Part shown: piece by piece, positions 1-64,000 of the stretch
Position numbering within the stretch: position 1 is the stretch's first letter
How the letters are laid out: each line of letters begins with the position of its first letter
Assembly: GCA_021464245.1 (NCBI GenBank)
Contig: JADCRB010000054.1
Coordinates: 185,481 to 249,480, forward strand
DNA: 64,000 bases
Source of the DNA: Carallia brachiata
Lineage: Eukaryota > Streptophyta > Magnoliopsida > Malpighiales > Rhizophoraceae
Direction: 5' to 3'
Translations under genes and position numbers: made by a program
The notes under the pieces: model-generated
What the model saw: the letters and a program-made list of their open reading frames with translations, nothing else
The model's database searches: none
Told to the model about the DNA's origin: nothing

Positions 1-1307
1 TTTGAATATTACAGTTGTTACCAAATCTAAAACCTACACTACATTATACACGTTCTACCTGATGTGATAATCTGACGAATTGGCTTGAGGGAACACGATT
101 GTAAGAACTCGAATCCGAATCATCTATATAAAAATACACTAACTTATCAGTAAAGCATTACCTTAGAGAATGTGTACTTAACTATTTCTTTTTTTTTTTG
201 GTTTTACTGAAACTTAACTATTTCAAAGGCTATCAAATTCATGATCACTATAATATTATAAATCTTGCTATGAAGTAGAATAATTAAAATATTTATTCCT
301 ACTTAAAAAAGACATTACAACGCCCTGTTTACTTAATTGATGATTGAATTGGTTCTTAGTCGTCTTTTATGTTTTTAATTTCAATTATTTGTTTTTTTTT
401 TATCAAAAACGTACTTTCTATAGATCATCAGCAGGCTTTGGCCCCTTATAATTAGATGAGTAATAAAGTCGTTTATAAATTAAAAATCTCAATTTTGAAT
501 CTTAGTCCAAACTAATTAACCAATAAAAAAAATAAAGGAAATTGTTAAGACATGTGACATGTCGTTGCCACATATATAGAAGTAACCATATGAGTTGCAA
601 ATCACTTGACTAATTTTGTCTAAAAATGAACTCACATGGCACAAAGCATAAATGTAAAGGATTCAAATGGAAAAGGCAAAAAATTATAAGACAACATTTA
701 AAAAATCCATAATAGATTAAGATTGATTTTCTCCTTATCCCCATCAAAAATGGGCCTCAGGAATTTTGGGCATGGCAGCAATTGAAAATTAAAACATAAA
801 CTATAAGGTAACCATATGTTTAATTGAGAGAGGTCCACCGAAATTTCTGCTCAATAATACATAATTATTTAAAGCAATTTATGGTAGGTAGACCTCGTCC
901 ATATGGTAGAATTTTTCATCTATTCAATTAAGTTTAACTATATATACATTCTTTAATAACATATCAAATGGTGGCGCAAAAAACATTGAAAATCTGCTTG
1001 GAAAAACTACAAAGAGAGAATGAATGATACTATTACAGGAAAACGAACGTAATTTAATCTTATTTTCATTTCAAGTTATGTACAAGAAAAGAATCAGCTT
1101 TGAAGGCGGTGCGCTTGGTTTTGTTTTTTTACTCCTAACACGAGGTATTTTCATAAATTATTACGTATAAGACTATTTTCTGCTCACAGTACTGAAGCTA
1201 CCACTAAGCAAGAGAATTTAACTATACGAAAATTCAAAAATAAAAACTTAAATCGTTATAGATCGTCCTCCCAAGAAGGCCTGGTTTTGCTGAACATACA
1301 GAAATTA
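1..1307. other. Gene-free 3' flank of ICME
   Basis: AT-rich sequence with poly-A/T runs and no coding pattern that I can support on either strand. The right-hand end should contain the 3' UTR of the minus-strand ICME gene, whose stop codon is at 1310-1308. No transposon ends or RNA genes were recognised. Confidence 0.5.
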
Positions 1308-4300
1308 TTAAAAAGGACTGACTCTACGAGCCACCTGTATCATGCATTCAGGCACAAGCCGTTTTCTTGGAGGAGCCACCGCGTCCTTTGCCTGTGCTTG
1401 CAGGTCATCAGCATGAATGATGGCTACCAAGTCTTCAAACATTTTATCATTTCCACCTCTCATTGGATCCTGAAGAGCATAGTGTTATAGTCATAGAAGC
1501 AAAAATTACCAACCATTAATAAGAACTGTGATTGGGGTACCAAGAAAAAAGTTGTTTTATCAAAGCAATTTCCTTTCTTCCAAATCTACAACTCAGTTTA
1601 ACTGAAGAACGCAGAAGTTAACCGGCATCCGCAATCAACAAATACATTGGAGATGACTTATGCCTTTTCCCATACCTGAACAAACAAATCCGTATGAGTT
1701 TTCCCTTCATACAAAATTGATTCAGCTCTGACCCCAACCCTCTGAAGAGTTTCAGCAAAATTCTTACTGCATAAAAGCATAAATCACGAAAGCCTGTATA
1801 AACACTTTGGAACATGTATCAGGCTGATGGCTCATTTATGAAGTGTCCAAGTGGCTACTAATCACTCCTTTCTTTCTATGTGATGCATGAAAGTGTTATG
1901 CAAACACTACACAGCACTGCACTGAACATTGACATTGTACCTTATTTTATGCAAATAGGGCCCTAACCTGAAGGTCGAGAATCAGTTCCAATGCATGCAT
2001 AAAGGTTATGCGAAGGCTGGAGATTTGGGGCCCAAAATCAATGGTATCAAACACATACACGCGCATTGTGAGAAAACTACATTGAGTAGTCATTGTGTAT
2101 TGTTCAAAGGGTTTGGCTTCAAATTTGTGTTGAGAACTTAAGGTTCATATTTGGTATTATGATGTATTTGTTTGAGCACGATTAATTGACAGATTATAGA
2201 ACACCTATATGCAAAACCCATGTTATTGAGAGGAGATTCTGACCTGGCATCTACTGGAATAGAATAATCTGCAGTACCATGGAAAAGAATAATAGGAGGA
2301 AGGAGAGCAACAGCATTTTTCAAGTTTGGTTCCTGTACAATAACTTCAGGAGAAAATTGCCGTAAAGACTCTCCCCTTCCATTATGCTGTATGACAATTG
2401 CAAATATTAAAGTTGGAAGGGACAGCAAGAAGCAAGACATTTCCTCAATACAACAGACACATATACACAAATAATTAAGAAATTTAGAAGATACCTTAGA
2501 AAAATGGAACGGTATAGACCACGGCTATGGAAGTAACCTACTAGGTCAAATAAATTGTACCTACTCCAGATGATATAGGAAGGGGAAGTGTAAGATATGA
2601 TAGACCTTTGTGAAAAAGAAATTGTGGAAATATGTTATCCAAATGAGAGTATACCTACCCTCCAGATAAACCAAAAAAAGCATTTATCTGTGAAACCCTC
2701 CAAGTAAGGCCCTCTCCTTTACCAGCCTCTTTGATTGCCTGCTCCACGAGTGCACAAGCTGCAATATGAGCGCCAGCTGACTGTCCCATCAAATAGATCC
2801 TAACCAAATGGAGGATGCACAAAAAGGAAAAAAAAAAAAAAAAGGACAATAAAAGAAAAATCAGTTGCATTGGATAAGCTAAAGGGCAAAAAAAAAAAAA
2901 AGAAAGAAAAAGATAGATGAAAGAATTCAGTCACCTCTTAGGATCACCTCCATACTGAGCAATGTTGTTGCATACAAATGAGATACCTTGAGATGCATCC
3001 TTCACCATATCACTCATGGTTCCTTGAGGGAAGTTTCTGCATGAAAAAGTGAATTAAGGAAAAAGGACAAAAGCTGCCATTGATTATAAGCAAGCCTACT
3101 CACAAGGAACTTGTCCAGCCAAATACACCATACTGATACAACTTTAAGCCATGGCCAATCCATAATTTTGACATTACATAACATAAAAGTTAAAATGAGC
3201 AATAAGCTAACCTAAACTTCTAAGCACGTTCTTCTGACAATATTCAATCAGAGTACATCTGCAGCCAAACCATGTTTGTCACTTTCCAAAATTTCTCTCT
3301 CCCAATGAAAACAGATATCAGAGCATACTTGCATCAATAAACATAAGAGCTGAAGAATAGAAGTTATGAAAATTAGTTCAGAAAACAGAGAACAGATCAA
3401 AAGAGTATAACTGAAGAACCATTTGTATGCCCACTTGATTAAGATCTGCCAGAAGAGAAGGTTGCACCAGTCAAGGGCAATAAACCATGTTTTAGGTGTC
3501 AATCTAATAAGGTCTAAACACCCAATAAAAAGTGTGAGATTGTGCTCATAAAGAAAGAAATAGAAATCGAGAATTTTAACCAAGAACACATGATAATGCA
3601 TAATGATATATAATCTACCAGATGATATATGGCTCTAGAAAGATATGGCAGCAAAGCATAAGATTGCCCAAATCAATGAAGCTGTTTCTGTTTTCACAGG
3701 GGATCCATGAGTCCTAATAAAAAATTACAAGCTTTTACTAGCAATCTTAGCACTCAGTGACAAGACAACAGTGCAGTACACAACAGAAAAAAGGCTGGGA
3801 GCTCTGCATCTCTGTGTTAGACGATCCTGTTACACACATGTGCATCAATGCATAGATCGTTGTTCGAACATATTGACAAGAAGCCAATTAAATACTTGAC
3901 GCCAAAATTTAGAGAAAGCAAGTGCTATTTAAATAGTTACTTGAGGTAACATAGAAAGCACTTTAGGATCTAGATCACCAAGGACTTTAGAAGTACATGA
4001 TCAGCAAGTCACAAGACCACTAGCATGTCACTTCCAAGTTCCATTAACAAGGCATATGGCAGTACAGCACAAAACCACAATCATGATTGGAAGGGAACGT
4101 TGTTTATTGAAGTACAATATGTCACCTGTAGTCTATACAAGCCACTACGATATCTCTTTCTGATAGCTGCTGTCCTAAAAGAGAACCCCATGCTTTATAG
4201 CTGCATAAGCAAAAAGGGCTTCTTGATTCATAAACAAATATCATAGATAAGAAAACAGGATTCACGGGAAACTAGCCAGACATAAAAGTCTAAACTTTCA

Positions 4301-6421
4301 TGTCTTATAAGGACTAATTATTGAATAATATAATTACACAGCAAATCAATTCAACACTTGATCTTGAACTCAAATGCGTCATTATTGAACTTGAACGAGA
4401 AATTTAGTTTATGGCCCATCAGTATTGGTTGTTTTGTCTACCTCTGATCGTATAAAGTTCATTTCATCAAAGAGCACACAAGAGAACAGTTATCATCATA
4501 CACTAGAGATATAGCATACCAAAAATTAATTATCATCTGCCCTTATAAGTTTGAGTGTTTCCAAATTCAAGAATATGAGAAAAAAAAATAACTCACCCAA
4601 TTATCCAAGCTCCACCAGTCACAAATGCAACAACTGGCTTCGGCCCCTCACTATTTTTTGGCAAATACAGGTCCAGCCTGCATGAAGCGGTCTCCACTAA
4701 TTATTCCCAGAACCCATAAAATGACAAATGTTATCTGGTTTTCCCACATAAAAATAAACTGAAAATAAGCAGAATCCCTCGCATCATACCTATTTCTCGG
4801 TTGATCTCCATAAACTATACCTCTCAACACCTGTTTGGAGAAGAAGTAATAATATCCAACTGCAAAAGATTTAACAGAAGATCTCTTCTCCATCAGACTA
4901 AGTACAAACAGAGAACTAGATATTCATAGTTACAGCCTGCTTACCTTAGCATTCAAACATGTTTTAGAAATTCAAACACATGTAATTCAAGTTTGACGCT
5001 TTATTGTTGAAAATTTTTTTTGAGTAATTACTAGCCAAACTTGGCTTGCATTACCTTGAGTCAAACCAGGAAGAAGCATCAAAGAGTAACAACCAAGTGC
5101 AAGAAATCTCACAATCCATCTGTAGCCTACCCTGAATCAAAAGAAGTGATCAGCAAGCACATAATAGTTTGAGTGCATTCAAGAAAGCACCTCAAACAAA
5201 GGTTAGCAAATAGAAATGAGTTCCAAATACAAGAAGATGGGGGTAGAACAAAGAAAAAAGCAATTACTTGCAGCAAGTATTTACCGCCCTCCGTTTTATC
5301 TTAGAGTTCATGAAGGTACTAGTTGATCTCCATAGTAACCCTGACACCAATTTTGTTTCTAACACGTTCAAGGCAAAAATTCTGGACCAACAACCTTGGA
5401 TTGAAAACAATCCATATAAAGCACTATGAGTATGATAGCCAGCCCATAAACCATTGTTTGTCCCAGAACAATCAAAAGTGTAGCGAGTAGCAACAGTTTA
5501 CTCGGAGATATAGAAGGGAAATATAGGTATATAATTCCACAGTGTAGAACGAAAGCCAAAATCATGTAATTTTAACATAATCAAAGTGAAGACCCTATGC
5601 GGAGAGGATAATGACAAATGAAGTTATGTCATCTCACTACAGACAGTTCAACAAGATGCCAAGAACAGACTCTCATGGGTGGGACGGAAAACAAACTTAA
5701 ACATATCCCTGATGATCTCACTTCACAAATTCTTCTTCCACTTAGACCAAACAAACTCAACAAACTTCAGCCCGAAGGCACAAACATCATGTGTACCCAA
5801 GAAAGGCAAAATCCGATAAAATCATAGATCCCAAACAAAAAAGAACTGAAAAAAAAAATGTTGTCTTTCCTTATTCACTTCCACTAATGGCAATCATTAA
5901 AATAAACCCAGTAGCCGTATTAATCGAACAACCAATCAAGGGAAAAAAAAAAACATTAACATAACTGACATGAACATGAAAAAAGTTAGTTTGAAGCTGT
6001 ACCCAAGACATCTTAACAGCTTCAAAGTGAGTCCAGTGATCAGAAAAGTGTCCTCTGCAGCATGACCTGCGTGACGACTAAAAGACTGGGGTCGACCGCT
6101 GGTGTCTGAAAAGGAAAGGAGACAGCTTTCGCTGGCGATCCGGCGACGTCTTTGCTGGTAGAAGTTTGGAGAGGTAGTGGCAGTACTGGGAGTAGCAGTA
6201 CCTGCAAAACTTAAAGTCCTAGGCAAGAGAGGCCTAATGGGAATGCTAATTTCATTTTGTAAAGGGGAAGGAGCCAAGAGCCTGACTGACGGGTCATCAA
6301 TCGTCATCATCATCATCATCTCTGGATTCATTGTGGAAGTGGAAGTTTGGTGATTTGGAGATTGGTGGTTGTTAGTTATTGGGAGTATGTTAGATGCCAT
6401 CGTTCTGTTGTGTTCTGGCAA
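1308..6421 (-). CDS. ICME: Isoprenylcysteine alpha-carbonyl methylesterase, 11 exons, one frame break
   Basis: Alpha/beta-hydrolase that removes the methyl ester from prenylated C-terminal cysteines, reversing ICMT; the family is membrane-bound (ER/Golgi) and linked to ABA signalling in Arabidopsis. Exons read on the minus strand: 6421-6003, 5131-5055, 4859-4790, 4677-4597, 4200-4126, 3036-2935, 2799-2659, 2560-2495, 2386-2244, 1766-1676, 1469-1308, all with GT-AG borders. Visible motifs are the oxyanion-loop GGAW (exon 4), the nucleophile GQSAG (exon 7), HGTADYS with the acid residue (exon 9) and GKTHTD with the catalytic His (exon 10). The C-terminus ends RRVSPF, as in the family. The N-terminal extension is Ser/Pro-rich; an in-frame Met at 6400 is an equally likely start. 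Length is about 468-475 aa if the frame is whole. Exon 9 is one base short, so the literal splice product shifts frame near 2375. Confidence 0.9.
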
Positions 6422-6559
6422 ATAATAATGGGCTGGACTTTGCTGGGGTTGTCTGTTACTGCTCTGCTGTTTGTCTTCTTGTTTTTTTTCTTCTTTTTTT
6501 ATTTTTATGTTTGAGTTGTCTCCGCTGTTTTCTTCAAATTAAAATTGTTTTAGAAGGGA

Positions 6560-6616
6560 AAAAAACAGAGGACAGAGAGAGAAAACAGAGGAGAGAGAGA
6601 GAGACAGAGAGAGATC
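6560..6616 (-). promoter_or_regulatory. CT-rich (GA on plus) leader upstream of ICME
   Basis: About 140 bp upstream of the ICME start the minus strand is an almost pure TCTC/CTGTC pyrimidine tract. CT-rich microsatellites are common in plant 5' UTRs and core promoters. Assigning it to ICME rests on position only. Confidence 0.35.
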
Positions 6617-9600
6617 CAGTTTATTGGCTGGCCAAGCAAGGAAGGTCTGGAAGAGAGAGAGGAAGGGGGCGGGGGGGTTTGTGGTGTGTGAGTTGGCTTC
6701 TGGTCAACGAATGGCGATTTGCCTTTGCCTGACAGTGGGGACTGAAGGCCAATTGGGGACTGGCTGCTACATCATCACCATCGTCTTGCATAGTGATGCT
6801 TTTCGTTTAATGAATTAATTTTATTTAAAATATATTTTAATTTGTCGACATTATTACAAAAATAATTCTTTTTTATTACATATACATAACATGTGATGAT
6901 ATGTCATGTCATATTAATTATGTCACTTCATATCATGTTATTAAAAAATTGATGATGTGGCATGTGAAATTTTGTTTTAAGAATTTCTTAATAATTAAAG
7001 AGGGATCAAAAAGTAAAAAAAAGAATATAGTGTGAGTATACAGTAATATGAATTATTGTATCGAAAAAAAATATTAAATATATAAATATATAAATTAATA
7101 AATATTTTTAAATTAACTGTGTATCTCTCACCTACCTCTTTACATTATCATATAATGGAGCTCATTTTATTGGATAGGGTTTTTGTTTTTTTTCTTGTGT
7201 TCGATGTTATACATACAGGCTGGGGCTTTTTTTAAGTATTTGGGATGTGGAAGTTCGCCTGGCCCTGCTTGGAGGATAGGAATTGGTAAGGTTTGGCAAT
7301 TGGCTTTTAACGCTTTTGTCATTTTTGCATTTGTATTTTTATTGCAGTTAAAACTCCCACCTGACGTCGTAATAGATACTGGCTGAAAAATCTGACTTAA
7401 TTTGTCTAAAATCTAATTCGACCAAATTTTGTATTGATTAAAAAACATTAACATATTGTAACTTGAATCGCTCAAGATCAAAATAATTTGAAAATAAAAC
7501 CTAAAATCAAAACGATTTAATTCTAATTGAGCTATAAATTGAATATGTAAAACTCAAAATCTAAATGATCTCAAAAAAAAAAATCAAAATTTAATATATT
7601 TGAAATCTAATAAATCCAAGACTCTGTGTACCATTAACATAGAATAAGATGATGTTAAATTCAAAATACCCAAAATCTAAATTTTATCTACTCAGAAATA
7701 CTCGAATCAATTAACCAAAAAACAATAACTTTATATATTTAAAATTTGATAAATTCAAGTCCCACAGCTAATTAACACAAAAGAAGAAGAATTGAAATCT
7801 AAAATATCTCAAAAAAAAAGAGAGAGAGAACTGATATATAACGATGGTTTTTTTTTTCACGATTCTTCATGATTTGATTTTTTTATTAATGTGGTAAGGA
7901 GTTTTTTGTAATTTTATTTTTATTTTTTAAAATTAAATTATAAATAGATTTAATGTTACCTTAAAATTAAGCATTTTTATGAAATTTCATGTAAAAGTTT
8001 TCGTGATATTTATCCTTCATAAAAAAAAATTGTCGTTAAAAAAAGAAAAGGGCATAATCGACATTTTTGGGAAACCAAAAACTAAAAACAATCGGACTCG
8101 AGTTCCATCTGAGAGCATTTGTGTGAGAGGGCAAGCGGCTCCTGCTGTTGATGACCATTGGGGTTTGCACTTTGGACTTGAGATTGATACCTCTCAAATT
8201 TTCAACTCATGTCTGGAAGACCCAATCTACCTCTGGCAATTAGCCTTAAGCCCATTCTCCTATCAATGGCCCGTTTCTCTTTTTACATGTTCGTCAGAAT
8301 GGTGGATAGAACGTTAGCTTGTTGGGCTTTCCTAGCTATCCATAACCCAAGTGAGGTGTGGTCTAGAGAATCAGTCCTTTTCCTTTTTGCATGTTAGTAC
8401 CCTTTTTTTTAGTAGGAGTCGGTTCAGACCAAAATTCAAACTTGAGATATTAAAGAAAACTCTTCTCTCTGTTTTTTTTAGCTCATTGATAGTTATGTGG
8501 TTTGTGAATAAGAGATATGGATTGGGGAAAAAAATGCCTTAAATCAATAGAGGAGGTGTTTGCGTGACAAACAACAATTACAACCTAAATAGAAGACACC
8601 TTTGGATAGAAAAAGGTTTTTGTAAACTGTGACAATCATATGACCATGTATGAAAGGCATTTTTGTTTTGGACGAGAATGATATCCCAGAAGTCCTTTTT
8701 AACAGCTCATGAATCCGGAAGCTTAGCTTGATGCGTGAGTAGAGAAAACGAAAAGTAAACAAAAGGACTAAAAGGCCTTTGATCAAGTAGCTGAACGTTA
8801 ACCATTCGGGCTTGTCTGGATGGCCGCTGGACTTTGTGTCAACAAGAGTGGTGAGGCTTCAAATTCTCCACTTAAGTGGGTCGGAATATTGTGCACTCTT
8901 TGTAGTACCTTTAAACCTATATCTTTTTTTTCTTTTTACTACCTAACATGCTAATTGCTGACTATTTCTTGTGTTAAAAAGAAAAAAAACATAGAAAGTA
9001 GCTAGACATTCTTTGGAGAAAGTAGAATACTACTACAGAACCACAATTTGTTACTATGCACACCGTCCCGTAAACACGTTATGTAAAATCAAGAGTTCCA
9101 TTTCTTTTTATCACAAAAAGTATGGACTCGTAGGTCTCCATTTAGAAAAACAGATCGTCAGAAAAAAAAAAAAGAAAAAAAAAGTAGCATACTAAGCTAG
9201 TCAAAGGGTTTAAGTAAGCATATTAAATAAAGAGATATCTCCTAGAATTTTTTTTTAAAAAAAGAAACCATATTTTACTGTTCCAAGTAATAAGCCTCAA
9301 CGTCGTATTAATAGCTACACATTTTGTTTGAAACATATTTCTCCTTGTATGATGGGGAAAAAAAGTGAGAGACATTGCCTGAAATTTAAAGTTGGGTTGT
9401 GAGCTTAAAAGCCAGAATTTTGGGACGCCGTGGAAGAGATAGTTTTGAGTCTTTTTGATTTGACCATGAAATTTGGTCCGATGATTGATCAACCATTGCA
9501 TAATGTCTCCTTTTTATGACCATTTAGTAAAGATGGTAACGGCTTCATGATCATGAAAGTTAAAAGCGCACTAAAAACCAAAAAAGGGGGAAAAAAATCA

Positions 9601-10194
9601 CCTTCACCTGTTGTATTCCGCTTGCTCAATCAAGAATTCTATTTTTCGCACGATGCATGACAACAGAGTCTTTTCCTTTCTAATTTCCTTTGGTTAGTAT
9701 ATCACGTCTTTTAAAGTACCAAGGATTTTAATTTTTCTCATCTTCCCAAAATACAAGAGTCACGACAATGCGTCCATGTGATAAGGTCATGGGTTCGAAA
9801 AATCGTGCAAACAACTAAATACAAGAGTCTTAAACTATTTTTCACTAACCTTGTGTTATCAAAGAAGGGAAGGCTCCTTGAGAAAGCAACTTTAGTCAAA
9901 TACGAACACTTGGAGGAAAAGGGTTTGTGGAGCATTAATAGTTGTAGTTGTAGAGGTTTGTTTTTGTTGGAATTTCATAAATATATTATTAATTTAGAAA
10001 AAGTTTATACGAAATTCAAATAAAATTAGTTTTTTTATTGATTTAAATTTGAATTTTTTTACGCTGTTTTCATTTTTAATAGAAAGATTTGTTAGACTAC
10101 GGTAAGATATTCTCTTAAAAATTGTAGGTTTTAAATTTGTTAACACTATGATTGAGTGTTAAAAATTCATGTGGAAATTATAAATTTCAGATTA
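6617..10194. other. Gene-free intergenic DNA between ICME and the Tat element
   Basis: AT-rich, with many stop codons in all frames. The stretch 7385-7830 holds decayed, repetitive 'aaatctaa' phrases. At 9768-9815 a sequence with a tRNA B-box-like core (GGGTTCGAAAAATC) follows a weak A-box-like stretch and could be a SINE scrap. A phrase near 8855-8915 recurs loosely near 45640-45705. I see no supportable gene. Confidence 0.45.
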
Positions 10195-10199
10195 ATTAA
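10195..10199. repeat. Left target-site duplication of the Tat element (ATTAA)
   Basis: ATTAA directly precedes the 5' LTR and is repeated directly after the 3' LTR at 18252-18256. Five bases is the usual duplication size for Ty3/gypsy integration, which fixes the element borders. Confidence 0.9.
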
Positions 10200-10240
10200 T
10201 GTAAACAGGTATAAAAAATAAAAAAAATAAAAAAAAAGGT

Positions 10241-10279
10241 GTTGGCAGCCGCCAACCTTAAAGGTTGGCGGCTGCCAAC
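10241..10279. repeat. Perfect 19-bp palindrome with 1-nt loop in the 5' LTR
   Basis: The arm GTTGGCAGCCGCCAACCTT is followed by a single A and then its exact reverse complement. The matching place in the 3' LTR (17331-17374) has a 21-bp stem with one mismatch. A second hairpin with one mismatch lies at 10291-10314. Confidence 0.95.
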
Positions 10280-10332
10280 GTAAATTAAATGCCGCCAACC
10301 AAATGGTTGGTGGCAGACAGGCGGGGGAGGCC

Positions 10333-10490
10333 TATAAATTAGTCTCCCCAAATTGAATTAAAGTAGAGAAAGCAATCGAAAAAAAAAATAAGAAGCCAAT
10401 CACAGAAAAATTGGCGTACAGGATTGGGAAATTAATTTCAAAATCAAATTGAAATTACATTTCCTACAACGAAAGAAAGCCTTATAAATA
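10333..10490 (+). promoter_or_regulatory. TATA-like boxes of the LTR promoter
   Basis: TATAAAT at 10333-10339 (in GGCCTATAAATTAG) and TATAAATA at 10483-10490. Both have counterparts in the 3' LTR. The second sits in a typical plant core-promoter context and is the better candidate for the genomic RNA start. Confidence 0.5.
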
Positions 10491-11198
10491 GGCTCATGTC
10501 CCTCAGTTTAAAATAAATTCAGCAAATCTGTAAACAGAAAAATAGAGAATTTAAGAGAAAAAGAAAATTTTGAAAATCTCTCAAGAAAATTTCTCATTTT
10601 CTTACGTGTTTTACTCTGCAGTATACTCTCTTAACTCCTTTTTAGAGATATTTCAGGGTAAACCAAAAAATTTGTTGTTTCCATTTCTAAAGTTATTTTT
10701 AAATTTATATTCTCGGATCGCTCTAAATCTGAATTTATGAGAATATAGATCTAAAAATATCAAATTACTACAAATTCGGTTGGGATCAAACCTCATACGA
10801 CCCTCAGTAAAATCCAGGCAGCTCATTCGAGAATAAGTCCCTTCGACCCTTGGTGAAATTAAACCAGATCGGCTCAGATCAGGTCTCTGCGGTTCTTGAC
10901 CGTAGTCTAAATGTCCAAATCAGATTTAGTTTCAGTCTACCCAGTTCAAGAAAAAGCTGTAGAATTTACTTCTGTCAACATCAAGCTCGTGCAGCCCTTG
11001 ACGGAGTCAAAAAAAAAAAAGGAATACTAATCGGAGGATCTACGGAGATCGACCCCACGTAAATTTTCTTTTATTTTAAATTTTTATTTGTAATTTATTT
11101 TTGTATTTTCGAGTTTAATTATTTTAGGCTCCAAAATTTACCCGTTACAAATTTTTTACACGCTCGGTGGGACCTATTCACCTCCCATTTCTTGTTCC

Positions 11199-11410
11199 TA
11201 AAAAAAAAAAAACAAAAAGAAGCAGCGAAAAGAAAAAAAAAAGAAAAAGAAAAAAAAAGGAAAAAAGAAAAAAAGAAAAGTGAGAAGAGAAAAGAAAAAA
11301 AAGAAAAAAAAAGAAAAAGAAAAAGAAAAAGGAAAAAAAGACAAAATAGAGAAAAAGACGAAAAAAGTAAAAAAAAAAGAGTAAAAAGTAAAAAGTAAAA
11401 AAAAAAATTT
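11199..11410 (+). repeat. A/G-only low-complexity tract
   Basis: About 210 bases made almost entirely of A and G (AAAAAG-type units) lie where gag should begin. Open frames here are simple-repeat artefacts encoding runs of Lys/Glu/Arg. It may mark the join left by loss of gag and protease. Confidence 0.8.
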
Positions 11411-11415
11411 TACAG

Positions 11416-14400
11416 GTGTTCAGCACATTAAATGACACCAAAAAGAAGTACAGCTGCCGGTACCAACAAGAAGGTCAACCCCCTTTCTCTTATTGTATTG
11501 ATTCTAAACAAGAGCAAAGATATAGCCAACCCAAGACAAAAGAACTACACAACCTGAAGGGGACTTACACTTTGCCGATACCAAAGATTGAGTCGGTTTT
11601 GTCCTCAAAATTATTAAAAGGCTTCGTCAAACCACACACGGGGGCAGTCGAAGGCGGCTCACTTCCAGAAAGAAGAACACACGAAGGATTTGATCTTAAT
11701 GCACATAAGCTTTTGGCCAAGGCGGGCTATGACTTCTCAAACCTGAGCACAATGGGTACGCTGCCGTCCACACATGGCGCTACTTCTCAAACATCACAGT
11801 CCCGACCTGGCTTAGACTATCAGGAGAAGTCACCTGTGCGGATCACGCTAAAGAGCCGAAGCCGAGCAGCTGATGCACGTGCCATCACCACCACCACCAA
11901 ACAAGATAGGCTTATCCAGTCAAACAAAGAAGATGAAGTCAGAGCCTCTACATTTCATGTCACAATTAGCGAGGAGGCTGAGTCTGACTCATCAAACGGT
12001 GAAGTAAAGGAGGCTCCCCCGGAACTTGAAGATGGTGGCCAAGCAACTGTTGATGAACTCAAGGAGGTCAATCTTGGCTCTCCGGAAGATCCTCGACCTA
12101 CATTTGTAAGTGCTTTACTTACTGTAGAAGAAGAGCAAGAATATGTTCAGGTATTAAGTCAATACAGGGATGTGTTCGCATGGAGTTACAAAGAAATGTC
12201 TGGACTTGATTCGAAAATTGCAGTGTATCGTCTAGCAGTAAAGAAGGGTGTTCGTTCTGTCAAGCAGCCACAACGACGGTTCCGCCCGGAAATCATTCCA
12301 CAAATCGAGGAGGAAGTTAACAAGCTGATCAATGCTGGCTTCATCCGATATGTCACCTACCCAACGTGGATTGCCAACATAATCCCGGTAAGAAAGAAGA
12401 ATGGACAGTTGAGGGTATGTGTTGATTTTCGAGATTTTAACAGGGCCTATCCGAAAGATGACTTTCTATTGCCCATGACGGAGATCACAGTCGATGCAAC
12501 AATGAGTCACGAAGCATTGTCCTTCATGGATGGTTCTTCAGGCTATAACTAAATCAGAATGGCACCAGAAGACGAGGAGTTGACAGTATTTCGCACTCCA
12601 AAAGGTATATACTGCTACAAAGTTATGCCATTTGGATTAAAAAATGCTGGCGCCACTTATCAACGTGCTACGCAAAAAATTTTTGATGACATGCTGCACA
12701 AGATTGTAGAATGTTATGTTGATGACTTAGTTGTAAAGACTAAGAAGCGCAAAGACCACCTCGAGGATCTCAAGACGATGTTCGAAAGACTTCGGAGGCA
12801 TCAGCTCAAAATGAACCCTCTCAAGTGCATTCGGTGTCACATCAGGAAAGTTTCTTGGGTTCGTGGTGCGCCATCGTGGAATCGAAGTTGATCAGTCAAA
12901 GGTTGAGGCAATTCAAAAGATGCCTGAACCTAAAAACCTGCACGAGCTGCGAAGTCTACAAGGAAAGCTGGCCTACATTCGCCGTTTCATCTCCAATTTA
13001 GCTGGGAGATGTCAACCTTTCCATCGGTTGATGAAGAAGGATGTCAACTTCGAGTGGGACGAAGCTTGCAGCAAAGCCTTTGAGAGCATAAAGAAGTACC
13101 TTTCCAATCCACCAGTCCTGGTCCAATTCAAGGAAAGTCGTTGATTCTCTACATTGCAGCGCAGGAAAGATCTTTGGGAGCCTTGCTTGCACAGGAAAAG
13201 AGCAGGGAAAGAGTTGCCTGTATTACTTGAGCAGAACACTAAACGGTCCGGAGCTGAGTTATTCGCCCATTGAAAAGACATGTCTAGCACTGTTCTTTGC
13301 CATTGACAAGCTGAGGCACTACATGCAAGCTCACACGGTACGTCTCATTGCCAGAGCTGATCCTGTCAAATATATCTTATCTAGACCAATCTTGTCAGGA
13401 CGACTTGCCAAGTGGGCAGTAATCCTACAAAGCTACGACATTGTCTACGTGCCTCAAAAAGCAGTCAAAGGACAAGCTCTAGCAGACTTCCTTGCAGAGG
13501 AAAAGCAGGAAAAGCAGTCAGATTGGGAGTTCACAGATGATCTTCCAGATGAAGAGGTCTTTTACATTGAGACACTGCCACCATGGACAATGTTCTTTGA
13601 TGGTGCAGCAAGGTGATGGTGCTGGTGCCGGCATAGTGTTTGTCACTCCTCAACGACAAATATTACCATATGCTATCATTCTTGGTGAGTTATGTTCAAA
13701 TAATGTTGCTGAATACCAGACTTTGATCATTGGTCTTCAAATGGCTGTCGATATGAAGATTCCAACTATAGAAGTCCATGGAGATTCCCAGCTCGTCATC
13801 AACCAACTTACAGGATTGTATGACGTGAAGAAAGAGGACCTTGCGCCTTACCATCAACGTGCTCGACAGCTAATGGATGAATTTGAAAGCATCACCTTGG
13901 AGCATGTGCCTCGACGAGAAAACACTCAGGCAGACGCGTTGGCTAACCTGGCCACTTCTCTTGCAAAGTCAGAAATCCAGGCTACAGTTGTTGCCGTATG
14001 CCAGAAATGGATAGTGCCACAGAAGGATGATGAAGAAACTACAGCAGCCAACGCTGTATCTGTACGTCTCGCGGAGGACGAGATTGGCGCCAACCAATCA
14101 TTGACTATACAGCACGGGAAGCTGCCCGAAGATCGTCGTCATAAGACAGAAATTCAACGACGAGCTCCCCGCTTCATATATCTCAAGGATGCTCTGTATC
14201 GAAGGTCTTTTGATGGAGTTTTACTTCGGCCTAGGCAATGAAGAGGCAAAACAGGCTCTCACTGAAGCACATTCTGGTGTTTGTGGCGGACATCAATCGG
14301 GCCTAAGTTGCACTTCCAACTCAGAAGGATGGGATACTACTGGCCAACCATGGTACGTGATTCATTGAGTTTGCTAAAACTGTCAAGCTTGTCAATTTCA

Positions 14401-15317
14401 TGCGAATTACATACATCAACCACCGGAGCCACTGCATCCAACTGTCTCATCCTGGCCCTTTGAAGCTTGGGGTCTCGACTTAGTGGGGCCCTTGCCAAAG
14501 TCATCCCTGGGTCACCTGTACATCCTCGCAGCAAGACTACTTCTCAAAATGGGCTGAAGCCATTCCACTTAGAGAGGTAAAGAAGGAGCATGTTGCCAAT
14601 TTCATCCGGACTCAGCTGATCTATCGCTATGGAGTCCCTCGATTCATCATCACTGATAATGGTAAGCAGTTCTACAACAGCTTGATCGACAAGCTCTGCG
14701 AGAAGTTCAAGTTCAAGCAGTACAAGTCATCCATGTACAATGCCCCAGCAAATGGCTTGGCCGAAGCATTCAACAAGACCTTATGCAACCTGTTGCGGAA
14801 GGTAGTCTCTAAATCCAAAAGAGATTGGCATGACAGAATTCCGGAGGCATTATGGGCGTATCGTACAACTTACCGGACTCCAACACAGGCGACGCCATAC
14901 TCACTTGTCTACGGTGTCGAAGCAATACTGCCGTTGGAAACACAGATTCCATCTCTGCGCATGGCTGTTCTGGAAGGACTCACACAGGAGGAGAATGCTC
15001 GCCTACGTCTGGATGAGTTAGAAGCTCCGATGAAAGGAGGCTCGAAGCACAACAACAACTTGAGTGCTACCAAGCCCGCTCACAACACGTTCAACCGCAG
15101 GGTCCGCCCTCGATCTTTTCAAGTTGGAGACCTTGTTCTTGCAGTGCGACGGCCCATCAACATGAAGCATCGGCCTGGTGACAAGCTTACTTCCAAATGG
15201 GACGGGCCATACTTAGTGCAGGAGGCCTATACTCACAACGCTTACATGCTGTCAGACCAAGAAGGCGTCCGAATCGGCCCGATCAATGGTAAATTTCTGA
15301 AACAGTATTATGTGTAA
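11416..15317 (+). pseudogene. Tat-lineage pol remnant: RT, RNase H, archaeal-type RNase H, integrase
   Basis: The first open frame (11416-12552) begins in the pre-RT spacer (GFDLNAHKLLAKAGYDF-type text) and enters RT. A stop (TAA) at 12550-12552 interrupts RT where the family has Gln. RT resumes at 12559 with the YVDD catalytic motif near 12715, and a frame break near 12840 moves the finger/connection region to the next frame. RNase H (ELSYSPIEKTCLAL) covers ~13250-13500. A break at ~13612 precedes the second RNase H (IHGDSQL-type HGDSQLVINQL, then RRENTQADALANL), 13612-14010. Integrase spans ~14240-15317, with a second frame damage near 14360-14540. Its acidic residues are visible in WGLDLVGP, ITDNG and NGLAEAFNK. 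The frame ends at TAA 15315-15317. Not functional as read. Confidence 0.92.
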
Positions 15318-15640
15318 ATATGTTAAAAAAAAATCAAAAAAAAGAAAAAAATCAAAAAAAAAAAAATTCGAAAGTCCCGATCTGAAAGTTCAAGCGAAAA
15401 TCCAAACCCGAAAATCCAAGCCCAAACACTTGAGCCCAATTCAGAAAACTTAAAGCCCAACTCAAAAGTCTGAAAACTAAGTCCAGACTCAAAACCCAAA
15501 CACTCAACCCAAATCCAAAAATCCAAATCAAAACCCAAACACTCGACCCAAATCCAATCCAAAGCCCAAAACCCAAAAATTCCAAGTTCCAGACACAGTC
15601 CAGAACCCAAGTTCAAAATCCAATCCAACTCCTGGCCCGC
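15318..15640 (+). repeat. CCCAA-rich imperfect repeat downstream of integrase
   Basis: After a short A-rich stretch the plus strand is dominated by loosely repeated AGCCCAAA / ACCCAAATCCAAA / ACACTCGACCC phrases. There is no coding sense on either strand. GCCCA cores resemble plant site II (TGGGCY) motifs on the opposite strand, but the repetitiveness alone may explain them. Confidence 0.6.
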
Positions 15641-15647
15641 ATGAGTA

Positions 15648-15764
15648 TAAACTGTGAACGGCCCAAAAATATAAAAGCGACGGAGGGTTTGAGTCTGAAA
15701 CTCAGCATCAGTCTCAACCGATCTTCACCACATACCAGACCTTTGCTCCTCTGCCACAAGAAAG
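15648..15764 (+). promoter_or_regulatory. Candidate promoter and leader of the WOX-like ORF
   Basis: TATAAAAG at 15670-15677 lies 88 bp before the ATG at 15765, directly after a GGCCCA motif (15659-15664). The leader between them has no upstream ATG and is C/A-rich like a plant 5' UTR. This arrangement suggests that the cargo came with, or gained, its own core promoter inside the retrotransposon. That is an inference from spacing; the TATA match itself is seen. Confidence 0.45.
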
Positions 15765-16046
15765 ATGGAACCAGTTGCAGAACCTCAAGACAAGGGAGAA
15801 GAAAGGTCACCCCGCACAAGGTGGCAACCAACCATGGCACAACTGCAAATTTTGGAGGAAGTCTTCCACAACAATGGAGGTATTATGCCTAATGCATCTC
15901 AGATTTACCAACTTGTCTCACGATTGCGCCCGCTCGGGGCAATCGAAGGAAAAAATGTGTTTTATTGGTTCCAGAATCGGAGAAGCAGGAAGAAACCAGC
16001 ACTGAGAGCTGCTTTTTCCAAAGAACAGTCTGCCGTTCCGATATAG
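15765..16046 (+). CDS. WUSCHEL-clade homeodomain ORF carried by the retrotransposon (93 aa)
   Basis: The homeodomain occupies residues ~17-77. It begins RTRWQPT and has LQILEEVF (helix 1), QLVSRLRPLG (helix 2), the IEGKNVFYWFQN signature of WUS-clade WOX proteins, and then RRSRKK. Recognition-helix Trp, Phe, Gln and Asn are intact. The loop between helices 1 and 2 is long, as expected for WOX. WOX genes regulate stem-cell niches as DNA-binding transcription factors. The domain is contiguous here; WUS-clade host genes usually have an intron in this region (family knowledge), so capture through an RNA copy is likely. The ORF stops at TAG 16044-16046, but a Ser/Thr-rich reading continues in the next frame for about 25 codons, and the WUS-box follows at 16248. 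It lies on the sense strand between integrase and the polypurine tract. Confidence 0.85.
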   Translation: MEPVAEPQDKGEERSPRTRWQPTMAQLQILEEVFHNNGGIMPNASQIYQLVSRLRPLGAIEGKNVFYWFQNRRSRKKPALRAAFSKEQSAVPI

Positions 16047-16136
16047 ATCCACTGGTACAACTTCGCCCTCAAATGAAGCAGGTCCGAGTTCTACCACTGC
16101 AATGGTCTCTCAGGTATAACATCAAAGCCGTAGCCC

Positions 16137-16382
16137 ATGGGAGCATGTGCTGGTTGGTGGTCTTACGGAGTCAGCCAAGGGTTCATCCCTCCTAGGTACT
16201 TAAGTCTAGGAGGAATTTTTCTAGCAGAAAGGAGTCATTCCGGCGAAACTTTGCCTCTCTTTCCAGAATATTCCGGCAGCATCAACCAGCCGGAAAGCGA
16301 CGTCAACATCATCGCCCACCAGACGAGGTCGAGCTTGACTTGGAGTGCGCCTCGGGCCCCGCTAGGACGGCCGACAAGATAA
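16137..16382 (+). pseudogene. C-terminal part of the WOX-like cargo with a WUS-box
   Basis: An 81-codon frame, in the same phase as the homeodomain ORF but separated from it by in-frame stops, contains TLPLFP at 16248-16265 within GETLPLFPEYSG. TL-x-LFP is the WUS-box, the repressor motif that follows the homeodomain in WUS-clade WOX proteins. Finding both in the right order and spacing supports capture of most of a WOX coding sequence. Whether 16047-16136 is a damaged linker or a small intron is unresolved; CAG|GTATAA at about 16109-16117 looks like a splice donor. Confidence 0.65.
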
Positions 16383-16466
16383 GGTGCAACGACTTTGGCA
16401 GCACACGGTAACGACTTCTGCAGCACACGGCAACGACTTCTGCAAACACGGTAACGACTTTCGTGA
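16382..16466 (+). repeat. Tandem repeat, ~22-bp unit, about four copies
   Basis: The phrase 'CAACGACTT(T/C)(T/G)GCAGCACACGG' recurs about four times with small changes (GGTAACGACTTC, GGCAACGACTTC, GGTAACGACTTT). It lies in the non-coding 3' region of the Tat element. Confidence 0.8.
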
Positions 16467-17282
16467 CCACGCGTCAGCCGCTGCCTCTTTTGTCTCTTAT
16501 GCAGGAAAGGGACGTGGATGACCCTACTCGATTCTGCGTACCTTTTTACTTTTCAAAAAAAAAAAAACTTTATCGTATGTATATATATCTGCATTCCAGT
16601 AATACTCACCCCTCAGCTCTTCTTTCTCAAAAGAAAATGGCTAGTCTCTGCACTTGTCTCAGGAAGTTCTTCGATCAAGAAGTTGGAGGCGCACGAGCTA
16701 AGAAAAGAAGGAGTAGTCTTCCCGAGGGATCCCTAAAAGCCCTCGAAACTCAGTCTCCAACGTCATCGGTGTCATGGAGTTCCAACTACTCTCCTTAGTT
16801 CACATCTACCACAGAGGGATGAGACGCTGCAATCATCCTAATCTTCCTTTAGATGCGACAACATACAGGGAAGTTCCAACTACTCTCCTTACGTCGAGCA
16901 GACTTGGGAATATCACTACAGTCAGTCTCTCTTGTGCAGGTCTTGAAGTTCCGAAGTGCTGGGCCTTCCTCTTGGGGAGGTTTAAGTTTTTTGCCTACCG
17001 GATCATTCTCACCAGAGTTTTGGAACTTCAAAGAACCTTTGCCAGTCTTTGCGAGCTATAGAAGCTCGAGCGCACCTGAAGTCAGAATGTCAATTTTTAT
17101 ATTGGCTGGACTATTAACTTTCTTAGGATCGTATCTGTTTCTTGTTGAGATCCAACAAAAGCAGGTCTAGCTGGAGATAGAAGGCTTCAACATTCAATAT
17201 TCATCAAGACATCTCAAGTTTCAAACTGGACTTCAAGACTCGGTTCAGATCATTTCTATAAAATTTTTCTTTACCAACCCTT
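16467..17282 (+). other. Unassigned 3' internal region of the Tat element
   Basis: No recognisable domain. Short open frames overlap in all three plus frames. A ~20-bp phrase (AGTTCCAACTACTCTCCTTA) occurs at about 16777 and again at about 16872, showing a local duplication. It probably holds the decayed end of the cargo plus the untranslated region before the polypurine tract. Confidence 0.5.
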
Positions 17283-17296
17283 GAAGTGGGAGCATT
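17283..17296 (+). other. Polypurine tract before the 3' LTR
   Basis: GAAGTGGGAGCATT directly abuts the TG of the 3' LTR. A GAAGTGGG core just upstream of the LTR is the plus-strand primer site typical of Tat/Athila-type gypsy elements. Confidence 0.8.
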
Positions 17297-18251
17297 TGTA
17301 AACAGGTATAAAAAAAAAAAAAAGAAAGGTGTTGGCAGCCGCCAACCTTGAAGTCAAGGTTGGCAGCTGCCAACCTAAATTAAATGCCACCAACCAAATG
17401 GTTGGTGGCACACAGGCGGGGGAGGCCTATAAATTGGCCTCCCCAAATTGAATTAAAGAAGAGAGAATAATCGAGAAAAAAAAAAACAAGAAGCCAATCA
17501 CAGAAAAATTGGCGTACGGGAGTGGGGAATTAATTTTAAAATCAAATTGAAATTACATTTCCTACAATGAAAGAAAGCCTTATAAATTGGCTCATGTCCC
17601 TCAGTTTAAAATAGATTCAGCAAATCTGTAAACAGAAAAATACAGAGAATTTGAGAGAAAAAGAAATTTTTGAAAATCTCTCAAGAAAATTTCTCATTTT
17701 CTTACGTGTTTTACTCTGCAGTATACTCTCTTAACTCCTTTTTAAGAGATATTTCAGGGGTAAGCTCAAAAAAATTTGTTGTTTCTATTTCTAAAGTTAT
17801 TTTTAGGTTTATATTCTCGGATCGCTCTAGATCTGAATTTATGAGAATATAGATTTAAAAATATCAAATTACTACAAATCCGGCTAGGATCAAGTCTCAT
17901 ACGGCACTCAGCAAAATTCAGGCAGCTCATTCGAGAATAAGTCCCTTCGACCCTCGGTGAAATTAAACCAGATCGGCTCAGATCAGGTCTCTGCGGTTCT
18001 CGACCGTAGTCTAAACGTCCAAATCAGATCTAGTTTCAGTCTACCCAGTTCAAGAAAAAGCTGTGAAATTTACTTCTGTCAAGATCAAACTCGTGCAGCC
18101 CTTGACGGAGTCAAAAAAAAAAAGGAACACTAATTGAAGGATTTACGGAGATCGACCCCACGTAAATTTTCTTTTATTTTAAATTTTTATTTGTAATTTA
18201 TTTTTGTATTTTCGAGTTTAATTATTTTAAACTCGAAATTTACCTGTTACA
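17297..18251 (+). repeat. 3' LTR
   Basis: 955 bp and collinear with the 5' LTR, with scattered substitutions and small indels. The first hairpin is 17331-17374 and the second, perfect here (GCCACCAACCA / TGGTTGGTGGC), is 17386-17409. TATA-like boxes are conserved, so this LTR could drive read-through into downstream DNA, but no gene lies within 10 kb on that side. Confidence 0.93.
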
Positions 18252-18256
18252 ATTAA
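18252..18256. repeat. Right target-site duplication of the Tat element (ATTAA)
   Basis: Exact copy of 10195-10199, directly after the terminal ACA of the 3' LTR. Confidence 0.9.
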
Positions 18257-19500
18257 TATTGTGAGTAAATGAATGAAAAGTCTGCTCAGATCGAACAGTA
18301 TTTGAGTAGAGAATCGATTATATAAAAAATAGTTGAATAGAATAATAATAATTGACAGTCAACTTTAATTTATTTATAAATATAATACTTGATATATGTA
18401 TGATATATTTTTTTTTTTTGATAAAAAAAAATGTTATAATTTCACAATTGATCATCATTTCGCAAACGGAAAAGATCTGTGGTTATGGGATTTTTAGAGC
18501 GAAGATTATCATTCACTGATGTGGTTGATGTGATGATAGGCAGGACTCACCTGCTACAATTTTTTTTTTTAATTTTAAATTTTTTTGTCAAAATTTATAT
18601 AATTTTGTAATGATGATAATATGAATTGCAATTAATACGATGCTATTTTGCAACAACGTAATAAAAAAAATGTCTGTTTGGATTCATTATGGCTTGAGCT
18701 TATGTCTGTGTCGAATTGCACTAATCTTATTGTATGTTAATATTTTTGGCGAGAAACTCAAAATTAAAAAAGAATAATAATTTTTTTATGGTATGGGTCC
18801 ACTAAGCAAGTTTACTCTGACCGAAACTTGTGCATATCTGGAATCTTGGCAAAGAATACTAATTCGTTGATTCAAATAACAATCGTTAATGGAATAGCTC
18901 TAAATAAGGTTTGCATACAATATAGATAATGATGAGGAAGATGACTATTTTTCTTTATATATGACAGCTGATCAGCTAGCCAAAATGCAATGCCCTTGTG
19001 CAGTAGCATATGTTTCAATTTGCAGTGCTTAGAATGCACTAATCAGAAGCCATGGAAAGGGAAGATATGCTAGCGTTTGCCTCTTTTCTTTCCAATAAAG
19101 TGCCCAAAAGAAAAGCTTCCGAGTGAGCTAAGCATGGGCTCCCCAATATGCATGATAAATTTGTCATGGTCTTCTCCCAATCATAAACTTCTCCCAGTCG
19201 CAAAAAGAGTATAATAATTTTTGCTGAACAAAATAAAAAGTAGGAACAACACTTATAGACCCACACGAGAGGATTATATGGCTCCATTACACATAATGTG
19301 CATAGGCCGCTACACTGAAGTATTAGAAGGATAATTTTTAAGGCTAAGTAAAAATCATCAAACCACCTACACAACCTTACAGGATAGTTGATTGGTTTTT
19401 TAAGAAATTTTCACTCATGCTTTAGTTTAGATAAGTACAATGTAACAATGCGTCCCCCATTTTGTAGCACTAGCTAGTTGACACTTGACTTTCCCCATGT

Positions 19501-19530
19501 ATGATGATGATGATGATGATGATGATGATG
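19501..19530. repeat. (ATG)10 microsatellite
   Basis: Ten perfect trinucleotide copies in non-coding sequence; the Asp run seen when translated is meaningless. Confidence 0.97.
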
Positions 19531-20345
19531 CTCTTTTCTATCTTCACTTTTCTAATTTAGATGGTAATAATTACCAGATTGAAGGTAGATGGATTCTGAT
19601 CATTAAGATAAACAGTGCATTTGGCCATAATCAGCAATGTACCTTGTTAATTTTCGGATCACCAAGTTGATTTGGCCCATTTCCACCCTCCTCCTAAGTC
19701 GATTTGGTTATCTTTTCATGTTAATTCGGTTAGGCTACTGCCGGCCCCATGCAGACAACAAGGGCTACGCAACTACTAACAAATTCGAATCAATTAGTCT
19801 TTAAAAATCCGGGTCATCATTCTTTGTCATTTAAGTTAATTAATTAATAGAGACACTAAATAGATATGATAAAAAAACTAAGCACCTTCGCTAATTAATA
19901 GACACACTAAATAGATAAGCAAAATGATAGATGGACAGAGTGGGATGGATGGAGTGATGATGAAACTATCTGTAGTGTATACCGTTCATAAGTCAATATG
20001 TACATAAATTTTAGCTGTAAGTTTCATAAGTTTTTACATATATTATTTTTGTATAATTTATAACGTGAAAAATTACAAAGATTGATATGTAACAAAATTA
20101 TGAAAAATATGCACAAGAGATAATTTTGTCTCTATCTTCGGCTCCTCTTTCCCCATCCATGTAACAGTTCCAAATAGATAATCAATCTACTACTTAAAAA
20201 GGTTCTAAAATCCCAGCCATCTCTTTACATTATTAGAATCTCAAAAGGAAGTGGATGCCAGGGGATGGGTGTGTGTGTGCGCGCGCGTGAATCCATTATG
20301 GCCTAGCCTTACATACAAAAGTTTCATACTTTCATGAGATATTGT

Positions 20346-20402
20346 TTAACTTAGTGATAAAGGGTGTTTTGTCTTCCTCATATCTTGAGTTCGAAATCCA
20401 AC
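20346..20402 (+). repeat. Possible tRNA-derived SINE head
   Basis: TAACTTAGTGATAAAGG resembles a pol III A box, and GAGTTCGAAATCC about 35 bases later resembles a B box. Neither match is perfect and no clear tail or target duplication was found. Confidence 0.25.
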
Positions 20403-22963
20403 TATAAAATATTTTATTTTTTCCTACCAAAAAATTATTCTAAATCTGTCAATGTGGGGTGGTGTGAGCCAAATTTTACATAGACTCTGCATGCCTAATA
20501 TCAGCTAAATGATGTGCAATTTTCCTAGCCAAAATTGCAACACTCCACAATTCTTTTTTCTTTTATTTTAATGATTCTGCAGTAAGAGAAAAGCATGCAT
20601 ATAAAGGTACCAAAAAATGTTTCTTCACACGTTACCTGCATAAAGATAATCCTATCCAAAATTGAGTTTTGTCCCCTGATCCGTACACGAAACAAGTTCT
20701 GGTTCATTTCAATGATGATAAACCCACTCCCAAAATACTAACATATATATAAAGTCCTTTCTAATCTTCCACTTTGATTAAAAGAGTTCAAAGTACTGTG
20801 AATAGATGTAGCAGCTGCTTGCTAGCACTTTAAATAATTATTTTATAAATAAATAAATAAAGTCAATTGATGACGAGGTTTAATTTGCGTCTCTGCCATG
20901 TTATTGTCCTCATCATCTTGCAATAATGTGAGAGATGTAACCTTTTTCTTTAATCATCTTCATCTACATCGATAGAAAACTGCCAGCATCCCATAATCGA
21001 GAGATTACTATGTGCAGCAAACTTACCATGCATGTTTCTGTCATATATGTCACCACCATCACGTTACGCATGTTGTCTACCAAACTTTAGCATAATGATT
21101 TTGCGAGATTGTGTGTCATATCCACGCGGCTGCAGCTAACAATGCGGATCAAAAATGTGTGTTTAACAGTTAAAAAAAAAATCTAACTTTTCTTCTCCTA
21201 CTAAAATATGTTAGAATTTTTGGAGATTTTATAAGATCTTCCTAACATTATCGCGATTATTTCTGATTATTTCTTTTCTACATTGTGTACAGACTTTCTG
21301 TACAAATAGATATACTTCCTCTAAGGTTCTGCGGACAACAAATTCATTCTCTAAATTTATCTTTCTCTTTCATAGTTTTATCACCTCCTTTGATAACTTA
21401 CACAAATGCAATTTTTCTCACATGTAAAATATATGCCATGGAAGCTACATGATTCGTGCAAGGTCTGCACATGCAAAATTAACTATCTGCAAGGGCTTGA
21501 TTCCAAGCATGTACAAGAATCAAAATCCTTCTTCAGCTCACTAGATTAAACTTGATGCCATTGTGCCTAACATATATTAATCCACAATTAACATAACTAA
21601 TTGCTATAAAAATTTTAATTTATTGTAATACAAAAAGACCCCGACACAGTATAATCCAATTTATTTAAACATCATATACATATATTCATGTCTATCTTTT
21701 CCAAACTTTAATTCCCTCCAGCTCTCTCCAAAGTAGTTTATGGTCCTATATCACATCTTTAAAGAATCCAAATCCCCTGGCCTAACCATTATTCCTGGAA
21801 AAGATGCGAAGTATAGCATATACTTCTAGAAAATCCCAGATGGCTACATATATTCTGATGTTTTTTCAATATGAGCTCAAAAAGCTGATCCAAAGCGTAT
21901 AATTCTGATGCCGAACACTTTGTTGGTTCAAAGTGTTTTTTTTTTATCACTAAAAGATTAAAAACTGAATAAAAAATTAAAAAAACAACTGTAGCAGATT
22001 ATAATAGTAAATAAAAAATTGAAGATAATTGTAAATGATTTTAGGTGCCTTTACTAAATTTCTTCATTTTAATTTTTCTGTTACTATGTAATATTGAGGA
22101 AGCTAATGGAGGATTCATGTTTGGACCTCCATAATGTTGATCCAAAGTGCATAATTCCAATATTGTTCAATTTTCCCTGGTTGTCCATTGATTCAAAGTG
22201 TACATATAATTCTAATAAAGGTTGTAAAATCTGACCCCCCCTATTTACGTTATTCCAAACTGTATAATTCTTTTTTTTTTTTTTTAACTTTTTGGTGTCG
22301 TAAAGTGTATCATTCTTATGTTGCACAAATACGACCTCCATAAATGTTGAACCAGATTGTGCGTACAACGTTTAAGAGGCATTTGGAAGGGTTGTACTTA
22401 TTATTTTTATTCACTATTTTTATGAATATAATTCACTTATAATTATACGTCATATAAATTTATCTAATCTTTTTTTTATTTTAAGTAAACCACATTTATC
22501 ATATAGTGTTAGATTATAAATGAAATATACTCGCACAAAAATGAGTCAAATTAGAAACAAGATGGGTATTATTATTTGGTTAAGTGGTATATTATACATA
22601 TGAATCACATGCTTTTTGAATTAATTTCCATGATTAGGGAATCTGGACCAAACATTACATTTTAATTAGGAGACATTCCATTTTCTCCGTGAGTTTCACT
22701 AACGAAGTGTCGAATCAGCAAGAACTAAAGAAGTGAAGGGACGTTTAATGCATATTGTGGGTAAAAAATTGAGAAGGAATATCAAAATCGGCATAAGATA
22801 ATTAGAATCAATCCAATCATGAATTTTAGGTCGGTATATATCAATTGATTTTATCGATCCTTACAGTCATTTTGCTTCTTATCATATCAAATAATTCAAT
22901 TCATATTGAATTTCACTCACAATTAGGATAAAAATCTCCAATTCTTAATTTCCCTAAATAATC

Positions 22964-23453
22964 GGGATATGTATTTTTTTAGTTTTAAACCTTTATGCTT
23001 TTTTACATCTGAATTCTAAACTTTTTTAAAATTTCATTTGAATTATGAATCTTTTGATTTCTTATCCAATTAATCCATCTGTTGATGGAGAGTGGTCAAC
23101 CCATTTGTTAATGAGTTTGACATAACAGAAATTATTTTTAAAAAAAATAAATATATAAATTAGATATTTTTTCCATAACAAATATACACGTTAATTTGCG
23201 TATTATTAATGAAAAAAATGTTTAATTAGTGTATTTGTTGAAGAAAAAAATATTAAATTTGTATGTTTAACCTTTTTTTAAATAATTTTTGTTAGGTCAA
23301 ATTCGTTAACTAATAGATTGACTACTTTCTATTAACGGATGAACTGAATTGGAATGAAATTGAAAAGTTTAGAATTCAAATGAAATTTCAAAAAAGTTCA
23401 GGACTTGAATATAAATAAGTATAAAAATTTAAGACTCAAAAAGTGTATATGCC
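22964..23453. mobile_element. MULE-type MITE, 490 bp, with 9-bp target duplication (copy A)
   Basis: The element starts GGGATATGTA and ends GTATATGCC, so the termini are imperfect inverted repeats. It is flanked on both sides by TAAATAATC (22955-22963 and 23454-23462). A perfect 9-bp duplication points to a Mutator-like transposase. The interior is a long imperfect palindrome: for example AATTCTAAACTTTTTTAAAATTTCATTTGAATT-type text on the left returns inverted on the right. It has no coding capacity. Related copies lie at about 47030-47527 and 50675-51165. Confidence 0.8.
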
Positions 23454-23696
23454 TAAATAATCCAGATTGATCTGAAATATTGCTAAAGTATTTCCACAAA
23501 AAAAAAAAAAACAGGAAGAGTGTAAACATGGCTCTTGCAGACCGCAGAGGCCATCAATCAACCAAAGTAATTGTGAAATTCAAGAGAAGTCAAATAAACT
23601 TTAAGAAAAACAAATCAACTTGCAACTTGCTAACAGAGTTCTTTTTTTTCTGAACAGCAGAGTATTGTTTTATTTTAGGAAAAAAGTAAGGCACCC

Positions 23697-23882
23697 GAAT
23701 CGGGCATCTTGCCCGAATTTTTTTTGTGCAACAAGACCAACGTTTTGTGCAACAAGACTGTTATTTTGTGCAACAAGAAACACCTGTATTTTTCTATATT
23801 TTTTGTTGCACAAAATGTTGGTCTGGTTGCACAAAATGTTTGTCTGGTTGCACAAAAAAAATTCAGGCAGGATGTCCGATTC
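23697..23882. mobile_element. Foldback element with iterated GTGCAACA units
   Basis: The left side reads GAATCGGGCATCTTGCCCGAA, then a T run and three direct copies of TTTTGTGCAACAAGA. The right side reads the inverse: TTGTTGCACAAAATG, GGTTGCACAAAATG, GGTTGCACAAAAAAAATTCAGGCAGGATGTCCGATTC. The whole folds into a long stem with a short centre near 23790-23805. Outer arms match apart from a few changes. No transposase; the open frames here arise from the repeat. Target duplication not determined. Confidence 0.75.
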
Positions 23883-26800
23883 TGGAAGTGTAATGGCGCC
23901 CTTTATTTTATGCATGGCAACCTACAAACTGTAGGCACCCAATAGGAAGCAACCTCGCTAATGCAATTCATGCGGGACTTCAAACGAAAGAAATAAAATA
24001 GTGGCCATACATATTGAGACTTTATTACTTGATAGATGCTTCATGTGATTGAGTTAGTTTTGATGATTGGAAACAAGATGTGAGGTCGAACGCAACACAA
24101 AATATATGTACCAGTAATGTTATATGGACGCAGGTAAAGTAGCGCAAGGAAGACGCGAACTCATAAACAGTGTACCCATTGATGAGATGCAGATGATAAT
24201 GTTATTAATGAAGAAGAAAAGAGGAATATAGGTGGGTAGCACCCAAAAAAACAATGCTATCCGAATCAGACCATCATTTCCATGTCTCGTAATTGGTTTA
24301 GCAGACCTGAGATTTTCGTGGGTGGGTACCCCCCTTTTTTTCCCTTCGCCTTAACTGCATTTACCTGTTAGAAATACCATGTTGCATTTATTTAACCCAA
24401 TGAATTGTGCATTCCAAAGAAATATAGATTAGATATTTCCTCTATCAGAAAGGTTACCAGCTAGCTATAAGGGAGTAACACATGCCAATTATAATCTTTT
24501 TGAAATTTTCACATGGTCTATACATAATTTTAGTTTATGTGTCCAATCTTTCCCTAGCATGTCTTTGTGCTTCAGTGCGTTCATTGTTATTAGTTGGAAC
24601 ATCCAATTATTTTCACTCTGAGTGTCAATTATCCTATTTTTAATTAATTTTTTTCTTTTAATTGATTTCATGCAGATATCAACTTGATAATTTTTTACAC
24701 ATTTAGGGTCCGTTTGTTTGCTGTAAAATAACTTACATTTGTAAAATATTTGCAAAGGTTAGTTGTTGATAGATGTCTTGTATAATGCATTGTCGATTCC
24801 GTACCCAAAAGTATCCATTATAACCTAACCTTTGCTTTTTGATAAATTTTGATAATTTAAGCTAATTAAACTCCAAATTGTTAGCACGACCCCACTCTCG
24901 CAGCCCTCGCTCGTTTCATAAAATGCACCCAAATGAATTTGAACTAAAACTGTACGCCTATTTTACACAATCTCTAAGACTTGTTTTTAGAAAAAATAAA
25001 ATTTCATATCAAAATTTGGAGTGTGTGAGAGAGGGAAAGGAGACAAGGAAAACGAATATATGTAGATGGCGTATCTTCGAGTCAGCCACCAACAGTCACT
25101 CACGATGTCAATTTTCCACAATTATAATGTTGATGACTGCACTCCTTAGTCCATTAGCAAAAACCAAAAAGAAGACCTTGCACATATATGGTGATATTGC
25201 AGACAGAATAAGGCTATGGGCCAATCCTTTGTTTTTCTTTCTTTGTGTATTGCAGCTAGGTGATAGACACCCATTTTTCAGCACCATATTAAATGTCCTT
25301 TTTCTTCAATTTAGTTAAAGGTGGGCCAAAAGTAATCTGTTGATATCCTCATTTAATTTGATTATAGGACCGACCTATTATCCAACAATGATGGATCCAA
25401 GTGAGCTCTCCCAGTCAATCACAAGGTATCAAATCAAAAACCCAACGTGCATCAATCATAAATTTGTTATAATTTTTTTTGAAATCAAGGAATACTATTG
25501 AGGGGATTCAAATCCGAATCAATAAGAAGGGTTATTTGCTCACATAACACTAAGCTTCAATATTGGGAGTGGTGAGCTTATAAGCCCCTTTTTATATTAG
25601 AAAAAGTTTCGGACTTAGCTTATTGAGTCAGAGAAAGATCAAAATATAACAAATTATTAATTTTGTGCAATTATATTGAGATTTTGTGTAAAAATAAAAC
25701 GAAACAATGTGATGCATTTGTTTTTATTATTTTACATTTTATTAATATTATTGTACAAAATTTAAAAATCGTTGCATTTTAATGCTTCATCTAGCTAAAT
25801 TGTCTGGTTGAATCATCTGGATCCAAATCTGCCCTCTTTTATATTTCCAAAGCGGTGAGCCTATTAGGCCCTTTTTGTATTTCAAAATTGATAGAAGGAC
25901 AGGGTAAGAGAAGGGGCATTACGCAGAGTGGAGAGCAAGAGAGAACGAGGAATGGTAGGACAGATTATTAGTCCCACTAATTTTTGTTTTTTATTTGCAA
26001 AATTTGATATTATGTATATAATAATTAAATTTGATATGTAATAGATATAAATATAAAAATTCAACAAACTCATAAAAAGATGCCTTTGTCGATTATTTGC
26101 AACAGTTTATATATATAAAGTTAATATGTAACAAATTTAATTTTAATGTGTATTATACATGAATTTTTTTTAAAGAAAAAGTAAAATTATGGTGGCTATC
26201 CCATCCTATCAAAGCACTTTATATTTAATAGTTTTGGCATAGAAGGTTACTATACAGACACACTTAAGAAGATACGCAAAAAATACGCACTTAATCTAAT
26301 GATATCTAACAGTTTATCTATTTTTTATTTTTTTAAATTTAATTAATTTTTCACAATTTAATGATTTCGATCACTGCGTGCACACCATATTCCCACTTTT
26401 ACACGTCCACTTATCTTTTTCCATTTTTATAAGCTTCCATGTTCACAAGTTGTGGGAAATGGAAATGGAACCTGGAACATTTAAGGGAATAGAACATAGA
26501 ATCCTCGCGCTTAGCACAACTATTAATATTGCTACCTGAGCTACTAGCTTCTGAACCATATGCCATTACCCTTGCTATAATAGCTTATCCTGATTGCATA
26601 TCCATTTGCTTTTTGCCTATATGTATAGTCCACCAATATCAAAACAGCTCACTTAAAGTATGTTAGGCATCACATTCTTGATTGAACCTCAATCAATAAT
26701 GTAATCGCACAACATTTTTTTTTCATGAATGAAATGAAAGATTCTATAATTATGGAGCCTAGAAGATGGAAGGAAAAAAGACGACAGAGAAAACTGGGGC

Positions 26801-27496
26801 AAAGAGAAGCCCATATTCTGTGATTTGAAATGTCATCGATGAAAATAAATTGTTCGTTACAAAGGGTCATTGGCTACTAATAAGACTACAATCATTTGAG
26901 TTTAGTTGTAATGACTATTAAACCCCTCTTAAGGAGGGAGTCTGGGAATGAGATTTGGGTTGAAATCTCGATTCTCTCTAAAAAAATATTTATTATATGA
27001 GTTTGGGAGTTTTATCTTTAAAGTGTAATGTACTCATCTTTCATTTCATTTTAACAAGTAACACATTAATTATTAATTATTTTGAATGTCCAAAACAAAT
27101 AAATAAATAAAAGACTACACATCGGAGTATGCCTTTCTCCTAGATTTCCAGTGTCGCAGTGATAAAAAAACATTTCACATTATGTTTTTATAGAACATTT
27201 TCCATTTGTAAGGTGCATTTCTGTCCTGAAAATAGTTTTGGCATCAGAGCCTTTCCCATCATTATGTTCAAGGATCAAATAAAGAAGTCAAAGAATGATG
27301 AATTAAAGTGATATCACACTTTATATGATGGTAAGCCTAACACGACACAACAATATCAGTTCGTGGTTATATTTCAGGCAGAGCTTGGGGGAAGAAATGA
27401 AAAAAAAAAAAAAAAAACAAAAAAGAAAAGAAAAACCTTAATGGGGAGTGGTGATTGATGGGAAATAATTGAAACTTTATGTGCCCTCAATTTAGT
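23883..27496. other. Gene-free intergenic DNA upstream of PHO1;H1
   Basis: AT-rich. At 24704 the phrase AGGGTCCGTTTGTTTGC looks like the end of a hAT/PIF-type miniature element, but its partner end was not found. A poly-A tract lies at about 27400-27435. Other short ORFs here show no family resemblance. Confidence 0.4.
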
Positions 27497-27504
27497 GGAT
27501 ATCC
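27497..27504. promoter_or_regulatory. P1BS-like site (GGATATCC) upstream of PHO1;H1
   Basis: GGATATCC fits GNATATNC, the palindromic site of PHR1-type MYB-CC regulators of phosphate-starvation genes. It lies ~0.9 kb upstream of the PHO1;H1 start codon. Arabidopsis PHO1;H1 is known to respond to phosphate starvation through PHR1. An 8-bp match in 1 kb can occur by chance. Confidence 0.4.
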
Positions 27505-28411
27505 GGGTGGTCTAATTAGAAGCAACATTTGTGATCTTATATATATAATTGCCAAATTATCTTTACTTAATTATTACAATTAATAAGAATTTGCTTGCCC
27601 AAATAACCACATTATCTCTTTGATATATCTTTTTTTTTTTTTGTCAAGAAAGTAGAAAATTTTGGTGGCACCCCAAACTCTGATGAGAAAAAATTGTCTT
27701 TATATCATACAGATGTGGTCTTATTTACATTACTAAATTCATTGAATAACAAAGTTTATGATATCCAGCAAAAAATTCTTAGTACTCCCACAATTGTACA
27801 TACTTATAATATACGTTTAATTCTCACAAATGTCTTAAACAAAAAGTCCAATTAACAATTTTTTTTTTAAAAAAAGAACTATTTGACCACAAGGTTCTCT
27901 CTGTTTGATACATAACATGCAAAAGGGCAAGCAAAATCTCCATGACTTTCAATATGGTACGTTTCCATGTATCATTTTTTTTTTTTTTGAACGTGCAATG
28001 CCATGGCCCCACCCGCACCACTACAGTACCATCCAGTCATCCACCTTAAATTCCCATCCTTCAACTTCTTCATGGCAACCTGTTGGCCGAGAAGTCATCA
28101 AATCCGGTGGCAGTGCGGTGAATTTCCGGCGAATCTTTGGCCATTATAAATTCTCAAGTGGTGGAAGCATATTAGTACCACGGATATTTTGGAATGTGCT
28201 GTCTGAGAATAAGGATTAGCACATCATCATCATCCCATATTCCTTTTTTCTTCCTTAAATAATGTTACCATGAGCAACCATTAGAACACACACCATTTCT
28301 AGCTACACACAACACATTAGACATCATCTATAGCACCCAATTTAAATTTTTTTTTTTCTCTTTTGTGTTCTCAAGGTGAGGGCATTAAAAGTAAGTGACA
28401 AGAGAGTAAGA

Positions 28412-31400
28412 ATGGTGAATTTCTCTAAGCAGTTTGAAGCTCAGCTTGTGCCTGAGTGGAAAGATGCCTTCGTTGATTATTGGCAACTCAAGAAAGACCT
28501 CAAGAAATTGCATCTTCTCAATGCTAACAACGCTAACCCCACCACCAAGCACCAACATAGCTTTATGTCTAATGGCTTCCTTTCCACTCTTAAGAAGCTC
28601 TCCCCATTTGGACCCCAGCGTGGAGACCATGGAGCCATACTAGTACTATCACTGTCCATCTAATTAATGAAGCCTATTCACAGTGATTCATAGCTAAAAA
28701 ATGCAATTTTTTTTTTCTTTTTTGGTGTTAACAGGTTCACAGGAAACTGGCATCTTCAGCCAGTCAGGGTGACATGTATGAGACTGAACTGCTAGAGCAA
28801 TTCTCGGATACTGTTGCAGCCACAGAGTTCTTTGCATGCTTGGACAAGCAACTTAGCAAGGTGAATCAATTTTATAAGAACAAGGAGAAAGAGTTCATGG
28901 ATAGAGGGGAGTCTTTGAAAAGACAGATGGAGATTCTCAATGAGCTTAACGATGTACTCAGGCAACAGCGCGGAGGAGATTCTGCTCAAGACTCCAAAGA
29001 GGATGCCTCTGTCACATGCACCATCTCCAGTGGTATAGAATTTGCTCCAATCTGTACTCATGATCGGCAATTCGATATATGACTTGTGACATTAATTAAG
29101 ATATGGTTGCTCAAATGCTCAATAATACATTAGTCATCTTTTGTGCAATATGTAGGCCTCAGCATGTTGGCCCTTTGGCATCATAATCAATATGCTCCAG
29201 ATGTAATTAAATTGGTAGATGTAATCTGCTTTAAGGGGGAAAAGTTGACATAACATGATTTGATCAAATTACTCATCTTTTATTTAAAAAAAGTGCATAT
29301 CTTTGATGGTTACAGAGGAGGATTCTGTGAAGGATAGAACAGAACAAGAGCAGGTGCAAGAAAACAGCACAGATGACTTGCAGAAAAATGATGTCCTGCA
29401 TTCCCCAAGATCAGAGGAGATGGGAAAATCAATGAGGATTAAAAGAGAGGATAGCAGAATGAGGAGTCTCTCGGGTCGCGTCTTTAGTTGCCAAGGCAAG
29501 AACTTGAGGATTCACATTCCTTTAACAACACCTTCTCGCACGTTTTCAGCAATTAGCTACCTTGTATGGGAAGATTTAGTCAACCAGTCCTCAAAGAAAT
29601 GCAACCCTGAAGGGGGCCAGTTGCACATCAACAAAAAAAAGTTGCATCATGCAGAGAAGATGATAAAAGGAGCATTGATCGAACTCTATAAAGGGCTGGG
29701 TTATCTCAAAACTTACAGGTAATCATGTTAATAATTCAATTGAAAAAGCATTTCAAGATTGAATTTGGAATAAAAGAAGCTGACTTTTCTACAATTGATA
29801 TGATCTGCAGGAACCTTAACATGCTTGCTTTTATAAAAATTTTGAAGAAGTTTGACAAAGTAAGTTAATAGGTTACTTCTTCCTGTCTGCATTGTTTTTC
29901 TGCAGCCACTGTGAACCTTTCATTTTAGTCCCCATATCTAATGAGAACATTTTGGTGGTCGTCTCATCAGGTTACTGGAAAACAAGTCCTCCCCATAATC
30001 TAAAAGTTGTTGAAAGCTCATATTTCAACTGCTCGGACAAGGTAAATGATTGAATACTGAAAACCACCATGTAAATATCTGGTGCTTATTGTTGATAGGT
30101 TTTTGCTATTATGATAGGGTGATACTATAGATGTATGCCACTAGCCTTTTCTTTAGTCTGATTGTTCTCCGACAATTTCAAGTGGCCAATGATCCTGCTG
30201 TTCACATCTGCACCACAGTTGTCCTTAGGTCTATAAATGTTGAACATAGATTTGCTTGTCTGTTGTACAGGTTATTTCTTAAAAATCAGTATAATTTGCT
30301 TATTGGTGTAAGAAAATGACAGATAACAAATTTAGCAGACGAAGTTGAGGAGCTATTTGCGAAACATTTTGCTGAAGAAGACCGAAGAAAGGCCATGAAA
30401 TATCTTAAACCAAATCAACGAAAAGAATCGCATGTTGTAACCTTCTTCATCGGTGAGTTTCCAATTCAAACAATTGAACTTGCTGGCCTGGAATTGACAC
30501 ACGACACTATTTTGATGTCATCCCTTTTTTAATCAATCATTTTTAGTGGAGAATGGAGAGATTTATTCCTGTCACTTTGTGGCACATTATAGGGCTCAAA
30601 GAAAAAAAAAAAAGTTATAGACCCTTTAGGCCACTAGGATTTTCCAATAAAGGGCTGTGCCTGGTTCCCTTTATCTGGGTGGATGACATAGCAGAGGTCC
30701 CATCCCACACCACTATCATCTAAAAAATATTGACCTCTTCAAAGGTTTAACATTAGTTATCACATAAAGACAAGAGAAGGTAGTTTCTCACTTTCTCTAT
30801 GTTGAATGGACACTTTCAACAAGTACATTGCCTGGTTCAACATCTATTTCAGACAAAAAAAAAATTGATAAAAAAATGTGAGTAATCCTTGCATAAGCTC
30901 TGTTTAGTTGGAAAGTAGCCCCGAAAATTAGGCTCCTTTGCTTGTGCATATCTGAATATTGACTAGACATTGTTGCCATAAGCTGTAGTATTACGTATAG
31001 GTAACATCTTATCGAGATAATGATGTTGAATGAAAGATATGTTAGATGAATCTTAATCTAACAATCTCTAATAATCAGGGCTATTTGCTGGTTGTTTTGT
31101 CGCGCTTCTTGCTGGATATATAATAATGGCTCATATCACGGGGAAGTACAGACGACAGCCAGATACAGTCTATATGGAAACTGCCTACCCTGTGCTTAGG
31201 CAATTTACCTGCACTTTACTCCCTGATGTTCAAAATTCACTACTGAAAGGAAACTTAACAATGAAGTTTTGCTACTTGCAGCGTGTTCAGCTTACTATTC
31301 CTGCATTTCTTTCTGTATGGCTGCAACATTTTCATGTGGAGGAAGGCAAGGATAAATTATAGCTTCATCTTTGAGATAGCCCCAACCAAGGATCTTAAGT

Positions 31401-33421
31401 ACAGAGATGTCTTCTTGATCTGTGCAGTAGCAATGACTGCTGTAGTAGGAGTCATGTTTATTCATTTGTCACTTCTTACAAAAGGATATTCATATTCCCA
31501 AGTTCAAGCCATCCCCGGCATTCTGTTGATGGTAATCTATTGAAGAAAACTTCAGAGATTCCAATAACATTTTCCATTCAAATTCAACTCATTCTTTGTT
31601 TCGTTACTCATTAGCTAAGCTATACTCTTTTGTATGTGCAGATCTTCTTGTCGCTGCTTTTGTGCCCCTTCAACATTTGCTATCGATCAAGTCGATATCG
31701 TTTTCTTTGTGTGATTAGAAACATCATTTTGTCACCTCTCTACAAGGTAACGATCAGACACACACTATTTCAACAATTGATTCCATATGTGAAGGCTTCT
31801 GTACTGCTTCCACATTGGTTTCTGCACTTTTGTAACCAAACCCCCAACTTAACAGCATCAAACAATTGGGCTTTGCAGGTTGTCATGCTCGACTTCTTCA
31901 TGGCTGATCAACTTTGTAGCCAGGTAGTTTCAGTGCTAACTAAGGCTCATTACTGAAGAATATTGTCAATCCCAGATTCATTACATGAAAAAATCACTGA
32001 CAGGAAATGTTATTAATAGGTGCCAATGCTTAGGGACCTTGAGTTTGTGGCATGTTATTATATAACTGGAAGTTACAAAACTCAGGACTATGGCTACTGC
32101 ACGAGAACGACACACTATCGTGATCTTGCTTATGCAGTGTCCTTCCTACCCTACTACTGGAGGGCAATGCAGGTATGGCGTCAAACAGTGCTCCAGTCGC
32201 CTTGTTTAAGTGTTTTAAATGTTTGAAGTATCATTTATTCATTGTTCAATATTCTTCTGGAGAATTAAAACTTTAACTGATTAAGGCTGATACTTAATTG
32301 GGTGTGCAGTGTGCCAGGCGCTGGTTTGATGAAGGGGAAATAAGCCACCTTGTCAACCTGGGGAAATATGTATCAGCAATGCTAGCAGCAGGAGCCAAAG
32401 TGGCCTATGAGAAAGAAAAAGGTGTTGGGTGGCTGTGTCTTCTTGTGGTTGTCTCAAGTGCTGCAACAATGTACCAATTGTATTGGGACTTTGTAAAGGA
32501 TTGGGGTTTGCTCCAAATGAATTCCAAGAACCCCTGGCTTAGGAATGAATTAATGCTTCGTCGGAAGTTCATTTACTACTTCTCCATGGTATAGATTATG
32601 TCTCCCTTAGTTAATGTCATTCGCAGGAAAACAACTCACAGATTCAATTGTGTGATAGTGGAGTTCAGGTGCCACCAAGCTAATCTGTCAGTAGCCATTA
32701 ACCAACCATGCAACTTCCACATATTGAAAACAAAGCAGCCATGCTGACGCTAGACAATCCACTTACCTATTATTTTCTATAGATTAAGATAAGATGCCAG
32801 AATATGATAATGAACCTATTCTTATGGTAAGCACTGATAAAAGAATTAGAATGCACCTAAGATTTGCACAAATAATGTCAAGTTGTCAAGTTCTAATAGA
32901 CAGACAAGCGATGGAGAACTAGATGTTGTCTGCAATTCAGTGCACAAAACAGTGGTAGCTTTTGATGGAATTTTACACTTCAGCTCAACTTCAAAAGCAG
33001 ATTCTTAATGAAAGTCGGTTGCTTCGTGCAGGCATTGAACGTTATTCTCAGGCTTGCTTGGTTACAAACAGTTCTTCATTTGAGATTCGGACACGTTGAT
33101 TACAGAGTAACGGGACTGTTTTTAGCTGCCCTTGAAGTCATTAGAAGAGGACTGTGGAACTTTTACAGGTAAAATTATCTCAGTTTCTCTCTTGTTTCAG
33201 ACTGACTATAAACATGCCTGCAGCCATTTTCTTTATCACATAAAACAGGCAAAACTGAATCATATAATTATCTATATTATTTCAACTAATGGTGATAAAC
33301 AAGAAAATCAAACTTGTTCTAATGGTACAGGTTGGAGAATGAGCATCTGACTAATGCTGGCAAGTTTAGAGCAGTTAAGACAGTGCCACTGCCTTTTCAT
33401 GAAGTGGATGAAGAGGAATGA
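28412..33421 (+). CDS. PHO1-H1: PHO1;H1-type phosphate exporter (SPX-EXS), 14 exons, one frame break
   Basis: Exports phosphate to the xylem; PHO1 proteins sit in the endomembrane/plasma membrane, and the SPX domain senses inositol pyrophosphates. Exons: 28412-28642, 28735-29032, 29316-29718, 29811-29859, 29971-30041, 30323-30452, 31079-31199, 31282-31531, 31642-31746, 31879-31923, 32020-32172, 32310-32588, 33032-33168, 33331-33421. The N-terminus [20 protein letters not shown] and LKKDLKK are typical SPX starts. [15 protein letters not shown] (exon 3) is the Lys-rich SPX pocket. Hydrophobic segments begin at [22 protein letters not shown] motifs include [24 protein letters not shown] and [20 protein letters not shown] near the end. 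The predicted length is 787 aa (Arabidopsis PHO1;H1 is ~784). Exon 5 is one base short, putting a stop (TAA, 30001) in the literal reading. The donor after exon 7 is GC rather than GT. An upstream in-frame ATG at 28376 is less like the family start. Confidence 0.93.
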
Positions 33422-35251
33422 AGCTGCATTGGCAGCAGTTGCTCACATCATTCAATTCCGAGAAGACAATTTTTTTTAACCAAAAATTTTTCTCATTCTC
33501 CATGTACAAGTTGGAGTAGCAAGACATCAACAAGACGATAGCTATCGTTCCGTGTTCATGGGAGAACAATTGAGGTTTATACTTGTACACAGAATTTTCC
33601 TCCAGAAAAAGAAAATAATTTCTATGATTTGCACACAAGATAAAGTTGTTTCATTATCCTGCACAGCATTGGATGGAGAAATGCAGTACTTTACAAACGT
33701 TTGGCTTCACTCAACCAAAGAACAGCTTGGAGAAAGTGACGGAGAAATCCAAGAACCATACAGTCTAAAGTGTAAAAAGGCATCAATTACATCACAAAAA
33801 GAACCTAGAGAGTACCAAAAACCTGTGTCTGCCAAACCAAGGCATTCCGTTACATCAGAAAACCTTCCTGTGCTCCCCATATTCTAACTCCCATGCATGC
33901 CACCAAAAAACATTTTCTGGACAATTCTGAGACTTGTTACAGTATAATGACAGTAAAGCTAAGATTGTGATGGAGCCACTCTCTAAATCCAAGTATAAGA
34001 ATTTGGTGAATGAATGCCCTTGTTTTATACTTTTGCAAGTAGACTAGCCAAGAATTTCCCCTTGCTACGAGTGAGTGATCGTACGCAAATAATCCAAACA
34101 AAAAGCAAAAAAACATCATCTTTTGGGACGTGGGTTCTTTCCATTTCCTATCAATTCGCGATTTTGCATACTTATTACTTGATAACCATCACCTGCATTA
34201 TCTCGTGGTAAAAGTAACTAAACTCTTAGTTAAAATTAAAAAAAAAAAATTGAAACAATGTGTCTTACATTTTGTTTGGGAGAAGAAAAAAAAATAGAGG
34301 GAGAGAAAAAAAAATAAAAAGATTAAACTAAATTATTATATTTAAAAAATATTTGAAAAGTGAAAAAGAAAAAAAATTTAATTCTTTTAATCTTATCATC
34401 AAAATCAATCTTCTAAAAAAATGGAAAGAAAGTTATTAGTTTTCATATTAAATTTATTAAATAACTTAATTATTCTTTACGTTATATCAAAATTACAATT
34501 TTATATAAACAAAGACAAAATAAGGTGTTTTTATTATGAAAAATAAAATTAATATTCTTATACATTTTATTTTTCACCTCTCACTATCCCTTTTTATTTG
34601 TAATTTTTCTCTTTTCCTTAACTCTTTTAAAAACAAAAAAAATAAAAAATGTTTTTCTCCTCTAATAATCTTCTTCCTTATTTTTCTCTTCCCATAAATT
34701 TTATTTAATTAGGGGACAAAATAAAAGGCACCGCATGTGAGCTCTAACACAATTGAATGATAATCTCTTAGGGTGTGATTAGATAATAAGATTTTAGTTA
34801 AAAAATAAATAAAAAAATAAAAATAAAAAATATTATAGTAATAATGATATTATAATTAATAAAAAATAATGATTACAAAATTATGAAAAATAAATAAATA
34901 ATAATTTATAATAAAAATAAAAAATTAATTATTTAAACAAATAAATAAATAAATAATATTTTTCTTCCTATTTCCCTTTCTGTTTTCTTTAAAAATATCC
35001 AATCAGGCCTGAATGTCAACGGAAAGTCGCAACAGCAAAATCTTGTTTGTACACTGCAACGATGAATAAAGAGATTTACATGAAACGCAACCCAATTTCC
35101 AGCACTTAAAACGGCGAACAAAAAAACAAAAGGTTTTCCACCACTTAAAACGGCAGGTCGTATGCACAATTACTTGATCAGTATTTAGTAAGGCCCTCCC
35201 GTTCGAATATCACCCTTCAATTCAATCTTCACTAAAAGATCGGATCCGACA
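33422..35251. other. 3' UTR of PHO1;H1 and AT-rich spacer
   Basis: The first few hundred bases should be the PHO1;H1 3' UTR. 34200-34970 is very AT-rich with A-runs; from 34769 a GGGTGTGATTAGATAATAAG start leads into AT-only text and could be a degraded MITE. The last ~250 bases hold the promoter and leader of the next gene. Confidence 0.45.
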
Positions 35252-37219
35252 ATGGCTACCACACTCAGTTGTGGCAGTGTTTCTCCCGCCATTACTTGTC
35301 TTGCCGCCATTCCTGCAGTTCAGGCTCACAGACGGACCACCAGTTCTATTCTACGAGCAAACAACCTCAATCCCATTTCTAATACAAACAACTTTCTCAA
35401 ACCCGCCAGGTCGCTTCCTCCCTTAATACCCTTTTTCTTCACAAAAAAAAAAAAAAAAAACCTCTTGGGTTTTGGTTTTTTATTTTTTTTTCCCAATTTC
35501 TTTTCTTTTTTGTTTAAAGTTTCAATCTTGGACTTCTAAACTTTCTAAAGCTGCAATTTTTATTGTTTTCTTAGGCTGAGAGTCTCTCAAACCACAACAA
35601 TTTCACCGCAGCGCCTTTTCCGTCCACTGGCGCTCTCTGGGTCGGTCGATGTCGGTTCTGAGACATACCCAGAAGGCGAACCGGGGGATTCGGATGCGGT
35701 ATGTTGGTCTTTCTTGTTCATATTTTGATGTTGGTCTTTGGTAGATTATTTTCGGGCGCAGATGAAAAAATTGGAGGTTTTCTTTGTTGTTGTTTTAGTT
35801 GCATTTTGAAATCTTAAATATTGGGAAATAGTTTGGGAATGTAGAGGGAGAGCTTTCGATAAGAATACTTTGGCAATTGCACTAGTAATCACAAATGATT
35901 TGGGAGAAATGTTAGAGTTAGATTATACTCGTTTGGAGAATTGCAGATTAACATGGAAGCCATTCATGTCATGTCATCAACCAATTAGCGCTTAAGGCCG
36001 GAAAAGTTCACCTTGAGCCTGGCATGATGTTGAGGATGGATAGGCGTTACGTCCATTCTTCAAGTTGTTGATCTAAATAAAGGAGAATGCTGTCTCTAGC
36101 TATGAGATTAATGAACCAGAATTCGATTTAAGGTAGTGGCTTAGGAAAAGATTAGAAATATGCATTGCATGTGAACATGACATGGCTGTAAAGAGGAACT
36201 GAGTAGGGTTGTGTCATTCAGTGAAAATGTGCTTTGAAAGCACAAAGGAACCAAAGGAGGTTTTCCTTATTTTTCTTGGATGTTTAGCTTAGGAATGTAA
36301 GGGATGTATAGTGATGTAAGGTGCATTGGTTGACCCGTTTAGATCATTTGTATATCTGCCAGCTGTCCATTTTGGCTATTCTTTTGATCTTTTCACCCCT
36401 TCGATTTTCTTCTTTTGTAATATTTTATCTGGTCTTGTATATCCAATTTACAGGGTCCAACCATTGACATAAAGCTGCCGAGGAGGAGTTTGCTTGTGCA
36501 ATTCACATGTAATGAGTGTGGTGAAAGAACGCAGAGGCTCATTAACAGATTGGCCTATGAACGGGGGCTTGTTTATGTACAGGTACTTGTTGACTGTAAT
36601 TTTGAGATTCTTGAAATGTATGCCATAATTTGGGATTAAGACTCTTCAACGCAGCATACAACCTGAAGTCCATACTTGTTGAATGATTTGTAAGTTTTTC
36701 CTGCATAGAAATTTGTGCTGAACCTTTTCTCTTGAGACATACAATCCGTAGACGTGAAAAGTGCCACCAAAACATGCCAGCCCTAAGAGAAATATTTGAG
36801 TTCCAAAGATGTTGGGAAAATGCTAGGTAGCTGCCAAGGAGCATAAGCCTAAAAACAAAATATGCGCCCCAGTCACTGCTTCATTGCTCTAAATACTCGG
36901 ATTCATAACGTTTCCCCATGACACTGTTACTGCCTCATGAATTGGTTTTTCCTAAATGAGTTAAATGCATGGTTTCATAATGTTATCTATTCTTCAACAT
37001 TTGGAAGGATGCAATTATTTGCTTCTGGTTTTGTAGCTTGTTTGTGCTTTTTCCATACATGTGAAGAAAGATTAAATGTTCATCCGATTAATAAGTTTTG
37101 CTTCTCATCAGTGTGCAGGGTGTGAGCGGTACCACAAATTAGCTGATAATCTAGGTCTTGTAATTGAGTATGACTTGCAAGAGGAAATCAGTGCAGAACA
37201 AAATACAGATCGAGCTTGA
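35252..37219 (+). CDS. Plastid-targeted DNL/Zim17-type zinc-finger HSP70 escort protein
   Basis: Four exons: 35252-35409, 35575-35698, 36454-36582, 37112-37219, in frame throughout (172 aa). The N-terminal ~65 residues are Ser/Thr/Ala/Arg-rich with almost no acidic residues, like a chloroplast transit peptide. The zinc finger has CNEC (exon 3) and CAGC (exon 4) separated by RTQRLINRLAYERGLVYVQ, then the defining KLADNLG (DNL) motif. Zim17/HEP proteins bind organellar HSP70 and keep it from aggregating. A homologue (At1g68730) sits beside PHO1;H1 and AGP19 in Arabidopsis, which supports orthology. It converges with the AGP gene, with stop codons only ~250 bp apart, so the 3' UTRs probably abut or overlap. 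Start chosen at MATTLS, the first ATG of the frame. Confidence 0.9.
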
Positions 37220-37471
37220 TAAGTATCAATTGAGTATTTACACAGCTTCTTTGTTTTGGATATCTTAATTACTTGTTGTAACCCAATATTCATCTTTAAT
37301 ACATACCAATTTGCAAAATAATACAAAAAATATCAAAATGGTGACCATTTCAGTCTTGCCTTTCACATCCCTTTGTATGAGTGTCTGAACTGGTCTTATT
37401 TTGTACATACAAGACAATCTCTCCTTCAAACATAAGTTCAGACGCATGGGCCATAACCCATGATCTAGTCA

Positions 37472-38517
37472 CTAGAAATATTGGCCCGCAAAAACCATCA
37501 GAAAGACAGTAACTAATGCAGTGCTTACCCACAGTCTGGATCTTCCCTGTTGATGTGCATTTCCTCCATTCTGGAAACCAGAAAAGGCAGTAAATGATTA
37601 TTCCACAATATTTATGCTGACAACTTTGCAATTTAAATGTTTGTTCATAAGAGTCTTGAGAGAATACCGTAGTTGGAGATGGTGCAGGGGCGGTGGCAGT
37701 GTCCTCAGACTCAGATTCTGTCACTGTGAGTGGGGATGGAGGGCTTGGCGGACTTGGCGGAATTGGTGCTAAAGCTAGTGCATGATGATGTCTCTTGTGC
37801 TTGTGTCGCCTTCTTTTCTTGTGCTTACCAGGAGCTGGGACAGTCGAAGGCACTGACGCAGGTGCTGGGGCTGGTGCTGGGGGAAGTGGTGCTGGTGCTG
37901 GTGCTGGTGCTGGTGTTGGTGGCGCCTTTGCTGGTGATGGTACTGGTGCTTCCTTAGCCGGTGCAGGTGCTGGTGTTTCTTTTGCAGGAGCTGGTGCTGG
38001 AGGTGCCTGAGCTGGAGCAGGGGATACTTGTGGTGGCGGCAGAACAGGTGTTGGTGTAGCTGGAGCCGGCGGCAGTGCTGGTGGTTTTGCCGGAGCTGGC
38101 GGCAGTGCTGGTGGTTTCGCCGGAGCCGGTGGCAGTGCTGGTGGTTTTGCCGGAGCCAGTGGCAGTGTTGGTGGCTTTGCTGGAGCTGGTGGCAGTGCTG
38201 GTAGTTTTGCTGGAGCTGCAACTGGAGGAATTTGTGGCGGTTGTGAGGGTGGAGTTTGAGGAGGTGGGACAGTTGGGCTGGTGGCTGGGGCTTTTTTGGG
38301 AGATGGTGGTGAATGGGAGTGGTTGCAGGGAGAGGTGTTGCTGCACTTGTTGGTGGTCGCGCTGGGGCAGTTGCCACAGTGGATTTTGGTGGTGTGAACG
38401 GTAGTAGGTGGAGGTGCCTCAGGCAAAATCAATGGAGATGCTGCCGGTGCTTGTGCTTGATGATGGTTAAGGGAAAGCTGAGAAAGCCAAGAGGAAAGCA
38501 CAAAGCATTGAAGCCAT
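37472..38517 (-). CDS. AGP19: AGP19-type lysine-rich classical arabinogalactan protein, 2 exons, frame disturbed
   Basis: A cell-surface proteoglycan core, Hyp-glycosylated and GPI-anchored. Exon 1 runs to 37668 and exon 2 is 37570-37472. The central part is AP/PA/PP/TP-rich with the Lys/Arg/His block KHKKRRRHKHKRHHH, the hallmark of AGP17/18/19, followed by PIPPSPPSPPSP. Exon 2 encodes NGGN then a hydrophobic tail (STALVTVFLMVFAG), a GPI-attachment signal. The only good start, ATG 38517, opens a signal peptide (MASMLCAFLLAFSAF) in a different frame from the mature QAPAASP start, so the literal reading stops at about 38470. A second frame disturbance at ~38395-38310 gives Cys-rich text (CGNCPS...NKC) in the main frame, while the neighbouring frame reads A/P/T-rich like an AGP. 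The frame from ~38300 to the end is continuous. A TATA-like box lies at 38562-38555. Confidence 0.85.
38071..38220 (-). repeat. 30-bp coding tandem repeat in AGP (five units)
   Basis: Five adjacent 30-bp units encode variants of APAKPPALPP. The units differ by a few bases; one has T for A in the protein (PPTLPL) and one Leu for Pro (AKLPAL). In-frame 10-residue units explain length variation without frame change. Confidence 0.9.
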
Positions 38518-38554
38518 CTTCTTCTTTTGAAGAGAAGCAAAGGAAGAAATAGCG

Positions 38555-38562
38555 TTTATATA
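38555..38562 (-). promoter_or_regulatory. TATA-like box of the AGP gene
   Basis: TATATAAA on the minus strand, about 40 bp upstream of the ATG at 38517. The implied 5' UTR is very short. Confidence 0.45.
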
Positions 38563-41467
38563 CAGTTGAAGGCAATAGGAACCACCTTACGCGTAAAAAA
38601 TGTTGGATGGCATTGTGGAGGGAGAAATGTAGTCTTCATGCGGGTGCTACATTCCTTCTAATGATATGTGGTTAGTGGGGCCCTGCATAAGCCTGGAAAT
38701 CGAGCTTGCTGAAGAAAGATTTACTCCTGGAGATTATTGATGTCTCAATTGTTATTACTGGTGTCATTATCAATGTCACCATTGTCATTGATTGGCAGGT
38801 ATGGCATGAACGTGCAAATCATTCAATACTTCATTAAACCTTGTCTACATAATATTTGGTCGTTTTTTCTAATTGTTTCTAATCAGATCACTTGTTTACC
38901 ACAATGATCATGGTTTAATTCTAACCGTTCTAGAGACGTTTCCTGTTCAAATTGAATGATGAGGCAAATGGAGTTGGCTTGCATGGACTCAACTAAACGC
39001 CAACTGAATGAAATTCTGGTTGGAAGCTCGCTCAGCTCTCATTCCCTTTTCTCCACTATAGTCCTTTAGGGCACTTAGAAGATGGTTAAAAGAGTGTTCT
39101 GATTCTGTTAATTGGTTGCCACGCATCCAGTCGATGCATGTTATCTAACTCCGGTTGCTACCCAATCTGGTTTGAATGCATAACAATGCATTGTATCTAT
39201 TAAAGCATGAGTGATCCAATTGAACCGACCAAACATAAATGATCAGACTAACATCTGGTGCAAAATTTAGTAACCACTAGAGTAGTCAAGCTTCTGAATC
39301 AGTGAATTTTAACCAAAAGATTTTTTTGTTTTTGTGTGATCAATAAATTTCTGTGTCAATTAAGGCAATGCTAACAAACCTTTCACCTACCCTCAAATTG
39401 GACCATAGCATTTATCCTAACATATCCTGTACATTGGTAAGTAGTTCCTGTCAAAGGTTATCAGGAGAGTATAGCAAGGTCAGGAGCCCTTTTCTGGTTT
39501 CTTTCTCAGTTTCATTCAGCTATGGTCATCTTTCTTCTCTCGGGATAGCAGATGCTTCTTAGCATTTGTGCAAGGCATTGCATATTTGCATCTGTTGAAA
39601 CTTGGTAGGATGTAGAACCTACTCGCATACGAGTTGTTAAGAAGATAAAATATCCTACATGGATAAAGAACAACTTCTTCGCGTATTAACGAGCTTTTAG
39701 ATGGACGAAGTAATGTTGGCCAGTTTAGGCCATATTGCTGCCAGGAAAACAATTTTTCATAGTATTCCCTTACAGGATTCTACGTTTGTTCAAGGAAAAC
39801 AAGTAGCATTCTTTTGCTGATGCAGTGATTCCAGTGTGCATCCAGACCCAGTCACTCAAAATATTTTGGATGAACAAGTCAACATTGTTATGGTTTGTAC
39901 CCCTCAAAAGGTAATGGGGTGCCTGGTGTGTGTGTTTGTGTGTTGTGTGTGTGTGTGTGTATAATCCAACTATATAGACTCAAATTTAATAAATTTATAT
40001 TGTATGTAAGAAAATTTCTCAGTTCCGTAGAAAGGAGAGCCAAATTGGTATTCGTTAATACTACACAAAAGGAAATTTGGTATTACAAAATTGATTAAAT
40101 CTAAATATTAGTTTAATATTTTTTATATTATTAATACCAAGTGATTAAATATTCTCTAATTCTGATGACTTTTCAATGTTAATCTGATTCTAGGTGGCAA
40201 AACATGATTGATTTCTATGGATGTATTGTTGAATACAAATAAGCGACCGAACGGGAATCCACCAATGTTTTTTCGTTCCTTTTGTTGTTGTTTTTTGTTT
40301 TGGTAAAAGAGATGAAAAAGTAAATGTGATACTTTATTGTGTTTTAGTAAAGATTTGAATTTATAATTTTTTGCATGGTAACGACTGAATTTTTGAACTA
40401 ATAGGTCATACCATTTGGTGCATAGTAAAAAGACCAGATCATTAGGTTAATGGTCCAATTGGTGAATTAGTGATGGAACTTGCAAGTCGATTTCTATTTA
40501 ATAAAATAATAACAAATATTTGTTATTTTAGTATAAAAATAAAATAAAAATTTATTTACAATGAAAACATAATTAAAGTAGAAATAAGTTTCACTATTCT
40601 ACTATTTGAAATAACTTCTCAATCAATAAAATATTAGCTCCCAAAAAAAATATATCATAAAAATAAGAGATATTGTCCAAAAATATTATCAAAAAAATAT
40701 TAAAAATATTAAACACATAAGATAATTTTAATCAGAGAGATTTAACTTATCTATTTTGAAATGTCACTCTTAAACTCAGCAACCCTAAGGAGTCTCTGTG
40801 GAATTAAAGTCTTGATTTGCATTTGGTTAAAATCAATTTTAGAGGATTTTATTGTTAAACAACAAATCAATTTTAGAGGATTTTAGAGAAAAAAAACTGA
40901 ATAATAATTGAATTGTCTAATTTGTTGATTTTTGGGTTACCAGTTCAGTCTAGTTCAAACCGGTTCATATAATTTTCAAGTAGTTTATTTCCTATTCTAA
41001 TTACAAGATGAAACTGAACCAGTTTAAGTTTCAGTTTACTGGTTCACCAGTCTGACTACCAAGTCAGTTCGATTTTTAAAATTATAATTCGGTGGGTTTT
41101 TTTTGTTAAAAAAAGAAAACTATTAACGTGTTGCCTGTTGAACGGTCCTATTGACTTTTGGGCACTGTAATCTGACATCCAACCCAAATTAATTAATTAA
41201 ACGAGCTCAATAGCTGTAAATTAATCCCTGCTAAATGCTAATGCTAGGACTTTCCTAGACTAGTCCGCATTAACTGAAAACCACTTAATCCTATCCTCAC
41301 TCGACCAGCTAAGTAGATTCAGATTTCACGCACTGCCTGCGTGCCTTGCTCTTGATAAGAGCACACAACAGACCTCTTAGGCCTTAGCAACGATGATCCA
41401 GCCCATTATAAGCCCAGACCCGGCAATTATACCAGCCCCTGCCACCCAAACCAACACCAGATTAGCC
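38563..41467. other. Gene-free intergenic DNA
   Basis: No gene seen. There is a (GT)n microsatellite with interruptions at about 39925-39961. At about 40935-41085 there is a block rich in ACCGGTT/AACCAGTT phrases on both strands, similar to the repeats at 47540-48556. The rest is ordinary AT-rich DNA. Confidence 0.45.
39925..39961. repeat. Interrupted (GT)n microsatellite
   Basis: GTGTGTGTGTTTGTGTGTTGTGTGTGTGTGTGTGT-like run with two interruptions. Confidence 0.9.
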
Positions 41468-41673
41468 ATAATTTCAATAAGCTTTTTTTTTTTTTGACCA
41501 AATACGGTACTAGCTTCATTAATAATCAGAAATCAAAAGGTGTTTAAGAGCTATAGGTGAGTTGCCTATTCAGTCTAAAGGACAAACACTATCCTGAATA
41601 AAGATGCAGCCCAGTCTGCCATTTGATTAGCAAAACTTTTAATGATTATAATCAAGACTTAACAATAGTTTGA

Positions 41674-41905
41674 AACTCGTCTGGAGGTTTCCAACCCAGT
41701 TCAGGGAACATATTCCTTACTTAAATTGGGAGGCTACCCAATGTATAATCTTGTTAGTCACTGTAGTCGTAATAAAAAACAATAATTTAAAGTTCGTCGG
41801 GAGGTTTTCAACAACCCAGTTTAGGGAACATATTCCTTACCTAGATTGGGAGGTTACCCAATATACAATCTTGTTAGCCACCGTAATCCTAATAAAGAAA
41901 AATTA
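41674..41905 (-). repeat. ~118-bp tandem duplication at the 3' end of the LINE
   Basis: Two adjacent copies, roughly 41674-41785 and 41792-41905, share CAGTT(C/T)AGGGAACATATTCCTTAC, then TTGGGAGG(C/T)TACCCAAT and AATCTTGTTAG. They differ by scattered changes, so the duplication is old. It covers the end of the RNase H ORF and the 3' UTR. Confidence 0.85.
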
Positions 41906-42294
41906 CAATTCCTCAAACATGATAACAATTTGCATACATCATCAATGATTGGACTAATAATCCACGGTCGATCTTGAGATGGACTAGTCACCGCTTTAAG
42001 TACCTCCAAGGAGTCAATCTCAATCAAAATATTCTGCAGCACAAAAGAAAGGGCCAGTTGTATACCGGCACCAAGAGCCAAGGCCTCGGCCATCAAAGCA
42101 GATTGGGCCTGTTGAGCGAAAGCTAGTCCGTGGAGTATGATGCCATCTGCATTCCTTGCTACTGCTGCCATTCCCGCCTTTTGGGATATGGGTTCAAAGG
42201 AACCATCACAGTTAATTTTGACTGCATTGATTTTGGGGGGGAATCCATTCCAAAGATTGCGGTTCCTGGGCAGGGGTTGTATTGGCCTCCTCAT
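41854..42294 (-). pseudogene. LINE RNase H-like (RVT_3) domain remnant
   Basis: The open frame contains KINCDGSF with the first catalytic Asp, AEALALGAGIQLA with the Glu, and IEIDSLEVLKAV with the next Asp. These are the ribonuclease H fold residues found at the C-terminus of plant L1-type LINE polyproteins. Upstream RT is lost. The frame then departs from the family near the end (RWLTRLYIG), and the usual C-terminal text (NLGKEYVP) is seen in another frame within the duplicated segment. Confidence 0.8.
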
Positions 42295-42368
42295 AATCCT
42301 GAAGGAGAAGAATTTAGCAGAACGTTTGATTGCAACACAAATATAGTTATGTATAATTTCAACAAGCT

Positions 42369-45300
42369 AGAGGAGTCATTTAAGGAAAATGAAAGACACC
42401 CTTAATTTAGTTCTATGTGACAACACAGTTGTATGTGTGTATATGTATATATATATAGTAAAGAGAAGTGGATTGACTTGATAATGGTTTCAGTTTGAGT
42501 TGGGCTGAAGTCCAGGCTGCGTTGGCCTAAAATTTTTCCCTTTCTAGATCTTAAGATAAAGTGTTGGGTTCCTTAATCTCGACATAGATAATCTATCTTT
42601 GATTAGAGAATTGATCTTTGCATTGAATAGTCGTTGCATTTAGAAATTAGCATACTCTATTAATACTTAATTTGCGAGGGGAATAGGATTGTGAATCTCA
42701 CTTTATTTGATTTATCTTGCCAAATTATGAAGAAATTGAAATGATCTTTTGAATATTAGACCTCATTTATAGTTAAATTATCTTTTTTTTTTTTTTTTGG
42801 TCAAAAGTTAAATTATCTTCCTTACTCTAACACACAATAATTATTAATAATAATAATAGAATAGAGTAGATAAGATTTCGGTAAAGGACAGTATAGTCTT
42901 AGTTTGTCAGGTCATACATTTCTTTTGTCAAGGACATTGCAATTTACCAGTAGCTAGTGGCTGCTGGATATTATTATAATATAATTAATAAAAATATTTT
43001 TACGGAGACATTTTTATGAACGCAAATATTTTATGTATAATATTTTATATTATATAAATAATATTTCATATAACATACAAAAAATATATAGTAAAAATAG
43101 TATAAAATTGTGAAAATCTTTTTTATATTACATAAAAAAATTATTAATGTAAAATAAAATATTTTATATGTAGTATAACATTAATTTGCGTTGATTTTAA
43201 GTTTTACAATTTGACCAAGTCGAAGGAAGCAGACAAAAGGAATTAAAGATAAAGAAAGAAAATAATAAGGGATTTCGTACATGGAATGGCAGTCCTCTTT
43301 TTTTTTTTTTTTTGTCAGCTCTTTAATTTTCAATTTCTTTTGTCTTTGTATACAATAATTCCATATTTTTTTTACTGATTATCATAATATATAAATTTTA
43401 ATATACTTTTATATTCAAACTGTTTCTAATCGGTCAGTCACTTGGCCGACCATGAATCTTTTACTACTAAATTATTAACACAATATGATATGTTAGTAAT
43501 TGACAAAATTTGATAATAATTTCCGTATAACATATTATAAGATTCTATTACACAGTTTAATTTTAAATAATATCATATAATTTATTAAATGATATTCAAT
43601 AATTTATTTTTTTAATCTAACGATACTTATTATTTTAATTTTACTTAAAAAATTTACTAAATATTTCTTTATATTATAATTATTTGTCGGTAGATAACTA
43701 TTATTTTAATAAAGCATTTATTAGGGATAGTTAAATTATGATATTGTACTTTATTATTTTCTTTAGTTTTTTTATTATTATTTTCATAAAGTAGTCGGCA
43801 GGGTGTCTTTTATTGTTGTGCAGGTTCTTTCATTGGTTTACAAATAGAGTTTTTTGGACAAAAAAAGAGATTATCTGGTAGCATTTATTAAAGACATTTT
43901 TTTGTCTCATAAGATGTGGGTTGCTACTGAAAATGATTTGATTTCTGAAGGATTTTAAAGTTTTAAGCAGTAATGGAATGCATGCTGTTTGATAAAATGA
44001 CATATATGCAAGCTCATTGATAAAATCATCCAATGGAACAAATGGGACGGACCAAGTAAAGGAGATCACTCACAAATTGACAAAAACAAACCAAGATTCT
44101 CATGGGAACTTGGTAATTATCTGAGATTAGTTATAGAAATAAAAATAATACCCTTGGTTAATATTTTTTTTTCACATCAATTGTACTGTTAGTATTATTT
44201 GATAATCGATTGTGGAAAGTAAAAAAATCAAAACCATCATCAAAAAATATTTTTACTCAAAATATCTTTGACGAGATGTACTAAAAGTATGTCTAAAAGT
44301 ATACATATTTTTATATACCATGTTTGATCTCATTCACATTGTTAGGAAAATAAATCCCCATTTGTTAACCAAACTCTGTTAATTAATTAAGTATAAAAGG
44401 GAATTATCTTATCTACAAAATTTTTAAAAAAAAAAGTCCAAGTAAAGGAATTACCTCATCTACACCCTGAGAAAATAGATTCCACGGAATGGAACAGTGC
44501 TTTACGAGCAACAAAAATAAAGATATTCGATATAGACTATAATCGGTTATCATTTTTTTAATCACCAACCTTGCTTCGTGTTTCCTTTTTTTTTTTTTCG
44601 GTTCAATTTTTTTTTAACTAACAAATAATTGAATCAATTAAGTGCATTCACCACATCCTCAAACACAATTTTGAAGTCAGCATGGTCATCTCTGCTATTC
44701 CTAACAAAAGAGAAATCCCTAATTATCAAAAGAAAAAAGAACAAAAAATTGATTTCACCAACGGAAAATGTGAAATGTCGGGTTAGCCAAGTGTCAAAAT
44801 AAAGCCAAAAATTAAAATATTATACCTACTTTTTTTTTTCCGAATAGGATAGAGCTGCTTTATCTGTACTTGCACAGAAAAATCATGTTTTCTTTTTTGT
44901 TTTTCGTTTTGGATAAAGTCGAAATCATATCGTAATTTAAAATTGCTTGATCAGTTTAGGTAGTTGCACAATGAAACTGTTTTGGGTATATCGGAAAATA
45001 TTGCACAATGAAATATAAGTTCGTAAATTCCGATGTTGACAATTGAGATTAATGGTGCAACATATTCTAATTTTCCAATGTTTATTTTGGTTTATTCATG
45101 TTTGTTGGCCAAACTTGGTCCATATTTTTCGGTACCATTCATGCTTTTTGATATTATAACGTGGGAAAATTGAGTATGGACATCCAAAATGTTACATCAT
45201 AGTGTACTATCAAAATATATTTTTTTTAAATCTTCTTGAATATTTAGCCATTATTGCATTCTTTCTGGATATGGGCAAAACAAATTACGAATCTAATTAC

Positions 45301-46713
45301 ATTAAATTTTTTCAGTATTGCTTTAATTTCCGTCCATGAATGAGGATTTCTCTTTTTTTTTTTTTCCCCTCCCCTGAACTCACAAATATTTGAAGGAGTT
45401 AAAATGGGTGCTGGTTATCCAACGCTCAAATTAGCCTCGTTCAGAGTAAGTAGAAGGCAAAAAAAAAAAAAAAAAAACATTGCAGAAAGCAATAATCATA
45501 TATCTAGTATGTAATATTACTAATCACTAGTAAAGTAAAACAAAAATAAAAAAAAAATAACCAACTCGACATAAACCGAATTGGCCACCAAGCCATTGCT
45601 GCAGTGGGGTGCGGTTTTAAACTCCTACTTTTAAACACTTCTAATTTGGATGATTTTTCACTTAGACAAGTTAGGATATTATGCACTCCTTGTAATATTT
45701 TTGGACGTTGCATTTTTTTTTCTTTCCAATAGCCGACAGACTAATGGCTGCGGTTAGAAAAAAGAAAGAAAAAAGAAATAGAAAATGATCAATCACTTTC
45801 GTAGTTACATCCCGCAACTCAACGTCCACGTTCAACTTAAGGGCCACAATGACAATGACACTCGTGGAGATGTTAATCTATGTAGTCGTTAATTGCAAAT
45901 TGTATGTTTGGAATTGGTTGGATATTTTGCCTTCACATCCAATCCAATGCCCTCAGAATTCCATCCACAGGATTGGAAAATAGTAATTTTGACCTAGCCT
46001 GTGTGCCCACTTGGGGTAAAATTTGCCACCATCTATTGAGTCTGCCTATATAGTTTCACCCAAAAAAAAAAAAAAGCAAATAAAAAAAAATGACCTATCC
46101 ATGGAAATTAAGGCCTCTAGTTAATCAACCCACCAGCCTTTTTAGAAAGCGCATGCAAGAACAGGTTGAAAACTTCATTCATTTTTGTTTTAAATATTTA
46201 GTGAATATGCTCTCAAAAAAGTTATTAACTGAATAACAACTTGCCAGGTCATGCATGCACCTACAAAAGAGCAACGTATTGGCAACTGGCAAGTGCAAAT
46301 ACGATATTCTAAAGCATATGTGTCGTATGTTTCTTTTTTTTTCTTTTTTTTTTTTTGAGTCGAACGTCAATACCTTTCTTTTGTAAGGTGGAAAACTCGT
46401 AAAACGGACCTTTCCTATTTGGCCTTTTACTCTCACTTTTCTCTGCAGAACGAGAGACGATCATCTTTGCCAACTTCCCAGAACAAGACAAATGCGATAC
46501 TGACAAAAAGGACCTTAACTTCGTTAATTTACCATCTAATTAATTAAGGTACTATTAGTTTAGGATTTTTGCATAATTCTTGTCATATATGATATGCAAA
46601 TCCACCATTTGGAATGAGCCTCCAAAAAAAAAAAAGAACAATCATCCAATCGAATCACATGTGTCTAGCTAATTGTGAGTAGGTGTACTTGACCATTTCA
46701 AAGGCCACCAATC

Positions 46714-46753
<40 letters not shown>

Positions 46754-47029
46754 TATAAACATGGAACACATATATGATAAAAAAGAAACATTTTTTTTAC
46801 TTCAAAAAAATAATTTTAAAAATTGAAATAAAACATTCAATAATTAAATTTATGAAATTAAAAAATAAATTAACTATTAGATATTATTGAATGTGATATC
46901 TTATTATTTATTATTTTTAAGTATATATCTTTTACTTATGTTAATATATTATTGAAATTTTTTGCGTAATTAAAAAGACGAAACATCAATCAATTGCAAC
47001 GTCATGCTTACAAAATTGATGGTTTAGTT
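42369..47029. other. Gene-free AT-rich DNA
   Basis: Long AT-only stretches (42950-43200, 43380-43800) and many homopolymer runs. A pure (TA)n block is at 46717-46751. No ORF with family resemblance and no RNA gene were seen. Confidence 0.5.
46717..46751. repeat. (TA)n microsatellite
   Basis: Uninterrupted TA dinucleotides over ~35 bp. Confidence 0.95.
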
Positions 47030-47527
47030 GGAGTATACATATTTTTTTTCCTAAATTTTTAAATTTTTTTAGATTTGAGTTTTAAATTCTTTTGATATTT
47101 CATTTGAATTCTAAATTTTTTAATTTTTACTAAATCAGTCGTATTTATTTACTAAAAGTGATCTCTCTATTAAAAAATAATTTTAACTTTACAAAAAATT
47201 ATTTAAAAAAAGATTAATATATGAATTGAATGTCTTTTCTATCAAAAATATGAATGTTACCTATTTAATTTGTATATTTGTTGATAAAAAAAATATTTAA
47301 TATGCATATTTTGTTGATAAAAAAATATTTAATTTATATATTTAAAATTTTTTAAATAATTTTTATTAAATTAAACTCATTTATTAATGGATTGATCACT
47401 TTTTATAATTTAAAGCAATGATGTAATAATAAATGAAAAAGTTTAGAAATTAAATGAAATTTCAAACAAATTTAGAACTCAAATGTAAAAAAATTTAAAA
47501 GTTTGGAACCAAAAATATACTTATCCC
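47030..47527. mobile_element. MITE, same family as 22964-23453 (copy B)
   Basis: Starts GGAGTATACATATTTTTTTTCC and ends GGAACCAAAAATATACTTATCCC, i.e. inverted termini. The interior shares TTTCATTTGAATTCTAAA, AATGGATTGATCACTTTTTAT and AATTAAATGAAATTTCAAA phrases with copy A. TTTAG-containing flanks suggest a decayed target duplication. Confidence 0.7.
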
Positions 47528-47539
47528 TAGTTTAGCCAA

Positions 47540-48556
47540 TGTTTTTAAAACGAAACTAGACTGGCCAGTTCAACCGGATTAATCGAAAACCAGTCTTTAA
47601 TCTGGTTCGGTTCATCCTTTAGAACCGTATAATCTAAGAACCGGTCAGAAACCGACGAATCAGACCGGTTCAATCAGAAATCGGTGAACCGGTCTCAGTT
47701 TACTCAGTTCAGTCAGCATCTCAACAATGATGTGGCAAGTCATCAAGCTACCACGTGTTGCGGTGTTGCGTGAAAGGAGAAAGAAAATGCTACAATAATT
47801 TCTGATTTTCCTCCACCTCAAACTCACGCCCAGTGTTTGGTAAATGATTGTCCAACCACCAAGCCAACGCCTTCTCTTGTCTTTATATACAACTAATTCA
47901 TTTTACTTCATCAAGAAAACGCCAATGAGTTTGTATCTTTTTTTTTTTTTGAAATTTTCTTAATTTATTGATAATATTATAATTTTAAAATATAATCTTG
48001 TTATTAAGAATATAAAAATAATTATTACTTTACTTTTATTTGAGAACCTAACATTAAAAAATTGTAAATACTAATATTTTTATTTTATATTAAATTATGA
48101 ATAACATATAATCATATCTATTAAAAATTATGTTAACATTTACAAAACATTTTTTTGGAACAAAAACATATTATTGAATCTCTATCAATATATTATATTA
48201 ATCAATGTTAACATATAATAAATTACGTTAAAATTATCTTTTTTTTAATTACCTACCTATTTTTATTCTTTAGTATAATAATTAATTTTGAACTTTATCA
48301 TATTTTGAATTATAAATTAAGTATAAAAATCTCTTGAATATAATTTTATACTATGTATAAAACTTATATTTTATATATTATTATACTTTACTCATTAATA
48401 TTTTTATACAATGCACATTTTTTTATATATATTTAACATTAAATACCGGTTTTACCGGTTTAATCCCGGTTAAAGCGGTCGAACCGGTTGAACCTTGAAC
48501 TTCTGAGCATTTTGGTTCTGTAATCGGTCTGGTTCTTACAATCTTGGGTTTAGCTG
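47540..48556. repeat. CCGGTT-rich dispersed repeat
   Basis: Both ends (47560-47700 and 48440-48556) are dense in AACCGGTT/ACCGGTC motifs in both orientations, around an AT-rich middle. The outer parts are inverted relative to each other in content. A similar block occurs at 40935-41085. It is probably a non-autonomous DNA transposon; class not determined. Confidence 0.5.
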
Positions 48557-49995
48557 GTTCTCTTTGTCGCTTTTTTTTTTTTTTTGAATTTCTAATTATA
48601 TATTGAGTATGTACTTTTCAATTGTTCATCAGCAGGCATCTTGATTGGCCACAAAGATCGGTAGGTCAAAATATTCCTAATCCTCATTTTAGTCTGAATG
48701 GCTCAACGGACGTGGAACATAATGCATACGTTCGTGGACACGTTTATCGCTCATTTTCAATGGCTAACTCTATGTTTTTTTTTTTTCTTTTTTTTGGCTT
48801 TCTAGAAATTGTGAGGACATGTGGCACGTTGTGGCCATATATTTTTTTCAACCATGCTAGTCGAATTCCTTTTTTTTTTTTCCAAAGAAAAATTCCTGCG
48901 TAGGGAAGTTTCCTCGGGGCAAGGCATGCAATTGTGGACCTAGTTTTATGCATTCTATGATACAAATTAATTAAGAGGGAAGTGGGCATATGGTAACCAC
49001 ACATGTTTTGACCAAAAATTTATTGTAAAGGCAATGAATATATATAGCTGTTCATTTGATTTCTAACTACCCCAACCCTTCCCATACGCCATATGTGATT
49101 TGATCGTTCGTCAAAAAGGACTTGCAACTGAGGGAATAATTTAGTAGTTAACAAATTTTTATTATAAAACCGAATGAGGAAATTTGTGAAATAGGGGATA
49201 TTATTTTCATTGTGTAATTTAGAATTTTTTAGTTGGATGATAAAAAGTCCTATAAGCGTAAACACCAAGCCTATAAAGTGATAAAGCCATCCATTGGGAG
49301 ATTCTATTTCTTTCATAAATTAAAAAAAAATTGTAAACACTAAGATTTGAATTCTTTGACTCATAACCATCAACGTTGTTGTTTTAACGTTCTCTAAACA
49401 ATGATTCATCTCAAAAAAAAAAACTAATCCTAATCACTTTCTAGAATTGGATTAACCCTCAAACGAACCACACTTAATTTTGCAAAAATGAAAGAAAATG
49501 AGAGAGAGAGAGAGAGAGAGAGAAGGGAATGGTCAAGCAGGGCAGGCTCACAACCTATTTTATAAAGGAAAAAAGTATTTAGTTTAACTTTAAGAAGCCA
49601 CAGAAAATTTCAAAAACCAATAGTGCCACAAAAGACAGCTCCACCACCTTTGTATCGATTCTGTATATATCCCAAATGCATGTTTTTGACATCATCTGCG
49701 TGAATAGAATCACATATGTAGCAACCATGAATTAGTTAGCTCAGCCAGCTACTACACGACTAATGGAATATCTTTCCTTTTATTTTTTTTTGTTACAAGC
49801 CAATACTGTGATGTTTTTTATAAAAAATAATAATAATAATAATCTGATTAGAGTTGGAATTCATTATTATTTTTCAAGCATTGTTTTGATTCACAGGCTT
49901 TAAATTTGAGAGTTAATTGTTAAAATTAAGACCCAATAATTATACACTATATGATCGGTGCTATTTTTTCATGTAATGACTGCAGTTGATATTAA
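48557..49995. other. Gene-free intergenic DNA
   Basis: AT-rich with T-runs, and no supportable coding region. The text near 49335-49400 (AAGATTTGAATTC...) resembles dispersed repeat scraps but has no definable ends. Confidence 0.4.
49500..49522. repeat. (GA)n microsatellite
   Basis: Uninterrupted GA run of ~23 bp in non-coding DNA. Confidence 0.95.
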
Positions 49996-50535
49996 AGATG
50001 TCAAAAAATGACCTGACTTGATAATCCATCTAAATCCACTTGAAAAAATTAGATTAGAAATCCAATTTTTCAACCCGAATTTAAAAGTGACCAAATTCAA
50101 AAATAACCTGAAAATTTTGGGTTGGATTCGGGTTACCCGTTGGGTTAAGAAAAATATAAAATAGTAAAATTTTTTTAACTTTTTACATTTGACTTAACTT
50201 TTTTAAGTATTAATTAGTATTATTTTTATAAAATATAGATATATATATGATAAAAAAACTAAATTTAAATATTTAGTTCATTGTAAGAATGAATTTTAAA
50301 TTTAATTAAACTATTTTACTTTAATAAAAAATGACTTAAAAAAATAACCAGTTAATTTGAATTCAACCCAAATTCGATTTGAATCTAACTTGATTTTAAA
50401 ACGACTTAACTTGAACTCGAATCGAATATAACGTGACCTAAAAGTAATTCAACTGAAAATGACCTGAATAAAAAATGACCCGAACAAAAAATAACCCAAC
50501 CCAAACTCAACCCAACCCAACTTTTTGACACCTCT
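49996..50535. mobile_element. Non-autonomous DNA transposon with (A)G(A/G)TGTCAAAAA inverted termini, 540 bp
   Basis: The left end is AGATGTCAAAAAATGACC and the right end GGGTTGGG...CTTTTTGACACCTCT read inverted, so the tips match as AG(A/G)TGTCAAAAA. The interior is rich in CAACCC / GGGTTG phrases in opposite orientations. AGTTGATATTAA precedes it and AGTTGGCATTAA follows, a probable target duplication with two changes. hAT-type MITEs often have such tips, but the class is inferred. Confidence 0.6.
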
Positions 50536-50674
50536 AGTTGGCATTAATCGAGTGGTCTCCATCAACTTTGTCTGTTGGCAAAGTAATTAGACTCTTAATA
50601 ATATGACAATTAAGATCAAATTTTCTAGACCTCAATAAATAATTGAGATTGTTGTATTATGTTTTATATGCTTA

Positions 50675-51165
50675 GATAGAAGGATATAATTTTTTGGTTT
50701 TAAACTTTTGTATTTTTTTTTTATATAAGTTCTAAACATTTTTTACATTCCATTAAATTCTAAATTTTTTGATTTTTTACTAAATCAATTTATTTATAAA
50801 AAGTGGTCAATCCATTAATAAATGAGTTTAAATTAATGAAAATTATTAAAAAAATGTCAAATAAATGAATTAAATATTTTTATTAATAAATATGCACATA
50901 AAATATTTTTTTAATCAATAAATATACAAAATAAATATTTTTTGATGTAAAAATTTTTAATTAATGTATTTAACCTTTTTTTCAAATAATTTTTGTAAGA
51001 TCAAAATCATTTTATTTAAAGAGATTAATCACTTTTTATTAACAAATGAATTAATTTAGTACGAAATTAAAAAATTTAAAATTTAAATAAAATTTTAAAA
51101 AAATTAAAATTTGTATATAAAAACTTATAAAAATTTAAGATTTATAAAATAAATATTCTCTTCGA
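50675..51165. mobile_element. MITE, same family as 22964-23453 (copy C)
   Basis: Begins near AGGATATAATTTTTTGGTTTTAAAC and ends near AAATATTCTC. It shares CATTAAATTCTAAATTTTTTGATT, AAAAGTGGTCAATCCATTAATAAATGAGTTT and the inverted ATTAATCACTTTTTATTAACAAATGAATT with copies A and B. It is the most degraded of the three. Confidence 0.65.
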
Positions 51166-53400
51166 CAGACGTGTGCAGGTAAACAATTGACGCCTATGGG
51201 TGAACCAAACTGAACGAAACCTATCTACAAAATAATCGATTACGCGTTGGTCAATGGCTGCCGTTGACCTCTGCATCCGCAGTATTTTTCATGCCTGCCT
51301 TCGCCAGACCAGTTCCCCTGCCAAACCTAGTCATTTAGAATGTTAAGATTTTGACACGTGGCAATCAGAGCCAGTCAAACTACTGATAGTTATATTGATT
51401 TTCTGAAAAAAAAGGAAAAAAAAAACTACTTTGATTTTGAATGAATAATAAAAGGAAAAACAGCTTTATTGTATCCAATAAAGAACAAAAGAATCCCACT
51501 CCCAATTTGTGTTTGCGAAAGAACGTGGATGGCAGGTCCTGCCAAAAAAATTATAGGCCGTGGGTACAAATTTCAAAATTGTTATTTAAAAACAATAAAT
51601 TTTTATTTTTATAATATAATAATTTTTTATAATAAAAAATAATAATAAAATGTATTTTTTGTTGTAAAAAAAATTATTGCAAAAAAATCAAACATTTATT
51701 ACATTCGAGTAAAAAATTTGACAAACAAAATTCAGGCAATATACTTTTTCTGAAAAATTATTACACTCAGGTGATTGACGGAGGCCTTGATAAATTCATA
51801 ACTAAAAGCAAAATTCCCACATTCTTGAATAAATTCATGTAAATTTCAGTAATTAACTCCATAATTTTGGAAGAAACAACATTTTCCCATTCGTATTAAC
51901 AACAAAATTTCTCAATTCTCAACCTAATTGATCAATAAATTAATCACAGATGAGACTTCTTTAAAACCAAATGTATTAGTATTGGCAACGGGAGTAGAAT
52001 TTATTTTTTTGATAGCGCCCAAGGAAACAAACTCTGTTAGGAAGATCCCATTAGTGTCTTTTTTTTTAAATAAGAATTGATAAAATAGTGAAATTACATG
52101 ATTATATTTAAGTAAAATTAACATTTAATGTTGTTTAATAGTTTATTTATTTTTTTATAAATTTAATTATTTAATATATTTACATTATTATTGTTATGAA
52201 ATTATTTTTATAAATTTTTATCATTTCATTACTATTTTAAAATTATTATTGTTAAGTTAAAAAATTTTAACTTGATAAAAAACAAAAAAAAAAGGAAAAC
52301 CCATCTTTAGGGAAAAAAAAGAAAGATAAGAAAGGAAAAAAAACATGAGTTCATTATGACAAACGTGTTTGGCACTTTGTTCAACGTGTCTAATCGTGTT
52401 TGGCAGTCTATTCAACATGTCTTGCCGTTGTTTTTTTTTTCTTTTGGACTGATGCTCCGTATTGATTTGTGATTTGTGATTTGTGATTTGTTAATTAGGC
52501 TGACGATACTGATTATAAATTAAACTGATAAAGATCCAACATCTGAGACAAAAATGCCATAATTAAGTTAATGAAATCCTAACTATTACATAATATAATA
52601 GACTAATATATGAATTCAACTACCAGCACAATTTTAATATATAACAAATAGCAATACAATTCTATTTAACGATATATAACAATATCTTTTCTAAAAAAGA
52701 TTTTAATAGTCAAATTCAAAACCTTTATTAATTTAAATTCTGAAAAGAGATGGATAAAATTTACGAGAGAGAAAATTATTTTTATTGTATAACTCATAAT
52801 TTAATAAATTTTTTAATAAATAAAAAAATACCTATAACAATATGTTTATTTTTTTATGAATTCATATCTAACAAATCATAATATTTTATTATTATTTTAA
52901 AATATTTGTTTGAAGTCAAAAAAAGAATTTTTTTCTAACATTTAATTTATAATCATTGAATGACATTTAAACGTGAGACCATGAGAATGGTAGTAACAGA
53001 ACTGGTCTTACCTTAATTAGTTCTAATTGTAAGATTCTAAAGCTGTCAATCTTTCCATCTATGTTTCAGACATGTTTAAAATTCCCCAAAACAGGAAAAA
53101 AAAGAAAAAAGAAAAAAGGGCGTAATTTAAATTTTGAACAAATTAATATCCTCCTTCTAGAAGTTCTCACAGTAGTCTGAACTTTGAAAAATTATTGCAT
53201 TATTGGCATTGAGCTGCTGAAATGTCTAAAACGACTGCTAAACAAAAAAACAAAAGTAAAACAATAATAATAATAAGCCATCAAAAATAAACAAATAAAA
53301 TTAATTTCATGAGTTGGCCAAAATAAACACAAAATGAAATAATAAAATAAATGATAACAAAAAACGAAAAGTCAATATTCAAGATCCAATCCAAAGTCCA
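51166..53400. other. Gene-free intergenic DNA
   Basis: AT-rich. A four-fold 7-bp repeat (TTGTGAT) is at about 52461-52490. No coding region or RNA gene seen. Confidence 0.45.
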
Positions 53401-54492
53401 CGTTCAAAGCGTCAAGCTTGCGCCAATTGCCTCTTCTTCTTCTTCATCTTCTTCTCCATTCTGAGTTGTTTCCTTTTTTTTCTCCACTCGCTTTCTGGAA
53501 GAAGGAAAATTCAGCAAAAAATAAATATATAAAATAAATAAAAATTCCCTTATGGGGCTGATGGGGTGGTGTTGTTTCATGGAAGCTCATCATGTTTTGT
53601 TGTCCATTTTAAGTAATTTTGCGCATTAAAAAAACAACACTTGAAAGTTTCTATTAAGCAAAGGCTGTCTTTCTCTCTTTGCATTTGTTGTGTCTGTTTA
53701 GGACGGCAATTACACTTTGTTCTCAAGGCCTTTGTCTCTGTGCAAATTTTTAGCTGTCACTAGGTTGTTTCTGAGTGCTGTTTTGTCTTTTTTCTGATCT
53801 TCTGTTACAGGTTTTATAGGTGATTATACTCAAAGTTCCCTCCTTTGACCACTACACTCTGTTTCATTTCTTGTAACCAGCACCTAGTCTTTCATTCGTT
53901 AATTATTTTGGTTTTAGTGGGTACTTTTCCTTTTTTTTTTTTTTTTTGTTGTTTTTTATTCTTTGGAATTTTGAGCTTTTGCCTTCAAATTTTATCTGGG
54001 GTTTTGTTTTTTTTTCTTTTTTGTTGTAGTTAAAGAAAATCTTCTTCATTTTTACCTAAAAAAAAGTTTGGTGGTGATTCTGGGATTTGGTTTAGGCTGA
54101 GTATTGGCTCTTAAAGAGGCTGGTTTTTGGCTTCTCAAACTGGGAATTTGTTGGAGTTGCAGGGGAAAATTCTCTTTGGGGGATAATTTTTCCAAGTTCT
54201 TTCCTCCCCCAAAGAAGCTGCATTTTCCAGTCCAACATTTGCTCCACAAATATCCCAGAAATACAGGGATAAAAGAAAATTTGTATTTCTTTCAGCAGAG
54301 TTCTTGTACTGGTAGTGCAAGTTATCCAAGTTGTAAGATTATTTATCCTATCTGGGCATCCTGGTTATTCATTTTTGTTGTGGAAGCTGCATTAATAGTG
54401 GCAATTTGGAAGCAAAACCAGCATATTGTGGTTCCTGTTTGAGTGTGGCTTTTCTCTGTTGGATAACTATTTAGATTCTAAAGTAAGAGATA
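53401..54492 (+). promoter_or_regulatory. Promoter and 5' leader region of the ALA9-type gene
   Basis: Base composition rises and CT-rich text (CTTCTTCTTCTTCATCTTCTTCTCC, 53430-53457) appears, as in plant leaders. T-rich runs up to the ATG suggest a long leader, perhaps with an intron, but I cannot place the splice sites. A 112-codon frame at 54104-54442 lies in this leader and is unlikely to be the main product. Confidence 0.4.
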
Positions 54493-57400
54493 ATGGCCGG
54501 TGGTAGAAGGAGGAGACTGCATTTGAGCAAGATCTACTCTTTTAGATGTGGGAAGGCATTCTTCAAGGATGACCATTCACAGATAGGAGGACCTGGATTT
54601 TCAAGGGTAGTTTTCTGCAATGAACCAGATGGCTTTGAGGCTTCTATTAGAAATTACGGTGACAACTCTGTCAAGAGCACCAAATATACTCCTGCTACTT
54701 TCTTGCCTAAATCATTGTTTGAGCAGTTCAGGAGAGTGGCCAACTTTTACTTCTTGGTTACTGGCATCTTGTCCTTCACTCCTCTTGCACCTTACACGGC
54801 TGTCAGTGCCATCGTTCCGCTGATTATTGTTGTTGGGGCCACCATGGTCAAAGAAGGCATAGAAGACTGGCGGCGACAGCAGCAGGTATGATTGATTATC
54901 AACTCGCAAGTTGAGCTCTATTCGCGATTCTATTTTTGATTTGTTCAATTAGTCCTTTATAATGTACTTGTTTTCTTTTTTCAGTTTGTTCTTCGGCTTG
55001 GTTTCTTAGTTTTGGGTTAGGATGTAGAAAGTGAACTTCGGAATTAACTTAATTCTTTTCTATTAAAATTTAGTTTTGGCTGTCTTTGTGGTATCTAAAA
55101 AAATCACTTGCAGGATAGGACTATGAGAGTTTGTTCAAATTCAGTTCATGTGAGAAAGAGTACTAGTACTTACTGTGGATTTCTCAATATTAGTTCTATA
55201 TTACTTTACAGCCTCGAAAATGCTTTTATGTTCATTCATATTCGTTCAATATTAGTTGTATGTGATTTGGTGTGTGTTAATTGTTAGGGAGAGTTGTCAT
55301 AGCTGATTTGGATTTTTGAATGTGGCAATACTTTGTCAGGATGCAGAGGTGAACAATAGAAAAGTTAAAGTGCATCAACGTGATGGTTCTTTCAAGTACA
55401 TTGAATGGAAGAATCTTAGAGTGGGAGACATAGTGAAGGTGGAGAAAGATGAATTCTTTCCGGCAGACCTCCTCTTGCTGTCATCTAGCTATGAGGATGG
55501 AACATGCTATGTGGAGACCATGAACCTTGACGGAGAGACAAACTTGAAACTCAAACAGGCAGTGGAGGCAACTTCTGTCTTAGATGGTGATTCTAAGTTC
55601 AAAGATTTTAAGGCTACTGTGAAATGTGAAGATCCGAATGCAAATTTATACTCCTTTGTTGGAAGTTTGGAGTTTGAAGAGAACCTCTATCCTCTCAGTC
55701 CCCAACAACTTCTCCTCAGAGACTCAAAACTCAGAAATACGGACCATGTATATGGAGCCGTAATCTTCACTGGACATGATACGAAGGTTATTCAAAATTC
55801 TACTTCCCCACCTTCGAAGAGAAGTAGAATCGAGAGAAAGATGGATCGGATTATCTACCTCATGTTTGGTATTGTTTTTACGATGTCATTAATCGGATCT
55901 ATTTTCTTTGGTATTGCAACTGAGAATGATTTAGATGACGGGAGGATGAAAAGGTGGTACCTGAGGCCGGATCGTACTACATTTATTATGACCCAAAAAG
56001 GGAGGTGGTTGCATCAATTCTTCACTTTCTGACTGCGCTGATGTTGTATGGTAACTTTATCCCAATCTCCTTGTATGTATCCATAGAAATCGTTAAAGTT
56101 CTGCAGAGCATTTTCATCAATCAAGATATTCATATGTACTATGAGGAAACTGACAAACCAGCACATGCCCGTACCTCAAATTTGAATGAGGAACTTGGGC
56201 AAGTTGATACAATCCTTTCCGACAAGACTGGAACATTAACCTGCAATTCTATGGAGTTTATCAAGTGTTCAGTAGCTGGGACTGCTTATGGTCGTGGTGT
56301 TACTGAGGTTGAGAGGGCTATGGAAAGAAGAAAAGGTTCTCCATTGGTTCAAGTAAAGGTAAATGGCAGGAACCATGATGTTGAACCTGCTGATACAAAA
56401 CAATCTATTAAGGGGTTTAATTTTGATGATGAAAGGATAATGGATGGAAACTGGATTCATGAACCTCATGCCTCTGTCATACAAAAGTTTTTCCGTTTGT
56501 TAGCAATATGTCATACGGCCATACCTGATGTAGATGAAGCCACAGGCATGATTTCTTATGAAGCTGAGTCTCCGGATGAAGCAGCCTTTGTGATTGCAGC
56601 TAGAGAAATTGGTTTTGAATTTTGCAAACGGACCCAAACAAACATATCCGTGAATGAGTTGGACATGGTGTCTGGGAAGAAAGTTGAAAGGTCAGTCTTA
56701 TCTGATATTTATTTGGAAAATGGGGATTCCTGTTTTGTTAGAATTCAAAAAGAATTAGGCATGCATGCTCTTTATTCTTTCACTACCATTGGCTTGCATG
56801 GTACATGTCTAGTTTGCGTTCTAAGTGCTCAACAGCTCTGTCTTGCTATCGTCTTTTTCTATCTTGTTGTGCTTGTTTGCACCGAGGTTCAGTACATGCT
56901 TTTTGAATTTTTGTTATACCGCAACAAGCAACTGAACTAAAGAAGTTTCAAGTATTTGAATCCTTGATTCGCATGCAGCTTTTACTCCAGAAGTTTAGAT
57001 GCCCTACAAGTGTTACTTGCACAAGTACTAGTGGTCCCATATTTGAGATTCTTATTATTCTCAACAAAAATACTTGTATGTCTGGTAATGTGGCATGCAT
57101 TGGAATGGAAAATCGATCAATTTAGGGTAATTCTCATAACGTATTTTCTTTTTCTTACAGGCTGTACCAACTTTTGAATGTTTTGGAGTTTAACAGTGCA
57201 AGAAAGAGGATGTCTGTGATTGTAAGAAATGAGGAGGGACAGTTGTTGCTCCTTTGTAAAGGTGCTGACAGGTTTGTGATAAATTATCTTTGTCCCCACT
57301 TGGTTCTAAATTCAGCTCCATTTGAGGTTCATGATTGTCCTTTTCCCAATCCAGTGTCATGTTCGAAAGGCTCGCCAAGAACGGCAGGGATTTTGAATTG

Positions 57401-60400
57401 GAGACCAGAGATCATGTGAATGAGTATGCTGATGCGGGCCTCAGGACATTGATACTTGCTTATCGTGAACTTAATGAAGAAGAATATAAGATTTTCAACA
57501 AAGAACTCAATCATGCTAAGAATTCAGTTAGTGCAGATCAGGAAATGTTGATTGATGAAGTGACTGACAAGATCGAGAGGGATCTAATTCTTCTTGGTGC
57601 TACTGCTGTTGAGGACAAACTCCAAAATGGGGTCAGTTAGAAAAACTTTTAAAAAAATAAAAATAAAAACAAGTGCAACTTTGATGAGATTTAGAAATGA
57701 TTAATCTTCCCTTCCACCTGTCAGGTTCCTGACTGCATTGATAAGCTTGCTCAAGCAGGAATTAAAATTTGGGTTTTGACTGGAGACAAGATGGAGACTG
57801 CCATCAATATTGGGTATGCTATGTAGTTATGAGTTAAATTGAGTTTTTTAAAGAGAAGTCTAGAGTTCATATCCCAAATGTCTGGATGGGCCCTAACATA
57901 GACATTCGACAATGCAGTTTTGCTTGTAGTTTGCTTAGACAAGGTATGAAACAAATAGTAATCACCTTGGACAATCCAGAGATCCAAACATTGGAGAAAG
58001 CAGGTGAAAAGGCTGCCATCACCAAGGTAAATATTTTTTTAGATTATCAGTAATAACAATCCAGTCAAATAATTTACTTGTGTAAAGGGGGACGGTGTAG
58101 CATGTCGCTCCTTTATAACTTTTCAATCTTCTTTTTCTTCATTCTTTATTTACCTTTTCTTTTTGACACCGCCCCAGGAGGTTGTAATTAAAAAAGAATA
58201 TGAAATAAGATGGGCATTATTGATGTGATTTGTTGATTCGTTTGTTAAGGCATCAAAGGAAAGTGTTCTCCGGCAAATAACAAATGGAAAGGCTCAACTC
58301 ACTAGGTCAAGTGGGAATACTGAGGCGTTGGCTTTGATTATTGACGGTAAATCCCTTACTTATGCCTTGGAGGAGGACATGAAGAAAATGTTTCTAGAGC
58401 TTGCTATCGGTTGTGCATCTGTCATTTGCTGTCGTTCCTCACCCAAGCAGAAGGCACTGGTGTGTTATTGTTCTTTCTCTTACGTTTCTGTTGAGCACTT
58501 GAATACTTGTTTCTTTCAATTGTGAAACCTTGTTTGGATTTCTTAAAACTTTCTAACCTTTGCTTTAAGGGCTAATTGTTTAGACCATTAACTGATACAT
58601 GCAGGTCACGCGGCTAGTAAAAGCTGGAACTGGGAAAACAACTTTAGCAATTGGTGATGGAGCCAATGATGTTGGTATGCTTCAAGAAGCCGATATTGGC
58701 GTTGGAATCAGTGGTGTTGAAGGAATGCAGGTACTCTTTGGGATACTTTATATTCCTTTCCTGTATTGGCATTTCTTTATGTTTATTTCTGATACTAGTT
58801 GCTTGTGAACCCTGTCTTATGCTTCTTTTCCATTCAGGCTGTTATGTCAAGTGATATTGCAATTGCTCAATTCCGATTTTTGGAGCGATTGCTACTAGTG
58901 CATGGACACTGGTGTTACAGGAGGATCTCTTCAATGGTAAGGCCCTCCATATTTTTGGATGGCAATGAGGCTTAAGATTTTTATCATCCATTTCTATTAA
59001 GTTTTATTATGTCATGGATTTTTCATTTTTTCAATCACAAGCTTATATTTTGATTCTTTTGTTGGCAGATATGCTACTTCTTCTACAAGAACGTCGTATT
59101 TGGTTTCTCTCTTTTCTTGTATGAGGCGTTTGCATCATTCTCTGGGCAACCTGCATACAATGACTGGTTTTTGTCCCTTTATAACATCTTCTTCACATCA
59201 CTTCCAGTGATTGCTTTGGGTATCTTTGACCAGGATGTATCTCCTGGGTATTCAATAAAGGTATGTAACACATGCAATACTTAGTTACGATCATTTGGAC
59301 AGTTAAATGAAGGCCTTTGCACTATTACCTAGGATACGGGTGAACTGAAGTGTACCCATTTCTCCCACTTGCACATATAAATGCATACATACTTCGTGCC
59401 TAGTCCTACTTTTGATCCCACTAGATTCCTTGGTCTGCATTTTTGTGTTGAGGCAAAACTCATCCTCATTTTGCAAACCCTTGGACAGCAAAACTAGTAA
59501 TGGTAATTCCTGCTGCATGAATATCGCTGATTAGCTGCTGATGTCCTACTATGGTGAATCTACAAAATAGATAGAACCCAAATAATGAACTTAGACATTT
59601 CCATTGTTTCTGCAAGTTAATAGCTTAGAGTTAGAGGACTGCATTGTACTTCACAGCTGCATTGTGCATTGATAATTGAGGATTTATTTGGGTCACTAGA
59701 AATCATAGATCTGGTAGTGTATCTTTAGGGCTCAGTTCTCCTATTTTCATGATCCTTTTGTCTCCCTTCTTTGTTGTCTATGATGATAATTATTTTTTGG
59801 AATTCGTGCATTAATCACGTGTACTTAGAGTGGACCATTCTTTGGCATCTTACATGAACTTCTCATCTATAAACAAATAAGAAGCATCTGACCAGCTATC
59901 TGGCTAGTATGCCTGTTTCAGAGGGATTTTGGCACAACAAATTATACCTCGCTACTGATATGCCTGTTTTAGGCCTTTTTTTAGTTTTTTGGCCAGAGTT
60001 TTTGACATAATAGTTGATGCCATTATCTTCTTTCATGTGACAGTTTCCCCTCTTATACCAAGAAGGTGTACAAAATACACTCTTCAGCTGGCGCAGAATA
60101 ATTGGTTGGATGCTTAATGGATTCTGCAGTGCAGTAATCATCTTCTTCTTTTGCGCTAAAGCTATGGACAATCAAGCCTTCAATCACGATGGGAAAACCG
60201 CTGGAAGGGACATTTTAGGGGCTACAATATATACTTGCATTGTGTGGACTGTCAACCTACAGATGGCGCTGGCAATTAATTACTTCACCATTATACAGCA
60301 TGTTTTGATTTGGGGTTCAATTGCCTTTTGGTACATTTTTATGCTGGCATATGGAGCTATTACTCCCAGCTTTTCTACCAATGCTTACATGATCTTCATT

Positions 60401-60682
60401 GAAGCCCTCGCGCCAGCGCCTTCTTTCTGGCTCGTCACACTGTTTGCTGCTCTCTCGGCCCTAGTTCCATACTTCTCCATCTCAGCAATCCAAATGTGGT
60501 TCTTTCCAATGTACCATCAAATGATACAGTGGATGAAACATGAAGGTCAATCAGATGATCCTGAGTATTGTGAATTGGTGCGCCAAAGGTCATTGCGGCC
60601 AAACACAGTTGGCTTCACAGCTCGCGCAGCAGCAAGAACTAAACGGTTAAAAGATAAGCATCAGAACCACTCAAGATATTAG
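54493..60682 (+). CDS. ALA9: P4-type ATPase, phospholipid flippase (ALA9-type), 11 exons, one frame break
   Basis: Moves aminophospholipids or phosphatidylcholine to the cytosolic leaflet, with an ALIS (CDC50) partner, in endomembranes or plasma membrane. Exons: 54493-54885, 55340-56690, 57161-57271, 57355-57631, 57725-57813, 57918-58026, 58250-58459, 58605-58730, 58838-58936, 59069-59260, 60044-60682. Motifs in order: [18 protein letters not shown], actuator [24 protein letters not shown] (M4), the phosphorylated aspartate in DKTGT at 56221-56235, [11 protein letters not shown] and CKGAD (nucleotide binding), [10 protein letters not shown], and [21 protein letters not shown] (hinge). A hydrophobic C-terminal half with six segments follows, from [15 protein letters not shown] to [14 protein letters not shown]. 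The restored length is 1198 aa, as in ALA9-12. Exon 2 lacks one base near 55982, so the literal frame ends at 56032. Start MAGGRRRR fits the family. Confidence 0.94.
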
Positions 60683-61090
60683 CAGGTGATTTCCAGAACA
60701 CATTCATTAACAGCTTTTCGGCCGTGGCTAGTCTGTCCAGAAACGAGCCACCCCTGTTGTATATGACTACACTGAAGGTTGCGGCCTTATTTTACTCGTA
60801 TAGGCAGCCCTATAGTCTAGGACTGTTAGATGACTCTGTACAGAAACATCATTCAGCTGTAGAGTATGTCAACAGGTACAGATGCCCCAAGGAAAGTAAA
60901 TTTTGGTTCTTGGCCTTTTGTTTTATACGAATAGTGATTTTCATCTGTAACTTTTACAAAACATATTCATTAATAGTGAAGAAAATTTCTTGTAGATTTG
61001 GATAGTGCTGTGTTGTACAAGAATATATTATCTCCCCCTTTCTTATTTGTACCCCAATAAAGTTTAATCATTGTTCAAATGGAATTCAGT
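60683..61090 (+). other. 3' UTR of the ALA9-type gene with polyadenylation signal
   Basis: AATAAA at 61056-61061 within an A/T-rich context, ~375 bp after the stop codon. The copia element begins shortly after, so the gene's 3' end is intact. Confidence 0.6.
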
Positions 61091-61419
61091 ACACTCCTCT
61101 TTAATTGTGATGTTTGCATGGTCAATCATGGCTTCCATCTTTTGAACCTCACTCATTACTTCAAGCTCACGAGATTACAGCAAGCAGAAGATCACTTTTT
61201 CTTAGCTTATATTATTGCGATAGAAACTACTAATAGATAACCATCATCATTATCTTTATTTCCAATTGAAATTGTTGTTATCTCATCTGAGAGGTTTAAT
61301 TTTTGTATTTGTTTCTCAAGGTTATCCTCATCTGTAAGCTTCATGCACAGCTATATATCCTGAGTAGCAGTGAATGAATTATATACTGCAAAATCAATCC
61401 AGAAAAATAAATTCTTTTA
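61091..61419 (+). repeat. Probable 5' LTR of the copia element (left border not fixed)
   Basis: An LTR must precede the primer-binding site at 61420. The stretch has no coding sense and is A/T-rich. Its partner LTR is outside the window, so the left border and TG...CA ends cannot be checked; TGTGATGTTTGC at about 61107 is only one candidate start. Confidence 0.4.
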
Positions 61420-61431
61420 TGGTATCAGAGC
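61420..61431 (+). other. Primer-binding site of the copia element (initiator tRNA-Met)
   Basis: TGGTATCAGAGC is the standard plant copia primer-binding site, complementary to the 3' end of initiator tRNA-Met. It is 20 bp upstream of the gag start. Confidence 0.93.
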
Positions 61432-61450
61432 CTTCGCTTAACAGCTTCAC

Positions 61451-64000
61451 ATGGCTTCTGAAACAACCCAGGCAAACGTAGTTTCCTCTTCCTCTGCGGA
61501 CCAATCCGCTACTTCAACCAATATCGTTGCTATTAATGCAACAGCCCAATTACCTTTGAAATTAACCACCTCAAATTATCCATCCTGGAGAGCACAGTTT
61601 ATGTCTCTTCTTGTAGGATTCAATCTTGTTGGTTTTGTTGATGGGTCAAGCCGCTGTCCAGCAAAGAAAATCACGCAAGGAACACGTGATGTTGATAATC
61701 CTGAATACCTCAATTGGGTGCGCCAAGACCAACTTATTTTTCATGCCATCATCGCATCAGTCTCAGAGAATTTAGTTTCTCTAATTGCTTTAGCAACAAC
61801 CTCTCAAGAAGCCTGGGAGCGTCTCCAAAGGCTATATGCCAACAAATCTCGATCTCGAATTATGTCTCTCAAGGAACGACTCTTTGAACCACAAGGTACG
61901 AGGTCTGTATCTCAATATCTCCAGTCCATCAAAGCTATTTCGGATGAATTAGCAATTATTCAGGCACCTGTCCCAGAAGAGGACTTGATTGTGCATATTC
62001 TTAATGGGGTTGGACCCCATTTTAAAGAACTCACAGTTGCTATACGTGCTAGAGAATCATCAATCACCTTTGAAGAATTGCATGATAAACTCATGGATTT
62101 TGAAAATTATTTGAGCAAGGAATCATCAGTCTCTCTTCCAGTAACAGCAAACATTGCTCGTCGAGGAGGACGCGGATTCTCTCGACAAAATTTTCGTGGC
62201 CTTAGTTCCCAACCTTTCTCCTCTTGGCGCTCACCAGGCCGTCCGTTCAGCAATTCTCCCACTTCTCGTGGACGTGGTGATACTGCCACCAGCCACAATA
62301 AATCAATCTGTCAAATATGCGACAGACCAGGCCATATCGCCAAGCATTGCTACCGTGGCAAAGAATTTTTTCGGCAAGGACCGGTGGCTAATCTTGTTCA
62401 GTTTGATCCACCAAAATTAAATTATCAGGCAAAAAAGGCAGATTGGATAGTTGATTCTGGAGCCACACATCACGTCACCAATGATCTCAATAATCTATCA
62501 ATTTTTTCTGAGTATGATGGTACAGATGAAATACTTGTTGGTAATGGGTCAGGTTTGCCTATAACTCATACAGGTTCAGCTACATTATCTATTTCCAATC
62601 ATAATTTTCAGCTCTCAAATATTTTATGTGCTCCTGACATGAGAAATAATTTATTGTCTGTGTCCCAATTTTGTAAAAAGAACAACGTCTCAGTAGAATT
62701 TTTTCCATCTTTTTTTGTGGTGAAGGACTTGAGCACGGGGGCGCCAGTACTGCAGGGACCAAATAAGGATGACGTCTATAGGCTACCATCAGATTTTTCA
62801 TTTACCCGCAGCAACCAACCTCTTGCCATGGCTACATCCACCATCTCCCCTACAGTTTGGCATCAGAGACTTGGCCATCCATCTTTTTCTCTTTTTCAGC
62901 ATGTTATTAAGCATTTTTCCTTACCATGTTCCTCTTTAGAGAAGGCATCTTTTTTATGCAACTCCTGCAATTGCAATAAAAGTCATAAACTTCCTTTTTC
63001 TATATCTACAATTTCGAGTTCTCATCCACTTGATATTTTATATTCTGATGTGTGGGGGCCTACCTCTGTTGAGGGGCTTGATGGGTCACGGTATTATGTC
63101 ATTTTCATTGACCATTACACCAAATATGTGTGGTTATACACCCTGCGCTATAAATCTGATGTCAGTGTTATTTTTCCTCAGTTTAAAGCTCTTGTTGAAA
63201 AACAATTCTCAACTCCAATTAAAAAGCTATACACAGATGGTGGTGGAGAATTCCTGGCACTTAAAAATTTTCTTGCATCAAATGGGATTACTCATCTTCT
63301 TACACCGCCCCATACACCTGAACACAATGGACTCTCTGAAAGAAAACACCGTCACATAGTCGAGACAAGCCTCACTCTACTTCACCAAGCTCAGCTTCCA
63401 TTGAAATTTTGGCCATATGCCTTTAAGGCTGGTGTTTACTCCATTAATAGGCTTCCAACACCCACCCTTAACATGGATAGTCCCTATTTCCGACTCTTTA
63501 AAACCCCACCAAATTATGGTAAAATGCGTGTGTTTGGGTGTTTGTGCTACCCCTGGCTTAAGCCTTACACATCTCATAAGATGGCACCAAAATCTCATCC
63601 ATGTATTTTCTTAGGCTATTCTCCAAATCAAAGTGCATTCCAATGTTACAATCCCTCTACCAAAAAAATAATAGTGTCCCGTCATGTCATATTTAGTGAG
63701 CATATTTTTCCATATTCCACAATCGCATCTACTGCGGCCCAAGAAAATTCTTCACCGATCTCATTTGATGCACTAACCCCATCCCACTATTTGCTCTCTT
63801 CCTCTTCCATTGCAGGTAATCAAAATTCTGGTGTTTCAACTGCTGTACAGCCATCCACATTTGGTCCCTCAGCTGAAACTGGCTCCTCCGACGTTGAACG
63901 TTCTTCTCCTAGTATCTCCGCGCCTCCATCAACCACAACTCAACCCTCACAACGCCTTCATCCTATGATCACCAGATCAAAGAACAACATCTTCAAACCA
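61451..64000 (+). CDS. Ty1/copia gag-pol polyprotein, 5' part, open to the window end
   Basis: An uninterrupted frame of 850 codons that runs off the window. Domains: gag (UBN2 type, with NYPSWRAQFMSLL, RLYANKSRSRIMSLKERL and GGRGF...GRG basic region), CCHC knuckle CQICDRPGHIAKHC at 62309-62350, protease WIVDSGATHHVT near 62450, GAG-pre-integrase WHQRLGHPS, integrase acidic residues in LYSDVWGP, YTDGGGEF and HNGLSERKHR, and then a Ser/Pro/Thr-rich linker before RT. RT and RNase H would follow outside the window. The gag text and short leader resemble the Ale/Retrofit lineage, an inference. The absence of stops or shifts suggests a young, possibly active copy inserted just behind the ALA9-type gene in the same direction. 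Confidence 0.93.
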   Translation, partial: MASETTQANVVSSSSADQSATSTNIVAINATAQLPLKLTTSNYPSWRAQFMSLLVGFNLVGFVDGSSRCPAKKITQGTRDVDNPEYLNWVRQDQLIFHAIIASVSENLVSLIALATTSQEAWERLQRLYANKSRSRIMSLKERLFEPQGTRSVSQYLQSIKAISDELAIIQAPVPEEDLIVHILNGVGPHFKELTVAIRARESSITFEELHDKLMDFENYLSKESSVSLPVTANIARRGGRGFSRQNFRGLSSQPFSSWRSPGRPFSNSPTSRGRGDTATSHNKSICQICDRPGHIAKHCYRGKEFFRQGPVANLVQFDPPKLNYQAKKADWIVDSGATHHVTNDLNNLSIFSEYDGTDEILVGNGSGLPITHTGSATLSISNHNFQLSNILCAPDMRNNLLSVSQFCKKNNVSVEFFPSFFVVKDLSTGAPVLQGPNKDDVYRLPSDFSFTRSNQPLAMATSTISPTVWHQRLGHPSFSLFQHVIKHFSLPCSSLEKASFLCNSCNCNKSHKLPFSISTISSSHPLDILYSDVWGPTSVEGLDGSRYYVIFIDHYTKYVWLYTLRYKSDVSVIFPQFKALVEKQFSTPIKKLYTDGGGEFLALKNFLASNGITHLLTPPHTPEHNGLSERKHRHIVETSLTLLHQAQLPLKFWPYAFKAGVYSINRLPTPTLNMDSPYFRLFKTPPNYGKMRVFGCLCYPWLKPYTSHKMAPKSHPCIFLGYSPNQSAFQCYNPSTKKIIVSRHVIFSEHIFPYSTIASTAAQENSSPISFDALTPSHYLLSSSSIAGNQNSGVSTAVQPSTFGPSAETGSSDVERSSPSISAPPSTTTQPSQRLHPMITRSKNNIFKP

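Follow-up and report, generated by a model that had tools for sequence, protein, structure and literature searches.

A WUSCHEL-type gene carried by a family of Tat-type retrotransposons in Carallia brachiata

A captured WUSCHEL (WUS)-type gene is almost certainly a standard part of a retrotransposon family in the genome of Carallia brachiata. In the window, which is the whole stretch of 64,000 nucleotides analysed, a single LTR retrotransposon of the Tat type of Ty3/gypsy occupied positions 10200–18251 of the + strand (Table 1). The sequence-only reading had described sense cargo located 3′ of the integrase of a Tat element, namely a homeodomain of WUS type and a WUS-box; this description was borne out and extended to the whole family. 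The captured gene is predicted to work as a transcription factor that serves the element, and we give this reading a probability of roughly 60%.

The window element and its WUS-type ORF

The LTRs of the window element started with TGTAAACAGG and ended in C(C/T)GTTACA. Its Pfam matches followed the order PF17917, PF13456, and PF00665, the last of them below its cut-off. In Ogre and Retand elements, the interval from RH to IN contains a second RNase H (Neumann et al., 2019, PMC6317226). Because the window element had this second RNase H, the Tat assignment was correct at the clade level. No gag was found in the window copy when two gag-protease frames of a relative, L031, were compared by tblastn with window 11150–12600: one frame had no match there, and the other matched only at its end, residues 546–589. 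In L031 itself, gag was detected (PF03732, E=1.3e-7), a protease-like match (0.0018) fell below the cut-off, and RVT_1 was found upstream. A second small sense frame with the sequence MASL(C/Y)TCLRKFFDQEVGGARAKKRRSS... was observed 3′ of the WOX ORF in both elements (window 16637–16798; L031:8219-8806). It was basic, alike in both, and had no Pfam match. Elsewhere in the window, at 23605–23945, short repeated motifs gave overlapping open frames on both strands.

Table 1. Features of the retrotransposon at window 10200–18251 and its flanking bases.
Feature	Position	Strand	Remarks
5′ target-site duplication ATTAA	10195..10199		adjoins LTR end; identical five bases at 18252-18256
5′ LTR	10200..11149	+	950 bp; starts TGTAAACAGG, ends CCCGTTACA; 91.8% identity to 3′ LTR over 965 columns
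pol start (protease-RT linker and part of reverse transcriptase)	11392..12891	+	frame-broken; 94-98% identical to relative L031
RNase H	13092..13616	+	PF17917, E=5e-18
Second RNase H, RH-integrase interval	13483..14241	+	PF13456 RVT_3, E=1.1e-23
Integrase	14484..15317	+	PF00665, E=1.7e-6, 28.6 bits, below cut-off 32.6
Promoter-like stretch	15643..15680	+	GAGTATAAA unit at 15643; TATAAAAG at 15670-15677, ~90 bp 5′ of ATG
WUS-type ORF, open portion in window copy	15765..16046	+	93 codons
WUSCHEL-type homeodomain	15816..16004	+	PF00046, E=2.4e-13; PDB WUSCHEL, E=3.7e-19
WUS-box TLPLFP	16248..16265	+	within ORF 16134-16382; homeodomain frame, 3′ of three stops
C-terminal EAR-like motif remnant DEVELDLEC, frame-shifted	16322..16348	+	LDLEL(H/R)L in relatives
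3′ LTR	17297..18251	+	955 bp; 91.8% identical to 5′ LTR
3′ target-site duplication ATTAA	18252..18256		matches 5′ copy

The WUS-type homeodomain lay where the sequence-only reading had placed it, and the profile search that it had named as decisive returned a homeobox match above the threshold (PF00046; score 50.1 bits, cut-off 22.9). Three PDB entries matched the window ORF, among which WUSCHEL was the best and STENOFOLIA the next (1.2e-16). The order and spacing of the homeodomain and the WUS-box had also been read as those of a WUS-clade WOX protein. Both were present and shared a frame, but in the window copy they were separated by three stops (TAG 16044–16046, TGA 16074–16076, and TAG 16131–16133). 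Thus, the window copy is decayed and encodes no single protein. Its C-terminal motif region, moreover, lay in a different frame from the homeodomain. This third WUS motif, the C-terminal LxLxL (EAR-like), was absent from the earlier reading and was held by intact copies.

Copies in the genome, the intact protein, and its origin

The assembly searched comprised 337.5 Mb in 164 contigs. The 93-aa query from the window gave 1758 first-look candidates, and the best 150 of these, which were scored with the window as the first, were all 95–100% identical over 90–93 residues; an internal stop was found in four of them. This agreement indicated that the homeodomain ORF was beyond chance. An Ipomoea WOX protein used as query gave 1342 candidates, of which 150 were scored; among the 30 loci examined, 8 were host WOX genes and 22 belonged to elements. 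When both homeodomain queries were pooled and the eight host WOX genes removed, there were 282 distinct loci on 96 contigs, a few of which may be host genes.

The integrase of the window element was also used as a query to avoid choosing copies by their homeodomain. It gave 3303 candidates and 142 matches, 140 of which were used, and these were 83–98% identical apart from the window itself. A listed WOX match lay within 2.5 kb downstream in 52 of the 140 copies. Fourteen copies were taken from the remaining 88, and the WOX ORF stood at the same place in all of them, be it in complete, cut, or decayed form; L077 had a deletion of the end that holds the WUS-box. The sequence-only reading had asked for other Tat copies with this ORF in the same genome, and they were plentiful: at least 150 loci at 95–100% identity, besides the 14 of 14 integrase-anchored copies. 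These numbers ruled out a one-off passenger or a host pseudogene. They also set the family apart from maize Bs1, in which a host transcript was likewise captured by an LTR retrotransposon but whose type of transduced gene is described in one or few copies (PMC7264820). An alignment of two copies, L023 and L026, contained 10 mismatches and 56 gap positions in its 3291 columns, and this near identity indicated a recent spread of the family. A search of viral contigs with the 207-aa ORF of L013 yielded six pattern matches, none of which was confirmed.

Among the 30 loci from the 93-aa search, 11 (L005, L013, L015, L020, L023–L028, and L030) held an open frame of 203–209 codons with the homeodomain, TL(P/S)LFP, and, at the C-terminal end, LDLEL(H/R)L. 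Frames of 148 codons ending before the WUS-box occurred in six of the 30 loci, in two shared forms (L011, L012, L019, and L029; L014 and L017). This suggested that the C-terminal motifs are dispensable for spreading, at least in trans. In an alignment of 25 rows, made of three element copies chosen as intact and 22 WUS-type database proteins, the columns of the homeodomain core, T-L-x-L-F-P, and L-x-L-x-L were invariant and the linker had diverged; the LDLEL(H/R)L of the element aligned with the SLELSL of WUS-type proteins. The L013 ORF had 419 matches among 5.8 billion proteins searched. The best 120 of the 419 were at most 53% identical to it; many bore the name WUSCHEL, and the rest were labelled as homeobox, WOX, or hypothetical proteins, apart from a single entry with an odd name. 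The AlphaFold2 model of the 207-aa ORF contained three helices, with a pLDDT of 89–92 over residues 21–70 and low values elsewhere (mean of the whole, 57.8). Foldseek placed 11 of 99 PDB matches of this predicted fold at E≤0.001, all of them the WUS homeodomain or STENOFOLIA, with a homeodomain identity of 47–55%. The element ORF is WUS-type both by sequence and by its predicted homeodomain fold.

The family was further compared at 52 element loci, 30 from the 93-aa search and 22 from the Ipomoea WOX search, all of them picked by homeodomain. The bases of the binding site are read in WUS by R38, Q89, N90, and R94 (PMC7203112), and the equivalents of these residues were kept in 52, 51, 52, and 51 of the 52 homeodomain-chosen loci, respectively. 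At the position of S36, there was arginine in 47 loci, cysteine in three, serine in one (the old copy L060), and a gap in one. The change S36R in Arabidopsis WUS raised TAAT binding sixfold (PMC7203112), and thus the element protein may read DNA in a slightly altered way.

Like the host WUSCHEL, the element protein had an N-terminal homeodomain, a WUS-box, a C-terminal EAR-like LxLxL, and the four base-reading residues. It differed in its single intronless frame, its shorter linker, the arginine in place of S36, and a homeodomain that was only about half identical. In the two host WUS genes, L062 and L063 (C90 and C65), the homeodomain and the WUS-box lay in separate frames 1.1–1.2 kb apart with splice-like signals between them, whereas the element held both in one frame, ~0.3 kb apart. 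This contrast suggested that a spliced WUS message (cDNA) was probably captured by the element. The best protein matches of the host genes were from Erythroxylum novogranatense (57 and 60%). In the second paralogue, L063, the C-terminal motif seemed shifted after SLEL. A tree of 45 homeodomains over 63 columns, with 14 of the 52 element loci, united the element rows in one clade (support 100/99), whose stem had a length of 1.04 changes per site. Under the midpoint root, the element rows and an Ipomoea WOX7-like protein made up one side of a starred branch (96/94). With such a root and so long a stem, the tree singled out no donor.

Age, selection, and the class without detected pol

A second type of homeodomain (NVYFWFQNRRHRE) was found in L075 and L076, and parts of it were found in L081 and L086, inside ORFs otherwise of the main type. 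Segments thus seem to have been exchanged between element lineages. Between the homeodomains of the second type and the main type (L025), dS was 0.49, dN 0.13, and dN/dS 0.27 (Fisher test against equal rates, p≤0.001 by rounding). Assuming plant substitution rates between 6.5e-9 and 1.3e-8 per site per year, the homeodomain would have resided in the element for some 19–37 million years, which is an order of magnitude only since the ORFs look mosaic.

Across the 52 loci, pN/pS was 0.26 in the homeodomain (0.43 between cluster representatives), 0.62 in the linker, 0.65 in the C-terminal part, and 0.18 in the integrase; non-coding pseudo-frames of the same set, whose loci were chosen by homeodomain similarity, gave 0.56–0.88. 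A homeodomain value of 0.05 in the main cluster was set aside as biased by that choice of loci. Owing to the same bias, the integrase-anchored copies were taken for the selection test. The sequence-only reading had looked to dN/dS among element copies, and here the outcome was divided. For variants present in at least two of the 14 copies, the homeodomain ratio was 0.44 against 0.83 in matched non-coding sequence, in the direction expected of a kept gene, but with p=0.20; the linker and the C-terminal part were near neutral and gave no selection signal. Single-copy variants had a homeodomain ratio of 0.52 against 0.82 in the control, and so low a single-copy ratio is not predicted by selection before insertion. 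Blocks of L075 and L025 compared against a neutral ratio of 0.8 gave P=0.16, 0.26, 0.05, and 0.86, and the C-terminal part compared with the old L060 gave ratios of 1.6–1.7. The homeodomain ratio was below the non-coding control in all three sets, two of which were chosen by homeodomain. Taken from these sequence comparisons, purifying selection on the homeodomain is suggestive.

TATAAA was found within ~170 bp 5′ of the ATG or of the homeodomain start in all 52 loci. In 42 of them, pol lay within 1.5 kb upstream; the other 10 had no integrase there, although one of these, L044, had a more upstream pol piece. Seven of the 10 (L004, L008, L009, L010, L053, L056, and L060) carried tandem units of ~44 bp, each with GAGTATAAA, directly 5′ of the WOX ORF, and these arrays of 3 to 11 units were seen at no more than these seven of the 52 loci. 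The array in L008 (L008:913-1386) comprised 10.7 copies with 92% matches according to TRF. A gag piece lay 5′ of the array in three of the seven loci. The surroundings of L060 formed an old element on the minus strand, L067, which carried the WOX ORF between LTRs 82.6% identical to each other. No pol piece was matched in the whole of L067, and no clear target-site duplication was present in the flanking bases inspected; compared with the window, its LTRs were 74–80% identical where they matched, and its WOX ORF 78%. Within the class without pol, the full frame was kept in L056, and that of L008 was kept up to LDLEL. The arrays and the pol-less loci together point to a line of elements in which pol was apparently lost, the WOX ORF retained, and the TATA-bearing unit before it multiplied. 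The ~44-bp array looks like a multiplied promoter unit, judging by its motifs; a TATA sequence alone is no proof of a promoter.

These observations bear on the explanation that a WUS cDNA was captured by chance and copied along by pol, so that its conserved motifs are a legacy of the host gene that it once was, and the open frames of young copies reflect no more than their youth. The ratios of the linker and the C-terminal part, which were close to the non-coding control, agree with this, as do the shortened ORFs at six of 30 loci, the p value of 0.20 for the homeodomain in the integrase-anchored copies, and the ratio that is low in single-copy variants too. However, the region was kept in all 14 of those copies, across homeodomain types that are 0.49 apart in dS, the homeodomain ratios lay below the control in every set (with two of the three picked by homeodomain), and the pol-less class retained the ORF and multiplied a TATA unit in front of it. 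WOX cargo is also reported from Vigna (PMC10714607). On this balance, we consider mere passage with the element unlikely, and prefer a gene that would be kept for its use to the element.

Proposed function and comparison with known systems

For this element-serving transcription factor, we propose the following course. A family of the Tat clade would have captured a spliced WUS-type mRNA and kept it as a sense accessory gene in the interval between the integrase and the 3′ LTR. The ORF would be transcribed from an internal TATA promoter; one paper on a 3′ gene reportedly names an internal promoter in its title. The protein would go to the nucleus, bind sites of the TGAA/TAAT type, and recruit TOPLESS-type co-repressors by its WUS-box and EAR-like motif, which is the role of these motifs. 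Host transcription would thereby be altered to the benefit of the element, most likely in the stem-cell or silencing programmes of the meristem cells that yield the germ line. Copies of a plant retrotransposon count solely in cells bound for gametes, and these descend from meristem stem cells, where WUS acts. A protection of stem cells against viruses has also been ascribed to WUS, and thus interference of the element with that programme is possible. That the host stem-cell programme is the main target is a tentative proposal.

Other targets were also considered. The tandem site preferred by WUS is TGAATGAA (PMC7203112). It was absent from the LTRs tested, in which neither TGAA nor TAAT was in excess; one LTR held one pair of TGAA sites at most 1 base apart, as did 33 of 200 shuffled sequences. 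Control of its own LTRs by tandem TGAA was therefore unsupported, and without an excess of WUS sites the LTRs are the less likely target. The protein might instead bind other element DNA, namely the 44-bp TATA unit with its TTCA/TGAA core, and set the expression of its own copy or family with the host unaffected. In the 588-bp array of L008, there were 14 TGAA cores against 4.3 expected, a number reached in none of 200 shuffles, and the TRP28 proteins of Retand have been proposed as regulators of transposition (PMC11963269). However, the TGAA excess stems from the core of the repeated unit and may thus be one event multiplied, and the tandem TGAATGAA was absent from the array as from the tested LTRs, where no excess was seen. 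Such a self-directed regulator appears improbable to us.

The sequence-only reading had also suggested small RNAs made against host WOX genes. The hundreds of copies are likely targets of silencing on general grounds, but little in the sequences spoke for silencing of the host genes in trans: in 32 element–host WOX pairs (4 × 8, same strand only), the longest exact match was 16 nt in two pairs, 15 in one, and at most 12 in the rest, and the number of 21-mers with up to three mismatches was 0–17 per pair. This explanation is very improbable.

If the preferred reading is carried further, the element might manipulate the stem-cell niche with its own WUSCHEL, its own promoter, and a DNA preference shifted by the arginine at S36, and so keep or make cells of the gamete lineage stem-like or blunt silencing there; its pol-less relatives would then be WUS-carrying satellites. 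We put this forward as a speculation, and were it true, the amplified WOX genes of Vigna would be another instance of that strategy.

The sequence-only reading was aware of no description of a homeodomain as cargo, and in this respect it did not hold. Vigna marina and V. riukiuensis are reported to have accumulated numerous WOX copies (more than 1000 in the latter), most of which lie between identical LTRs flanked by target-site duplications (K. Naito, in a 2023 meeting report, PMC10714607). The cargo is of the same kind as in Carallia brachiata, with many WOX copies between LTRs; the hosts differ, Vigna being legumes, and the Vigna WUS proteins found match host WUS at 50–69% only. The available account (section 7 of PMC10714607) gives no element lineage, gene place, motifs, pol-less class, or promoter unit, and no fuller publication on these elements was among the matches listed. 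No further case of WOX cargo was found in the literature, as judged mostly by titles and the openings of abstracts. As far as seen, what is new here is another plant order, a Tat frame with gag-pol, a three-motif protein behind the integrase, and a pol-less class with a TATA array.

Other extra ORFs of Tat and gypsy elements are comparable in part. In Phalaenopsis, an ORF for an AlkB-type m6A demethylase, whose activity was tested in vitro, is carried by gypsy elements nested in the Tat family and resembles the WUS ORF as an extra ORF that stems from a host gene family and is kept throughout an element family, but it encodes an RNA demethylase in 25-kb Ogre-like elements (PMC9289625). The antisense TRP28 ORF of Retand, found between pol and the 3′ LTR in all but two Retand clusters, shares the Tat clade, the place between pol and the 3′ LTR, and a putative DNA-binding product (PMC11963269). 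In contrast, the WUS ORF is sense, encodes a homeodomain, and has 621 bp, and the IN–LTR region is 1.98 kb instead of the 2.9–6.6 kb of Retand (PMC11963269). Three antisense ORFs tested in the IN–LTR region of the window had no Pfam match that would point to a TRP28-like ORF. A Citrus gypsy element with a YgdH/LONELY GUY domain captured a gene of a meristem-related (cytokinin) pathway, which is, however, no transcription factor (PMC9289625, citing Steinbauerova 2011). By analogy, the Citrus and Vigna cases hint that meristem regulators may have been captured repeatedly.

A screen of 121 genomes reported 15 extra domains, and no homeodomain is among the nine that are named, which include B3 (Alvarado-Marchena 2022, PMC9289625). 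The term "homeo" was absent from the available texts of Neumann 2019, Vicient 2025, Alvarado-Marchena 2022, and Vicient and Casacuberta 2020. ORFs of at least 250 codons were counted by Neumann 2019 (PMC6317226), and surveys with this threshold are blind to an ORF of 207 codons. Vicient 2025 considered ORFs of at least 600 bp in elements with identical LTRs and described sense ORFs without a known domain in the region between pol and the 3′ LTR (PMC11963269). For annotators, the present family is a warning that elements account for many of the WOX-like frames in genomes of this kind.

The large family in which the WUS ORF is standard includes near-identical copies. Tat elements typically hold extra ORFs in the interval from pol to the 3′ LTR, mostly of unknown origin and function. 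Here the origin is plain: the gene derives from WUSCHEL, which has a central part in regulating the stem cells of the shoot and whose homeodomain structure has been resolved at the atomic level. This suggests a genomic parasite that keeps a stem-cell regulator of its host among its own tools. Together with the Vigna case, it makes testable whether plant retrotransposons repeatedly capture regulators of the meristem and employ them to act on the host within the cells that yield the germ line.
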